Part shown: in pieces, positions 1-64,000 of the stretch
Layout: every line of letters begins with the position of its first letter
Numbering within the stretch: position 1 is the first letter of the stretch
Assembly (NCBI GenBank): GCA_010093485.1
Contig: MU001503.1
Span: 889,132 to 953,131, forward strand
DNA length: 64,000 nucleotides
Origin: Karstenula rhodostoma CBS 690.94
Lineage: Eukaryota; Ascomycota; Dothideomycetes; Pleosporales; Didymosphaeriaceae
Direction of reading: 5' to 3'
Position numbers and translations under genes: made by a program
The notes under the pieces: model-generated
The model's database searches: none
What the model was told of the DNA's origin: nothing
What the model saw: the letters and a program-made list of their open reading frames with translations, nothing else

Positions 1-1682
1 GAAGATTGGCGAGCAGGAATTGACAGGCTTGAGCGGCTGGGTGGAAGAGGTTTTGGAGGCTATCAAACCAGGCTCGCGCAAGCAAGGTGGTCCGAAACTG
101 CCAAAGGTTGGCGCGAACTCCGTCGAGACGGGACCGGAGACTGAGGATGAGATCAAAAAGAATGAAAAGGCAGCTGAAGCCGCAAAAGAATCCACTTCTG
201 CAGCTCCTTCAAAGACGAGCGAGCCAGCCAAGGTGGTCAAACCTACGCCTGCGAAGCCTACGTCGACCCCGAACTCCTCTGGTATCTCGGTGCCCCTCGA
301 CAAGGAGAAATTCCAGGAGCTCGTCACAACTACAACTGATCCCTGGTTCATCAAGTTCTATGCGCCTTGGTGTCATCATTGCCAGGCTATGGCCCCGAAC
401 TGGCAGCAGATGGCCCGCGAGATGCAGGGCAAGCTCAACGTTGGAGAGGTTGACTGCGAGGCGAATAACAGACTTTGCAAGGATGTCGGCGTCAAGGGGT
501 ACCCTACCGTTCTCTTCTTCCGCGGAAGCGAGCGTACCGAGTACAACGGCATGCGTGGACTAGGTGATTTCATTGACTATGCAAACAAGGCTGTTGCGGT
601 GGGTGAGGGTATCCGAGACGTAGATCTCGCACAGTTCAAGGAGATGGAAGAGACCGAAGAAGTCATTTTCGTGTACTTTTACGACCACGCAACGACCACG
701 GAAGATTTCCAAGCGCTTGATCAGCTCCCTCTCAGCTTGGTTGGTAAGGCAAAAATTGTCAAGACGAATGACAAGGCTCTATTCGACCGCTTCAAGATCT
801 CTACCTGGCCGCGCATGATGGTATCTAGGGACGGAAAGCCGACATACTACGGCCCTCGTACGCCCAAGGAGATGCGCGACACGCAGAAGATGCTGTCCTG
901 GATGAAGTCAGTCTGGATCCCAATCGTCCCAGAACTCAAGGGCGAAAACGCTCGTGAAATCATGGATGGAAAGATGGTCGTACTTGCGATACTCGACCGA
1001 GAGAACAAGGCTGAGTTCGAGGTTGCTAAGCGCGAGCTCAAGAACGCCGCTCTTGAATGGATCGACAAGGAGGACCAAATGTACCAGCTTGAACGCCAAG
1101 AGCTCCGAGACGCGAAGCAGCTGCGTATCGAAGAAGCTGAAGATAAAGGAGATCAGCGAGCTCTTCGCGATGCCAAGGGTACCCGCATCGACATGAATGA
1201 CATCAAGCGCAAGCAGGTGGGTTTTGCGTGGGTGGATGGCGTCTTCTGGGAGCGCTGGATTCGCACGACCTTCGGCATTGATGTGAAAGATGGTGAGCGG
1301 GTCGTGATCAATGACGAAGACGTAAGCCAACCTCCGAGAACATTCCCCGTTCTTTGACTAACTCGGTTTCTAGAACAACCGTTACTGGGACGTCAACATC
1401 AACGGCGAGCTCATCCGACCCAGCCGCTCCTCCATCCTAGACACCGTGAAGGAAGTAACTAAGAACCCACCCTCTATCAGCCCCAAGTCCACCTCTGGGA
1501 CTTTCATGTCCTTCTTCCACTCCATCCGCAACTTTGGTTTCGACCATCCCATCTTTGCGCTCGGCCTGGCCGTTGTCGGCATCGCTGCCTCGTATCTTGC
1601 CAAGAGGCGGCGGAGAACAGGCGCGTACTTTCAATTCGGGGAGAAGGACGGGCTACTGGGTGGTCTGGGCAAGAATGACTAG
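1..1682 (+). CDS. Thioredoxin-domain ER membrane protein (PDI/TMX-like), 5' partial
   Basis: Partial gene running in from the left edge: the frame is open to base 2, and the first apparent start (TTG at 20) is internal. Exons are <1..1321 and 1374..1682; the 52-bp intron (GTAAGC...TAG, with a CTAAC branch site) joins in phase 0. A thioredoxin fold carries a CHHC active site at about 371-382 in an APWCHHC context. It is followed by a second thioredoxin-like region without a CxxC and a long charged helical stretch. Near the C-terminus is one hydrophobic segment (about 1545-1605) followed by a KRRRR stop-transfer cluster. This is the layout of fungal membrane-anchored protein disulfide isomerases, which reduce or isomerise disulfides in the ER lumen. 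The low-complexity Lys/Ala/Pro/Ser linker before the domain suggests another domain upstream, outside the window. Confidence 0.85.
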
Positions 1683-2634
1683 AGATCGGATGTGTGTAAA
1701 AGATGGTGTATATTGGGGTGTTGGGTTACAGTGGGTGCTTGTATGATACGTTTTGGCATTTTCCATTGTACTTGGCGTGGCGTAAAGGCGTTGGCTGCCG
1801 GGGATTGGGCTTGGACTGGGTTCTTGGAGAGACATAGAGGAGAGAGGAGAGTATGTGTAGGATGTAGGTTATGAGAGTGATATCAGTATGCGTCTGAGGA
1901 TGCGGACCAGTGTGGCCTTGCTTTTGAATTCGTACAGCTAATATGGTGGATATTTAAGTGATTATTTCTCGAGTGCTTGATAATGCCGAACCACACTAGA
2001 GACGGCTTCATTTACCTGATGGTGTATAGACAAGACTACCGCCAGTTTAGACAATGTCCGTACAGCGAGTTGTGAAAGCTTTCAAGATATCAGATCTTTC
2101 ATAAGCTGGTTATTCCTGGGGGACGTCGGATTTGATAAGTCTCTAAAGCCGAAAGAAGACGATGCTTCGCTGACTTGCACATACGCGTAAGAGCGAGCCT
2201 CGCCTTGCAGCATAGTAATGCATGAAAGGATAACATGACGATCCAACGTTGTCAGCACAGTGCCAACTAGGCTGCAGATAGGCAACATGCCCCTGCTACG
2301 TCATGTTACACAGCACAATACATAGGCATCAAAACGGCTATCGTCATGCAACGGCGTTATTGCGGGGCTTGCTGCCTGTGCGCGAATCCTTGGTACCGCT
2401 GTGCATGACTAATGGAACCGAACCGCGCCTTCCGCGTTCCAAGGTTAAACGTATCTCCTCACATCAACTCCGATACATCACCTCATCTATCATTCGTTAT
2501 CCGATAACACCCAGGAGCCTCCAACCATGCAATGGATATCCACCAGTAACCCCGAAAACGCCAAAACTACAAACAAAGAATAATGCACATGCAACTCTAG
2601 ATAAAGAGAAGAAGCGTACAATAGGTGTTGGTTA
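1683..2634. other. Intergenic, 3' flank of two convergent genes
   Basis: No convincing coding frame. The open frame at about 2303-2734 on the plus strand has no recognisable features and overlaps the 3' end of the minus-strand gene. I see no repeat or RNA gene. Confidence 0.5.
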
Positions 2635-4269
2635 TCACTTGTTCTCGCCCTGGAGCTGGTCAACATCTATGCGGCTACACATCAGGATGAGGTACTCACC
2701 AACGCTAAGTCAATCGTCTCTCGAAGTGCCATAAGTTGCAATGAGGTGAACCTCTTCTGCAGAGTCTCCACACTATCGGTGTGATCGATTTGCCGGGTCT
2801 CAACACTATCGATGGTATCGATCCCGCATGAGTATCCACTTTCTGAAGCTTGGGAGCTAACTCCTGTTTGCGGGTATGTGGAGGAGCGCCCTTGCAACGA
2901 GACCGTTATTGAACTTCCTACCGCAATGATACTGTCGATTTCGGCATTACTGTTGGTAACGTAATCAAGAGGAAGGTTGCAAGCGTCGTTAACGTCTGCA
3001 GTAACATCGAAGTCTCTTGGTTCGATAACCGCACCGGTGTTCGCCTCGTCATGTTGTGCGCCTATAGCCGCAAGGTCGTTCAATCCCGTGGCGACCACGG
3101 CGTCGGGGGGTGATGTGTTCGAATCATTGGGGGTGGAGAGGCTAAGTCTTGACTCTTTCCTGGCGTCAGTCACAAGCTCAGTCGTTGGACTGTTCGATTT
3201 GTGTAAAGCTGGCGTAGGACTGACGGCAATCAACAGACTATCATCGATACGTATTGCAGGCACTTCTCCTTTGGGACGTGACGTGTTTGGACCTTTCTCA
3301 GTCAACGCAGGAGAGCTTTCCATCGGCCAGGCTGCGTCTGATGCGTCCTTGGAATCGTATAAAGTCGAAGAATGCTGGCTATACCCTGGATACTCGAAGT
3401 CTTGTGGCTGGTTCAGGTATGACGGATGGTACGGGGGTGTGGAGGGTTGGGGAAGTAAGTAGTAACCCCCGGGTAATGGGACCCAGTTCCAACCATCCCA
3501 CCGGTAAAGCAATGGGAGCCAACACTGACGCAGAGGGCCATTGGCCATATCCCAAAGACTTTGTGTCTCCCAATGGCTCGGTTTGGATCCTAAAGAGTTT
3601 CCAGTCTCAGGAACATCGTCCGCTTTGTTCGTGAACGACTGCCCGTGTGGATTTCTCTCCTGCTTTTCTTCCTCTTCCTTGTTTCTCTTCTTCTCCTTTC
3701 GCATGGCTCGCGACTCTTGGATCTTTTTGTGGGTGAACGTCGCCTTTCGTCGTTCTTTGGAGCTAAGCTTCGAGGCCTTTGGACTGCCCACGGGGATGTC
3801 GGGTGCTATTTGGGACGTGTACGCCGATTCTTGAGTCGAGCCATACTCTGCTAAGGTTATTGAGACGTCCAGGGTCATGGCCGAGCAACAACTTACCCAA
3901 TGGCTGTACCTCTCTCTGGGCACCTTGAGCAACACGCGTCCGACTTGGGATATGCGCAGCTGTATTCGCACCGGGACTACCAGTGGCGCTATTCCTGTAC
4001 CCATATGTACGAGACCCTGGCGCAACTGCCGCGAGACTGAAGGCCCCGACCACAGCGCCCTCCGTGGTGTAGCAGTCCCTTGACTGCGCCAAAGGCGCTC
4101 GGCTAATCTGATCTTTGGATGCGATCGCTGCGGCGCCAGCCGTAGGTATAGCAGTGGTCAAATGTGGCCCATCTTTCGCGGCATCGAGAGGAAGCTTGTG
4201 TTGCGAACTGTGCTGCGGGGGTGTCGTCCGCGACTCGTTTCCGGACTCGTTACCCCGGCGAGGTGCCAT
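2635..4269 (-). CDS. Hypothetical low-complexity protein
   Basis: No family recognised. It starts at the ATG read from 4269 (MAPRRGNESGNES...). Exon 1 runs to a GTAAGT donor at about 3891 (intron ends TTAG near 3847) and exon 2 continues in phase. The protein is rich in Ser, Pro, Thr and Ala, with a charged helical stretch (RKEKKRNKEEEEKQER) in the middle followed by a Trp/Tyr/Pro/Gly-rich segment (WDGWNWVPLPGGYYLLPQP), and looks mostly disordered. The 3' end is uncertain. Read straight through, it stops at 2682. A GTGAGT donor just before that stop and a CAG acceptor 44 nt on would give a short last exon (LQGENK) ending at 2635, which I slightly prefer. Nuclear or cytoplasmic; no signal peptide or membrane segment. 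Confidence 0.6.
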
Positions 4270-4896
4270 CTGGCGTGCGGTGGCGGTGGGTCGAATCTAT
4301 TTCGCGACTGTATTAGCGGCAAGGTCGGCGGATGTGCGCGTGTGTATTCCACCGCGGGCAGGTGCTTCATGGTTCCTGCACAACCCGGAGCTTGCAAGAA
4401 GGAGCAACGACATTCGAGATCATACCTGGATTGAGAAACGTCACTCCTTGAAAGGTCCCGACATGCTCTGGGGCTCCTTTCTCCTTTCTGCGTCGGTTGT
4501 TTTGGACTATGTTCCGTCCGTTGTGTCGGTTGTAGACCTACAGCACCAGCATGCAAATGACGCTTGTGAGTTCACCGACGGCACCCCTGTCAAGCAGCAC
4601 GCATTCGGAAGGACTGCGCCCCCTAGGAACACCACCACCCCACCAGACAACATCGCCGCAGGTTGCAGAAGGGCAGAGAGCAGATGCATTTTAGACGTCG
4701 AAATATGGGTTGCAACGCGCACATGTCATGTCACTACGCATTTTGGAGCAGCTGCTTGAGGCTTCCCAGGTTCTGCAACATCCCTCTCGCCTGCTCCCTG
4801 TGCAGATTTCAAGTGCCGAGCGTCACACCAGATTATGGTCGTTTTGTTTCTCGATTGCGGCTCGACGTCCATTACATTGGGTCTGCTACAAAAATC
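4270..4896. other. Intergenic, upstream of the low-complexity gene
   Basis: Open frames on both strands lack domain features and conflict with one another. I read this as the 5' leader/promoter of the gene ending at 4269 and the 3' flank of the membrane-protein gene at 4897. Confidence 0.45.
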
Positions 4897-5484
4897 TCAT
4901 GCTACCGTCTCCAGCTTCTCCCGGGACATGTCCCGACGTAACGTAGCCTGGCACGCAAGAGCACATACCAGTCCTATGTCCACGGCGAAAGGCATGGCAA
5001 CCATCAGTCGTTCGCCCGGGGTAACTTTAAAAGCATTCTTCCAGCTCTCAACAACGATCAACAATATACAGATTGCTACGAGACTCGGTGCAAACCTTGA
5101 CGCTCGACGATATGCAGCCATGCACGAGCAAGCGTAAGCCGTGCTGAAAATCGCAATTCCCCCAAGTTTTGCAGCATCTGTCAGACGCGGCAACCGGCCG
5201 TTGATGAACTGCGATAGAATTAACCAACTAGAGATCTATTTCAGTGTTTTTCTTACCGTCTGTGTCTGCTCTAAAATAGGGTTGACGCTCGCATGTCTTT
5301 CTTGAATGAGGTAGAGTCCACTCATAGCAACGCTGGAGACGAGCATCCCCCCGCAACATATGGTATCCACTGTGTTCCAGCCATAGCTCAATACGCGGTA
5401 GGCATTCCTGTCAGAGTGCATATATACGTCGGCTGCGACTCTAGACTGCTTCTCCGTGGCCCTGGCTTGGCTGACCTTCGACAT
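4897..5484 (-). CDS. Small four-helix membrane protein, unknown function
   Basis: Two exons, complement(4897..5208, 5257..5484), separated by a 48-bp intron (GTAAGA...CAG) in phase 0. The product has about four hydrophobic segments: one in exon 1 (around TICCGGMLVSSVAMSGLYL) and three in exon 2 (around GGIAIFSTAYACSCM, SLVAICILLIVV and MVAMPFAVDIGLVCALAC), then a short basic tail. The frame stays open upstream of the chosen ATG (SPLEYDNRFD before it) as far as a possible AAG acceptor, so one or more short 5' exons may lie within 5485-5700. I could not join them in frame. No family recognised. The last helix resembles that of the divergent gene at 6526 (both carry an AVDxGL motif), so the two may be distant paralogues. 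Confidence 0.65.
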
Positions 5485-6525
5485 GTCAAATCGGTTGTCG
5501 TACTCCAGAGGACTATCTTGAGGATATCAGAACAGTATAAAAACAAGAAAAGATAGTTTTGGTAATGCACCGTACGCGAGCACCAGTCTTATGTTGAAAT
5601 GTTGACGAGGTGGCTGTGTCGAGCAGCTGAGAACAGAGGAGGCCGCTCACCTGCAGCCTGCTCGGCTGTTGCGACAAGGCAAGATTTCGGTTCATGCGAC
5701 TTTATTCTACCAGAAATGGAACCAGCACCCGCGCAAGACTGGATCGAGGAGAGGCGTAACAAAAATGTACATGCTACACCACCAGGTGGGCTTCACGCAC
5801 CGCAATTCTGCCCTCGACACTGTATTAAAGCGTCACAAACCTTGTTTTCGCGTGGGATGACGACGACGAGGTATTGACGTGGCAAAAGATCTTCCCATCC
5901 AGCTCCACAGCCACACAGCCAAGCACATGTTCAGGGAAGTGTCATGAGCTTTTGTCCGGCGATTGGAGAGCGACCGCGCAATCACCTTAGTCGATTCCAA
6001 TGAAGGCCTGCCTGTCTCCTAGGTTAGGTTAAATATCGAAGAGGACAAGCCACCCTGGTGGCCAGAGCACCTGTTGCATCATAGGAGTGGCGTAGATGCT
6101 TCGGATGGTTCTGGTCGAGTCCACCTGGGCAGCAAACGATCTATTGGGAAGTGCCGTTGACACCGAAACGTACCGGTTCTGTGCTCTTCGCGTCAGTATA
6201 AGCATTGACGCCCCCTTTCCCTGCAGTATTTTCTCTCAACCCCACGCCCTTTCATCCCATCACCCTGCACCTGACCGCGTTCCAGTAGCTCATTCTCTTG
6301 TCCACTCCCACCCTCTGGTGGGCTCCAGGAGACCGCCGGCTGCTGCGGTATCTGGACGTGTTTTCAGCATTCTGTGCGTGTTCTCACGCCTTCCAATTTC
6401 CTCCTCCAGTACGGCAAGCTCTCTCCGTGTGCAACGACAACTGCGCTTGAATTGTGAGCCGCGCACCACACCTATAACTCAGCGCCCCACCAGCTGCGCA
6501 TCGGTGTGGATTTTAACTAACAAGG
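5485..6525. other. Divergent intergenic region between two membrane-protein genes
   Basis: About 1 kb between the starts of the genes at 5484 (-) and 6526 (+). It may include unplaced 5' exons of the minus-strand gene (a frame starting MNRNLALSQQPSRLQ at about 5695 is followed by a GTGAGC donor). The last 300 bases before 6526 are C/T-rich, as expected of a fungal core promoter and leader. Confidence 0.45.
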
Positions 6526-7188
6526 ATGGACCGAGACCCTCCGGATGATCGCCGGATGGCGCGCCGCATGGCGGTGGCTCTACGCATATGCTTCACTATG
6601 ATGCTGGCACTTGGCATAACGGACTTTTTCGGTGGCCTTGCTCTACGTCACCCGGAGGCTCCAATTCGGCAAATTGGCAGGATGCCTCTCTGGAAACTTC
6701 TTCTCATGTACGTTTGACATCTGTACATCCCACTCTGTCTCTTATTGGACTCTAACACATGCTAGCCTGTTCGTAGGTTGGTTTGTGACCTCTTTGGGTT
6801 TCATCGGCGCGACCCTTTACCTTTACAAATTTCGTCCTTTGTAAGTTGATAGCATTACATATACCTGCGAAGTCCTTTCTGACGTGTTGACCGTAGCTGG
6901 ACCCTGGTACATATCGCCGCCGTACTTTTCATGCTGGCTTATTTCACACACTATCTCCACTTCGAGCCATTCGACTTCCACATTTGGGGTCCGATGGCTG
7001 TCGACCTCGGGCTCGCTGTCAGTATAGGCATCAAATCAACCTACTTCAGTGCGGACCGTGGCCTGCTCCGCAGATTCTGGGATCACGTCCACGGATCTGA
7101 AACAGAAGGTGGCGGTGATAATTTGGAGATGGATCATTATCCCGACGGCCGCCGCAGCGACAGCCGTCGTGGGTCCGACTTAGTCTAA
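6526..7188 (+). CDS. Small four-helix membrane protein, unknown function
   Basis: Three exons, 6526..6707, 6766..6840 and 6897..7188 (182 aa), with introns of 58 and 56 bp; both junctions are phase 2 and restore a continuous hydrophobic protein. Four membrane segments: VALRICFTMMLALGITDF, the helix rebuilt across intron 1 (LLILFVGWFVTSLGFIGATL), LVHIAAVLFMLAYF and PMAVDLGLAVSIGI. The C-terminal tail is hydrophilic and rich in Asp, Arg and Ser. The family is unknown to me. The ATG is preceded by a favourable CAAGG context and a pyrimidine-rich leader. Its topology and the AVDxGL motif in the last helix match the neighbour at 4897-5484 on the other strand. Confidence 0.8.
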
Positions 7189-8547
7189 GTCTTCTATGGC
7201 TCCGGCTATCTCTGCGCACCCTGTCTGTTCATCGAAGCTAAATACAGATGGACCAGAGTAACTCCAAGAGCCGCCGAACTTCATCTCACCCTCGTCTTCT
7301 TTTCTTGACGGATGAAGCGCTGCATCGCATTGAAGGCGTCCGCGACGTGCAACATGGGCATTCCCGCACTACTGTACCATCAACCGAAAGGAGAAGTTTT
7401 ATTGCATATACACCTTTGCGCCATTCTTCGGGAGGCGCGACGAGATGGGCTGTGTTGCTTTGTGAGGCGAACTTGTTCACTCGCTGTAACACTGCATAGG
7501 CAATCCCTCATGCGGATGCCTGTGCTTGGGTGCACGTCGCAACATGCGGCCGAAGCATATTGCGATGCTTTTCACTCTGATCATCTCAGTAGCAATGAAC
7601 GTACTCACGGCGGGATTTGAGCTGCCTCGGTTACCCATCTTTGACTATGCATACCCTCTTTCCTGTTCCTACCTTGCTGTGATGTTCAATTCGTCTTCAT
7701 TCTCCAAGCGGAAATAAGTCCCGCTTGGAGAGCATTTCCTCGTCATTGACATTAACCCTTGAGGATCCGGCGTGGACGTATGCTTTCACCCTAGGCCCAC
7801 TTCACGGCGCCGGCGGCCGGATGGTTGTGGGCCGAGCCGGCCGTGAGCCTGAAGCTCGGGCCCGTTGGTCGGCCTTATCGCCTTATCGCAATGCGGGGGG
7901 AGCTCGACATCTCACATCTCGTGGACGCCTTTGGCACAGAGGAGGACGCGCGACACAGTCATAATCACAGAGAATGGGCAAACAGCATCTGGAGCGATGG
8001 AGTATGGAGCCGGGCGCGACACGCCATCCGGAGAGACGGAATACGTGATCAGGTGGTGGGGGTAATGCATGCACCCCGCGAGCGATGATAGGTGCATCGG
8101 CGGCAAGCTTAGCTCCGAGACGGCGATGCGGAGGGAGGGAGGGAGTCGGAGTCGTGTCGTGGACGCTTACACTCTGCTCTCTCATGACCGGCTACCTGTT
8201 GGTGTCTTGAGATGCCAATGATTCTCTTGTGAATGGCTGTGTGACGCCTTTTTTGGTTGAACCTCTGCCGGTGGGACTTCTTTGATGCGCCCTTGAGCTC
8301 ACAAGGAGCCGACAAGACCAAAGCCCGAATTCACCGCGACGGTCCTCGACACGATTTGATACAAGCCCGAACTTCTGCACGAATCCATCAAGTGGTGCCG
8401 GTCTGAGAATCAGGCTTCATATCAATGTAAACATCCGAACGGCCTTCAGCCTTCAACGACCTTTATTGAGCTTTACGACGCCACCCGCGCCCTCCAAGTC
8501 TCGCCTTCAATACACCGCCCGAGTCCTCCCTCTCGACGACCTCCAAA
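7189..8547. other. Intergenic, 1.36 kb
   Basis: Contains a GC-rich stretch with short palindromes (about 7805-7880, GGCCGAGCCGGCC). A 40-50 residue frame near 7547 begins like a signal peptide (MRPKHIAMLFTLIISVAMN), but nothing supports it as a gene. A pyrimidine-rich leader precedes the ATG at 8548. Confidence 0.45.
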
Positions 8548-11500
8548 ATGCTGCGCCGCGACCCTGCGCTGTGGTCTCGCAGCCCCATCCGCCGCTCGAC
8601 CCGGTCCGCCCTCCTCCCCTCACGCTGCTTCTCCAAGACCAGCCTCGCCTCTGCGAGACACAATGACGAGCAAAATAACAACAATGCCAAGAAGCCTGAG
8701 GGTGTGTCAGACCTCGAGTGGTTGCGCCAACGACACTTGCGCCGATGGAGGAAGCGCATCGAGGAGGACCCCTACGGGGCGCTCTTCGGTGCCAGCGAGG
8801 AGATGCTCAAGGGACGCGGACTGGAGAGCTATATTGAGAAGCAGAGGGAGATGCATAGGAAGGGACTTGAATGGGTGCAGAAGGCGTTTCCAAAGTGGAT
8901 GCTAGAGGATATGGGATTGCGTGATGGGGATAAGAGTACGGGAGGGGATAGATATCCGAACAACGTAAAGATAGAGACCCGCGAGGATGGTGGGGCGAAA
9001 GAGCGCGAGAGGGCGTTCCGAAAGCCTTGGTATAAGGATAGGAAGGTTGAAAGAGACACTGGAAACGAAGGGGTGAAGAGTCCATCGGACTCTCGATGGC
9101 CGCGTGAACAGCGCTTGAGCTCGTTCCAGAGTCCTGGAGCCCTTCATGAGGATAGAGTCCAGGGGCTTCGCAAAGACAGGCGACCTCTCGAAGACCCGGT
9201 GGCACAGGAGCAGACCTCTGCAAAGACACTTGACACCGCTAACGCATCAGCTCCCGAGCGAACACCAACGCCCATTCCTGGAAAAAATATGCAGTCGACC
9301 AAAGATGCAACAGCCCGGGAAACCTCCTTCATCGAGGAGTTTCTCGCAGAACGAACATCGGCAGCACCTCCCCATTCTTCTGAACCTGGAAACAATAAAG
9401 ACTGGCGACAGACTGCATTGGAGCGTAGAGCCGCGCGTAGCCCGATCCTAGAACCGAGAAGGAAGACTGATGTTCCCGTCGTTGACGTTACGGCCAAGGA
9501 TAAAGGTCGGAATGGAAACGGTCCTGGGGTCGAACGGGAAGCGCGACCGCCTGTCAAGTCTAACAACGAGCCAGGATCAACTTCAAACAGGGCCGTTATT
9601 GACTTCAATGGCACATCGAGTTCGCGGATGGGCAGGAAAGAGGTGGAGGAGTTTGAGAGTAGAGTGGAAGAGACTAGTGATAGCGCGAAGCAACAGGAGA
9701 GCCTAGACAATGTGCCAGAGACATCAACGGAGTCCGGATGCATGCATAGATCTAGGTTCTCCCCGTATCCATGGATCAAGACAGACGACTGGGTGCTACC
9801 ACCCAGCAAGAATGCCGCGGAGGAACTCGACGAGTATGCGGATGTTAAGCTTTCCAGCTTGAACACTGACGACATTCGATTTAGTCATACTGGCCCTGGC
9901 ACATCTTCCAACCCTCGAAAGTCGACATCAGACGTTCTCAAGCAATTGCCAGAGGATGATCTAGACTTCCTGACTGCCGACGACGTGCGTGCTTCGATGG
10001 GTCGCACAAAAGGCAATCGCGAGGACAACAAGGCTGCTGTCAGGCAGAAGCTTGAGGAAGAGTATGGCAAGGATACCCCAGAGATTGATCCTTTGCTTGA
10101 AGCACAGGTCGTGAATGGCCAGTATGTGCGGCGGAAGACGAGCGAGATGACTCTGGCCCAAGAACAGACGAAATCCACTGAGAGTGGGACAAACACGATC
10201 GTATCGGAACAGAAGATCGAGAATACCACTTCGAAACCAGTATCTGTTCTCGAGACAAGTCTCGATTTCATGTCTAGATGGTTACACAACGGTGGTAACG
10301 TACTTGCGCAGCACTTCTGGCAGGATCCGGTGCAGCTCGTAGCAGGCCAACTCTCGGGTGCTGAAGAACAGTTCCTGAAGGGTATTGGCGTCGGGGTTCT
10401 GAAGGGTCGTCGCGCGTTCGCAAGCATCAAAGATGAGCTCGTCGAAGACATCCCCGCGGCTAAGGAGCTGGTAGATCGCCTGAACAGAGACGACATCAAA
10501 GCTTCTGCTGGGGCAGTGAGGCTTTATCGGGATCTTCCATCCGCGTTGAAAGACACATCGGATGCGGATGCCTCGAAAGCTGCGGCACACAAACGCATCC
10601 GAAAGTTAAGGCAGGAACTATTAGACACTGATAAGCAGTACAAGAAGGCTTGTGAAGCTGTCGACGGCATGAAGAATGCTACGAAGCCTTCATTCCTTCA
10701 GCGAAAGCGTCTGAGATACGCTTCCGAAGTTCTTCGTAAGAACGCTAAGCTCACGCGAATGGCCATCTTTGGGCTGCAAGGGCGTATCGAGGTTGAGGCC
10801 GGAAGTTCTAGCGGACTCGTAGCTCGCGAATTGCTGCACAGGCTTCTGACACTGCAAGATACACAACTTGCGCTTTCGAGGTTGGTGTCGAGAGCAATAC
10901 AAGTCCTGGGTATCAATCTAGAGGCGGAAGAAGAGGTGTCAACGAAGAGCGACGAGTCGACTGTCGACCTCTCGGATCCTTCAATTGTTGAAGCTCTCGC
11001 ATCTGCTGCCGCCAAAGACACCCCTGCGAGGCAGACCATGGACGCCGCCGCCGCCAATGCGAAATTGGAAGACGAAGTCAGCAAGCAGAAAGCTGCAATG
11101 CGCGGTCTGTCGGACGACGGCTACAAACACCCGCCAAAACCTTTTGTCAGAAAATCCTTCGATGGCCCAAATCCGCTAGCACACAGCCTGTTCCGGCCAT
11201 TTGGCTTGCAACTGGATAGCCTAGGCAAAGATGCGGATGCCGCGCAAAACGACGTAGTTAGTGCAGCCGAGAAAGAGAAGGGTGACAGGCTGTTAGTGAA
11301 AGAGGTCAAGAAAGCATATGAGGACACCTACGGGGCGATCACCGTGGATCACTGGCAGGTCCCGCCTGCGGAGACGCCGCCACCCACCATCGAGGGAGTC
11401 GCAGAGGTGCCCGACACCGAGACAGTCAAACGACAACCATCGATACAGATGCTGAAGGAAGACGAGGTCTCACCTACTATTACTGGTGAAGCTTTGGCGA

Positions 11501-12360
11501 CCGCGACTGACTCCGCTTCTGTACCCATGAGCAATGTTGCAGTGGGAGAGGGCGCAGCTGAGGTCAGGGCGGTTTCAAAGAAAGATGATGTGAACCATGG
11601 ATCTGTTGAAAGTGAGGACTCTACACAACCTGCTCACCGGGAGTTACTTGAGCCTCTGGAAACCATCGGGCCGGAGCAGCACATCACTAGTGCCGACACC
11701 AAGGAGACAAATACAAACCCAACCCCCTCTACGAACCCAGAAAACGAGTACAGCTACGACACCGCAACCGATACCTACGTCCCCATCTCCTACAAAACGC
11801 TCATCTACAACGCCGAAACAGACAAGCTCTCCATCACCACATCACAAGTCCCACAGCCCAACCCACCCATTACGCCCATCCCCCTGCACGAAGCGCTCGC
11901 CACTCTTTTCCACCCTGCAAAGTTTGTGGACCACCTCCCGGAGTCATTTCACGTAATCCAAGCCAAACCAGACGTACTTAGCGTGCGGACAGCCTCGCCG
12001 TTCAACGCAACAGCCGAGAAAAACATCACGACCACCGTGGACAGACCGGGTGTAAAAAAGGCAGACGCCGAGGAAGCAGAGGGCTGGAAGGGTATCAACC
12101 CTGTAGACGGCACCACGACGCTGAGCCCGACCGGCTTCGTGAGTGTGGGGTCGGATTTGGATCGGGACTTTGCGGAGAGGCGGAGGAAGGCAGACGAATA
12201 TCACAGGGAAGTGAAGAAGTCGAAGAAGAACATGGAGGCGCCGGAGAGGAAGAAGAAAGGGAAGGTTGGTGTAGGCGGTGTAGTCAAGGCTGCGATCTGG
12301 GCCGGAGCTCTTTGTTACGTTGTTGGTGTTGCGGCGGAGGTGGCCAAGGTGCCGTTCTGA
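8548..12360 (+). CDS. Large mitochondrial-type protein with C-terminal membrane anchor, unknown function
   Basis: Single-exon gene of 1270 codons. The N-terminus is Arg/Ser/Leu-rich with no acidic residue in about 38 positions (MLRRDPALWSRSPIRRSTR...), typical of a mitochondrial presequence. A charged, conserved-looking block follows (SDLEWLRQRHLRRWRKRIEEDPYGALFG, then the WVQKAFPKWM region), then a long Ser/Glu/Lys-rich disordered part, and a helical middle region of about 300 residues (around LDFMSRWLHNGGNVLAQHFW and after). One hydrophobic helix lies near the C-terminus (VVKAAIWAGALCYVVGVA) just after a Lys-rich stretch. I recognise no named domain. The likely location is the mitochondrial inner or outer membrane; this is inferred from the presequence and tail. 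Confidence 0.85.
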   Translation: MLRRDPALWSRSPIRRSTRSALLPSRCFSKTSLASARHNDEQNNNNAKKPEGVSDLEWLRQRHLRRWRKRIEEDPYGALFGASEEMLKGRGLESYIEKQREMHRKGLEWVQKAFPKWMLEDMGLRDGDKSTGGDRYPNNVKIETREDGGAKERERAFRKPWYKDRKVERDTGNEGVKSPSDSRWPREQRLSSFQSPGALHEDRVQGLRKDRRPLEDPVAQEQTSAKTLDTANASAPERTPTPIPGKNMQSTKDATARETSFIEEFLAERTSAAPPHSSEPGNNKDWRQTALERRAARSPILEPRRKTDVPVVDVTAKDKGRNGNGPGVEREARPPVKSNNEPGSTSNRAVIDFNGTSSSRMGRKEVEEFESRVEETSDSAKQQESLDNVPETSTESGCMHRSRFSPYPWIKTDDWVLPPSKNAAEELDEYADVKLSSLNTDDIRFSHTGPGTSSNPRKSTSDVLKQLPEDDLDFLTADDVRASMGRTKGNREDNKAAVRQKLEEEYGKDTPEIDPLLEAQVVNGQYVRRKTSEMTLAQEQTKSTESGTNTIVSEQKIENTTSKPVSVLETSLDFMSRWLHNGGNVLAQHFWQDPVQLVAGQLSGAEEQFLKGIGVGVLKGRRAFASIKDELVEDIPAAKELVDRLNRDDIKASAGAVRLYRDLPSALKDTSDADASKAAAHKRIRKLRQELLDTDKQYKKACEAVDGMKNATKPSFLQRKRLRYASEVLRKNAKLTRMAIFGLQGRIEVEAGSSSGLVARELLHRLLTLQDTQLALSRLVSRAIQVLGINLEAEEEVSTKSDESTVDLSDPSIVEALASAAAKDTPARQTMDAAAANAKLEDEVSKQKAAMRGLSDDGYKHPPKPFVRKSFDGPNPLAHSLFRPFGLQLDSLGKDADAAQNDVVSAAEKEKGDRLLVKEVKKAYEDTYGAITVDHWQVPPAETPPPTIEGVAEVPDTETVKRQPSIQMLKEDEVSPTITGEALATATDSASVPMSNVAVGEGAAEVRAVSKKDDVNHGSVESEDSTQPAHRELLEPLETIGPEQHITSADTKETNTNPTPSTNPENEYSYDTATDTYVPISYKTLIYNAETDKLSITTSQVPQPNPPITPIPLHEALATLFHPAKFVDHLPESFHVIQAKPDVLSVRTASPFNATAEKNITTTVDRPGVKKADAEEAEGWKGINPVDGTTTLSPTGFVSVGSDLDRDFAERRRKADEYHREVKKSKKNMEAPERKKKGKVGVGGVVKAAIWAGALCYVVGVAAEVAKVPF

Positions 12361-12605
12361 TGATCTGAATAATGATGGCGTTGGGGTTTTGTACATGGGA
12401 CTCGGTGTTTGATTTGTGTAGTATATACATCTCTAGGCCCTCAGCTCAACTCTATATAAACAGTGAACTATTCTAGCACTCCCGTCATTGCCCACCGAGC
12501 CAACACTCTCGTAAAAATGAAAGGGTACAATGAAACCGAAGAAAAAAACCATCGATGCCATAAGGTGGGAGGGAGAGACAGGACAAGAAAACAGCAAAAA
12601 AGAGA
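12361..12605. other. 3' flank
   Basis: Short spacer between the mitochondrial-type gene and the tRNA gene; nothing seen in it. Confidence 0.4.
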
Positions 12606-12689
12606 GGTCGTGCCCGGAATCGAACCGGGGTTGCCGGAATGTCCTGAGATGATCAGAATCCGGAGTGATAACCGCTACACTACACAACC
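12606..12689 (-). tRNA. tRNA-Gln (anticodon CTG) with a 13-nt intron
   Basis: The reverse complement folds as a complete cloverleaf. Acceptor arm GGTTGTG/CACGACC (7 bp, one G-T), D-arm GTG/CAC around a GCGGTTA loop, anticodon stem CCGGA/TCCGG, T-arm CCCGG/CCGGG around TTCGATT. The anticodon loop reads TTCTGA, then 13 extra bases, then T. A 13-nt intron therefore sits one base 3' of the anticodon, the canonical eukaryotic position. Mature length is 71 nt before CCA addition. The CTG anticodon decodes CAG (Gln), and the D-arm and acceptor resemble fungal tRNA-Gln. Internal A and B boxes serve as the Pol III promoter. Confidence 0.93.
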
Positions 12690-13310
12690 GTGAGTGAATG
12701 TATAGAGCACGTGCGCTTGCGTGACTCCATATGGCCACAACTGGATGAAACGGTATATGTACCCGGTGTCTGACGGGGCTTCATTATGATTGCAATCGTT
12801 GATATTCAGTCCTCGTAGCATAGCTGATGTTGCCATGTCGCTTGCTATTCAAATTTTCGTGCGTAGGACCCACAGGTTCCACCCACCGGACGTTATCGAT
12901 TACATAGAAAACCGCCGCCACAGGGCATCAACTACACACGCGACCTTTGAGCTTTTGGTACAATTGACAAATCCAAACCAGAATCATCGGCCCGAGCGGT
13001 GCTCGCACCGGCTCCGAACGTCCTTTGTGGTTCCAACCTACTCCGATTGCTTACCACCATTGCATTACCACCTCCGACCTTACCCCAACTACTCCAACTG
13101 CAACCCTACCATGATCGACTCCCCGCGTTGATCACACCCACCTCGCAATGGATTCGTAATGATTGCAGTCTCATGTAGTGTGCCCCGCGGTGACGTAAAC
13201 AGGGTTCAAATCCATCCCCACATCCCTCCCTCCTTCCACCACAGCGCAACACTCCCCTAGCAAACCCCCATCACAACCCCATTCCAAAGCGCCAAAAAAC
13301 ACGCTCCAAC
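12690..13310. other. Intergenic, upstream of the GST gene
   Basis: An open frame at 12790-13131 has composition unlike its neighbours and no domain, so I do not call it. The last 150 bases before 13311 are very C-rich, as in a fungal leader. Confidence 0.45.
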
Positions 13311-13985
13311 ATGCCGTCCTCCCTCCAACCGCTCGTCCTCCACGCGCACTCCACAGGCCCAAACCCCTACAAAGTCGCCATCGCCCTCGAGCTCCTCGCC
13401 CTCCCCTACACCGTCAAGCTCTGGGACTTCGGCGACGCCCCCAACGGCGTCAAGGGCCCCGCCTTCACAAAGCTCAACCCAAACGGCCGCGTCCCCGCCC
13501 TCGAGGACCCAAACACAAACATCACCTCCTGGGAGAGCGGCGCCTGCCTCAACTACCTCGTGCGCACGTACGACAAGGGGAACGCCGTGCTCGGCCCGAA
13601 AGAGGGCGAGGAGAGCAGCGTCGAGCACGAGCAGTGGGTTTTTTTCCTCGTGAGCACCCTCGGCCCCATGATGGGGCAGCTTAACTGGTTCCGCCACTAC
13701 CACCCCGAAAAAATCGAGGGCGCGCTGAGGCGCTACGAGGAGCAGTCGTATCGGTGCTTTGGGGTGCTCGAGGAGCAGCTAAAGAGGAGCGGCGGGAAGT
13801 ATATTGTTGGCGGCGACAAGCCGAGCGTGGTCGACGTCCATTTCTACCCGTGGGTGTATCAGTATGGCTTCGCGGGATTGTCGTTGGATGAGTATCCCAA
13901 GGTGAAGACGTGGCTGGATGGAATTGCGGGGTTGGAGGAGGTGAAGAAGGCGTATGAGAAAATTCCGAATGGGGAGAAGGTTTGA
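13311..13985 (+). CDS. Glutathione S-transferase, Ure2p-like
   Basis: Single-exon 224-residue protein. The N-terminal thioredoxin-like domain (residues about 5-88) begins LVLHAHSTGPNPYKVAIALELL and contains the KLNPNGRVPAL segment with the cis-Pro of the glutathione site, then SWESGACLNYLV, the SNAIL/E-type glutathione-binding stretch. The all-helical C-terminal domain includes EHEQWVFFLVSTLGPMMGQ and a conserved DKPSVVDVHFYPWV block matching the GST N-capping box. This is the fungal Ure2p-like group, which conjugates or reduces small electrophiles with glutathione in the cytosol. No signal peptide. Codon use in the first half is strongly C-ending, suggesting high expression. Confidence 0.93.
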   Translation: MPSSLQPLVLHAHSTGPNPYKVAIALELLALPYTVKLWDFGDAPNGVKGPAFTKLNPNGRVPALEDPNTNITSWESGACLNYLVRTYDKGNAVLGPKEGEESSVEHEQWVFFLVSTLGPMMGQLNWFRHYHPEKIEGALRRYEEQSYRCFGVLEEQLKRSGGKYIVGGDKPSVVDVHFYPWVYQYGFAGLSLDEYPKVKTWLDGIAGLEEVKKAYEKIPNGEKV

Positions 13986-14200
13986 TTAGAGACTGTCTCG
14001 TAAGTCAACACGAACAACGGGGTTCACGAAGAGGTCAGGGTTGTAGACACTCATTGTAGTGCAAGAATTTCAGTGGCTAATTCGTATTGCGTTGTGCCAA
14101 GACTTCGCATCAACATGCAGTGTGTGAATGATCGCAAGCGCGGATTCTTTTGCTTTCTATTGTCCTCGATATTGTTATTTAAGGCTAGCTTTCCCACTGT

Positions 14201-16437
14201 CTACTTCTTTTCTTCGCCAAAGAGGTCCTTCTCCACCATCTGTCTGCAGATCGGATGATAAAAGTCTCTGTTCTTCTCAAATGTCTTGACCGCCAAATCG
14301 CGATCCGCTTTCTCCAACAACCTAAACAGCGGCCTCACAAACTTCATACGTCCAATCCTGCCCAGCAGTTCCGCAGTGGGCTGATATGTCTTGTCCGCCT
14401 TCGCGCGCAGCCCGACAGTCAAGAAACGGCTGAGAACTTCGATGTTCTGGGTAGCCGTGTAGCCGTAAGTCTCGCCTAGTAGACGTACGTCTTCGGGTGT
14501 GAAGGACTCGGAGATAGCTTGAAGGCGCTCGAGGAACACGACGGATTGATTGGCAACCCAGCCGTCGATATCAGAAGTCGTGGGGGCGAAGGAGGTGTCT
14601 TTCTTTGAGATGCGGGCTTCCCATTTGGAGGCGAGTTCGTAGCACGTCTTGACCATCGTGTCGTCAAACTCGGGCTTCTTCGGGAAGCCGGGGGTGTAGA
14701 AGAGCTTATCCCAGTCGAACTCGTCGAGCTTCTTCGCGGCCTCTGCGTCCTTGGCGAAGAAGTCGAGGAGGCATGCCTTGAAGTCGTAGCTGTCGAGAGA
14801 TTTGAACTTGAATGTGTCAAAGTAGTGCGGGATGAACGTATCCCACTTGTCCTTGCCTAGCAAGAGTTCAAATGCATAGAGAGCGTGGAAGCCTTTCTCG
14901 TAGGGGATCGAGCTGAAAGCGTCATCCGGGTCCTTGCCCTTAAGATCAATGACAAGCTTTGTGTATTCGTGGTCTTCTCCGTAGTTCTTGATGGAGTCTT
15001 CGAGGGCTTTCCAGCCAATGATCGCGGAGAAATGGCGGTGTTCTTCTCCATGCAAATAGCCTGCAATTCTGCGCTCGAGATACGTGGTCCAGCCCTCATT
15101 GAGCCAGAAATGCTCCCAGCTTCCTGCGCTTACCAAGTTGCCAGACCAAGAGTGCGAAAGTTCATGCGCGATGACATCGATGTTTTGTTTGTCGCCGGAG
15201 ATGATAGACGGTGTCGCGTAAGTCCAAACAGGGTTTTCCATGCCACCGTAAGGGAAGGAAGGCGGCAGAATGAGGCAGTTGTATTGAGTCCATTGGTATG
15301 GCACCTTGACGATGGAGTGGATCGCCTCCATGAACGGTTCCATCTCGCCTTCGAGCTCACGCTGGCACGCAAGGAGCTCCTCCGGACCGGAATTGATAAG
15401 ACTCCGCGGGCCGATGGAGGCAGCGGCGATGTCACCGCTCGCCACCGCAAACAAATAGCTCGGGATTGGGACCTTCTGCTCGAATGTGTACAGCAGGGTT
15501 CCAGCTTTGCCGTCCTTCCCGGTCTCGTACTGGTGAGATCCTGTCGGAAGACCAGAAGCAAGAACAGGAAGGGGAGATCGAAGCTTGAACTCAAAGGTCG
15601 TCTTGACATCGGGCGTATCCTGACATGGGAATACGGAGCGTGCGTGAATTGCCTGGCATTGCGAGAACATGTAGGGGTGCTTCTTGTTCGACGTCTGCGC
15701 CGGCGTCATCCACTGCAGTGCAGTGCATTTGTCCGTCGTAGAGACCTTGGCTACGATCTTGATGCTCTCACCCTTCGGTACACCCTTATCAAGCGTCACG
15801 GTCAAGGGAGCCCCGTACGGCTCAATGCGCTCACCCAAGCTCCACTTGACGTCCTTGCCATCAAGCTTGACATCCTTGATGTCCAGGAAGCTGTTCAAAC
15901 ATGTCAGTATTGCAGAATATACGTAGCGCTTTGGGCCTGGGCCCTTTCGGATCGCGGGGAGGGGAATGCCAACCTGGTATCCAATATGAGCTCTTTGGCC
16001 TCAGCGTCCGTCAAACTTTCAAAAGTCAATTCGACCCCACCGTCGAGCACCTTCTTCTCAAAGTCGATCTCGAACTCCGCTACCGTGTGTTTCGTCAAGA
16101 AATTGTGATAATTGGACAGCGTGTTCGGATCTCTTGGCATTCTGATCGTGGCATTTGGATCCGTCATCGGCACCGTAATCTTAGCGGCAGGCGCTTTGTG
16201 CATGGTCGAATACAGTGCTCCGCGGCGATTCCTTGCTCTTGCGATTCTGCTGTTTTGCGAAGAAGCCAAGGAGGTGGAGTTTGGGATTGAGGTTATGCAA
16301 AGTGAGGGTGCCGTGGAGTGGGACCGGCAAGAGAAAGCCGCCGCTGGCCGTGGAAAGAACCACCTGCCGTTTCCAACATTGGACCGCGGCAGAGGCGTCG
16401 CCCAAGCGCGCAAGCCGCACACAGATTGTCTGTTCAT
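14201..16437 (-). CDS. Leukotriene A-4 hydrolase / aminopeptidase (M1 family)
   Basis: Two exons, complement(14201..15890, 15974..16437), with an 83-bp intron whose donor is the weak GTTGGC; the splice restores LILDTSFLDIKDV, diagnostic of the family. The zinc site HELSH (residues 397-401 of the long form) is followed 18 residues later by the third ligand in NEGWTTYLE, and the exopeptidase motif GGMEN lies at 370-374. The C-terminal half is the helical LTA4H domain. The enzyme is a bifunctional epoxide hydrolase and aminopeptidase. There are two credible starts. ATG at 16437 gives a 717-residue form whose first 78 residues are Arg/Ser-rich and lack acidic residues, like a mitochondrial presequence. 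ATG at 16203 gives a 639-residue cytosolic form of usual length. Confidence 0.93.
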
Positions 16438-16759
16438 CGATCAGATAGATGGGATGTCATGACCCCGGATGCGGAAGCTCAATTGAATTTGGGATCGAGC
16501 ACGGGGCATTATTCGGCCATTCAAATCAGGTCACGAGACCTGACCTTCGTGACGACGAAGACTGCAAGTGTTTTAACGATTCCCCACTAACATGTAATTA
16601 TCTAGAGACAGAGCGCAGCCATAAGCTTGTTGCAGGTATATAACAAAGTCAATCCTATTCTCCTACGCCTGAACGCTCACAACCTGCGTTGTCAGCCCGT
16701 CCAACTGAATGCTGCATGTCCCAAACTCGGTGAATTCTAGCCACAATCATGGCATGCTT
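16438..16759. other. Promoter region of the LTA4 hydrolase gene and 3' flank of the LysM gene
   Basis: About 320 bases. No coding frame or repeat that I can support. Confidence 0.4.
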
Positions 16760-18559
16760 TCAATCGTTCTTGCTGCTTCCTCTTTTCGGTCCTCTCGCCC
16801 GCAACACAAGGTTGAAGTCAGGCCTTGCACTTTGGTACTGCTCGTTTGTGGGCGTGCGAGAGTCGCTTCTTCCTGTCCTTCCTCTGTCCTCTCCCCCACA
16901 TCCTATCTCAAACGCGTCGTCCCGTAGCTCGATAACATCGCCTAGATCGCCACCAACTGCTCCGATAACCGGGACAGCAGATCGCTTGCCTTGCCTGGGT
17001 GTTGATGGTTCCGTCAGCAGCTTTGATGCTTGCGTACCCACTTTGCGCACCCACCCCTCAATGGCGCCGCCAATCTCTTGCAGATCTAAGCCTGCTCCTC
17101 CCGACGGAGTGAGTGTACCTGAGCCGCCATGATGCACCGCCCTCCCAGAATCGGCTTCGAGCAGACCTGGTGCCCAAGGTGTGAAGTACTCCTGATCTGG
17201 CGGCGGCTCGACGTTGGGAAGATGTGCAGCAAATAGTTTGTTGAGGGGATCTTGACCGGGACCGGGACTCCGCACGTTTTTGCCCATCGTCCCTACGCCT
17301 CCCGGTCCATGCAGGTGAAATCCTGATGTGTTTCGAGGGCGTCCTTGGTATGGTGCAGATATAGTGGACAGAGTGCTCGATGCTCGAGGTCGTGAGATGC
17401 TGGTGGTGGGAGAGTGCGTACTCGTCGAGGTGGAAGACCGGGGCATATCAACGGAAGCTCTCGGCGTGGATGCATCTGAGAAGACGAGAGACTTCCGCCT
17501 GGCAGGAGGAAAGAAGCCCAGCTCTCTTCGCGGCATGCGGCCTATCTCTATCGGCTCTTTATCACTGGGCAGTAGTACCCAAGAGTCGTGTTTCCAAGGT
17601 GGTTCTGAGTCGGCATTGGATACTGCAGGTGAGAACGTGGATGAGGTGTCGGAGTCTCTGGGTCTCGAAGAGGTCCAACCGTTGGGTAAGCCGTTGGAGC
17701 TGTCTTTTGGGTTATTGCTCCAGTCGCCCAGCAGCAGATCATCGTCTTGCTGGGCAGCTGGACCCGCTACAGGGCGCCCTTTCACCCCACACGCATCCAC
17801 GGGCAGCACAATGGTCTTCTTCGTCTGCACACTGTCGTTGGGCCACATGCGATTGGCTTTTCGGAGCACCGCAGGCTGGCAGTTGAATTTGATAGTGATG
17901 CCTGCGAGCGTGTCCTGCGGGCGCACGTTGTGTATGTATATGAGGGCGTCGCGGTCTTCGTTCTCTCCAGGCGGCGCCGACGAGCTCATGCGGTCGTCAG
18001 AGTTCCTTCTCTTCAGACGGCCGACTGAGTCTGACATGTGGCTGTCAGCAAGAAGCAGGTCTTTGCGTTTCATTGCCCGAACCATGCTCTCCCGCTCTTC
18101 GTGGGAGCCGGCGCCCACGTGCGCGGTCGATGAAGCTGAGGGACCCCATTGCTTGGGCGGCGCGCTGGTGGAGGTGCGACGGTGTGGGCCGAGTACCGGT
18201 TTCCGCTTTCTTGTAGCTGCCAATGTGTCCTTTGCGCCTGCCTCGTTGCCGAGCACATTGGTTGCCAGGCCCTGGATAGCGGACCACGAGTTGCCCCATA
18301 TTCCCGACAGCGTTTTCTGGGCGTCTCTTCCAACCCGCAGCGACTGCGAGCCCGAGCGCTCGAACGAGGACGTGGGCGCCGATGCGGCATTGTAGCTTGG
18401 GGCACGGGCGCCGCGAGCGGGCGACACGGAGCGCGCAGCTCTGGCGCGGCTGGCGGGCGGGTTCAAGCCATCTTCAACTGATATCAAGCGGCGGGTCCGC
18501 GGGCGCAGGGTCGACGTGGCAGGCGTGGAGCTGCTCTTGGAGCCATTGGTGGGGTTCAT
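16760..18559 (-). CDS. Intracellular LysM-domain protein
   Basis: Single exon, 599 residues. One LysM domain lies at about 207-254 (IYIHNVRPQDTLAGITIKFN ... VLRKANRMWPNDSVQ ... IVLPV), with the usual Asp-Thr-Leu start and Asn-Arg-Met-Trp-Pro centre. There is no signal peptide. The long N- and C-terminal flanks are Ser/Pro/Arg-rich and disordered, and a conserved-looking C-terminal block contains EIGGAIEGWVRKVGTQ. This matches the non-secreted fungal LysM proteins (LYSMD-like), not the secreted chitin-binding effectors, so a role in chitin masking is unlikely. Function is otherwise unknown. The start is the first ATG of the frame, at 18559. Confidence 0.88.
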   Translation of the reverse strand: MNPTNGSKSSSTPATSTLRPRTRRLISVEDGLNPPASRARAARSVSPARGARAPSYNAASAPTSSFERSGSQSLRVGRDAQKTLSGIWGNSWSAIQGLATNVLGNEAGAKDTLAATRKRKPVLGPHRRTSTSAPPKQWGPSASSTAHVGAGSHEERESMVRAMKRKDLLLADSHMSDSVGRLKRRNSDDRMSSSAPPGENEDRDALIYIHNVRPQDTLAGITIKFNCQPAVLRKANRMWPNDSVQTKKTIVLPVDACGVKGRPVAGPAAQQDDDLLLGDWSNNPKDSSNGLPNGWTSSRPRDSDTSSTFSPAVSNADSEPPWKHDSWVLLPSDKEPIEIGRMPRRELGFFPPARRKSLVFSDASTPRASVDMPRSSTSTSTHSPTTSISRPRASSTLSTISAPYQGRPRNTSGFHLHGPGGVGTMGKNVRSPGPGQDPLNKLFAAHLPNVEPPPDQEYFTPWAPGLLEADSGRAVHHGGSGTLTPSGGAGLDLQEIGGAIEGWVRKVGTQASKLLTEPSTPRQGKRSAVPVIGAVGGDLGDVIELRDDAFEIGCGGEDRGRTGRSDSRTPTNEQYQSARPDFNLVLRARGPKRGSSKND

Positions 18560-19301
18560 GGCATAGAGCCGCGCGGTGCAGGTGCGAGGGGAGCAGCATA
18601 GGACAGGATGCGATCGCGAGGACTGCGAAGGCGCATGGCATACAGATTATAGAGGCATGCTCGGGGGAAGCGCAGACAGGAGCTGAGTGCCGTGCGGTGG
18701 TGTTGAGTGCTGAGAGCTGCTGCTGCGACTACCACGTAGTCTCAATAGTGGCCGTGCACCTCCAAACCAAGACCGAGCCAACCGACATTCCCGGCTTGGG
18801 ACTTGGGGCTTAGGACCCCTAAGCCGCAGCCTGACGTTTCCCATCTTCGACAACCTTCTTACCGGTCCGTCAGTTGTATGTAATACATAGTTACGGGAAC
18901 CCTACGTTAAGGCCAGATGGCCTCGTTTCGCTGTCCGAGCCGAACGTCCTCGGGCTATCTTGCTTCTGATTGGGTGTAGCAGTGATACAAGCATATGCTA
19001 GACCAACTTACCGACCGTTGAACATGTCGGACAGGATCCGCCTCACCCATTGTCAGCCTCTTTAGGTTCGCAGCAGTGGCCATCACACATCCATGCATGT
19101 CTCAGGTTCGGTTTCAGATGCTCGGACACGTACAAGCTTTTCATTCGAAAGCATCAAGTATAGTGGCCGTTCACTCGCAGCGCTGTCCCATGCGAGATGC
19201 ACCATCGTAAGTTCATCCATCGTCCATCAAGAAAACGCCAGAACAACGCACGCGAATACTGCAAGCGCTCAGAGCATCCTCCTGATGCAAGCAGATCCAT
19301 G
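18560..19301. other. Intergenic
   Basis: Upstream of the LysM gene and downstream of the next minus-strand gene. Nothing supportable. Confidence 0.4.
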
Positions 19302-20967
19302 CTACCGCCAGGGGCTTGAACTAGTTTGCACGTAGCTGACGCTTTCGAAGTCCAGGTCAAACTCATCAATGTCTGCGAACTTCTTCGCCATAGCTTCCAG
19401 ATGCGACGACGGCTTGCCGTTCATCTCCCGGGCCGCGTTTCCAGACTCGTCATCATCTTCCTCCGCCTCAGCTCTGCCTTCATTCTCCTTGTCAGACGAG
19501 ATGCGTCGACCGTATGTTCGAGAGCCTGTAGGTGCTTTGCCTGTTGTTGCCGTAGGTTTCTTGGTGCCGCGAGTCGACTTCTTAGGAGCTTTTGGAGCCG
19601 CAATTTTCTTAGCCAGCCGTGCATGGCGGCGCGGCGGCATGGACAACTCATCTTCATCTGAATCGATTGGGCTCGCAGAATCGGAATCATCGTGAGTGGC
19701 CCTCGTCCGTCGCTTGGGTAACATGGCCTGAAGCTTTGCGGTGGACATGCCTTTCTCGCGATTTGTCTTTTTCTTCCCTTTCGACGGCCTAGGGCGATCT
19801 GTTTCCTCACCTTCTGACTCTTCGTTATTTTTCTGTGCTGAAGCTGGTTTATGTCTTGTCCGCTTCAGAGCCACTGGCGAGTCCTGTGGCTCCTCTACGT
19901 CCTCAATAGGGTAGTCGCTGCTTGAAATTGGCGGTGCCATGGTGTCGCTGAAGATCTCCTGCTCCGCGCGGTCTTCCTCTGCATCCTGATCCTCTTCTTC
20001 CACAGTACTCCGTACAACATCCGGCAGGCTTGGCGAGGGTGACCGCGACTCAATACCAGGTCCGGAAGGAGGATCGTAAGGTGGCGAAGACCGTGGTACC
20101 TGGACAACGGGAGACAGCTTACGCTTAGTTCCGCGGGAACTAGAACTGGACAGATTCACCCCGCTGTCAGTGGCACCTTCTTTTCCTGCAGCATTCTGCG
20201 CTTTAGGGAGCGGTGTAGATTCAGCATTTGGGTGGACTATACAAATGAGTACGGTAAGCGCAAGCTTGATTGAGGTACGCATATGGGTAGAACTTACAGT
20301 CGTCCAAATCGTACAAGTCCATGTTGTCATGGTCACTGTCTTCCACATCGGTCGTCTGATGAACCATGCGCAACAGACTGGGCTGTCGGGCCCTGCGCTT
20401 GAAGTTTGTCAAGGCAAGAATTGATCGCTCATGCGCAGGCGTAGCGCCGACTTTGATAGCAGATGGTGGTCGAGTTCCGTGGGCGGGTGAATCCGAGCCC
20501 AACGAAGTGAAGGACAGCAGGTGGTCGCCAAATCCGCTGCTATCACCCTCTTCGGACGCCGCATGACTTGTTTCTTTTCGCGCTGACTGCGACTGTGCTA
20601 GTACCGTCGCCCTCGGCGATCTCTTGCTCGTAGATCCCTGCGCGCTGCCCATTGACTTTCTTGTTCTTCTTGCTTGTGATTCGGGTGTACGGTTCTTGCT
20701 GGATGCTCTCTCACTAGCGACAGGGAGGGCGCCGGTCATCGTGAGTTCCACCTCTTCTTGCGACTCCACTAGCGGTGCACGCCTCCGCGCGCGCGTCGCT
20801 CTTATGACAAGCCCATCGCTATCCTCGCTGGCAACTTCCACTGGTTTCGGTACTGCAGGCTTGCGCGATTTCGGTTGCTCCTGGGCAGCAGGAAGGTGTG
20901 CGACCTTGGTCGGCTTCGCGACGCGTGCCGCTGTGGACGCGACTTTGGCCCGCTTCGGGCGCGGCAT
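19302..20967 (-). CDS. Basic, disordered nuclear-type protein
   Basis: Two exons, complement(19302..20236, 20298..20967), with a 61-bp intron (GTAAGT...TATAG) in phase 1; 534 residues. The whole protein is rich in Lys, Arg, Ser, Pro and acidic runs. It has several basic clusters resembling nuclear localisation signals (MPRPKRAK at the N-terminus; KGKKKTNREK; LPKRRTR) and an AT-hook-like PRRHAR element. A hydrophobic patch near the C-terminus (EAMAKKFADIDEFDLDFESV) may be a binding motif. I do not recognise the family. A chromatin- or chromosome-associated role is an inference from composition only. Confidence 0.75.
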
Positions 20968-22085
20968 ATTGCGCGGGGTCTGGCGCGGCTAAGGAAGAGC
21001 AAACGCGATTTGTTCGATACGCGTTTGAGCGGCAGTGTGCGATGAGCGGAGAATAGTTCGGTGTGCAGGGAGCTGAGGAGGGGCGATGACGGCGGTGTTC
21101 GACGTCGCAATATCCAAACATGCACCATTCTGGCTTCACGCGCTATCCGATAGAGTGGATCTTGCCGCGTTAGTGTCGGCACGTGACGTGACCGCGCGCC
21201 AGAGCTTGATCTTCACTCGTGCATGGCAGTCTGCATCAAGCTATGCCACACAACCACATCGAACTCCCGAGACTTTCCTGCTGCTTACATCTACCTACGG
21301 CGCTTTCGTTGAATCCTTTTCACACGAACTTGTCCAGGTGGGCACGCTAGCAACGCGACCAGCTTGCCGTGCCAACATATATGCTTAACCGTCGCCAGCC
21401 GAATTTCGATCATTACCCGTGAGCTAAATTGAGGTACCATGAGTGCCTACACTTTAGATCAAGTTCTAGATCGCCGGTGATCATATTCACCAGCATGTTC
21501 CGTCCTAGTACAGAGCCTGAGCAAGCATGCAATTCCACCTAAGTGACGCCGCCGCCCAAAGGGGGCTATCCCGAGGTCGACACTATCGAAACATCATCAC
21601 GGCAGCTGCTTTCATCCCTCTCTCGGAGAAATTCCGGGGTCCTTTCAGACGCTGGGTGGCAGATGAAACATGCCAAGCGCAAACACCACCGAGTGCTCAC
21701 GACATGGTTAACGCACCACTAATCTGGAAACCCGAATGCGCCATTCTACTCTAAATATGCCAAGCATGGCACACGCAATTCTCGCTGTGGATGAAACATC
21801 TAACAGCACCAACCTAGCTCCCGCCCCGAAAACGTAGTTCGACAATTTCGCTTCCTGTCAAACAAAGGCTTCTAGGCTTCTTTTAGTGGCAACGTTCATC
21901 GAAAAGCATCTAGCATGTTTCAACGACGGACGGGTGGGGAAAGCGCAAACCGAGGACGGATTAATTTACAAGATAGATGAACTACTTCAAGTAGGAGGCG
22001 TCCATCACTTTCCTATCTATCATTTTACATTCCTTTCGTTCTCTTCTTCCTCGTCCCCTTTTGGTCACACGTTCATTTCTTCACC
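20968..22085. other. Intergenic, 1.1 kb
   Basis: Divergent promoter region between the nuclear-type protein (-) and the secreted metalloprotease (+). The 60 bases before 22086 are a strong C/T-rich leader (CTTTCCTATC...CTCTTCTTCCTCGTCCCC). A 100-codon frame at 21086 has no supporting feature. Confidence 0.45.
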
Positions 22086-23012
22086 ATGGTCAAACTTGAC
22101 TCTATTTTGGCCATCTCGGCCCTGGCAGTGGGTGCATTTGCACACCCTACCATAAAACACCTTGACAACATCAAGAAGATCGACAAGCGCATCTGCTCCA
22201 TCGACGAAGGGAAAGCATTTGCTACCAGCTTGCAGTCCCGCGCCAACATCCCCGCTGCAACCAAGTGGAATCCGCCCTCCAGTATGACCACTGGCCTCGA
22301 CCAGGTCTGGGCACGCACCCTCCAGGAGAACCCTAACTGGTCCGACGACAAGAACTGGCTACTCGACCAGCTGATGGTCAACAACGGCTCTATCAACTAC
22401 TGCGTGCGCTGGAATACCGCCGCGCACAAGAGCACAGCCTCTGACCGCAAGAAGATCGAGGCCGGGCTTCAGCGCAACCTGAAGAAGTGGTTTGACACGC
22501 TCGTCGGCTTCGAAGGGTTCCCCCTCACCAAGCTGGCCGTCAAGGTCGTCGGGTACGCAACTAAAGACAAGTCCCTAATCCAGGGTGATACCTCCGCCAT
22601 CAACATCTACACTACCGTCGACGGTGACGGCGTCCCAGAGTGCGACCCCCGCTGCTACCGTGCCACCCACCTCGACGGGAACCTCTCCGACTGCCCGCAC
22701 GGCGCTGCGGGCCGCTACGACATATCCCTCTGGCTCGACGAGTCACTCGAGGGCCAGAATGCAGGCTACGGGTACAACTGGGGCGAGGAGCTCGCGCCGG
22801 ACTACTTGCTTAACAACCTGGATATCGACAACATCCACATCCTGCAGCACGAGATGGGGCACGGGTTTGGACTGCTTGATTTCTATGACTGGGTTCCTCA
22901 GGGACAAACGAGCTTTATTATGATGGCTGGTAGTGCGATGGAAGTCACGGAGTTCGATGCCTGGATGCTCCGGGACTGGTGGAGGAAGTTGAAGGCCGTG
23001 CGTAAGTGGTAG
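22086..23012 (+). CDS. Secreted metzincin-like metalloprotease
   Basis: Single exon, 308 residues. A signal peptide (MVKLDSILAISALAVGAFA) is followed by a short propeptide ending in a Kex2-type Lys-Arg at 34-35. The mature part has paired Cys residues (for example CDPRC around 186-190) and an HExxHxxGxxD zinc site at 255-265 (HEMGHGFGLLD). This is followed by a Met-turn-like FIMM at 277-280, the two hallmarks of metzincin proteases, with Asp as third ligand as in some fungal deuterolysin or snapalysin-like groups. Relatives in fungi are sometimes labelled cellulose-binding, a name the sequence does not support. Predicted extracellular protease. Confidence 0.88.
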   Translation: MVKLDSILAISALAVGAFAHPTIKHLDNIKKIDKRICSIDEGKAFATSLQSRANIPAATKWNPPSSMTTGLDQVWARTLQENPNWSDDKNWLLDQLMVNNGSINYCVRWNTAAHKSTASDRKKIEAGLQRNLKKWFDTLVGFEGFPLTKLAVKVVGYATKDKSLIQGDTSAINIYTTVDGDGVPECDPRCYRATHLDGNLSDCPHGAAGRYDISLWLDESLEGQNAGYGYNWGEELAPDYLLNNLDIDNIHILQHEMGHGFGLLDFYDWVPQGQTSFIMMAGSAMEVTEFDAWMLRDWWRKLKAVRKW

Positions 23013-23497
23013 GCTATCCCTGGTGAGCAGCGATGGGTGATGGGATAACCGGTCAACCGGCGGTGACGTCGACTTTCGATTCTTTGCATATGCTTTTAGT
23101 ATCCTTGACGGATGTATATATATATAAATTTTACACTACTTGAACACAATCTACCGGAACCCTATTTGAACATTGTGAGCGTGGTGTTGGGTAGAGACGA
23201 TAATGCCCAGGGTGCGCAAAGAGAACTCGGACGCTTTTGCTAACGTCCAAGGCAAAGGTGTCCGAGTTTACTCTGCACCCACTATGCCAGAGACTAACTA
23301 ACACCAATCCCTTTGTCGAGAGGTTATCCGATGCAAAGCTCATGCCAGATGGCCGGCCGAGAGCAATGTTGGAGTCGAGGTAGTTTGGGAAGGGCGTTAA
23401 TAGGCAACAGATCTTAGCAATCTCACACGGGTCAATCCAGTTGAATCGAATCAAACCCATACAGACACAAGCAGTGAAAGCATCTCAGCGTACCCAC
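23013..23497. other. Convergent 3' intergenic region
   Basis: Contains an alternating TA tract at about 23116-23127 and the 71-nt foldback at 23210-23280, listed separately. No coding signal. Confidence 0.5.
23210..23280. repeat. 71-nt foldback (imperfect hairpin)
   Basis: Outer arms GGGTGC/GCACCC, then AGAG/CTCT, then a perfect 9-bp core AACTCGGAC (23224-23232) with GTCCGAGTT (23260-23268), then CTTTTGC/GCAAAG closing a loop of about 11 nt. Small bulges separate the blocks. It lies between two convergent genes. It could be a shared terminator, a small-RNA precursor or a miniature foldback element; the sequence alone does not decide. Confidence 0.6.
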
Positions 23498-24913
23498 TCA
23501 CGCACTCCCCCGCCACTCCGCCACAACAACCCCCGTAGCCGTATTCCCCTTCACCCTCCTAACCCCCACATCAAATCGTCCCTTTCCCGCCCGCGCAAAC
23601 ACATCCTCCCAATCCGCGACCCCCCTCTCCCTCGAATTGAACAGCGACATCATGATCGCATCCATCGACCTACACCCGTTAGCTTCCACACCCTAGAGCA
23701 CCGCTACTCTACTCACCGAACCTGCATCTCATGCAGCAGACCAAGCGTCCCATGCTCAGCCAGCACATGTTCCTGCAGCACGATTCTCGCGCCCTTCTTC
23801 AGCACAGGGATGATGTTCTCGATCACGCGGACGCAGTATTTGTCCGGCCAGTCATGCAGCACGTACCGCAGGAGGTAGACATCCGCGTCTCGTGGAGGCT
23901 GGGGAGTAAACATGTCATGCGTCACCAGCCTCACTCTGCCTGCCAACTCCTCTGGCACATTACCCTCCGAGTCGCTGATTACTTCCGGGATGTCCTGGAC
24001 GACGAAACTCAGCGCGGAGAAGCGTCGGGCGAGGTCGATAGAGACGTGGCCTTGGGCGCCACCGACGTCGACGACGGTGGCGCCGGGGGGAAGGCTGGCC
24101 CAGTCGAAGTGTTCGGCAAGGGCGTCGAGGCTGGCTTTGGAGGTCGAGGACATGGCGCCTGCGAAGCGGCGGGCGCGGTTCGGGTGTTGGCCGAGGAAGG
24201 AGAACATGTTGAGGTCTGTGTTGTTGGCTAGGGAGTAGCCTGAGATGTTGGGTTCTTCACTGCGTTGGGCTATGGCATCCGGTGTCTGTGATGTGTTATT
24301 AGGTGGTTTGATGTTGGGATATGGACAAGGTCAACGCACCCGCGCGTGTGCTGGCCAGCACTCTGCAAAGGTCAAGCCCATCACGTCTCTGATCAGTTCG
24401 TTGTCGACTAGCAAGCGTGAGGCTGCGGTGTGAGCAACGAAGCCTTCTTCCGGCTCTACGAAAACACGGTGATGGATGGATGTATAGCGAATGATGCGTT
24501 TCATGTCCTGCTCAAGAAGTCCGCATTTGTCTGCAAGATCGCCAAATGAGACATTCCCGTCCAAAGCGACATGCTTGGCAATATTGAACCGGTAAACGGA
24601 GGCTAGAGGTGCGAAGTTGGACTACACATCGGTCGACAGCTGATAAGAGACTATCAAGATTCTTGAAAAAAGAACTGACCTCTGGTAATAGCTGCTTAAT
24701 AGGACCTTCTAGGAGCTGGCGAAGTTCTATGGTGGCTTCTATAACGTTGGTCTTCGCCTTAGCCACATTTGGAGAAGGTTGGGGAAATGGTTCCGTCAGA
24801 GCTCCAACTGCAAACGATGGCTGAGGAAGCTTGTTCTCGGTAAGATGCTCATCGAGTGTTTGCGTCTCAGAGGCTATCAGCCGAGCCAGCTGGATAATGC
24901 GCGAGGTAGACAT
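23498..24913 (-). CDS. O-methyltransferase, plant-COMT/sterigmatocystin type
   Basis: Four exons, complement(23498..23669, 23717..24285, 24340..24621, 24681-1..24913 with the donor after 24680); introns of 47, 54 and 58 bp; 418 residues. Every junction restores family sequence: ASVYRFNIAKHV across intron 1, NISGYSLANNTDLNMF after intron 2. The N-terminal part is the winged-helix dimerisation domain. The SAM-binding motif VVDVGGAQGH lies at 243-252, the acidic DIPEV motif at about 270, and the catalytic base region YVLHDWPD at 313-320. The enzyme methylates hydroxyl groups of aromatic or polyketide-type substrates using SAM. No polyketide synthase, P450 or regulator is adjacent, so its pathway is unknown. 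Confidence 0.92.
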
Positions 24914-25415
24914 GGTTGCAGGAGGCTTGCACGAACGGTTCTTGTTGTATGAAATAGGGGTGCCAGGGTTGACGCAGAGTACGAAGGTAAAAAGATAATC
25001 AACACTATCAATTACCTTATCTCTCTGATCATAGTTCCATACCCCGCACTCACGTGCACCATACTCATCGATGGATTTGCACCCCTGCACTCGCACGAGG
25101 CCAAACTACACGCCAAGACTGGTGTAGTCCAAGTCCATGTCAAGTCCTACTCTGCGTCCGGTGTTGTCGCACCTTTTCTGGCAGCTGCAAAGGACGTTTC
25201 GCCCAACACTCTACATGTGAGTCAGTGATACAATGCACTCAGAACTAGGCAGCGAAAGTAAGTAAAATCGCATATCATAAGAATCTTGATCCTGTATTGT
25301 GGTATCAGATACTTGAGCCCGCCCAGCTCGTAGTGCCCCGTAACCCCAGACTCCTCGCCAAAGATCAGAAACCAAGGAATGCCGTGCCGTGTCATGATCA
25401 AGCCATATGATACAA
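24914..25415. other. Intergenic
   Basis: Promoter of the O-methyltransferase gene and 3' flank of calcineurin B. No feature seen. Confidence 0.4.
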
Positions 25416-26078
25416 TCAGAACTGGTCCAGGGTCATGCTCATGGTGACATCGGTGCTCTCGACCATCTTGGTGAACTCCTCGAAGCTGATCTTGCCGTCG
25501 CGGTCCAGGTCGGCCTCCATGATGGTCTTGTCGACGATCTGCAGACTGTCAATATTCCCTTTACTGACACGTTCCTGTTGTTCCAGAAGTGTGAGCGCGT
25601 ACCTGTTGCAGCTGTTGGTCCTTCAAGTTGCTGCCAACCATCATCTTCAGTACGATGAACAGCTCGCCGTTGCTTATGTAGCCATCACGGTCGATGTCGT
25701 AGACGCGGAAGGCAAAGCGCAGCTTCTCCTCCTTGTTCCCCTTGCTGCTGAATGCCGACAGGCCGGACACGAACTCCTGGAAGTCGACGTCGCCGCCGCC
25801 GTCCTCGTCGAAAATTGCAATCATGCGTGTCGCGAGCGGGTTGGAGGATATCTGGGGGAGGGCGAGGAATTCATCGCGGTCGACGGTGCCCGAGTTGTCC
25901 TTGTCGAGCTTCATGAAGCGCTTGCGCAGACGGTCCACCTCCTCGCGGTCGACTGTGAGGTTGGGTTAGTGGGTGCCTCAGTTTTCAGCCCCGCGCGTGC
26001 GCATGAATTGCGGGGAGGCAGCATACAATTCGACCCGGAGGCGATGTTGTCCAGAATCGCCGACGGCTGGTTCCCCAT
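25416..26078 (-). CDS. cnaB: Calcineurin regulatory subunit B
   Basis: Three exons, complement(25416..25538, 25603..25952, 26027..26078), with introns of 64 and 74 bp; 174 residues, the standard length. It starts MGN..., giving an N-terminal myristoylation Gly. Four EF-hands follow in order: [39 protein letters not shown] and [13 protein letters not shown]. The signature [12 protein letters not shown] and the C-terminal [13 protein letters not shown] are conserved throughout fungi. The protein binds calcium and the catalytic subunit A to form the calcineurin phosphatase, which activates Crz1-type transcription factors and controls growth, stress response and virulence. The exon-1 junction gives [11 protein letters not shown], exactly as expected. 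Confidence 0.97.
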
Positions 26079-26304
26079 CTTGGCGGTGAGTGTGAGGGAG
26101 ATTCGGGGTGTGGGTGGGTGTGTTGTGCGGGTGGCGGCGTGCAGCGTGCGTCGTGGGGTCGTCTGGAGCTGAGCGCTGTGGTTGCTGGTCTCGCCCCGCC
26201 GTCTGGGTCGCTCTTTCCTCATCCCCTGCCGCGGCCGCTAGCCTCTCCGCGCCGGCTGCTTATGTAACGGCTGACATTCACAGCAATCGACATCATCGCG
26301 CTGC

Positions 26305-26967
26305 TTGCCCACGGCGAACGGCTATCACCATCACGCGTCGCCAAACAACAGGCCCGCCATGGACAACCCTGGGACTTCTGAGATCGCATCGCTGCTGCAG
26401 AACACACACATCAAGCGCCATCCCTCGCCGCGCCACGACCTCAATCCATCCACAGCCGCATCCGAGAAGCAGCCCGTCCGCTTCGATTCACACCCGGACC
26501 CCGATGCCTCCGACGTAGACGAAGATGAGGTACCCCTCAGTGCGCTACGGCCACTTCCCCGGCGGAACGCTATGCCACCACTCCCTGACCTGCGCCTGGA
26601 GCAAACATACCTAAAGAGCATCGAGCACGCAGAGTCGTGGCAGGCCGTCGCGTGGATCACCTTCAAGGACCACGTTCTGCTATGCTTTGGACAGGGACTA
26701 GTGTGGACGCTTGTGTTGAGCGGCTGGAGGCACGTGAACCGCTCGGCCAAGTTCAGTGGCCGCGGTGTAGGTGCGCGGATACGGAGATGGTGGTGGGGCG
26801 TGAACAACTGGAAGATACCCGACGGAGGCTCCAAGCTGAAGGAAACCAAGATGGCAAAGAAGGTCTCCGAGGTGAGTGCTGACTTCCTGAATGTCTGAGC
26901 TCATGAGATGGACTTGATTTGCGTCAGATGCTAATGTTTGTCGCAGTACTACAAGAGCTCATTTTGA
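26305..26967 (+). CDS. Small fungal-specific protein (possibly DUF1770 family)
   Basis: Two exons, 26305..26871 and 26947..26967. The second, after a 75-bp intron (GTGAGT...CGCAG, phase 0), adds only YYKSSF and a stop. The N-terminal half is disordered. The conserved C-terminal half begins PDLRLEQTYLKSIEHAESW and includes a moderately hydrophobic, Trp-rich stretch (VLLCFGQGLVWTLVLSGW) followed by basic RIRRWWWGVNNW. The layout recalls a fungal-only family of unknown function (DUF1770), named from memory and not checked. An alternative start is the in-frame ATG at 26359. It is divergent from calcineurin B with about 220 bp between starts. Confidence 0.8.
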
Positions 26968-27723
26968 GGCTCCCATTTGTATTAGAGTAGTACGGGACAT
27001 GTGGTTCAACTGTAGTATATTTAACGTTATACCTCCAGGCCCGTACCTGTCTGTCTTTGCTGTGTATGTCCGCAATGGGATGCTGCAGCTCTGCATTTCA
27101 CCTAGCTCCGCCCTTCACTCATGCTCAGACGTTGGTCCTTGCGCTTGCCTAGGGGGATTCCGTATCCATACGCCGCACCCCAACTGATCGCCTATTCCCC
27201 ACTGGCGAGCTCAATATTCGCGGCGGTTCTGCACTGTCTATCGATGAACGGTTCACCAAGTCAAATTCCTTGCCACTATCACGACCACGGGAGCGACAAG
27301 CTTTGTTACACGGAACGGTACCATCTCTAGGTCGAATGCCTATGGTAAGCATATGAGCGTATTTACATGTTCTTCACTTACTACACTCTAGGCACCGACG
27401 TGTCTGGTTTATTTGTGAGAAAGTGACCCGCATTGCAGAAGTCAAGTCTTGGGTATGCTTTGGGCAACATAGTCTCAGAAGCATCAACGAAAGAGCCCTA
27501 GGCTGTATGGAATTGAGAGTCGTTCCAGCAGCGGCCCTTTTCTTCTCAGAATACCTTGGTTCATATTTGCTGGACTGGTTTTCATTCTGTGCACCCTCTC
27601 GCAAGGACTTGGGCATCTTTTGGATTTGTGGGAATTTGCAAGTCTGAGAGTAAACAGAGCGCATTTGCAAGCGATGCTCTTTGTCCCACAGCATGTCTTG
27701 TTTCTACCACTTGGTACAACAGT
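26968..27723. other. Convergent 3' intergenic region
   Basis: 750 bases between two convergent genes. Several short frames, none supportable. No repeat recognised. Confidence 0.4.
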
Positions 27724-28666
27724 TCAAAGCGCAAAAGGGATCCTTTCTGGTACAAGGTCAGGATACTCCCTGGCAATCACCTTGTTCATCTCTTTGCACA
27801 AAACCACATACCCTTCTCCAGTGAGATGTAGCCCTATAATCACTTTAGCTTCAGCTCCTCTAGCTCACACGATTAAACAACACTCACCATCAACCAAAAG
27901 CTGGCTCAACGCACTCTTCTCCACCGTTCTGTCCCCAGGTAGCTCCTCTCCTTCATCCCACCCTATTTCCCGCATACACGCGCTCCACAGATCCACCACC
28001 GCAGTCTCACTCTCAACACCCACCTCCACCACCGCTCGCGCATACGCCTGCGCAATAACCGCTTTGCGCGCGGACTTGCCTGGCTCCTCCCAGTTGTCGA
28101 ACTGCCACTCGTCAACCGGCGGCGGCGTGATAAGCAGCACCCTAACATCCCGGTGTGCAACAATGCAAGGGTGAGAAAGCAGCTTGTGCAAGTTAAACTT
28201 GAATTGCTCCAAGGACACGTGCTGGCCTGTTGTGTTGGGTAGACAGGCATCGTTTGCGCCGAAGAAGATTGTCTTGTTCCCATTAGATCGTGATCATCAT
28301 CATAATGGTGCAGCAGATTATCATCGCAGAGACAGACATACCACGAGTCTGACACGCGTCGCTTGCGGCGCAGGAAAGAACTTAGGCAGGACTGCGAGCG
28401 CGTTGGAGGTGTTGTAGCCGCCGAAACCGCGGCTGACGATGTCGATGCGGCGCGCGTAGTCTTTTTGCTCCTGTTAGATCGATCTAAGTGGGGATGAGAG
28501 GGAGTGTACCATAGCGGAGCGCACCGATGCAACTGAAGCCTAGCGATGGGTTTCCATCGAATTGGGTTATGGAGTCGCCGAAGAAGATGAACTGGGGGTA
28601 TACGGATCTTTGGGTGGTGTCGTTGGATGTCGCGTGGGAGAGGGATTGGGCCGTGGTCGTGGACAT
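27724..28666 (-). CDS. SGNH/GDSL esterase, isoamyl-acetate hydrolase type
   Basis: Four exons, complement(27724..27833, 27888..28272, 28342..28460, 28510..28666), introns of 54, 69 and 49 bp; 256 residues. Splices restore GALRYDYARRIDIV, RLVTIFFGANDAC and VDGLHLTGEGY. The SGNH blocks are all present: block I FFGDSIT with the nucleophile Ser at 32, block II RGFGGYN (about 63-69), block III GAND (97-100) and block V DGLHLT with Asp 220 and His 223. This matches the yeast Iah1 family, which hydrolyses short-chain acetate esters. No signal peptide, so probably cytosolic. An upstream in-frame ATG at 28819 would add a Pro-rich extension that looks like leader. Confidence 0.92.
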
Positions 28667-29434
28667 GGCACTGCAAGCACGGTCAGGAGCATGTGGATGA
28701 AGCTTGGTCATTGATGGGTAGTCGTATGTGTATGGTTGCGTATAGGTGTTTATGGGGGGTGGGGTGGTACCCAGCCGATTTGGGCTAGGGGGTCGCTCCT
28801 CGGAATTGGGTTTCTTCATCGCACAAAGCGGTCCACAGCTATCAAATACATCACTAATTATCTGTGTTTACACGCAAGATTATTAATTCCTTTCTAAAAT
28901 GCAAGTAATGACGAATACCAGGAAACCTCAGCGTTTCTGCTTTCGCATGTCGTATAGTACTCCGAGTTACCCTAGACTGCACTGTAATTTTGCAGTGCAG
29001 GGCCTCTATGTGAATATTGATGAGTAGCGCATGTACGACACTCCCATTTGGAATGCCAATGTGATCTGCCCTCTCTTTCTAGTATCTCGGATTATTTGTA
29101 GTCTCAGTTGCGATTTTATTGCTGAAGATCGTGCGAAGATAGCTCGCATAGACCTTCCGAAAGCGGAACCGCCTATCACGCAATGCCGGTAGTCGATTTC
29201 GCAGCACATCCAGTCACACATTCTGACGGCAGACACTAAAAGACCTTTCCCGAACATCATCAAAGACCGGCACCAGCGATATGGCCAGTGTTCCAGACGT
29301 AGTGTCGCCGAAGTTATAGCACCTATTCAATGGACCTGCGTAGGGTGACATTCCGCCACTGAAGCCGAGTGGCCATAATACGCGAGCACGACATTCTGGA
29401 TTTTTCCTCGTTATCTCCGTACAAAAGCCTGAGG
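28667..29434. other. Divergent promoter region
   Basis: About 770 bases between the esterase start and the permease start. No supportable gene or repeat. Confidence 0.4.
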
Positions 29435-31369
29435 ATGCCCGTTGACAACGTCGGGCGACGATCTCCTCGCAGTCGAGAAGGCGGTGATGGGAGCAATGCA
29501 CCTTTGATCAACACATCCACGGAGCGAAATCAATATAACACTTTCACGACTACAGACATAACAGGCAATACCGGGAATCAATCGTCTTCAAGAGCTGCGA
29601 TCAAAACCATGGGGCAAGAAGCAGAGTTCGATAAACACAATGTTGGCGTCGGCGTGGATGCAACGCATGGCGCTGATCTCGAGGCCTCGAGGAGCCAGGG
29701 CCGCGTGCACGAGGGCGACTTTGTCACGGAGCTTGAAAACAGCAGGCTGCAAAGAGGCCTCCATCAACGACATATTCAGATGATTGCTATTGCTGGCGCT
29801 ATCGGGACTGGCCTTTTCCTCGGTCTCGGTGGTTCAATTCAGACCGGCGGACCACTCGGCGCACTCCTGGGCTACGCAACCGTGGGATTAATTGTTTGCT
29901 CCGTACAGTTCGCGCTGGGAGAAGTGGCTGCGCTGCTTCCTGTTACTGGATCTTTTGTCCGACATGCCGAGTTCCTTGTCGATCCCGCATTTGGCTTCGC
30001 GATAGGCCTCAACATCGTATATGGAAATCTCCTATCAGTTCCAGCAGAGATCAGCGCAATCTGTGTTTTGTTTGAGTTCTGGACAGATACCAACTCGTCC
30101 GTCTTCATCTGCATTTTCATCTTCATCACTTTCGTGGTGGGAATATCCTTCGTCGGCATCTACGGTGAAGTCGAGTTCTTCTTTGCTTGCCTGAAACTCC
30201 TCCTGGTTATCTTTTTGATCATCTTCGGCCTGGTTATCGATCTTGGAGGAATACCGGGACAGGAACGCATTGGTTTCCGGTACTGGAATAACCCTGGCCC
30301 TTTCGTCGAAAACATCGCAACTGGATCATGGGGAAAGTTCCTTGGTAGGTTGTCTCAGTCACGCTCTCAATATGATCACTAATTTGTACAAAGGCTACTG
30401 GTCAGTGATGACCAGCGCCGTATTCTCCTTTGCTGGCGTGGAAAGTCTGGCCATGGCAGCCGCTGAAACGCAAAACCCACGCCGAAACATTCCCAAAGCG
30501 TGCAAAAAGGTCTTTGCGAGGGTTCTCTTGTTCTACATCCTTGCCGTCCTCATTGTGGGCATGATCGTAGCTAGCGACGACCCTCGCTTAGGAAACGACA
30601 GCGGCGACGCTTCCCAGTCCCCCTTCGTTATCCTCGCTTCGGCAGCAGGCATTAAAGCGATCCCCTCTGTCGTCAACGCTGTAGTCATCACCTCAGCTTG
30701 GTCTTCTTCCAATCAAGCTCTCCTGGCCGGCACCCGTGTCCTCTACGGGCTCGCAATCAAAGGTCAGGCGCCCAAGATCTTTCTGCGCACCACGACGTGG
30801 GGCGTGCCCTACGTCTGCGTTATCTTCAACACCTGCTTCATGTTCCTTGCGTTCATGTCGTTATCCAGCAACGCCATGACTGTATTTTGGTGGCTGGTGG
30901 ACTTGACCGCTGCAGGAGTGCTCGTTTCGTGGTCGAGCATCTTGCTGAATCACACAAGACTTTGTTTGGCATTCAAGAAACAGGGAATCTCACGCCGTGA
31001 GCTTCCGTTCTACAACAGGTGGACAGAGTGGAGTTCTCCGGTAGCACTAGTCGTGTGCCAGGTCATCCTCTGGACTAGCGGCTTCTCGGTCTTCACGAAA
31101 GGCGGATGGGATACGGCGACATTTGTCTCATCGTATCTGTAAGTGTCATATTCTGTGGATTGATCAGACAAATTTCGCTAACACTGTGTAGGGATATCCC
31201 GCTCGTCATTGCCGCTTTCCTGCTCTGGAAGTTCATCAAGGGCACCAAGTTTGTGAACCTGGCAGATATCCCGCTCCGCGAGGCTTTGGAAGAAGTTGTG
31301 AAGCACCCGGAGCCATTGGAACCCAAGAGGACGGGCTGGAAACGTATTGTGAATATCCTGTGGGATTGA
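29435..31369 (+). CDS. Amino-acid permease (APC superfamily, fungal YAT group)
   Basis: Three exons, 29435..30344, 30394..31138 and 31192..31369, with introns of 49 and 53 bp; 610 residues. After a cytosolic tail of about 125 residues comes the family hallmark RGLHQRHIQMIAIAGAIGTGLFLG (helix 1), then twelve hydrophobic segments. Conserved signatures follow: PVTGSFVRHAEFLVDPAFGFAIG; FAGVESLAMAAAETQNPRRNIPKA; SSSNQALLAGTRVLYGLA. It is a plasma-membrane proton symporter for amino acids; the specificity cannot be read from the sequence. The chosen ATG gives a tail longer than typical (about 50-90 residues). The in-frame ATG at 29609 is an alternative. Confidence 0.93.
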
Positions 31370-31522
31370 TCCAGACAAAACCATAGAAGGAAGCGGACCT
31401 GCCAAAGCTAAAGTAGATAATAATACAAGAGAAGCAGGAAACAAATAGCCTTTAAATGTCAACACCAGCGCCATGAAGCTCCCTCAGTTCTTTCAGCCCA
31501 TCTCAAGATTACCAATCCGTGT

Positions 31523-33521
31523 TTACGACGTTGGCATTACAAGATCCGACTTGACATTAGCCTTATAGGCCTTGAGAATGATCTCGTCTGCCTTGAGTCC
31601 CGCAATGATCTTTTTAACGCTGGTAGAGTACAGCATCGCCCTCTGCCTCTCCACGCCAGCCTGAGCCTCAACCTTGCGCTGCCAAGCTTTCTTCTGAGCC
31701 TTGATTTGCTTAGTGAGCGCGCTAGACGGCGCAGCCTTCCTCTGTTTTTCGAGCAGCACGATCTTTTTAGTGATGACCGCGACCTCTCTCTTGTGTTTAA
31801 CGATCTGGGTCGTCAGCCTCTTCACCGCGGTCTGTTTGTTCTTCTTATACGCTGGTGTGGCTTTCTTCTCAAGAGCCTGGAGCTTCTTCATCGTCATCTC
31901 CAGGACAGTGATCTCCTTCTTGAGCTCGGTCAGGGCGTGGGTGATCTGGGTATTGGCCCAGGTCTGCGCCTTAGTGGAGATGGTGGTGAGGTGTGTTTTA
32001 ATGTACGCGGTCCATTCTTTTTCAAGGTCGGCGCCCGCGGGGAAGATGCTCGCTGCAGCAATATTGGCGGGCAGGACTGCTTTGTCGAACATAAGTTCCA
32101 CGTTTGCAAGTTCTTTCCCGACATTGTCAATGACTCGGCGCATGTTCGTCGTTACTACTGTTTGGTCCATGTAGTCAAATACGCCGAAGACCTGCGAGTA
32201 CAGTCAGACTTGCGTCACGCGGGAGTGTTTTGTAAGAGCATACCATCTTGAGCGCAGTCAAGTATTCGTTAGAAGGCAGCTTTCCGTTCAAGCTCTTGGT
32301 CACGAGCGTCTTGAAGCTGGTAACAGACATGGGCGCTTTCCCGCTCCAGATTCGTGCCTTGTACGAGTTGATTTTGTCGTCGCAGAGGACAAAATCTTCC
32401 AACTGGGTGTTTGAGCCGAAGGCGTTAAAAACCAGGCCATTCAAGGTAATTCCAGAGGTCTGGGGTAGTTTCGCAAGACCGTATGATGGCTTGTTGGTTC
32501 TAGCCTTTATCTGCTTTGCGGAGAGCTTCGTGTTCCAAGTGTTGAAGAGGAATTTTGCTAGTGCACTATTCTTCTTCGCGACAGTTTCCATAAACTTTCC
32601 TAGGGTTTGAAGCTATTTGAGATCAGTGGCGTATACCTCTATAGTGACAAGTAGATACTGACCTCGACGATATGCTCGGTGGCAAAATCTAGAGTGTTAG
32701 CTGGCGCCTTTCTCAGGTCCTTGACTGTGGCATCTTTGATACTGTTATCGTTGAATTGGAAGGCATGACGGGCTGGTGTGCGGCCACTGAAGAGCTTCCC
32801 TGAGCCCGGGTAATCCAGGTTCTTGATTGTCAGAATCCCAGCAGCACCCATTTTAGGCTTCTGAGTCCGAACGTCGCGCTTATCAAGATGGTCAGCCGTA
32901 ATAGTCTCCGTTGGCACAGGAGGATCGGTGATGTGCATGTCAATGGCGTAGTTCCCAGCTCTCTTGGCCATGGCACCGACACCTTGCAATGCAGCTTCAT
33001 CACTGCCGCAGTCTATGAAGAGATAGCAGGGGTCGATTGCTGTGGTAGGACGTGAAACTGCTGGGGTAGGCCAGACATTCTTCGTCGACTTCGATGCCGA
33101 CTTTGATACCGGCTTCGACGCCGACTTCGATGTAGGTTTCTTGGAAGACGGCTTGGGCGGCGTAAGCGTGGGAGGCTTCGTGCTCGCTTTCCTTGTTTTG
33201 GTGGGTTTTTTCTTGCGCGAAGGCTTGGGTCTTGATGGCCTGGAGCCACCACCGCGGCCTCGGCGAGCTTCCAGGAGAACATGATGCTCACTCCTGGGTT
33301 GATCGTCGGTTAAATGATCGCCCTTGAAGAGCTCATAGCTGTTCTCCGGAGTATGATCAACCAGAGGAAGTCCTAGGGCTTCGCGTCTAGAGTGTTGCTT
33401 AGCAGTGGCACTGAACATGTGAACGAAGTACTTACTGCTCATTAGGAATGGTCAATCCCTGGACAAGGAAAGAAAGCGAGGTACAAAGCAGCACGAGACT
33501 GCTAGAAGAGAGAATACGCAT
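31523..33521 (-). CDS. Secreted protein of unknown family with Lys/Ser/Pro linker and coiled-coil tail
   Basis: Four exons, complement(31523..32191, 32244..32612, 32663..33386, 33436..33521), introns of 49-52 bp; 615 residues. Exon 1 encodes a clear signal peptide (MRILSSSSLVLLCTSLSFLV) joined in phase to REALGLPLVDHTPENSYELF. A basic Lys/Ser/Pro-rich linker follows (repeated SKSASKP-like units), then a globular region ending DFATEHIVELQTLGKFMETV. This EH(I/V)VE-LQT-(I/L) phrase recurs, as I recall, in the C-terminal domain of fungal killer-toxin-like chitinases, but no chitinase domain is present here. The last 200 residues are strongly charged and helical (long coiled coil, Lys/Ala/Gln-rich). 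Predicted secreted; function unknown. Confidence 0.83.
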
Positions 33522-34508
33522 TTTCAGGAACGACAGTAAGAATGTGATGCTGGATGAAGGGAAGCGACTGGAAGAAAAGAACGGATTGAACGAATTCACA
33601 CTTGGTCCTACGATTGCTCACGCCCTGAGACTTATATCGTTCTGAGATTACTACGATCTGTTCTATGGGCCCGGACTCGGCGACTGCTGCCGAAGGATGA
33701 GAAGTCCGGCCTCGTGTCACGTAAGATCACTCTTGTATGTGCCAAACGACCACAACGCTTTCCTGTACCTGTTTTGTGTCTTGTGTGATTGTATGTATAC
33801 TAGCAGTGCACTAGCGGATCCATCAAGCTGCACCGTGTAGAACACCAACACTTTTTGCGTTGTGGGTCAACTACAAATGTATGCCAAAAGTTCGAAAGGG
33901 CACACGAGTAGCCAAGCCGGAACGGAGTGTAAGATGTGATGTGAGATCGTGGCGTCGCTTTGCGCTGCCCATAGCAAAGGAATTTGGCAGTACATCGGGC
34001 GATGCTGATGTGGTATTATGAAGTAAGCCAGTGAGTAATCCCGAAAACAAACAAGATGTGACACTCCAAACAGATATGATGCAGTGGACGATGAGAAGAA
34101 AAGAAACGTGCATCAGATGGAGATTTCCAAAACTAAATCCACACTGAAATCGCTCCGGAGGTGACACATATATACGTATGGGACAATGTATTGTTCTCAG
34201 AATATGCTTGCGTTGCAGGAATGAGAGTGAAAGACGCGGTAGAAGTGGGGTTTCCGCCCCCGCTTTCGTCCCAGCCCCCTACTCAGCTGAACGCGCCACA
34301 AACAGGCTGTGCACTTGACAGGCCTTTCAGCTCCGAACAACCAAAGTCCGCAGGCAACAAACTGGGCCTTACAATCCGTAAATTGCCTACTCAATACGCT
34401 TCCCGTTCATTTCGCCAGAATTTAGCCATTCTGAGAAGAGCTCCGGTACACCAAACAACACTGCTCCTTTGTACGCTTTCCCTTGCGTAACTGTAATTTC
34501 GCTGCATC
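33522..34508. other. Divergent intergenic region, 1 kb
   Basis: Separates the secreted-protein gene (-) from the gene at 34509 (+). No supportable internal gene. Confidence 0.4.
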
Positions 34509-35232
34509 ATGGCAACCAACCCAGAAGATGGCTGGGAAACCGCTTCAGACAGCGGCGAGGAAGTCGATTCTCAGCCCGACCAAGAGAATCTCTCGGAGGC
34601 TAACGCTACCGTCAAGTCGAAGTCCAAAGCGAGCGAAATCGGTCAAGATGTCGAGAGTATCAACGACGTTCTACAAGACAACCCCAATCTCAAGTTCGGA
34701 TTCGTCATATACCGCTGCTGCACCTACGATGATCAGGAGAAGTGGGATCGCTTCATGAAGAAGCTTCGGAGACGCACGCGGCTGAATCTTAGAGATGAGA
34801 ACGCCGAACACCTCTACGACCGCATCGATTGGTGCGTCCAAGAAGATCCAAAGCTTGCTAGTTGTAGTGAGGCAAAAGTCCGCAGGTGCGTATCATATGT
34901 ACACCCATCCGAATTGAACGTCTCTGACCTTGAGTAGCCGCTTCAAGAAATGGATTAAAGAAAGTGGAGAAGAGCAGTATTGGCTGCCCAGTTCGCGATT
35001 TTTGGCTTGTGTAATGGTGGACGAACATGATCTGAAATCTGTACTGAGAGGTCCATCTACAGAAGAGTTTGACGCGGATGGCTCTGGGTATGTCACGCTG
35101 GTATCGTTGGATAAGGACGAGGGACACATGTCAGTAGGGCTGTCGTACCTCGTACCGCGTGTCTATGCGCTCCTGGAAAGTTGCGGATGGGATAACTTCG
35201 CTGTCGGGGATACAGATGTGGCCTGTCCATAA
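34509..35232 (+). CDS. Small fungal protein, unknown function
   Basis: Two exons, 34509..34885 and 34938..35232, with a 52-bp intron (GTGCGT...GTAG) in phase 2; 223 residues. The first 55 residues are acidic and disordered (ATNPEDGWETASDSGEEVDS). The rest is a compact domain starting LKFGFVIYRCCTYDDQEKWDRF, with a basic KKLRRRTRLNLRD stretch and a second half rich in aromatic and acidic residues (YWLPSSRFLACVMVDEHDLK). Many ascomycetes carry multi-copy genes beginning with a similar GFVIYRCTY phrase, of unknown role; this is from memory. No signal peptide or membrane helix. Confidence 0.78.
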
Positions 35233-35582
35233 AAGGTTTGCTACAGCCGATCTCTACCGCATGGTGACAGTTTCTACGATCTCCCAGTGGCCTTGGGTCA
35301 ATGCAAACGGAGGATGAAGGCCGGTAGGGAGTTGGTGTATACCGGAATACGTTACGACATCGAATCATGTGCAAGAGGAGAGCGTACGATACCAGACTTG
35401 AATTACGATTACTACAATTCTCCTGAACTGTATGATCTACCAACTAATACAGTGCGCTAAACAAAGAGATCTATGCCGTGCAAACAGTCGCTAAATAGGA
35501 CAAGCATTACAAACTTAAGAGGAACTTTTCCATCATAATGAGATGTAGAAATGAACAGGAAGGTGACGAGAACCGTCGTGGT
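35233..35582. other. Convergent 3' intergenic region
   Basis: 350 bases between convergent genes; nothing seen. Confidence 0.4.
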
Positions 35583-38500
35583 TCACGTCTCCCGATTTGG
35601 CGGGGCCGCGCCTTCTCGCGCTGGTGCTGCTGCAACCTTCTCGGTGACCTTCTGGGGCTTACTCTTCGCCCCCTTCTTGCTTCCCTTGCCCCATTTGGCC
35701 ACGCGGAAGGCCCAGTATGTCGCAACTGCAATGAAGATGTTGAAGATTACAAAGGCCCAGAGAATGCCAAAGTTGCGCCACCTCTCGCCGTAGTAGATGT
35801 TCGAGCCCTCCAAGAACTGGTCTCCGTTACGTATAGGGCAGTACCTGCAGTCGGTGGTGGCGTCTGGGTTCTGAAGCAGACCAGGAGCTGTCTGCAAGTA
35901 GTCGGCAAGGTACGCTTGGCAGGTCTGGCCAGATGGCGGGTTGAAGCGCGAGGTTTCAGTCTCAGTGCAGATCACCTCGCGGTCGTGTAGTAGAGTCGAA
36001 ACTATACCACCAATCCAGTACGTGAATGGCGAGACGCGGTACATGAAGATCCAGAAGCCTGGGAGCGAAGAAGGAGCCTGGAGGACACCGTTGAACAAGA
36101 TGCTCATGAAAGTGAGCAGTGTGACAAGCCCGGAAGCGGTTTGTGCATCCGGGAGTGCAGCGATGGTCATTTGGGCAAATGAGCTGGCGTAGATGAGGAG
36201 CTGCATGCTGAAAAGCAGTACGAGACCCTGTCGCTGACCGCTTTGGTTGGCACCTACTACTGGGTAATAGAAACACGCCCAGATTAAGATACCGGTCATG
36301 ATTTGATAGGGAATTTCCACGATGATGTTTGCAATCATGAACGCTGTCCAGGAATACGATTTGCTTGGGCGTTCGCGAACTTCGTACAGCTCTCGTTGCG
36401 TGATAAACAGTGGTTGGATCTGTGACTGTGAGAACTTGTACTGGAATGAGCTATGAAAGGCAGACTTACCTGTTGTACAAGGGTTGTGAAAATAGTCGTC
36501 AGCATGAACGCAGCGAACATGACGATCTGCATGCCAGCCTGAGAGGAATCGGCATTGTAGAAACTGAACCCAATGAACAACCCGGCGGCAATACCCAGGC
36601 CAAACTTGGCGAACACATAACTAGGCATGCGCCAGTACTGTTGGAAGACGCGGTTGGCAACCTCGATCACTTGTTGTCCGAACGGCATGGCAAACTCGGA
36701 TGTGGCAGTAGGATCATCGGAGCCGGCAACTTCTTCGTGTTTCTTGTCCTCGTGGATGCGGTCAATATCCTTTTCAACGATCTGTCGCAAGTCGCTCCGT
36801 TTCCATACGTCGTGCCAATCATCACCTTCGTCGTTCTTCCCAGCGTTAACGATTTCGAGCATGTACTCAGCTGGATTCTCCTCGTCTCCACACTTGCGGG
36901 CACCGTTTTTCTCGTAGTAGTCAAGCAGCGTGTGGGAATCCTTGCCAATATCGCCGAAATAGACTGTTCTACCTCCACGGGCTAAGAACAGCAGGCGATC
37001 GAACTCTTGGAACAGGATGGCGGAGGGTTGATGGATAGTGCAAAGGACGGCTTGACCGGCATCGGCGAGCTTTCGAAGGAAAGCGCAGATTGCCCATGAA
37101 CTCTGTGATCAAATCAGTGATCTATACTGGAGTTTCTTGCTTTTGAGTAACTCACCTGACTGTCAAGGCCACTGGTGGGCTCATCAAGGAAGAGAAGAAG
37201 CTTAGGCTTGGCCGCGAGCTCCACTCCAATTGTAAGGAGCTTACGCTGCTCGACGTTCAGACCTTGGCCAGGTACACCAACGACTGCGTTGGCGAAGTCC
37301 TCCATGTTGAGCATCTTAATGACCTCTTCCACGTAGTCGTATTTTTCCTGCTTGCTCACACTCTTTGGCTGACGGAGCACAGCGCTAAATCGTAGACTCT
37401 CGCGGACCGTAGCGGTTTCCAGGTGAAGGTCTAGACAGTGTCAGGATACGAGATCAAGCATGCAATTTCACAAAAGTGACTTACCTTGCTGTTGGACGTA
37501 ACCAGTTGAGCGCTGGAAGCTTGCATCTAAAGGCTTTCCATTCACAAACATGTCTCCTGTGACCACTCCCATGGTAGTTCGTTGCGCAAGCACATCGAGC
37601 AGAGTCGTCTTTCCAGCACCGCTTACACCCATCAGTGCGGTGAGCGTACCTGGTCTGACATAGCCAGAAACATGATCGAGCAGCCTACGCTCCTCACTCT
37701 TGATTTGTATATCGTAAGTCACGTCGCGCCAGGTGAATATGTCTTTCTGGGGTTCAACGGCACCAATATCCCCTTCACCAGAAGTCGCGTTCGCGTTCGG
37801 ATCGGCGGAGGGGCCCTGGCCCTTCTCTGGGTCGGATTGCGGGTTCTTGCCACCGTCTTGCATGTATGCCGGAACATGGCCGCGTTGGAACACAAGGACT
37901 TCCGCGCTGCTCGATGTGGAGGAATTCAACTCGACCGCTGCGAAGTAGATGAACATGAAGAAGAACAGGAAACCGAGGAGAATGCCAAAGTTCCGCCACA
38001 CATGGGAGTAGTAGTACTCGTAGTTTGTAGCAATAAACGCATCGCCGCTGACCGTATTCTGGCCTGCGACAGCTCCGACAGCGTTACAGACCCATGAGTT
38101 GCCCTGTCGAGGAAAGTACGAGGGAATGTATTGTGAACACGTGAATTGTTGACCGTGGAATTCGTTGGCAACCAGGATCTCGAAAGCATAGAAGATCGGA
38201 TTGATCCATCTTATCCAACTGAACCATGGGTGCATGGAAGGGACAGTGATGACAAAACCAGTACTGGAGCAAGTCAGTGAGTGCGCAATAGATCCGAAGA
38301 ACAACCACTTACTATACCACAAGTGCGAGAACCAAGACACCCGCAAGCGCCATAGCTTGCGACACACTTTTGGTGCAGGCTGCTAAGGTTCGGAAGACGG
38401 CGGACATGACGAACGTCGAGATGTACGTTATCAGGAAGTAGAGGAAGAATTGTGCAGGTTCCCGTCGCAGCCCAGACATGAAGTAAAGAATGATGTTGAA

Positions 38501-40453
38501 GAAGGTAGCCTGGAGAAACTTGACAGGGATATCAGACACAATCCCGGCCATTGCCTCGGCAGAGGGGTGATAGAATGCATAACTGGCGTGCTTTTCGACG
38601 ATAGGCCTTTGCTCATAGAGACTGTTGATTTCCGCAATAGCAGTAAGAGCGTTGAAAAGGATGGCAAGGAACAAGACTGAGCCTCGTGGAAAGAAATAGG
38701 CCGTTGAGGCATCAGAACCGAAGAAGATTGAGCCGACAATCAGAGCCATGACGACGTTGAGTCCTGCCTGAGTAGCCGTTGCTGAGATGTCACCCCAGAT
38801 ACGCTGGTAAGCGCGAACAGTGCAGAGCTTGACCTGCATGGGGATGCTGATGAGAATTGATGACTTGGGGCGAACGCGCTTCGCTTGTTGAAAGTTCTTT
38901 TGCTCGCGCAGCCGCGATGCGCTCTGGCCTTGGTGGTCAATTGGGTACTGGTCCTCATGTTGACTGAGCTCAGCTAGGAGCTCCTTGTACTCGGGTGACT
39001 CCCGCCAGATCCGTTCGAAGTCGTCGGGAGTGCGGGGCACCTTGTTCTCCCAACCCTCTCGTGCCTTGCGCTCCTGCGGGTTGGTCACAGATGTTAGGAA
39101 GTCTCCAGTCGTTTGTCGCGACGGGCAGTACCAGCCTTGTCGCTCGAAAAACTCTTTGGCGGCGTCGGCAGGACCGAAGTAGATCTGACGACCCTCATAT
39201 AGCACAGTTGCTTTGTCGAAGATGTCGTAGATGCTTTGACTCGCTTGATAGATCGCTACGGCGGCGGCACTGTCGCCGAAGTCCGAGGCGAGTCGCAGTG
39301 TATTGACGAACTTGAAAGCGGTGGCTGGAAACATGTCAGTCTATGGTGCGCAAGTTGCAGGGCTTTACTCACCAGAGTCAAGACCTCTTGTGCTATTGTC
39401 CCAGGCGGCAAACGGAGAACCAGCCAACATCATCTCTGCTATGCTCACGCGTTTGCGTTCTCCTCCAGAAACACCCCGGATGAAGTCGTTGCCAACTTTG
39501 GTATTGTAGGTATGGCTGAGTCCAACGACGGCCATGACCACACGTGTTATGTATTGGACAAATTCCTTGCGAGACATGTCCATTGGCCGCGAAGTCGGTG
39601 TTCGCGTAGCTGCTGCGAATTCGAGCGTCTGGCCGACCGTGAGATGAGGGAAGTGCTTATCAACCTCCTGGTTGTAAACGACCTCTCCCTTGAACTCCTT
39701 CATCATGTCCTTCTGTGGAATGCCGTTGTAGTGAACGATGGACTTGTCGTCCATCTCGAGCCCGTGCAACTCACCGCACATGGTCTTGAGAAGCGTGCTG
39801 CATCCCGAGCCGGGCCGGCCGAGTACAATGAGCATCTCGCCGCTTTTGACCATGCCGTCGAAATTGCGCAAGATGTGTTTGTGTTGCGTTTTACTGCCTT
39901 TGATCATGTCCTGGACCATGAAGCTGTTGCCGACGGTCTTCTGCAGTTGCAGTGCTTCGCCCTTGCCGTAGATGTTCAGATTCTTGTACGCGATGCCAAC
40001 CTGCATCATGGAGTGTCCGGAACCCTCTATCTGATTTCGAAACATCTTCAGAAACTTGGGCAGCTGGAAGGAATCGCTTCCAGGGTCGACTGAGGGATCG
40101 TCAGGGTTAGCCATGGTTGACTGCTTCCTCGATAGTGCCGTGTAGAGCTCGCGTAGCTCACTGCGGTCTTCATAGTTGATTGTGCCTTGAGTTTTCCGCC
40201 GTGCCAACGTAGTTGTGGTGAGGTCTGAGTCGGAAGGACCATCTTCGTGATCTCCCGGTCTCACTGGCGCGAATCGGCCAGAGACGGAAGATTCGCTGGA
40301 GGTCCGCGAGGTCGCTGAAGACGCGTCCTTCTCCCCTGTGACCGCATGTTCGTGGTTCGCGGCAATGTTAGAAGTATGGCCATCAGGCGCATATGTTTCG
40401 CGTCCTGAGGCTGTGCGGACGATGCCATCCTCGTGTGGATGTGAGCTGTCCAT
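35583..40453 (-). CDS. PDR-type (ABCG) multidrug ABC transporter, full length
   Basis: Six exons, complement(35583..36419, 36470..37102, 37156..37430, 37485..38263, 38313..39324, 39373..40453), introns of 48-54 bp; 1538 residues. The order is (NBD-TMD)x2, with the nucleotide-binding domain first. NBD1 has the fungal-type Walker A with Cys for Lys ([12 protein letters not shown]), ABC signature [10 protein letters not shown] and a diverged Walker B ([13 protein letters not shown]). NBD2 has a normal Walker A ([15 protein letters not shown]), a diverged signature [12 protein letters not shown] and Walker [15 protein letters not shown]. This asymmetry is standard for Pdr5/Cdr1 transporters. Each membrane domain has six helices, and extracellular Cys-rich loops ([19 protein letters not shown]) are present. 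It is a plasma-membrane efflux pump for azoles and other lipophilic toxins, often induced through PDRE-type elements. Confidence 0.96.
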
Positions 40454-41725
40454 GGCGAACAAGCGGAAAGCGATCGAAGTTCCGCCAAAGAAGTTGTCCC
40501 AAATCTGTGAAATGATGTCTTGCTTTATGTGACCACTGCATTATGCTGTCATCAGAGCCACTACCGCTTTAGTGTATTGTCTCGGCCAAGGAGCGGACGA
40601 GTAGTAATTACCCACCCGGAAACGGAAGCGCAGAGACACCGGTGGCGATGCGCCTAAGGCTGACTGTTGCTTCCCCGACCCTCCGCGCGGCTATGATCGG
40701 AGACTTTACGTGGGCTATCCGAGCACGATGTACGTTGTTCGCAGTCTCCAACACGCATGCGCGGAAAATGGAGACTCCTACACATCACATCATTCATAAT
40801 GATTGTCAATGTTTCTGTCCAGAAGAAACAAGACTTCACACATTGCCTGGTCAACACTGCTTGCGGAAAGACATGAGGGCTGCGTGAGTAGAAATGAGCC
40901 ATTGTTAGTCGAATTTGATACTTGTGATGTTCTGCTGCATGTATACCAGGCTTAGCGCCGTCGATCAATCTCACTTTGTCCTCGCATCGGCACTCCACTA
41001 ACATTAGCCAACGCCACGTCCGCATTGCCATTCAACTCTATCGCTCTCGGAGGTTAGCATACGTAGCTGCTGCTGACCTCAGCTTAACAGTGACTCCGTG
41101 TTCCGGTCTCAGCGATCCCCACTCGGTGCCTTGGCGACCCTTTGTGCCGGTCGACTCTGAGTTCGTCCTTTGTTCCGGATGGACCGAGGGCCGCGCGCGG
41201 CGTTGCGGATGCTGCGTCATCCCGTCTGGACGAAAATCGGCTCGAACACCAAATCTCTTCAGGCGGCCGTTGCGAGGCTGGCTTGGGTCAGGCTTCAGCC
41301 GCTTCGCACACGTATGTACCCTGCCCCAAAGGGGACACTTCAAATCCCCTTCCATCCCGTTGCTGCATGAGGCAATGTTGCACATCGTATGAAGCTTCAT
41401 TGCGGTCTTGGCAGCTCGTTTCCAGATGCCTGTCGCAGATAATTCGTAGTCCTGGAAACGTCTATAAACCCCAGTCAGCGGAGTGAGCGAGCAAGATTTC
41501 TAGACGGAGTGGTGGATTTCTGTGGTCGGAAGATGGTGTGCATGATTCAAGGTGCGCGCTTCCGTCCGAGGGCTATTCCTAATCTGGCTAACGCTCCTGC
41601 GAAAGGCTTGGCGCACCTCGCTCCACCTATCCCTGTCAGCTTACTTTTAAGTGTACAACCCACTTTTGCCATCTTGTCTTGTTTGGAAGTCCACACTCTT
41701 TTTCAAACCGATGATATACATATAG
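40454..41725. other. Divergent promoter region, 1.27 kb
   Basis: Between the ABC transporter (-) and the LCCL protein (+). Open frames here overlap on both strands without domain support. A C/T-rich leader precedes 41726. Confidence 0.45.
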
Positions 41726-43546
41726 ATGGTTCTTGTCGCACAAGATGCCGGCGCGGCGAATCAAGATGTCCGGATGGACGTAGATGCGGACGAGGAGGCC
41801 CAGCTCCTGCAGAGGGAAGAGTTAGATTTCGAGGACAATACCGCTGCCCAGGCTGGCTTCAAGAAACCACGGGCATCTGGTCTGCTGGGTCGCCTGAAGG
41901 GACCCGACCCACCGGAAACTCAAACCATTAACCCGTTCTTCGCTAAAGCTCAAGAATTCCTACCAACCTGGCTCAACCGACGCTTCCCAGAACGGAGACA
42001 GCAAGCACTCCTTCTTGGTGGAGTTCTTGGCCTCTGGTTAATCGTTTTTATCATCTCGTTGAGCGTACAACTCCCTATTACGGACGGGTTGGGTAGATCA
42101 GTTACCAATCTAGACTGCACCGACACGCTCTGGAAACCCAAGAACGAATGCGGAATAGAGGGTATCAACTGCCATCCTTTCAGCAACTCCTCATTCTCAT
42201 TCAAGTGTCCGGCTAAATGCGCCAGCGTCAAAGTTCTGAATCCCCGCGCCGTTGGGCCTCTGGATGTCAATTACCGTCCTTTGGTAATTGGAGATGATGC
42301 ATACCGCGGCGACTCCTTCATCTGCGCTTCGGCTATACATGCTGGCGTTATCAGCGACAATGGTGGATGTGGGCGTGTCATACTTTTGGGTCGTCGCGAC
42401 AATTACTCCAGCGTACAAAGACACGGCATTGAATCTATCCCTTTCGATTCATACTTCCCCCTGGCTTTCGCTGTTACTTCGGATTCCAGCATCAAATGTC
42501 CCTTGGATCCACGGAACACGTTGCTATTCTTGGATTTCATCACCACCGCGTTGCTCTCGATCTTTGTAGCCGCGCCCGCTGTATTCTTCCCAATCTTCAT
42601 CATCGTCTTCGCACACGTAGCCTTCGCTTCTGATCCTCCATCGGCTTCGTCCCACAACACCACTGTGCTCCCCGACCACATTGCCTCGTTCGCCAAACGC
42701 CTGCTCCCTGCACTCTTTTGCGCCGTCATCATCTACCGGTCCACGGTCAGACGTACGCTGCATGGTTTAACAGCACATGTAGAAAAGACTATCATGTGGC
42801 TTGGAGGCTTCTTCTTTGGCGCCTTGTCAAACTACACATTCGACTGGATCCCGATACAACGTCTGACCGCGCACGACCTGGAGCAACAGCCGGGCGCGAA
42901 ATTTGCTCTTGCAATGATTCTTGTGGTTTTAGTCGCCATCATCGCAGGCCAGATCTATTACTTCTGGCTCGAAGGTCGGCTGCTTCGATACTTGGCCTTG
43001 TACGGGCTGTTCATATTCGGCATTCTGGTGTGCCTAACTATTCCTGGAGTCTCACTGCGCATACACCATTACATCATCGGTCTGCTGCTCCTGCCTGGCA
43101 CGAGCATGCAAACGCGGCCATCTCTAGTATATCAAGGGATACTGCTTGGTCTGTTCGTGAACGGAATCGCGCGTTGGGACTTCGACTCCATCCTCCAGAC
43201 GACCGCCGATCTGCGAGGGGATGGAAAATTCGACTCTGCACTACCCGAGCTGCTAGAACCGGTAATATCCAGCACAATTCAAGGCCTCGTCGCGATTTTC
43301 CAATGGGCGACGCCGCCTGCGATGGTTGATGGGATCAGTGTACTTGTCAACGATGTGGAGAGGTCCCGCAAGTTCTTCAGCGACACCGAGGACGGTGCCG
43401 CGGGCTTCGATTGGACAAGACCACCGGAGGAAACGTTGAATGAGTATTTCCGCTTTGGATACGTAAGAGGCGGTCGGGCGCTGGACTATACCAAAGTGGG
43501 AACGTTGTTTGGGAACGGGACGTGGAGCGGGGCGGGGAGTGGGTAG
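41726..43546 (+). CDS. LCCL-domain membrane protein
   Basis: Single exon, 606 residues. The cytosolic N-terminus is acidic and includes the FLPTWLNRRFPERR block, followed by the first membrane helix (GGVLGLWLIVFIISLSVQL). The LCCL domain lies outside the membrane at about residues 130-255: Cys residues are spaced as in the family, with the core YRGDSFICASAIHAGVISDN and GGCGRV. Next come about seven more hydrophobic helices, including LDFITTALLSIFVAAPAVFF and LRYLALYGLFIFGILVCL. This combination is seen in fungal LCCL proteins anchored in the endomembrane system; the biochemical role is unknown. The ATG follows a pyrimidine-rich leader. Confidence 0.92.
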   Translation: MVLVAQDAGAANQDVRMDVDADEEAQLLQREELDFEDNTAAQAGFKKPRASGLLGRLKGPDPPETQTINPFFAKAQEFLPTWLNRRFPERRQQALLLGGVLGLWLIVFIISLSVQLPITDGLGRSVTNLDCTDTLWKPKNECGIEGINCHPFSNSSFSFKCPAKCASVKVLNPRAVGPLDVNYRPLVIGDDAYRGDSFICASAIHAGVISDNGGCGRVILLGRRDNYSSVQRHGIESIPFDSYFPLAFAVTSDSSIKCPLDPRNTLLFLDFITTALLSIFVAAPAVFFPIFIIVFAHVAFASDPPSASSHNTTVLPDHIASFAKRLLPALFCAVIIYRSTVRRTLHGLTAHVEKTIMWLGGFFFGALSNYTFDWIPIQRLTAHDLEQQPGAKFALAMILVVLVAIIAGQIYYFWLEGRLLRYLALYGLFIFGILVCLTIPGVSLRIHHYIIGLLLLPGTSMQTRPSLVYQGILLGLFVNGIARWDFDSILQTTADLRGDGKFDSALPELLEPVISSTIQGLVAIFQWATPPAMVDGISVLVNDVERSRKFFSDTEDGAAGFDWTRPPEETLNEYFRFGYVRGGRALDYTKVGTLFGNGTWSGAGSG

Positions 43547-44229
43547 CTTGACGATGGGATTCCAGTTGGGCACCATGCATTCAAATAATAAGAGCTATAT
43601 GACATTGAGCACTTGGTCCCGAATTGCGGAGACATGGGACTTGAGTTTGGTCTAACCTGGAGGAGTCAACCCCAACCGACTCGGTACAGCGCTGTTTAAC
43701 CTAGATACCATAGCCTTTGAGTTACGGCAGCTGAGGAAAGCTTCCATTGCTACATCTCACGTAGGGAGCTGCATCACGCAATCACAATACCGCACAACGG
43801 ACCACACGGATCTTCGCGACTTGGCCAACGCAATACTTCATACTCAAAAGCTTCAACATTGATCTTAACCGTAACTCTCAGAACCTTTACCGCGTGCCCA
43901 TGACACCTCCGAGATACAATAGGCCACACGTGAACCCGTGCACGGTGCTCCCCATTTGAGCGGACGCACTCCGTCTTTTAGGAACTCACCAGAGCGTCTT
44001 TCAAACAGGATGTCGACAGAGTCACTCCATGATATGCAAAACGCGTTATCGCTTCAAGCTACACCGGTGTATACCAGGGAAGTATGATGCCATGTAAAGA
44101 ATTGTAGAACAATAGAAGCGGTCGTTGGGATACACAATATGCGAGTACCTGGCTACCCTGTAAGCTTGATATTTCAAGTCAAGTTGGCCTTTTGTGGTGA
44201 GCTTGCGGGAGGCGACTCGAGGCGTCGAA
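43547..44229. other. Non-coding flank of the decayed region
   Basis: No gene supportable. A short TTAGGGTTG run near 44390 is discussed under rejected items. Confidence 0.4.
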
Positions 44230-44640
44230 TGGTGTGAACAGTCGATCGAGCTTTCGACGTGCTGGGAGATTAAGTTCTCACGATGTGGGATCGTGCCAAG
44301 GTTAGTCCATCAAGGTCAGAATAATTGCAGTTGTATGACTGGAAATGGTTGCGTAATGTGCGGTGGCCTGGTTCGATCTTCAGTCCAGGGTTAGGGTTGA
44401 ATGCGTCATTCCGACAAATCTATCGAGCACGACCGTGATCTGGATCGGAGTATCGTCACCATAGTCCTTAAGCACCTCCCTCCCTCTTGCACAGTCGCAT
44501 CTTCAAGATTCTCTGTCGCGGAGACTTGAACAACGACACTACCCGTAACTTGAGAGCTCGAATAATATAAGAAACATACAGAGATCTGTATGGCTATGTT
44601 GCGCTTCTGTAGAACATGCTCATAGGTAATAGTAGTTGAT
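44230..44640 (-). pseudogene. Decayed coding remnant, third segment
   Basis: Read on the minus strand, this interval gives protein-like but broken sequence. A segment containing VSATENLEDATVQEGG shifts frame into REVLKDYGDDTPIQITVV, then LDRFVGMTHS, with a stop shortly after. No family is recognised. It lies downstream, in the same orientation, of the two larger remnants and may be the tail of the same locus. Boundaries are approximate. Confidence 0.4.
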
Positions 44641-44779
44641 CTCCGCGAGCTTGAATCACAGTGACCGAAACAAGAATCTGGAATCTTAACCGCGCCCCTA
44701 CTCCTGTAGCAACTAACTATATAGGACTTCTACATAATCATAACCTAATAATCTATCTTGGATGTTCACATGTAGGTGT

Positions 44780-46184
44780 TTACATCACCTCCCACTGGTC
44801 CCATGCCTTCTATATCAACTACCCAGACTTGTCCTCGACTCTTGTACTTCCGGAGGAGCTCGATCTACTCCTTAATACTGTCAGGGTCCTTGACATCGGT
44901 AATGTTCCGCCATTCGAATAGAGGGTTCACCTTGCGGGCGAATTCAACAGAAAGAGCATGGTCAGTCTTGACGGATCCTGGTCAGGTTATTAGCACAATG
45001 TCTCCCCTGTAAGCAATCAGGAGAAATGTACCGAGTGGGATGAGCTGGCGCCATTTTGTTGATAGTAGTTGCAAAAGACTGGGTCTGGGTGTCGCTGTCT
45101 GTAATATGTACAGAAAGGATACACTTCTTCTGAAGTTCGATTTGAGGCGGGATCTTTACTTGCGGGCGGGGTTTACTGTCGCTAGCTCAACGTCGTCAAG
45201 AAAGAGCCTCCCAAATGGTATAGGTGGCTTTTTGTTTCAAGATGTTTGTTGCTGGACAGCAGAGCGGCACAAACCAATGTGATTGCTTGCTCAACAGACT
45301 CCTGGTCCTTTCCGTATACTGTCTGCCCAGGGTTATCTGTGGTCATGTTGCCTAGGCCCCTATATCGGTAGAGAAGTTTTGACACGTCTTGTACGCAATC
45401 AGACATAAGTTGTTGAATGCCTGCAGGTGGTGGACGACTGAAAGTCTCAAACTTGCGCGTCTTCTTCACGAAGATTTCAGACGCGTCTGACCGGTGCTGC
45501 TCAGTTGGACTGCTGGATGACTTGCGCCGTCTATTCCGCTCAGCTCTTTCAGTATGGTCTCAAATTGTTTCGCAGGTGGGGCTTTCTTTAGCCGCGACCG
45601 CAGTACCATAACATCCATAAAGGGATCTGGACTATCCCAACTGTTGAGTTCAAGGGCTCGGATAGTGCGCGGTCCATTGGAGCTTGCAATCAAGGCAAGT
45701 AGGCGGATGGCGTGATTGTTAAATCTTAGACTGTCCAGTCGCCGAGAGCGTCGTCGCCTAGCCAGGCTGGGAAGTTCACAACGTCTTCAGTGCGTAAGTC
45801 GTTTATGGTGGACTGCGGTAGGGTGCGATAGCGTGGTGTTGGTGTTCTCGATCGCGAGCGTGTTAGTGGGCTTGGAGGTGAGCGCGTCTGTGGGCTTTGA
45901 GGCTCGCGTCTGGGTCAGTGATTGACGCAGAGTGTGTGTGGGCTTGGTGACGGGCGTCTGGATACGCGATTGACGGCGTGTGTGGGTGTCCTTGATCGCG
46001 AGCGTGTCGGTGGGCTCTGGAGTGAGTTAGTTGGTGTGTGCCTCAAAACCTGTTTGACGAAACCCTGTTTAGATACGAGCTCATTAGGTTCAGCTTACTG
46101 GGGGATGTTCTGTTTACGTCTAGCAACGCGGAGGCGAGCTGTTTGAAGGTGGCAAGTGGCAAGGTCACAAAGAGGTCAAGCATC
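44780..46184 (-). pseudogene. Decayed gene with intact intron, unknown family
   Basis: Starts at ATG 46184 (MLDLFVTLPLATFKQLAS). A well-formed 82-bp intron at 46017-46098 (GTAAGC, ACTAAC branch, CTCCAG) joins to a Thr/Pro/Lys-rich stretch encoded by imperfect direct repeats. A TGA at 45787-45789 interrupts the frame, which then runs on as LRFNNHAIRLLALIASSNGP and beyond to a frameshift near 45466-45500. The next readable block (SRPPPAGIQQLMSDCVQDVS) ends in a stop at 45182. Further on, HALSVEFARKVNPLFEWRN continues to SIKE, a TAG at 44865-44867, then IELLRKYKSRGQVWVVDIEG. The combination of real splice sites, long protein-like stretches and isolated stops indicates a formerly functional gene. 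Function unknown. Confidence 0.6.
45850..46007. repeat. Imperfect direct repeats inside the decayed gene
   Basis: GATCGCGAGCGTGT occurs at 45850-45863 and again at 45994-46007, each followed by a GTGGGCT-type run; between them are diverged copies containing GTGGGCTT and GCGTCTG. On the minus strand they encode Thr-Leu-Ala-Ile-like repeats in the Thr/Pro-rich stretch. Confidence 0.6.
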
Positions 46185-46265
46185 TACAGAGAGAAGGTAA
46201 AGTGGGGCGCGGGCGCATGTAATTATATCATGCAAGCTCAGATGCAAGGTCAACCTACTAAACAT

Positions 46266-47540
46266 TCAGTGTTTCTCCTCCACGTGCATATCCCTGACGT
46301 ATTTAGAGCCCCAAACAAGTGAACATGGCTGGCACTCATAGCATGACAGCTCCGGTTGCTCAACATTTGCAACCTTTACCGGCCTCCTTGCAACAGGTGC
46401 GATCCTGTGCCTTCGTTTTTCACCAGACGTGCTGCCTGTCTTACTCTCCTCCTCCCCCTCTTCCTCTGCCAGTTGCACCATCCTAGAAACTTTGCCCTTT
46501 CCTGAGTACCGTCGCCTAGGATTAAAGTGTCCTCTGAGCTCATCTTTGGTAAACCTAATTGTCATACCATCTAGCCTATACCGTCCAGCGACTGATATAC
46601 TGTCCACGTTTTCGAGTAGGTCGATAACTGGTCACATCTGCTCCAATATACCGAGAGACTCAGCAAACCTTTTGCCTTCTTCTGCAGGGACAAGTCCTCT
46701 GCCCTTGAGCGTCGATGAGGCTTAGCAGACTTCGTCGTTACTACATTGCCACAATCGAAATGTGTAGGCTCTGAGATCCTTGGTCTGCGAGGGATATCGC
46801 ATGTTCAGTAGATCTCTGATAACCACGGATGCATCGCGCTTGACATGGACTTTAGCCTTCATGTATCTATTTTGGTACCTCTGCGAAGGTGACTGCGACG
46901 TAATCTTTTGCTTTCACGTACTGTAGCCCCTCATAGACAGTAATTGGATCCGGAAAAGAGTCTTCTGAGCATTCCAGATGACTGAAAGCCTCGTCCTAAG
47001 TCAAGAGTAGTTGATTGCAGACAATACAGTATATCAGAGTCTCGCGGTCTTGATGGTGTGCTTTGAGGTGCGCTTCCAGATCAATACTCGCTTTTTGGCC
47101 AATTTGAACTTCTTCACCGTACTTTCAGTTGGCTGTCTTGTTGTTTAGACCATAGCCGCTCCAAACGAACTTGCTGAAAGTACGCCAGTCCGTGAAAAGT
47201 CCGTAGTGGCGAAGGAACCTTTTAACTGCGTGCATCAATACATAGTCGTGGCCAGCGATCTGCGATTTCTGTATTGTGTAAAGCGTTTTTTCACCGCCAG
47301 CGTCTTCGATATCCTTCAGTGAGGCTGTAATGTTGTTTTTTGCCTTCACTGCTGCCAAAAAGGATGTTGCATGGACCCAACCATACTTCAGGTAGCATAT
47401 CACATCCAACGGTCCACATCGTTGATATGCATCGTCACAAACGAAGTCGTACTCGCGAAGCTGGGTTGTTAAGTCGAACCTGGGCACGAATGAGGGTGTT
47501 GCACGAAGCGTCTCAAGGTCCGATACACTGGGGGATTATT
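46266..47540 (-). pseudogene. Decayed gene with zinc-finger-like ends, unknown family
   Basis: Minus strand, from about 47540. The longest intact stretch (VPRFDLTTQLREYDFVCDDA ... FSKFVWSGYGLNNKTAN) ends at a TGA at 47125. The same frame continues as KYGEEVQIGQKASIDLEAHL and a Cys/His cluster (YCIVCNQLLL ... SHLEC), broken by TAG at 46996-46998 and TAG at 46867-46869. A frame change gives RYMKAKVHVKRDASVVIRDL. After another TGA the last block (VDSISVAGRYRLDGMTIRFT) runs to a C2H2-like C-terminus (CYECQPCSLVWGSKYVRDMH). The two TAG stops are at positions where CAG would restore Gln. A transposon-associated or multicopy fungal gene is possible; I cannot name the family. Confidence 0.6.
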
Positions 47541-48017
47541 GGTGGCCTGTAGGCTTGTCAACAACTCGTCAGACGGAGTGGTGCAGCCTGTACGTACTCA
47601 GTGGCCTTTGCAAATTTATTATGGAAGGTATGCGCGTACGCGCGACTGCACGCACAGGGGCGCTCGTGGTGTCGTGCCCGTGGTACCAGAGGAGGTGGAG
47701 TCTGAGAGATGCTGGCAACTCGTTCTGCACCAGTAGAACACAGGTTGAATCGACTACCGGTGGAGATACTGCTATAGGAAATGTATGTCATAGAGCGGTG
47801 GAGTGAGGTGCGCCGTATCGGATACCAGATATCAGTCACCAGCGCACTCTCAAGTTGATTTCTGCATTCACCTAGACAACCCGACTCACGCACTAGCGAA
47901 TACGTTTGACGCACAGATCCCTTTTGAAGCTACGTTGTGGCCGTGGAAACAGAAACTTCGAGCGGCCCTCACCGCAACACTCCACTGACAATCTCACAAA
48001 CACCCACAGTTACGCAA
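47541..48017. other. Intergenic, promoter of the kinase-like gene
   Basis: No coding feature; becomes C-rich just before the ATG at 48018. Confidence 0.4.
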
Positions 48018-49349
48018 ATGACCATGAGTAAGTGGCGACACCCCTCCCCTCCCCCTCCCCTGCCCTCTGCATGTGCTGTTCCCCCTGTTTGCTTGGTTTC
48101 CATGCCATCACGACCGACCAAGGCACTGAGAAGGTAAGGTGAGCGTCGAGCGCTGGCTCGCGCCGCGGGCGAGCACGTCAGCGAGGAACCACTCGCCCTC
48201 ATTCCCCCGCCCAGCGAGTTCCGCATTGTCAAGAACATGTATGAGAAGGAGACCAGCGCCGCATGGCTTTGCTTGCCGCGCCACTTGGACACCACGCCGG
48301 CAGTCGAAGACTCGGAATCTGAGCAAGAAGAGCACACGGCTTACCCATTCGACGGACACCCAAGCGCGGCTGTATCCGGGCACGACGCCAACGACAACTC
48401 TTCCAGTCAGAAGCTCCACCGCAAAGCTCTCACACAGCTGGTGGTGGTCCGGATGTACAAGTCGCCCGCCGCTCTTCGCAACGAATCCGACACGCTCAGT
48501 ATCGTGAATGATTCCGAAGGCAGTGAGGACTTCGTCGGAGCCTCGGTACTTCGCGAGCTCCACAGCGGTATACCGACGGACAGCTGGCTTTGCCTTCGCC
48601 CGATCTTCGGTAAGAACCTGGAAGCATTTGGCCAAGCTTGCCTTGCTACGAACCGCATCCCCACCTACTTTGTTTGGCACATCGTTCTGCGTCTGGTGTC
48701 GGCGCTGGAGTTCGTGCATACAGCTGGGATTGTGCATGGCGATTTGGGCAGCGCGAATGTGATGCTCAGATGTTCATTGCCGGGCCGAGAGGACCGCGAC
48801 TGGCCTGATGTCGTGTTGACCGGGTTCGAGGTCGAGGTCGACATGGATCTCTATGAAGATGAAAGGCGCGAGGACGTGAGGAGGATGTCGGAGATTCTCT
48901 ATACCGATGTGATCTGTCGGTGGAGCGACGCTGGCACGTTGATACCCTTTCTCAACCTCACCATATCACAGCCGGATCAGCTCATGCAGTTCGCCGCTGC
49001 GCTCAAGACTATGGTTGAAGCGCCCTTAGGAGAAGAAGTCCCCAGCCTTAGTAATTTTAAGGTGTGGAAGGCTGTCGCAGTCGCCGAGATGGCGAAGGGA
49101 CCAGGAACTTGCCCTGCTTGGATCAAGATTGCCGCGTACGACGCCCTGGTTACGGAGAAGGAGCTGGAGAAGGCCATGAGACCGCCGTTGGTGCTGAATT
49201 TTGGACCGGACTCGGAGAAGTTCAAGCGATGGGTTAGAGCGAGGAGGACGCCTGTCGCCCTTCGGAAGAAAGGGACGAGGGGCAATCGAATCGGGCTTTT
49301 GGTGGTCAAGTTCAAGATCCGGAGGGAGAGATTCGCGAACCTGGACTGA
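48018..49349 (+). CDS. Kinase-like protein with diverged catalytic motifs
   Basis: Two exons, 48018..48027 and 48139..49349. A 10-nt first exon (ATG ACC ATG A) is joined across a 111-bp C-rich intron (GTAAGT...TAAG) to SERRALARAAGEHVSEEP; 406 residues. If the micro-exon is wrong, the next ATG is 48237. The protein has the outline of a protein-kinase C-lobe: a helix YFVWHIVLRLVSALEFVH, then GIVHGDLGSANVML, matching the HRDLKxxN catalytic loop with Gly for Arg. The usual DFG is replaced by TGFE. No clear glycine-rich loop or VAIK lysine is visible. Likely a fungal pseudokinase or atypical small-molecule kinase; catalytic activity is doubtful. No membrane segment. Confidence 0.75.
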
Positions 49350-49557
49350 ACAGGACAGCGATTGGGGGGATGCTAAGAGGAAAGTGAAGATCGTTGAGGC
49401 AGCGAGCGACGTGATTGACCTGACCATCCCGATACTAAGGAAGACGGCGATTTCCTGTATGTCAGACACGGCGGCCAATGAATAGGTGGTTCGACCGCTG
49501 ACATTATGTACCATTTCATGCATATCAACGTGATGTCCTGCCTTTCAAAGTGCCACC

Positions 49558-50164
49558 TCAAAGCCATTCCCTGGGCACCGCCCTCTCCGACCACGTCCGC
49601 TCCGCTTCCCATGCCAGCCAGTCTGATCTTGTGGTCGGTAGCAAGCCCATTGCGTTCACCTTCCATATGCCCAGCCCCAACATAAGCGCGTTTGTGAGCA
49701 AGTAGACGATTTTGACCATGATAAGGCGGCCTGAGGTTCCTGGTGTTTCGAAGGGCGCGAATGTCTTTTGCAGGTTCAACGCGGCGATGAGGGGTGTCTT
49801 GAAGAGGGTGAAGACCATGAAGATGGAGAAGATCTGCAGCGTGTTGCCTGTCATGTACATGCCTGGCCAAAGTCAGCAGATGGATCAGGCGCAGCGGGCG
49901 GGCACGAAGCATACCGATGGCGTTCATGGGCAGCTGCTTGGCGGGGGCAATGGCAACCTCCCAGGCCTTCTTCATCTTGAGCGTGTCCATCTCTTCTGGC
50001 GTCGGCTGCTTCCGCACGGACTGCTTCGATGCCGCTCGGTCCCTGCGGGTGAGGGACGCCGTGTAGCCTGGCGGGTCTGCCATGTTTGTCTTTGGCTTCG
50101 TGGTCGTCGGCGGTGTGGTGAGGTCCAGGACCCATTGCGGCGGCGGCGGCGGCTGTGCGGACAT
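49558..50164 (-). CDS. EMC4: ER membrane protein complex subunit 4
   Basis: Two exons, complement(49558..49862, 49915..50164), with a 52-bp intron (GTATGC...CCAG) in phase 1; 184 residues, the family's usual length. The N-terminal cytosolic part is Pro/Thr-rich and ends with the conserved MKKAWEVAIAPAKQLPMNAI. The splice gives IGMYMTGNTLQIFSIFMVF, the family signature, followed by the second helix (VKIVYLLTNALMLGLGIWKV) and the WLAWE C-terminal motif. EMC4 is a core part of the ER insertase that places tail-anchored and multi-pass proteins in the membrane. It is divergent from AP-1 beta with about 400 bp between starts. Confidence 0.96.
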
Positions 50165-50567
50165 GTCGGGCTGTTCGTGGCGGGCTGTGGATGCGCGGCG
50201 GGATCGGTCGTGCTTGCCCGGCGAGGTGGTTGTGGAAGTCGCAGACCCACGCCCACGTACCCCCAGTCTTGGCGAGCACGTTCCTCCCGCCCGTCCGCAA
50301 TGGCCTGTGAATGTCTCAGAACGTGCAATTCGCCCTCGACAGCGCCCGAATTTTTCGAGAAGTCGCCTGGAACCACGCCTTAATTGCTCCGGCATGCGCC
50401 CTACGATCCTCGCCGCCTGAGGCGCCACGTCCCACCAACAATCCGCTCGACGCAATCCAGGAGGGGCTAAGACGGGCAAGGAGAGGGGGAAGCTGCTTGT
50501 ATCGTGCTACAGCTGGGCACATGCATAGGAAGACCGCACGCCTAGTGGATACGAGATAACAGCCACC
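50165..50567. other. Divergent promoter, EMC4 / AP-1 beta
   Basis: 400 bases between two housekeeping gene starts. No repeat or further coding sequence; both leaders are presumably here. Confidence 0.45.
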
Positions 50568-52998
50568 ATGAGCGCCGGCGGCCAGGATGCGAAGCTCTTT
50601 GCGAGGGTAAGCTCCGTCCCTTGTTGTCCTCATCTGCACCACCACCCATATACGCCCTCCCATACGGTCCCTTGTCTGCATTCGCATCCTACCGCAGTCG
50701 CTCTGCCCACGCGACTCGGCTCTCGTCGTCGTCCCTCGCCATCCCTACCATGCCGCCACCATGTTTATCCCCTACGCATTCGAGAGCGCACGCTTACAGT
50801 ACGCTCGTACACCACAGGGCAAAGTAGCAGAGCTGCGTCTTGAGCTCAACAGCGGCGGTAAGAAAGACAAGAACTTCACCGCGAAGAAGACGGCCTTGAA
50901 GAAAATCGTCGCGAACATGACCATGAGCAACAACGACATGGTCGCCCTCTTCCCCGACATCGTGGGCTGCATGCACATACCGAGCCTGGAGATCAAGAAG
51001 ATGTGGGTTCACAACTGCCTTGGTCGTTGGACGCGGGCTGACTCGACAGGTGCTTCTTGTATCTCGTCAACTATGCGAGGATAAAACCGGACATTGCTCT
51101 CAAGGCTCTACCCATAATCCAGGAAGACATGCACGACAACAATCCTCTCGTGCGATCGCTTGCGCTCCGAACCATGTCCTACATCCACGTTCGCGAATAC
51201 GTCGAGGCTACCGTACCACATCTCAAGAGCCTTCTGCGCGACAACGACCCCTACGTGCGCAAAACTGCCGCCATATGCGTCGCGAAGCTGTACGATCATG
51301 ACAAGGCCATGGTCGAGTCCTCGGACCTCATCGATAAGCTGAATGCTATGCTGCGAGACGAGAACCCCACGGTCGTGTCATGTGCTTTGGCCGCACTGAT
51401 GGACATCTGGGAGCGATCGGAAACCATAAAGCTCACCATCGACTACGCGAGTGCCTCCAAGATCGTACAGATCCTGCATCAGTGCTCGGAATGGGGCCAA
51501 ACATACATTCTAGAAGCGTTGATGAACTATGTCCCACAAGACACGCAAGAAGCAGCGATCCTTGCAGAGCGTATCGCGCCACGACTCTCACACTCAAACT
51601 CCGCGGTTGTCCTGACCTGCATCCGCGTCATATTGTACCTCTTGAACTACATCTCGGACCGAAAGGTCATCACATCACTATGCAACAAGCTCTCCCCACC
51701 GCTTGTCACACTTCTATCAAAAGGACCTGAAATACAATACCTTGCTCTACGGAACGCTCTCCTCATCCTGCAACGACGACCTGAGGTGCTGCGCAACGAT
51801 ATTCGCGTCTTCTTCTGTAAATATAACGACCCTATATACGTCAAAGTCACAAAGCTGGAGCTCATCTTCATGCTCGCAACAGAGAAGAACATCAAGGAGG
51901 TTTTGACGGAATTGTCCGAGTATGTTCATCTCAATCGTTGATTCGGAGATTTTGCTGACGCTCTGCAGATACGCCACCGAGATCGACGTTGACTTTGTAC
52001 GCAAGTCAGTTCGAGCGATTGGAAAGCTTGCCATCAAGATACCGCCGGCCAGTCAATTGTGCATATCGACGCTCCTCCAACTAGTCAGCACGAAGGTGTC
52101 GTACATTGTCCAAGAGGCTACAGTGGTTATCCGCAATATTTTCCGAAAATACCCCAACCAATACGAGTCTATCATTTCCACGCTGTGCGAGAATCTCGAT
52201 TCCTTGGACGAGCCGGAAGCCAAAGCAGCTATGATCTGGGTCATTGGCCAGTATGCGGACAGGATAGAGGACAGCGATGTACTACTGGAAGACTTCCTCG
52301 ATTCGTTCAGTGAAGAGACGCACGAGGTGCAGCTAGCCCTGCTCACGGCGACGGTCAAGCTGTTCATACAACGGCCAACGCGCGGTTCGCAGCTGGTCCC
52401 CAGGGTACTCAAGTGGGCGACCGAGGAGACGGACAATCCCGATCTACGTGACCGAGGCTACATGTACTGGCGATTGCTCTCTTCTTCCCCGGAAGAAGCT
52501 AAAAAGATCGTCATGGGCGAGAAGCCCGCTATCACAGCCGAGGAGTCAGAGAAGCTGGACCCGGGCACGCTTGAGGAGATGTGTCTGAACGTAGGTACGC
52601 TCGCCACGGTTTACCTCAAACCGGTGAACCAAGTGTTTCGGTCCGCGCGGCCAAGGAAACTGCAGGATTCACCTGCATTGCAGCGGCACGAGTTGCCAAC
52701 GGCCAAGGCTGCACAGCAAGCGCGCGATCGGGCTGCAGCTGAGCGAAGTCGTCTGGACACTTCAGCTACTAACGGCAATGGGTCGTTGAGTGGCACCAAT
52801 GGCAGCGGTCTTGAAGCAGCAGCACACGAAGCGGATCTCTATTTCGCAGGAGTTGGCAGGCAGAGCACGTTTGGTGGAAGTCCGATTGTGGCGGAGCAGG
52901 GTTCGCTCGGAGGCGGGTGGGTGGTCAACCAAAACATGCCCCAGGCCGCTGTGATGAGCCCTGGGGGTGCAGATGGCACTCAGGATCTACTTTTGTAA
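50568..52998 (+). CDS. apl2: AP-1 complex subunit beta
   Basis: Four exons, 50568..50606, 50818..51002, 51050..51919 and 51969..52998; 707 residues. Intron 1 is long (211 bp), the others 47 and 49 bp. Junctions restore [36 protein letters not shown] and [17 protein letters not shown]. The protein is almost entirely the HEAT/ARM-repeat trunk of beta-adaptins: [65 protein letters not shown]-type and [20 protein letters not shown]. The C-terminal 100 residues are a Ser/Gly/Asn-rich hinge. No appendage (ear) domain follows, as is usual for fungal beta-1. It forms the core of the clathrin adaptor for trans-Golgi/endosome traffic. Confidence 0.97.
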
Positions 52999-53602
52999 TG
53001 GACGGAGGCGAGCCGAGTGGCGGGGCGGGGCGTTGGCATGTACAAACTCTCTACAGAGGCGCAGATCATAGCGAATACGAGGGGTAGGACGGGGGCCTTG
53101 GAGCCTGAGCTTGGCTGTTCGTCAATTCGGCCGCGCATACCCTAGCGATGCCAGTCTCTTGGGTGCTATCCACGAACAATGAGCTGTAGTGAATGTGCCC
53201 CGGAGTAGTCGTGCGACATCTTCCAATGTCGTCTCGGAAGCCTGTCGCCACGCCATCGCCTAAAGCGCCTGTAGCAGTCCCCCGAACAGCCTCGCAGATG
53301 CAGCGCTGAACAGGCCGTCACACGGTGTGCACTGTGCATGCGGTTCTGCATTGGCCAGTGAATGGGTCTGCTGGCTGTCATGCGGCATGGTGTGTGTGGT
53401 GCAGAGGGCGCGTCGTGCGGGGCTTTCGCTGTTTGGAGCTCAACCCTGGCTCGCGCGTTTTTGGTCCTCAGGGTTCAAATGACGTACCGTCTAATAGACC
53501 TTGTTTGCACCTACGCGGCCGGGGCTAATAAGACGCAGCACCCAGCCCTCGACTCTGACCACCTCTGCGTCTCTCCCACGAGTGTCCAACATCCAAATCA
53601 CA
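52999..53602. other. Intergenic
   Basis: 600 bases between two plus-strand genes; nothing supportable. Confidence 0.4.
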
Positions 53603-54706
53603 ATGGCTGATCAGAACGGTGCTGCGTCGAGCGGCTCTCGCTGTAAGTGCAATGCCTGAGTGTAACACTGCCGCTCGAAGAGCTTCATCAGACCGCCAGC
53701 GTGCACACGACGTCTAACACAACAACAGTGAACCCTTTCTCCCGCCGCGAGGAGTTCTCCTCTCGAGAACTTATCCTCCACCGTGTCACCACGCTCATCA
53801 CCTACATCGTCTTCCTGATCACGGCCATCTACTACACCTTCAAGGCTCCCGGCGAAGGTAAATACGAGCGACACACGATATGGGGTAACAACACGGCTAC
53901 GCCGTTCGCGCAGAACAGCGTCATGACCTCCATCTACTGGTATCTTCCGCCCCTGCTGAACTTCTAGAAATTCCATTAACCAAACACCCAGGATCGTCAT
54001 CCTCCTGCTCCAGCTCGTCTATGCCTGGTCCCTCTACTCCAGCGACCCCGTCTACGTCAACGCAGCCGCCAACATCGGCACGCACTACATCGCGTCGAAC
54101 CTGCTCCTCTTCGGCTTCCTGCACCTCTGGGTGCGCAGCCACTTCTGGCTCGCCGAGCTGCTCATCGTCATCAACTTCTTCAACCTGTCCTTCGCCTACT
54201 TCCGGCACTCAACAACGCCCCGGCCCATCCACATCGGCACCGTCGCCGGGCCCCTCGCTTGGAACTTCGTCGCCCTGTACTGGGTCGGTGCGAGGGCTGT
54301 GGATGCGCACACGCTGCCTGCGCGGATTGTCGGGAATATCTTCATCTGGGGAATTCTAGCCTATGGCAGCTTTTTCCTGGTTGCATTCAAGGACTACACG
54401 ATAGGGTTTGCGCTGTCGTACCTTGCCTTCTGTAAGTCCCTCCCCCATCTCGCACAAAACAGGTGTATCCGAGAACGTCGCTAACGCGTCACAGCCACCG
54501 GCGTCGGCCAGTTCCTGAGCAAGATCCCCATCCTCCAGCTCCAGTGGATCTTCGCCTTCACCATCGGCGCGCTGCTTTTCATCCTCTCGCTTGGTGTGTC
54601 GAGCGGTAGGACGCCGCTCGAGGGCGGCGAGGTCGTGTCTGAGGACCGGGAGCGCGCGCCGCTGCTGAGGGATGGACCGGATGTGCCGCAGGAGGCTCGT
54701 GATTAG
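53603..54706 (+). CDS. Multi-pass fungal membrane protein (possibly DUF1774 family)
   Basis: Four exons, 53603..53642, 53729..53939, 53992..54431 and 54495..54706, introns of 86, 52 and 63 bp; 300 residues. Junctions restore SRLNPFSRREEF, SIYWIVILLLQLVYAW and LAFSTGVGQFLSKIP. About seven hydrophobic helices are seen, among them LITYIVFLITAIYYTF, IVILLLQLVYAWSLY, WLAELLIVINFFNLSFAYF and IFAFTIGALLFILSLGV. The C-terminal tail is acidic and ends VSEDRERAPLLRDGPDV. The layout fits a fungal family of unknown function (DUF1774), named from memory. The RAPLLRD tail resembles an acidic dileucine sorting signal for endosome/vacuole delivery (inference). Confidence 0.85.
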
Positions 54707-55277
54707 ATCATGCGCGGCGTCGTACCGGCAGAGGCCGTAAGAGGCTCGGAAACCCAGTCGCGGTTTCTGTGGCGGTTTGCTAAGTCTTCATCACAACAAA
54801 AGGGGAGATGGATGGATGCGAGGATGGAGATGAGTGAAGTGGGGTGGTGGAGAGTTCCTGGGATAGCAGTGTGACAGGGCTTAGGTCGTTCTCACTCTGG
54901 ATCTTCATACGGTATGGCGTTTAGGTCTATGTTTCATTTCCTACTCTAGTATCTTGCTTCCTCCTTACGGTGGCGCGGCATGAAATGCTCTTTACTTTGT
55001 ATCGCTTGTCGGCCTGTTCGTTTGCAGCGGCGATACCCGGCGTACGTATGGTAGTCTAGCAAATGCTCTGAAGTACCTCCCTCTCTTCCTGTCTGGACCC
55101 TCATAGGAAGAGTTTTGATGTGTTTCGGAAAACCCAGCACCCGAGGCGGCATCGCTCATCCGGTGTCTATTTGTCAATCCCTCTCGCACCCATACTCTCA
55201 ACATCGTCACATACGAGGTAGCCTTTTGGGACAAGATATTCCCGTCAAGAGGTTTCAGTTGTACCTCCACACCTCGT
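54707..55277. other. Flank between the membrane-protein gene and the repeat array
   Basis: 3' flank of the gene ending at 54706, followed by sequence that grades into the array. No gene supportable. Confidence 0.4.
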
Positions 55278-55859
55278 GATGCACTCTTGGACAGTTTTGG
55301 AAGGTCCTACACCAAAGGCCACATTTGCCTCGGCGATGTGTGCTTTTTTTCTTACCACTCCACCCCCGCTCCCCACCATATGTATATGTGAGAGCGCTTT
55401 TTAGCCGCATGCTTCGTTCGCTATCAGTTTTTTGTCCCTCGGCAGGCTCCTGGATGCACTCTTAGACAGGCCAGGAAGGTCCAGCACCGACAACGGCATC
55501 AGCCGCAGTCGTCTCTATTTATGGATCACTCCCAGGCTCCGGTATGGGTAGATGCGGAAAGGCTTTTTAGACATACGGGTGTTTGGTCCCGTCATTTTTA
55601 GTTCTGCTTGCGCAACTCATGATATGTCAGGTAGGAGTTTGAGTGCCTGCTCCAGACACACGGTTTTTCCTCAGTTCTACTTTTAGTGACGTCCTAGATC
55701 GAGGATTTCTGTGGAGAGCGAAAGGGCCGTGTGAGAGGGGCTTGAAGCATCTTCCATCATGCCGGTTTCACGGTATTCCTTTTCCAAGGGGATGCGGACA
55801 TAGAAACGGCGGATTAGGTTTTTTAAAGGCACGAGGTTGAGGAATCCCGAGTCTCACAC

Positions 55860-56175
55860 TCCACGCACATATAACGACCCTCTTCGAGTAATTAGTCGCT
55901 GCCATGGTCCCACAGTACATGGGGTCATCCCTGTGGAGTTTTTTTGGTATACCGCACCACATTTAGGGACTTGGGTGACTTTTAACATCCCGCAACGCAC
56001 CACATCTAAGGTATGGAAGTGTGCTTTTATTACGCCGAAAGCCCAGGGTTTGAGTGGAGTATAGAAAGTGGGGGGAGTAGAGGGTATATACATGTCGATT
56101 GTGGAGCTCCAGCATAGAGACAGCGACTTGTGGTTGGAGATCATGGGGTTGAAGAACCACGAGGCTCACAACCCC
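55860..56175 (-). repeat. Array unit, left-hand (type 1)
   Basis: Four CACAT-ended boxes at 55861-55870, 55909-55920, 55952-55962 and 55991-56005, a TATA run at 56085-56090, and the type-1 upstream element (GTGGAGCTCCAGCAT on the plus strand) just beyond. More diverged than the right-hand units. Confidence 0.6.
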
Positions 56176-58599
56176 GCGCACGCTCGACTTCATATGACCA
56201 AACCCTGGCCGCTTTTTCAAGCTCACAGCTCATGTGTCTGTGGCATGTAGCATACTCTTCGGTGTGTCTTACACGCCACATTGTTTTTTGTTGCGGTAGT
56301 TTTTAAACCGCTGCGCACACCACATTCGGTCAGATGCAAACGCCTTTTAGTGCCCAGAGCGCTCAGGGTTTGTGCGAAGCAGAGGAGATGGATGGAGCGA
56401 GGGGTTTATATGTCGTTCTTTTGGGGATGGGAGCTCCAAACATGGAAAGGATTGACTGTGGTTGAAGATCATGCGGTTGAGTAATCCCGAGTCTTATTTC
56501 CATTGTAGTTTTGAGAGCTGGCGCGGGTTCACTCCACATGAGATTGTTGTTATGAGCTTTTTGGATGGCTTTCTGCACGGCATGGAGCAGTTTTGGGAGG
56601 TTTTTAGTCCTTGCCGCACCACATGAGGTGGTACTGGAGTCTTTTTGGTCACCAGAACGCCGGAATTGTGTGGGGTACAGGAGTGAATTAGACGGGGATT
56701 CGATATATATTGTGACAGTGGAGCGCCGGACACACACGTGTCGGACTTCGACTTTGAATCCCTGAAGTTCAGCAGATCAGGGCCTCACGCCACAGACATT
56801 TGTGTCATCGCTGTGTGATTTCAATCGCTGGCGCGGTCTCACAGCACATGAATGTCCTGATCTTCCGGTTTTCAATATATTGTCCGTTTGCCTTCCACGC
56901 AACATGCCCGAAGTTGTTACCATCTTTAAACCTCCACGTACGCCACATGAGCAACTATTCCAAGATCTTTATAAGAGTCCGAAAGCTCTGAGAATGTGTG
57001 AAAGAAAGAAAGATACATGTAGAATTGTATCCACGTCAATTGTGGGATCCAGAGATGTAGGTAGTAGGACACAGCGATTTGGGAGTCGTGAGTTTTAGCT
57101 AGGAGTCTCACTCCACGAAAATCAAATGCTTGCCTCCGTGTTACTAGTCGTTGCTGCAGTTACAATGCATTAAATCTGATTCTTCGACTTTAGCCCGTCT
57201 TCATGGTTGTGTTCCCATACGCAAAATCCGCCAGATCAGATCGCAAGCTGATTCGCTCCACATAGTTCCGTGCTTCGTTCATTCTTACTCCAAGTTACGC
57301 AGCACATTTTTTCGTCGGATGTGCTTTTAGGTCCCCCAACAGACACACGCCACATATCTGTCCCTGGAGCTGGATTCTAATGAGATTAAAATCCAGAAAG
57401 TCGTGTAACATGCAGAAGGATGCACAATTGGAAGTTCATATACTGCCGATTGTGTATTCGGACATCGACATAGTAGATAAAAACTTCGAAGTCAAAGGAT
57501 CGAAAAGGTAGATTTTGAAGTCTCCCATTCCACACACGCCAGGTACCAATACTTGATTTTTAGCTGCCACCACTCTCCTCCACATATCTGAAAACCAATC
57601 CTTTTTTTGTCCCAGTCCCACAGCATATAAATAATTCTTCCAGCATGTGGCTTCAGTACTCCACAACGCACCACATCGTAGTTCTTGATGTGTATTTTTA
57701 GAGAGCTGACAATCCAAGGAAGTAGCTTGCATTTCTAGTCACCACCGCCCTCCTCCACATTCGAACGGGTGGTGATTCTTTTTAGTCTCGGCTTTACAGT
57801 ACATATGGTTCCCAGCCTGGCGTTTAGTCTTCCAATAGGCATGCACATGATGCGATGCGTTTAGTAATCTTCTAAAACACTTCACAAGTATAGGACAAAG
57901 TGTGAGGAGCAGAAGGGATGCGGGTTTTATGGAACATGAAACATGGAGCTTCGGACATGAGAAAGTGAAGAAGGCTTCTAAGTCATAGTTGCTGGCAATT
58001 TAAGCTTTTGGGCCCCTCGCTCCACGCACATGTATCGGAATGATGTGCGTTTTTAGTCCCTGTTCACAGTACATTACTCGATGGCGAGCTTTTAGTCCTC
58101 CACAACACACCAAACAGCATGTCTTACTCCTGCTTTTTCTGCACACCTCACAAGTACAGGAGGTTGTTTGAGGAGGAAAAGGGACGCGGAGTGAATAATT
58201 TGTACACTTGTTGACAGTGGAGATCCGGACATCGATATAGCAGCCGGTGGGCTCCAAGTCATGTCATCTTAGGCAGATGGGTTTTGAAGTCTCCGGCTCC
58301 ACACACATTTGGTATAACACCATCTTGTTTGAGTCTGGTCTCCAAAGCACATCGGCTTCTAAGGATGGTGTTTTTGGTCCTCCGCCACGCACCGCATGAA
58401 CATCCTCCTCACCAGGTTTTACAGTTGTCGAAACCCCGGACAGTTGTGTGGGTAGCAGAAGCGACGCAGATTGTGAGTTGTATATACACTTCAGGTCAGA
58501 CTGAAGAATAGTTGTGACGACGATGATGCTCAACACGCAGCATCGATAGAGTTTCTCAGATGATTGGAGGAGAAAAAGAAGACGCCGAGCCAGAGCTTC

Positions 58600-58820
58600 A
58601 GTTCAATCAACGTTTTAGTCCCACTGTCGGACCACATAACAAGCCTTGTTGCAAAGTTTTGTCCCCTCACAACGCACCACATAAATATGGTCTTGCTTGG
58701 TTTTAGTGGGGTTGAAGACGCAAAAGATCGTGTGAAGTAGAAGGCCTATGGAAGGAAGATTTTATATACACCTCAGGAGGTCAAGTATAGACTGCTGATG
58801 GTGATGCTCAGCATGCAACA
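58600..58820 (-). repeat. Array unit with two boxes (type 2)
   Basis: Boxes 58611-58637 and 58656-58682 with an 18-nt spacer (58638-58655). The leader contains GTGTGAAGTAGAAGG on the plus strand; TATA run at 58763-58768; the type-2 upstream element GATGGTGATGCTCAGCATG follows at about 58796-58814. Confidence 0.7.
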
Positions 58821-58884
58821 TTGATGGCGCTATTCGGGTAATCGAGGGAGAAAAGGTATGCCAGGCCATGCGGTAGATGCAGAG

Positions 58885-59085
58885 AAAGTTTTCGTCGTCC
58901 AGCTGCACCACATGACGCGGCGCCGACGGTGATTTTAAGTCCTCCACAGGGCACCACATATGGGATAAGCCAAGGTTTTTCTAGAAAGCCTGAGAACCTA
59001 AAAAACTGAGTAGAACGAGGCAGAGAATGAACGAGGACGTTATATGCATCTCTAGCCTAGCGAAGAACAGTGATGATGATATTTT
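58885..59085 (-). repeat. Array unit with two boxes (type 2)
   Basis: Boxes 58888-58913 and 58931-58959 with a 17-nt spacer. Leader with GAGTAGAACGAGGCAGAG; TATAT at 59041; upstream element GTGATGATGATATT. Confidence 0.7.
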
Positions 59086-59129
59086 GTAGATAGGCGTTGC
59101 TAAAAGCAACATCATGGTCAAAACCAGTG

Positions 59130-59337
59130 TCGCATTTTAGTCGTCCTCAAACTTCATCTGTATTGTGTCTTCATACTTTTAATCCCCCACAGTACACCCC
59201 ATTCGTCGTCTCGCGTCTGTGTTTTAAAGAGCCTGAACCCCCAAGAGCTGTGTGGAGTGAAGACAGTGCAGAGCGAGGGGTATATATACTTCTTTAGTCC
59301 GACAAAAGGACAGTGACCATGATGATGCTCATCATGT
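59130..59337 (-). repeat. Array unit with two boxes (type 2)
   Basis: Boxes 59133-59157 and 59175-59202 with a 17-nt spacer. The leader (GAGCCTGAACCCCCAAGAGC, then TGTGTGGAGTGAAGACAG) abuts TATATATA at 59281-59288; the upstream element GACCATGATGATGCTCATC follows. Confidence 0.75.
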
Positions 59338-59399
59338 AATGCGAAGAAGGCAGTTAGTGCTCAGGGTTGAGGAGACGCAGGGCCGTAGTAAAGGGTATG

Positions 59400-59650
59400 T
59401 AGACTTATAGTCCTCCAAAGCAGAACACATAATACACCATCTGCAGGTTTTTGGACATCCAGAGCGCACTACATAACTACAGGAAGCGTGAAGTTTTGGT
59501 CCGCAGCTCACCCCATGAACACCATCTGGATTGTTTTTAGACAGCCCGAAAGCTCGAGGAATTGTGTGGAGTGCAGAAGAGAGACAGACGGCGCTTTAAA
59601 TACTTTTTGGGGCCTGTGGCGGGGTGGTGATGATGCTCACCACCATGCGT
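59400..59650 (-). repeat. Array unit with three boxes (type 2), best preserved
   Basis: Boxes 59403-59430, 59446-59474 and 59493-59516, with spacers of 15 and 18 nt. The leader GCCCGAAAGCTCGAGGAATT, then GTGTGGAGTGCAGAAGAGAG, precedes a TTTAAATA box at 59595-59602; the upstream element GGTGATGATGCTCACC follows. This unit shows the consensus order most clearly. Confidence 0.75.
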
Positions 59651-59660
59651 CGGTTACAGA

Positions 59661-59967
59661 AGCTGTTGTGTCGACATGCATCACATGTTGCAGCGATTGA
59701 GTGAACAACCATGTACCCCAGGGTAACTCAGTTTACGATAGGTACTATGTGGACGTTCTTCACATACACGCCAGACAGACAATTCAGGATTATTCACAGC
59801 CGATGTGTCAAATGTACATGTTGAGTACTTACAAATCCACTCCTACCATCAGATACCCCTGTGCCCTCACCCGAAAACAACCAAGATGCCAACGCCTCCA
59901 CAATGTATACTATACAAAAACGCCATCGCTCCTCCTCATGCACGTCTTCTCCAGCCCGTGAGGGCTC
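59661..59967. other. Flank between array and Atg27 gene
   Basis: 300 bases, AT-richer; no coding feature. Confidence 0.4.
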
Positions 59968-61194
59968 TCATACAGCACTGTAACCACCCCTGCTGCCCGG
60001 ACTTTGGACCACGTTCACAACTTTGCGCCCCAAGTCCTTCACCATGTACGGGATATCGCGAATGGCGTCGCCGTGGGGGAGGAGGTCCCAGCCGCGGGCG
60101 CCATAGCGGTTGTAGTTAAGCCAGGAGCCGAAGATGAGGTATGTTGCGGTGGCGAGGAAGAGGCTGTTGTCTATGTTAGCTCATTGTTTGGTCATCGATA
60201 TAGGCAGGGTAGCTTACATGATGATGAACCACGTGAAGAAACCCCAATGGCTGCCACCGTCGGGTGCAGGCGCATCCTTACACGCATACTTGGTGCGCCA
60301 TTCCAGCCGCAAGGTCTTCACCTTGGCATCCTTGTCGGTCTTCTCGTCCTCGTAACCACAGAAGCGCAGACTCGCATCGCTGTCTTCACATTTGCCCTTT
60401 TCACCCTCTCGTCGACTCAGCTTCTTCTCCTCCTTCTTGTCGCCGTCCTCACCCTTGCCACCACCCTTGCCATCACCCTTGCCATCACCCTTGTCGTCAC
60501 CCTTGTCGTCGCCCTCATCCTTCTTCGGATCCTCAGCATGCTCGTTGTTGTCTTTTTCGGCACCCTCATCGCCCTCACGTTCCCGGTCGCAGACGAAATC
60601 GATGATGGCGCGCTGCTTCACTCCTTCCTTGCTGGAGTCGAAGGGGTGGCGGCCGCCGTGTAACTCTACTTGCACACCTTCTGAGTCTTGCAGAAGCTCA
60701 AACTTGGGGTCGAGGATCGCTTTGGGGCCGTTCTTCATCGTGTATGTACCAGCGATGTCGACGGCCGAGATGGTGTCGTTCTCGTCTCCGTAGATGTCGT
60801 GAAATGTGCGGACGCCGCATACTGGGGAAGATTAGTGTTCTGGTTGTGGGAAAGTCGACAGATGGGTCCAAGGGAAGTTCGAAGGTGGATACGGCAAGCA
60901 CCGATGAGAATTGAAATCGCACGTACCTCTTGCACCATCATGACACCAATTTTTTGGATCCACGCCCTTATCCCGCTTCAGTATATTGCAAACATCCAGC
61001 GTGAAGTTCCAGCGAGCTTCCATATCTTCGCTGACCAGCGAGTCTGTCCAGTGCACCACGCGCGGTCCACCTAGCTTCTCGAAGTTGAAGTGCTGGCCCT
61101 TGGCAAGGATGTCATTGCAGGCAAAAGCTGCTAGCGAGGAGGGCAGGATGGCGGACAAGGCGAGCAAAAGGTGGGATGTCCGCGGAGGATACAT
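59968..61194 (-). CDS. atg27: Autophagy-related protein 27
   Basis: Three exons, complement(59968..60163, 60218..60821, 60927..61194), introns of 54 and 105 bp; 355 residues. A signal peptide (MYPPRTSHLLLALSAILPSS, then LAAFAC) is followed by a Cys-rich mannose-6-phosphate-receptor-like lumenal domain, with KWDLSxL-type start replaced by FNFEKLGG and paired Cys in TLDVCNIL, NWCHD, RVCGV and DFVCDRE. One membrane helix lies near the C-terminus, rebuilt across intron 2 (WFIIILFLATATYLIFGSWL). The tail ends GGYSAV, carrying the C-terminal YSAV-type tyrosine sorting signal known for yeast Atg27. The protein cycles between vacuole, Golgi and Atg9 vesicles. The lumenal domain contains an unusual insertion of Lys/Gly/Asp repeats (about 40 residues). 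Confidence 0.93.
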
Positions 61195-62533
61195 GATGGA
61201 CGTGTGTACAGCGATCGGACCGGCGCCGTGTAAGGGTGGGGGGTGTCGGATGCAACGATTCCAGAAGACGGGGCGTTCGAAGGCCTCGTACCTGCCGGGG
61301 TGACAATAGAGGAAGTTGATCGAAGTCGATGGCTAAAAGCGGACGAGGAAAGGAGGCATACGAGCAGCCAGTCCGACGTTCCAAGAGCTCACGCCGCAGA
61401 AGTACCTCGAAAGGGAAACAAGAAGACGCAGGCCGGGTAAGCGAGCGTGGTAAAGCGCGTGGAAGAGATGGACGTCGTGGGGTGAACAACGTTGACCTTA
61501 CGCCTGCACGCTGCACGAGTAAGCCGTTCACCGGTTCCGTCATCAACGTTCTCGAAGATGCGTGCACGTGGCGCAGGCGCCAAGTCTTGAGCCACACCTG
61601 TCCGGTTCTGGCATAGCCTGGCTCCACGCGACTCGGCCCCACTTGCGCCAACGTCAACGTCAACCGAACGTAGCTGAACTGGCTTCGCATCATCCTGCGT
61701 CCAGCGTCCTCTGGCGATGGACACCTTCGTGCGAGAAACACCACCTATTAGCCTCCACCCTGAGCTCTCCAACGCTACCACACCATCCACCTTCCAAAAA
61801 TATCCCATTACCCCACACCTAGCCTCGCCGGAGATTGCCCACCAACGTCCCTCAGCTCAGATCACCCGTCTATGCCACCCTACCAGCGCATGTCTCACTC
61901 TTCAAATCCTCCGATATGTCAAGCACATCAAAGTTTTCACGGGCTGCATGCATCCGACTGCCGAGGCCTCGAATACCACGTCCCTCGCCTAGGTTCATTT
62001 CCACGGCCCAATTCTCCGATTATCAAACCCCCTACCCAGCTTGCCGCCGGGATGTCACTTGCATGGCTAAAAATACTTGGAAATGCTCCGCGTGGAGATG
62101 TAATGTGGATGTGATATGATACTAACGCTACAAGTCTAAGAAAGAACGCCAAGAAATGCAGGAACCGATGCTATGCTAGGACAAAAAGAGACTCGTGATG
62201 CTAAAGGAATGTGTGTGCCAAAAGAGAGCAGGAAAACAAGACTCCAAAGATGCCGCTGAGAAGCAGAAACCATGCAAATGCGCAGAGCAAAACAGGGAAA
62301 ACAAAGGAGAGCAAAAGAGATTCGTGTGCAATCGTGATCCAGCGCCGAGAAATGCTTCGATCGTAAGATATCATGCTCGAGTCGCGGGACCCATTGTTTT
62401 GTACATTCTAGTGTATCGTGCCATGCTGTTCGTTTGTAGAGGTCGTACCCAGTCGACAGAAAGGAAACATTTTGCGCGCCAGAAATGCATCGAAGACGGA
62501 CCTAGGAAATCAAAGTCGACAAAGAACAGTCGT
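61195..62533. other. Intergenic, 1.3 kb
   Basis: Upstream of Atg27 and downstream of the low-complexity gene. Overlapping open frames on both strands have no domain support. Confidence 0.45.
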
Positions 62534-63103
62534 TTATTTGCCGTTGGCGCCCTTGCCACCCTGCTGTCCAGAGCCGCCGTTGGCAGGCATCGGGTACGGG
62601 AAAGGAGCGTAGGGAAGCTGGTAGGAAGGGTTGGACCCGGAGGAAGCACCGGCAGTAGAGGTGTTGCTGGGAGTGGAGGCGGAAGACATGGTTGCTGGGC
62701 GGGGCTGTGAACGCGCTCTGAGAATTTGAGGTGGTCGGGAGTAGGGGTTGCCGGCTCTACGCGGTGGCTGTGAAGAGCTAGTTCGTGGGGTGCTTCGAGC
62801 GACGAGAGAGCGACCTTGTCGAAGGACGAAGTCTGCTTGTGAGGCTGCTGATGGCGTCTGAGGGTATTGGACGAAGACCAGAGGAGGCGATGGTCTGGGA
62901 TGCGAGGTGATTGGTTGAGGTCCTAGGTCGAGTGGGGGAGGTGCCGATTGAGAGTGTTGTCCAGCAAGAGATTGAGGGGTTTCCGCGGAATGAACGGTGC
63001 TAGTAGCTGTGTATTGCTGAGGGGGAGCTTCTATGACTGTTGGAGTAGCACAATTGGTCTGGGAGTTTGATGGGCTGGGTTTGTTGGAAGAGCTACTGCT
63101 CAT
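62534..63103 (-). CDS. Ser/Pro-rich low-complexity protein
   Basis: Single exon, 189 residues, ATG at 63103. The protein is dominated by Ser, Pro, Gln, Ala and Gly. It has an Arg-rich middle (QGRSLVARSTPRTSSSQPPR) and a Tyr/Pro/Gly C-terminus (YQLPYAPFPYPMPANGGSG). No domain, signal peptide or helix. It is called a gene because the frame is long, and a TATA run and pyrimidine-poor leader lie upstream at about 63300 (GTTATATACACCC read on the plus strand). It could be a transcribed but fast-evolving fungal gene; function unknown. Confidence 0.6.
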   Translation of the reverse strand: MSSSSSNKPSPSNSQTNCATPTVIEAPPQQYTATSTVHSAETPQSLAGQHSQSAPPPLDLGPQPITSHPRPSPPLVFVQYPQTPSAASQADFVLRQGRSLVARSTPRTSSSQPPRRAGNPYSRPPQILRARSQPRPATMSSASTPSNTSTAGASSGSNPSYQLPYAPFPYPMPANGGSGQQGGKGANGK

Positions 63104-64000
63104 AAGCTGGCGGAGCGCGCTGTAAAATTATAGAAGGAATGCAACCAAGGAAAGAGAAGGGAGAAAGTTCCGAGCGTGTGGGCGTCAAGGCGCGGTTGCG
63201 TTTGGACTAAGATTGGCGAGCCGATGAGTTCAAGAGTATTGTGTTGGTATGTACTTGATATTGTCTGATGAGGACTCAAGGTTGATGCTGGACAGATGTT
63301 ATATACACCCGTTCCCTGGAGCGGTCTCTGGAGCGGTCCCCGGTGTCAGGATGAATGTTCCAGATTCCGAGATCACGAATCTGATGACTGGCAGTGGGAC
63401 AAGACTCTGATTCTGAGTAGGTTGCAGTCTTGTGAGCTTCTCCGTCGCGAGTAATCGTGAGATGGGGAGGCTTGGAACCACGTTGTGCAACGATGGAGCG
63501 GACCGTTGTCCTAACAGGGTCTCTTTTTCGGTTTTCGACGAATAACGACGAGGCGCGGAACGATTTCCGATGAATTGGGATGCGGAGATTCCGGTAGTAT
63601 GGATGAAGAACGTGCGAGTATACCTATTTTGAGATTATGACTTTCGGTGTAGGGCTGTTAGGGCCAAAAAGGTCTGTGCGCAAGTGAATCCTGGCTTGCG
63701 GGTAGTTGTGAGCTGCAGACAGACGGCTGTCGTCAGATGCTTGTTTTGAGCCGCATACAAGATGACAAGTTGCTGGCGCAACGATACCTGTGCAGGATCA
63801 AATCCCCCAGTAAGATGATTGCCGCTAATGTACACTTGTAATTGTGATCAGATTCTTTCCAACATGGATGCTCAGCATCTTCGCCAGGCTGGTGTTATAC
63901 GACCTCATCGTGATTCCACGATGTTCCTCCACTGATGATAGTGGAATGAAGAAACGTATTTGTCGTGATTGTGGTCAGCATATCAAATCGGCATCGCGAT
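63104..64000. other. Right-hand edge, promoter of the low-complexity gene
   Basis: No gene supportable to the window end. Contains a short tandem pair GGAGCGGTCTCT/GGAGCGGTCCCC at about 63318-63341. Confidence 0.45.

Follow-up and report, generated by a model that had tools for sequence, protein, structure and literature searches.

In CRISPR arrays, a constant element alternates with unique spacers of fixed length, and in polycistronic clusters of C/D-box snoRNAs, tandem RNA modules hold a guide segment between short boxes, of which the C box is RUGAUGA and the D box CUGA. In bacteria, CsrB and RsmZ, which come from few genes, titrate or gather the protein CsrA through several modules with GGA motifs in hairpin loops. 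The Ruby-motif (type I) piRNA genes of Caenorhabditis elegans, which encode 21U-RNAs, are described as each having a single 8-nt motif (CTGTTTCA) that lies about 40 bp upstream and as each giving a precursor of 28 to 29 nt (PMC4015492), and fungal milRNAs are described as arising from hairpins (PMC9757828).

The locus considered here lies in a window of 64,000 nt from the genome of Karstenula rhodostoma (Didymosphaeriaceae, Pleosporales). The whole array occupies positions 55197 to 59660 of the minus strand and consists of 13 tandem units, spaced 250 to 500 bp apart within 55200 to 59660, and a decayed tail below ~55570 that contains only weaker, scattered modules. Each unit proceeds in the same order, from a TATA-like box through a CT-rich stretch and a CACAC-type start motif to a leader and then the modules, which follow the grammar ACUAAAA-N18/19-AUGUGG with constant polarity. 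The distance from the TATA to the end of the first box is 109 to 120 nt across the 13 units (with hand-chosen landmarks), and modules repeat every 43 to 47 nt. In the general layout, ~34 nt separate the TATA from CACAC, and ~28 nt separate CACAC from CTAAAA. The original prediction of minus-strand boxes that start with ATGTGGTG, end with GGACTAAAAC, and are separated by unrelated DNA holds at this place, as does the organization into boxes with unique spacers in which both box ends are kept. Its modular periodicity also stands but needs refinement: the constant element is the insert, with 18 to 19 nt separating the end of CTAAAA from ATG, and the linkers, which run from ATG to the following CTAAAA, are variable; the dozen or so units that it placed over 4.4 kb number 13, all of them provided with a TATA-like box and a motif resembling a start site, and the tail is weak. 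Features beyond that prediction are the promoters, the constancy of insert length, and the occurrence of the family throughout the genome, described below.

Unit 1 (59423 to 59603) has a TATA-like box at 59603, a start motif at ~59570, and inserts at 59534-59517, 59493-59475, and 59448-59431; unit 2 (59150 to 59289) has a TATA at 59289, a start motif at ~59256, and inserts at 59221-59203 and 59176-59158; and unit 3 (58906 to 59047) has a TATA-like box at 59047 and inserts at 58978-58960 and 58933-58914, with a third (58888-58870) that scores below 12. Unit 4 (58630 to 58769; TATA, 58769; start motif, ~58736) carries inserts at 58700-58683 and 58656-58638, and unit 5 (58301 to 58487; TATA, 58487; start motif, ~58452) carries inserts at 58416-58398, 58371-58353, and 58327-58309. 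The TATA is diverged in unit 6 (58024 to 58207; TATA, 58207), which has a single insert scoring at least 12 (58050-58032), and in unit 7 (57578 to 57934; TATA, 57934), which has inserts at 57779-57761, 57695-57677, and 57603-57586 and a partial second unit at 57720-57652. Inserts lie at 57324-57308 and 57282-57264 in unit 8 (57256 to 57443; TATA, 57443) and at 56869-56850 and 56818-56800 in unit 9 (56792 to 57032; TATA-like box, 57032; start motif, ~57002). Unit 10 (56532 to 56708; TATA, 56708; start motif, ~56674) contains inserts at 56642-56625, 56601-56584, and 56558-56540, unit 11 (56274 to 56413; TATA, 56413; start motif, ~56378) contains inserts at 56344-56326 and 56300-56282, and unit 12 (55794 to 56091; TATA, 56091; start motif, ~56058) contains inserts at 56024-56006, 55979-55963, and 55820-55802. 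Unit 13 (55567 to 55750), the weakest at 34 bits, has a TATA-like box at 55750 and inserts at 55637-55621 and 55595-55575, with weak modules at 55428-55411, 55398-55382, and 55223-55205.

The modules are far more frequent in the array than in the controls. Two matrices whose training modules all came from outside the window recover 33 modules scoring at least 12 on the minus strand of 55200 to 59660, as opposed to 6 on the minus strand elsewhere in the window, 5 on the entire plus strand (none of them inside 55200 to 59660), and 5 and 6 in two reversed controls. At a score of at least 14, the corresponding numbers are 25 in the region, 2 on the remaining minus strand, 1 on the plus strand, and 2 and 3 in the reversed controls.

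The resemblance to CRISPR proved to be outward, as the original prediction had it. Near-identical direct repeats are absent, the boxes having diverged to a mean column identity of 56% over the 13 units and the repeat families called by find_repeats having identities of 60 to 90%, and the tags are short, the linkers vary, a eukaryotic-type promoter with TATA and start motif stands before every few modules, and loci are many and dispersed. A Pfam scan of 10 proteins beside the arrays returned only ordinary fungal proteins, and no origin of the inserts was found; two inserts compared with the fungus's own genome gave no second match. Like 21U-RNA genes, as far as these are described, the units are very many, tiny, and separately promoted, and each places a unique short sequence a set distance downstream of a constant motif; they differ in combining a TATA with a start motif, in flanking the insert with a tag on either side, and in holding several modules each, and any small RNA made from them is putative.

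There is strong support for the array belonging to a large modular family whose loci are dispersed through the genome of K. rhodostoma. In the 44-Mb genome, the pattern of TATA, tag, 18 to 19 free nucleotides, and ATG occurs 89 times, versus 2 for a reversed-pattern control, and the version built on the start motif occurs 44 times versus 0, so that a promoter element precedes each unit, as in the 21U-RNA-like gene class, the element here being a TATA or start motif and not the Ruby motif itself. The box-only pattern with 3 mismatches gave a weak genome-wide signal (9 versus 4). Spacing between tag and ATG is also distinctive: genome-wide, 42 cases fall at 16 to 20 nt, versus 2 in the reversed control, and there is no excess at 21 to 50 nt (17 versus 17). 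With exclusion of the strict hits by which the loci were retrieved, distances of 18, 19, and 20 nt occur 30, 52, and 13 times at the loci, compared with 0 to 7 times for every other distance up to 50 nt, 2 to 10 times for 51 to 60 nt, and 0 to 4 times in reversed sequence. Because the copies share little alignable sequence, routine annotation would miss the family.

Two short motifs at a fixed distance could also represent paired factor-binding sites in DNA, 18 to 19 bp apart and clustered near promoters. Within 20 clusters, CTAAAA occurs 154 times on the array strand and 10 times on the opposite strand, and ATG follows at +18 or +19 in 105 of the 154 (counts that include the hits that fetched the loci). 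This strand bias, the constant order behind the TATA and start motif, and linkers that are G/U-rich on the array strand point to RNA rather than DNA sites, leaving the DNA-level explanation improbable.

Short-peptide mRNAs, in which the ATG after the first insert is a start codon and CTAAAA an element of the 5' leader, would explain why a promoter and a short leader are present and why an ATG stands ~55 nt downstream of the start motif. Stops that follow the ATG are not depleted in any frame (0.031, 0.029, and 0.033 per codon in the three frames), the length from ATG to CTAAAA has no period of three, and modules repeat at 43 to 47 nt, all of which make this account very improbable. The equal frequency of stops in the three frames also led to rejection of a protein-coding gene family, and short open reading frames or introns within the boxes were rejected for want of a frame bias or a period of three.

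Neither the window nor 15 additional loci gave an array match to an Rfam family at the gathering threshold, in agreement with the prediction that the array is undescribed, and at E values up to 1 the single match was to PreQ1-III (23.8 bits, with a cutoff of 63). C/D or H/ACA snoRNAs were rejected, as no Rfam snoRNA family matched; moreover, CUAAAA and AUGUGG are neither C nor D boxes. The array resembles a snoRNA cluster in its tandem modules with a candidate guide segment between short boxes. Searches of open PMC papers listed nothing resembling it, and it matches no RNA family among those tested.

From its sequence, we read the interval as a locus of a dispersed family of small RNA genes of the RNA polymerase II type that would display hypervariable, guide-like inserts of fixed length, and we assign this reading a probability of roughly 0.4. 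The transcript of each unit would be short and largely unstructured, a protein complex would read the two tags at their measured distance of 18 to 19 nt, and the insert would be displayed, or freed by cleavage at the tags, to pair with other nucleic acids as a short guide. Units would multiply by tandem duplication, after which the inserts would change or give way to others, with tags, leader, and promoter preserved. More tentatively, the family may constitute a fungal RNA-guided system: a library of hundreds of exchangeable 18- to 19-nt guides in promoter-led, tandemly duplicated genes, shown or released between CUAAAA and AUGUGG and renewed faster than the surrounding DNA, for defense or to silence transcripts of foreign or host origin. 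Should the inserts prove to be guides, a fungal nucleus would contain a guide-array logic unlike hairpin milRNAs or transposon-derived siRNAs, and its readable grammar (tag, 18 or 19 nt, tag) would make it possible to catalog inserts and to look for their targets in different strains and species.

The inserts have no consensus. Among 15 unit pairs whose stretches from TATA to tag are at least 0.6 identical (the pairs not being independent), insert identity is ~0.31, equivalent to the 0.318 of shuffled inserts, versus ~0.68 for tag plus linker (Wilcoxon test, P = 3e-4). That inserts change faster than neutrally is not proved, because the 40 nt upstream of the TATA are only 0.46 identical (14 pairs of the 0.6-to-0.7 class) and inserts in one cluster are 0.40 identical versus 0.49 for the stretch from TATA to start. 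Functionless, decaying tandem repeats would fit the tandem duplication, the wide divergence, and the weak tail below 55570, but decay would blur the tags, TATA, and spacing too, and these are kept while inserts are at the level of shuffles; we regard decay as unlikely. Tandem Repeats Finder reported no tandem repeat in the interval, so the exclusion of a minisatellite was correct, and a 4,383-nt query of the whole array against the fungus's own genome matched only itself among the best candidates scored, and the array therefore does not belong to a recent mobile family. Simple tandem repeats and recent mobile elements were both rejected, since neither of these searches found alignable copies.

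Several observations on inserts count against the guide reading. Two inserts searched genome-wide with up to 2 mismatches matched themselves alone, so no target of those two was found in the genome, and inserts compared with 221,731 bases had long matches no more often than shuffled inserts did. A single query joining 23 of 68 picked inserts with N had no match and missed its own loci as well, so it counts neither for nor against this reading. Many Argonaute guides prefer a 5' T; the inserts have no such preference (T, 0.14 to 0.19 at the first position). The free insert sequence could instead be a mere ruler. In a protein-binding RNA acting as a sponge or scaffold, a two-site protein would grip CUAAAA and AUGUGG 18 to 19 nt apart, and multiple modules would titrate or gather it, which accounts for the fixed spacing, the free inserts, and the several modules per unit, needs no targets, and suits both the two inserts lacking a second genomic match and the absence of a 5' base preference. 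However, a ruler would hardly call for hundreds of genes that each have a promoter, the protein partner is hypothetical, and inserts diverge to shuffle level even where linkers are similar, although a free ruler could drift likewise. This possibility, which we consider somewhat unlikely, has a parallel in CsrB and RsmZ, with a repeated, here putative, protein-binding motif at a preferred spacing; those RNAs are bacterial, come from few genes, and present GGA in hairpin loops, a structure absent from the fungal modules. Even if the inserts are rulers, the family would comprise many small RNA genes with their own promoter architecture.

The prediction of a structured element received little support. 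RNAalifold returned no base pair on the 13 units, and 195 modules fold like shuffles, both over 90 nt (mean z, -0.13) and in the 39-nt core (mean z, +0.09; n = 195). The inserts are accordingly read as unfolded, and a fungal milRNA hairpin precursor was rejected. The family resembles milRNA genes as a possible small-RNA source in a fungus with Argonaute-type genes and differs in that its modules fold no better than shuffles, whereas milRNAs, as described, are hairpin derived. Internal linkers (n = 54) are hardly better, at -0.40 ± 0.24 kcal/mol relative to dinucleotide shuffles and -0.73 ± 0.26 kcal/mol relative to mononucleotide shuffles, and covariation in 53 internal linkers reaches 3.07 at a site outside the leader stem, against 2.98 for the 95% point of the permutations. 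The leader is the part of the claim that fares better: the 27 nt before the first tag in 89 leaders are more stably folded than shuffles, with a margin of 0.77 ± 0.17 kcal/mol (P = 4e-5), versus 0.18 ± 0.16 for an upstream control stretch. The leader hairpin is only a lead, because covariation assessed pair by pair does not reach significance (best z, 1.69, versus permuted maxima averaging 2.07).

An upstream sequence, CATCAYC/GRTGATG, is present in 10 of the 33 promoters of first modules, which represent 6 of 17 clusters, versus 1.6 in shuffles, and by eye recurs in loci L043, L053, and L055; it is not established as a shared upstream element because it is also seen in stretches further upstream (8 of 33). 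The genome contains eight matches to Piwi-domain genes, four of which span nearly the whole domain, and their presence favors the guide reading. A unit on C10 has an Argonaute-type domain 5.6 kb away, a proximity that is probably due to chance, and the other Piwi matches lie far from every array match listed.

The array comprises 13 tandem units on the minus strand, from window position 59660 to about 55200, as read and parsed from the sequence. In each unit, a TATA-like box is followed by a CT-rich tract, a start-site-like motif (for example, TCCACACAA), and a leader with CTAAAA or a variant at its end; the modules come next. Start motifs, at positions picked by eye, are spaced 248 to 502 bp apart, and, measured between hand-picked landmarks, the first box ends 109 to 120 nt from TATA in all 13 units. 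A sequence-only model built from the TATA-to-first-box stretch of these units recovers its 13 sources at 34 to 69 bits, along with seven weaker pieces and, at 57652-57720, a partial copy scoring 24 bits, every one within the array; outside the array, the 64-kb window has no match at E 10. Matrices trained solely on modules from outside the window detect 33 modules in the array region; elsewhere in the window they detect 6 on the minus strand and 5 on the plus strand. A second recurring element, approximately GAGCTCCACAATCGACATG, was read on the minus strand immediately before several TATA boxes of the array (56118-56095, 57050-57020, and 56728-56700).

The array is a member of a dispersed family with a fixed grammar. 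The window corresponds to C12:889132-953131 of a 44.3-Mb, 29-contig genome, and because contig C12 spans 1.87 Mb, the array lies mid-contig. With the reversed pattern as the control in each case, CTAAAA-N{16,20}-ATGTGGNG occurs 42 times versus 2 genome-wide, with 0 matches at a spacing of 16, 4 at 17, 36 at 18 to 19, and 2 at 20; the same tag pair with N{21,50} yields 17 versus 17. Similarly, whole-genome counts are 24 versus 0 for CTAAAA-N{15,20}-ATGNGG-N{8,34}-CTAAAA, 103 versus 16 (among the matches listed) for CTAAAA-N{18,19}-ATGNGG, 44 versus 0 for CACACT-N{14,34}-CTAAAA-N{18,19}-ATG, and 89 versus 2 for GTATAWA-N{45,70}-CTAAAA-N{18,19}-ATG. Units matched by the CACACT- and GTATAWA-led patterns are spread over 16 of 29 contigs. 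The GTATAWA-led pattern is strict, catching 1 of 13 window units and 4 of 6 in the cluster at C13:198 kb; since it misses many units, hundreds genome-wide is a fair estimate.

Our main statistics cover 31 stretches (221,731 nt, window included), to which five were later added. These stretches were chosen by pattern matches, and strict matches were therefore omitted from the spacing count, which gave 30 tag-to-ATG pairs at 18 nt, 52 at 19 nt, and 13 at 20 nt. Other spacings have 0 to 7 pairs up to 50 nt and 2 to 10 at 51 to 60 nt, where the next module comes into range. In reversed sequence, counts are 0 to 4. The 198 called modules (195 once three overlapping calls are removed) share the consensus GG(A/T)CTAAAA-N18/19-ATGTG(G/C). 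Linkers, measured from ATG through the following tag, peak at 26 to 27 nt with a wide spread and are G-rich (0.35); inserts are slightly A-rich (0.30) and without consensus. The regular expressions fixed parts of both tags, and an unforced count was made alongside: in 20 clusters spanning 64.9 kb, the array strand has 154 CTAAAA and the opposite strand 10; of the 154, 42 are followed by ATG at +18 and 63 at +19 (matches used to fetch the loci included).

Modules are also linked to promoters. TATAWA lies 50 to 100 nt before the tag in 33 of the 186 modules with enough upstream sequence, in 17 clusters, peaking at 56 to 70 nt, and CACAC peaks at 21 to 30 nt. The start motif is present in 22 of these 33 modules, 29 to 52 nt from TATA (32 to 37 nt in 16 of 22) and 18 to 43 nt before the tag. 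Most units in the window and in loci L043 and L053 contain one to three modules; by eye, at least six follow one promoter on the minus strand of L051 (C11:577800-579600). A palindrome-like CATCACC...GGTGATG or GATAATAATCATCATC was seen by eye about 30 to 80 nt before TATA in L043, L053, and locus L055, its enrichment over all first modules not being established.

Inserts are not conserved between modules. Across 20 clusters, with three self-overlapping pairs included, insert similarity equals that of shuffled sequence (0.330 versus 0.318), and linker similarity is 0.385 versus 0.332. First inserts were compared among 53 promoter-led units in 20 clusters (109 within-cluster pairs). In the 15 nonindependent pairs with TATA-to-tag identity of at least 0.6, inserts are about 0.31 identical and tag plus linker, six tag bases counted, about 0.68; over the 40 nt preceding TATA, the 14 pairs in the 0.6-0.7 class have an identity of 0.46. 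At C4:2.73 Mb, identity is 0.80 to 0.90 between linkers and 0.26 to 0.37 between inserts. For the four parsed units (of six) in the cluster at C13:198 kb, identities are 0.40 for inserts, 0.49 for TATA-to-start, 0.60 for leaders, 0.67 for linkers, and 0.68 for promoters. Neighboring modules at C13:198008 and 198723 (0.75) and at C11:578536 and 578629 have partly shared inserts, indicating that inserts are inherited on duplication and change afterwards. Tests for other insert matches covered two inserts.

An insert of fixed length and free sequence, held between two constant tags and repeated in units and across numerous genes with promoters of their own, is best accounted for as the variable working part. 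We tentatively favor inserts acting as guides (probability roughly 0.4), in which case the units would be transcribed and processed and would have protein partners and targets. That the units instead serve as protein sponges is rather unlikely, and DNA sites, decay, and peptide genes share the remaining probability. As regards peptides, there is no frame bias after ATG, and stops are equally frequent in three frames. Modules fold no better than shuffles, linkers hardly better, and leaders modestly better, with no significant leader covariation. The first linker of L051, ATGGGGCGTCTCCTGTTGGAGACTAAAA, forms a perfect six-pair hairpin directly before the tag. The array has no match in Rfam release 15, which, with open PMC papers, is the measure of the family's novelty.

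The ten proteins scanned from array-bearing stretches are all ordinary: adaptin, EFTUD2/Snu114-like GTPase, squalene epoxidase, LCAT, ThiF, rhodopsin-like, SH3, Sel1, thioesterase, and a Zn-cluster regulator. Among named matches to a 1270-aa protein of the window, the best is from Paraphaeosphaeria sporulosa (73% identity), and an unnamed match reaches 77%; on this basis the host belongs in or near Didymosphaeriaceae, Pleosporales. The genome carries Piwi-domain genes, and a distance of about 5.6 kb separates one of them (C10:1660616-1661599) from a promoter-led unit at C10:1654966-1654995 (locus L033). A further Piwi-domain stretch, C1:2112780-2113839, is split in two, with two stop codons in one part, and is perhaps a broken Argonaute copy. 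The window also contains a minus-strand tRNA-Ser (TGA) at 12604-12689 and, at 60449-60505, 4.8 copies of a 12-bp tandem repeat (consensus TCACCCTTGCCA) within a minus-strand, lysine/aspartate-rich open reading frame.
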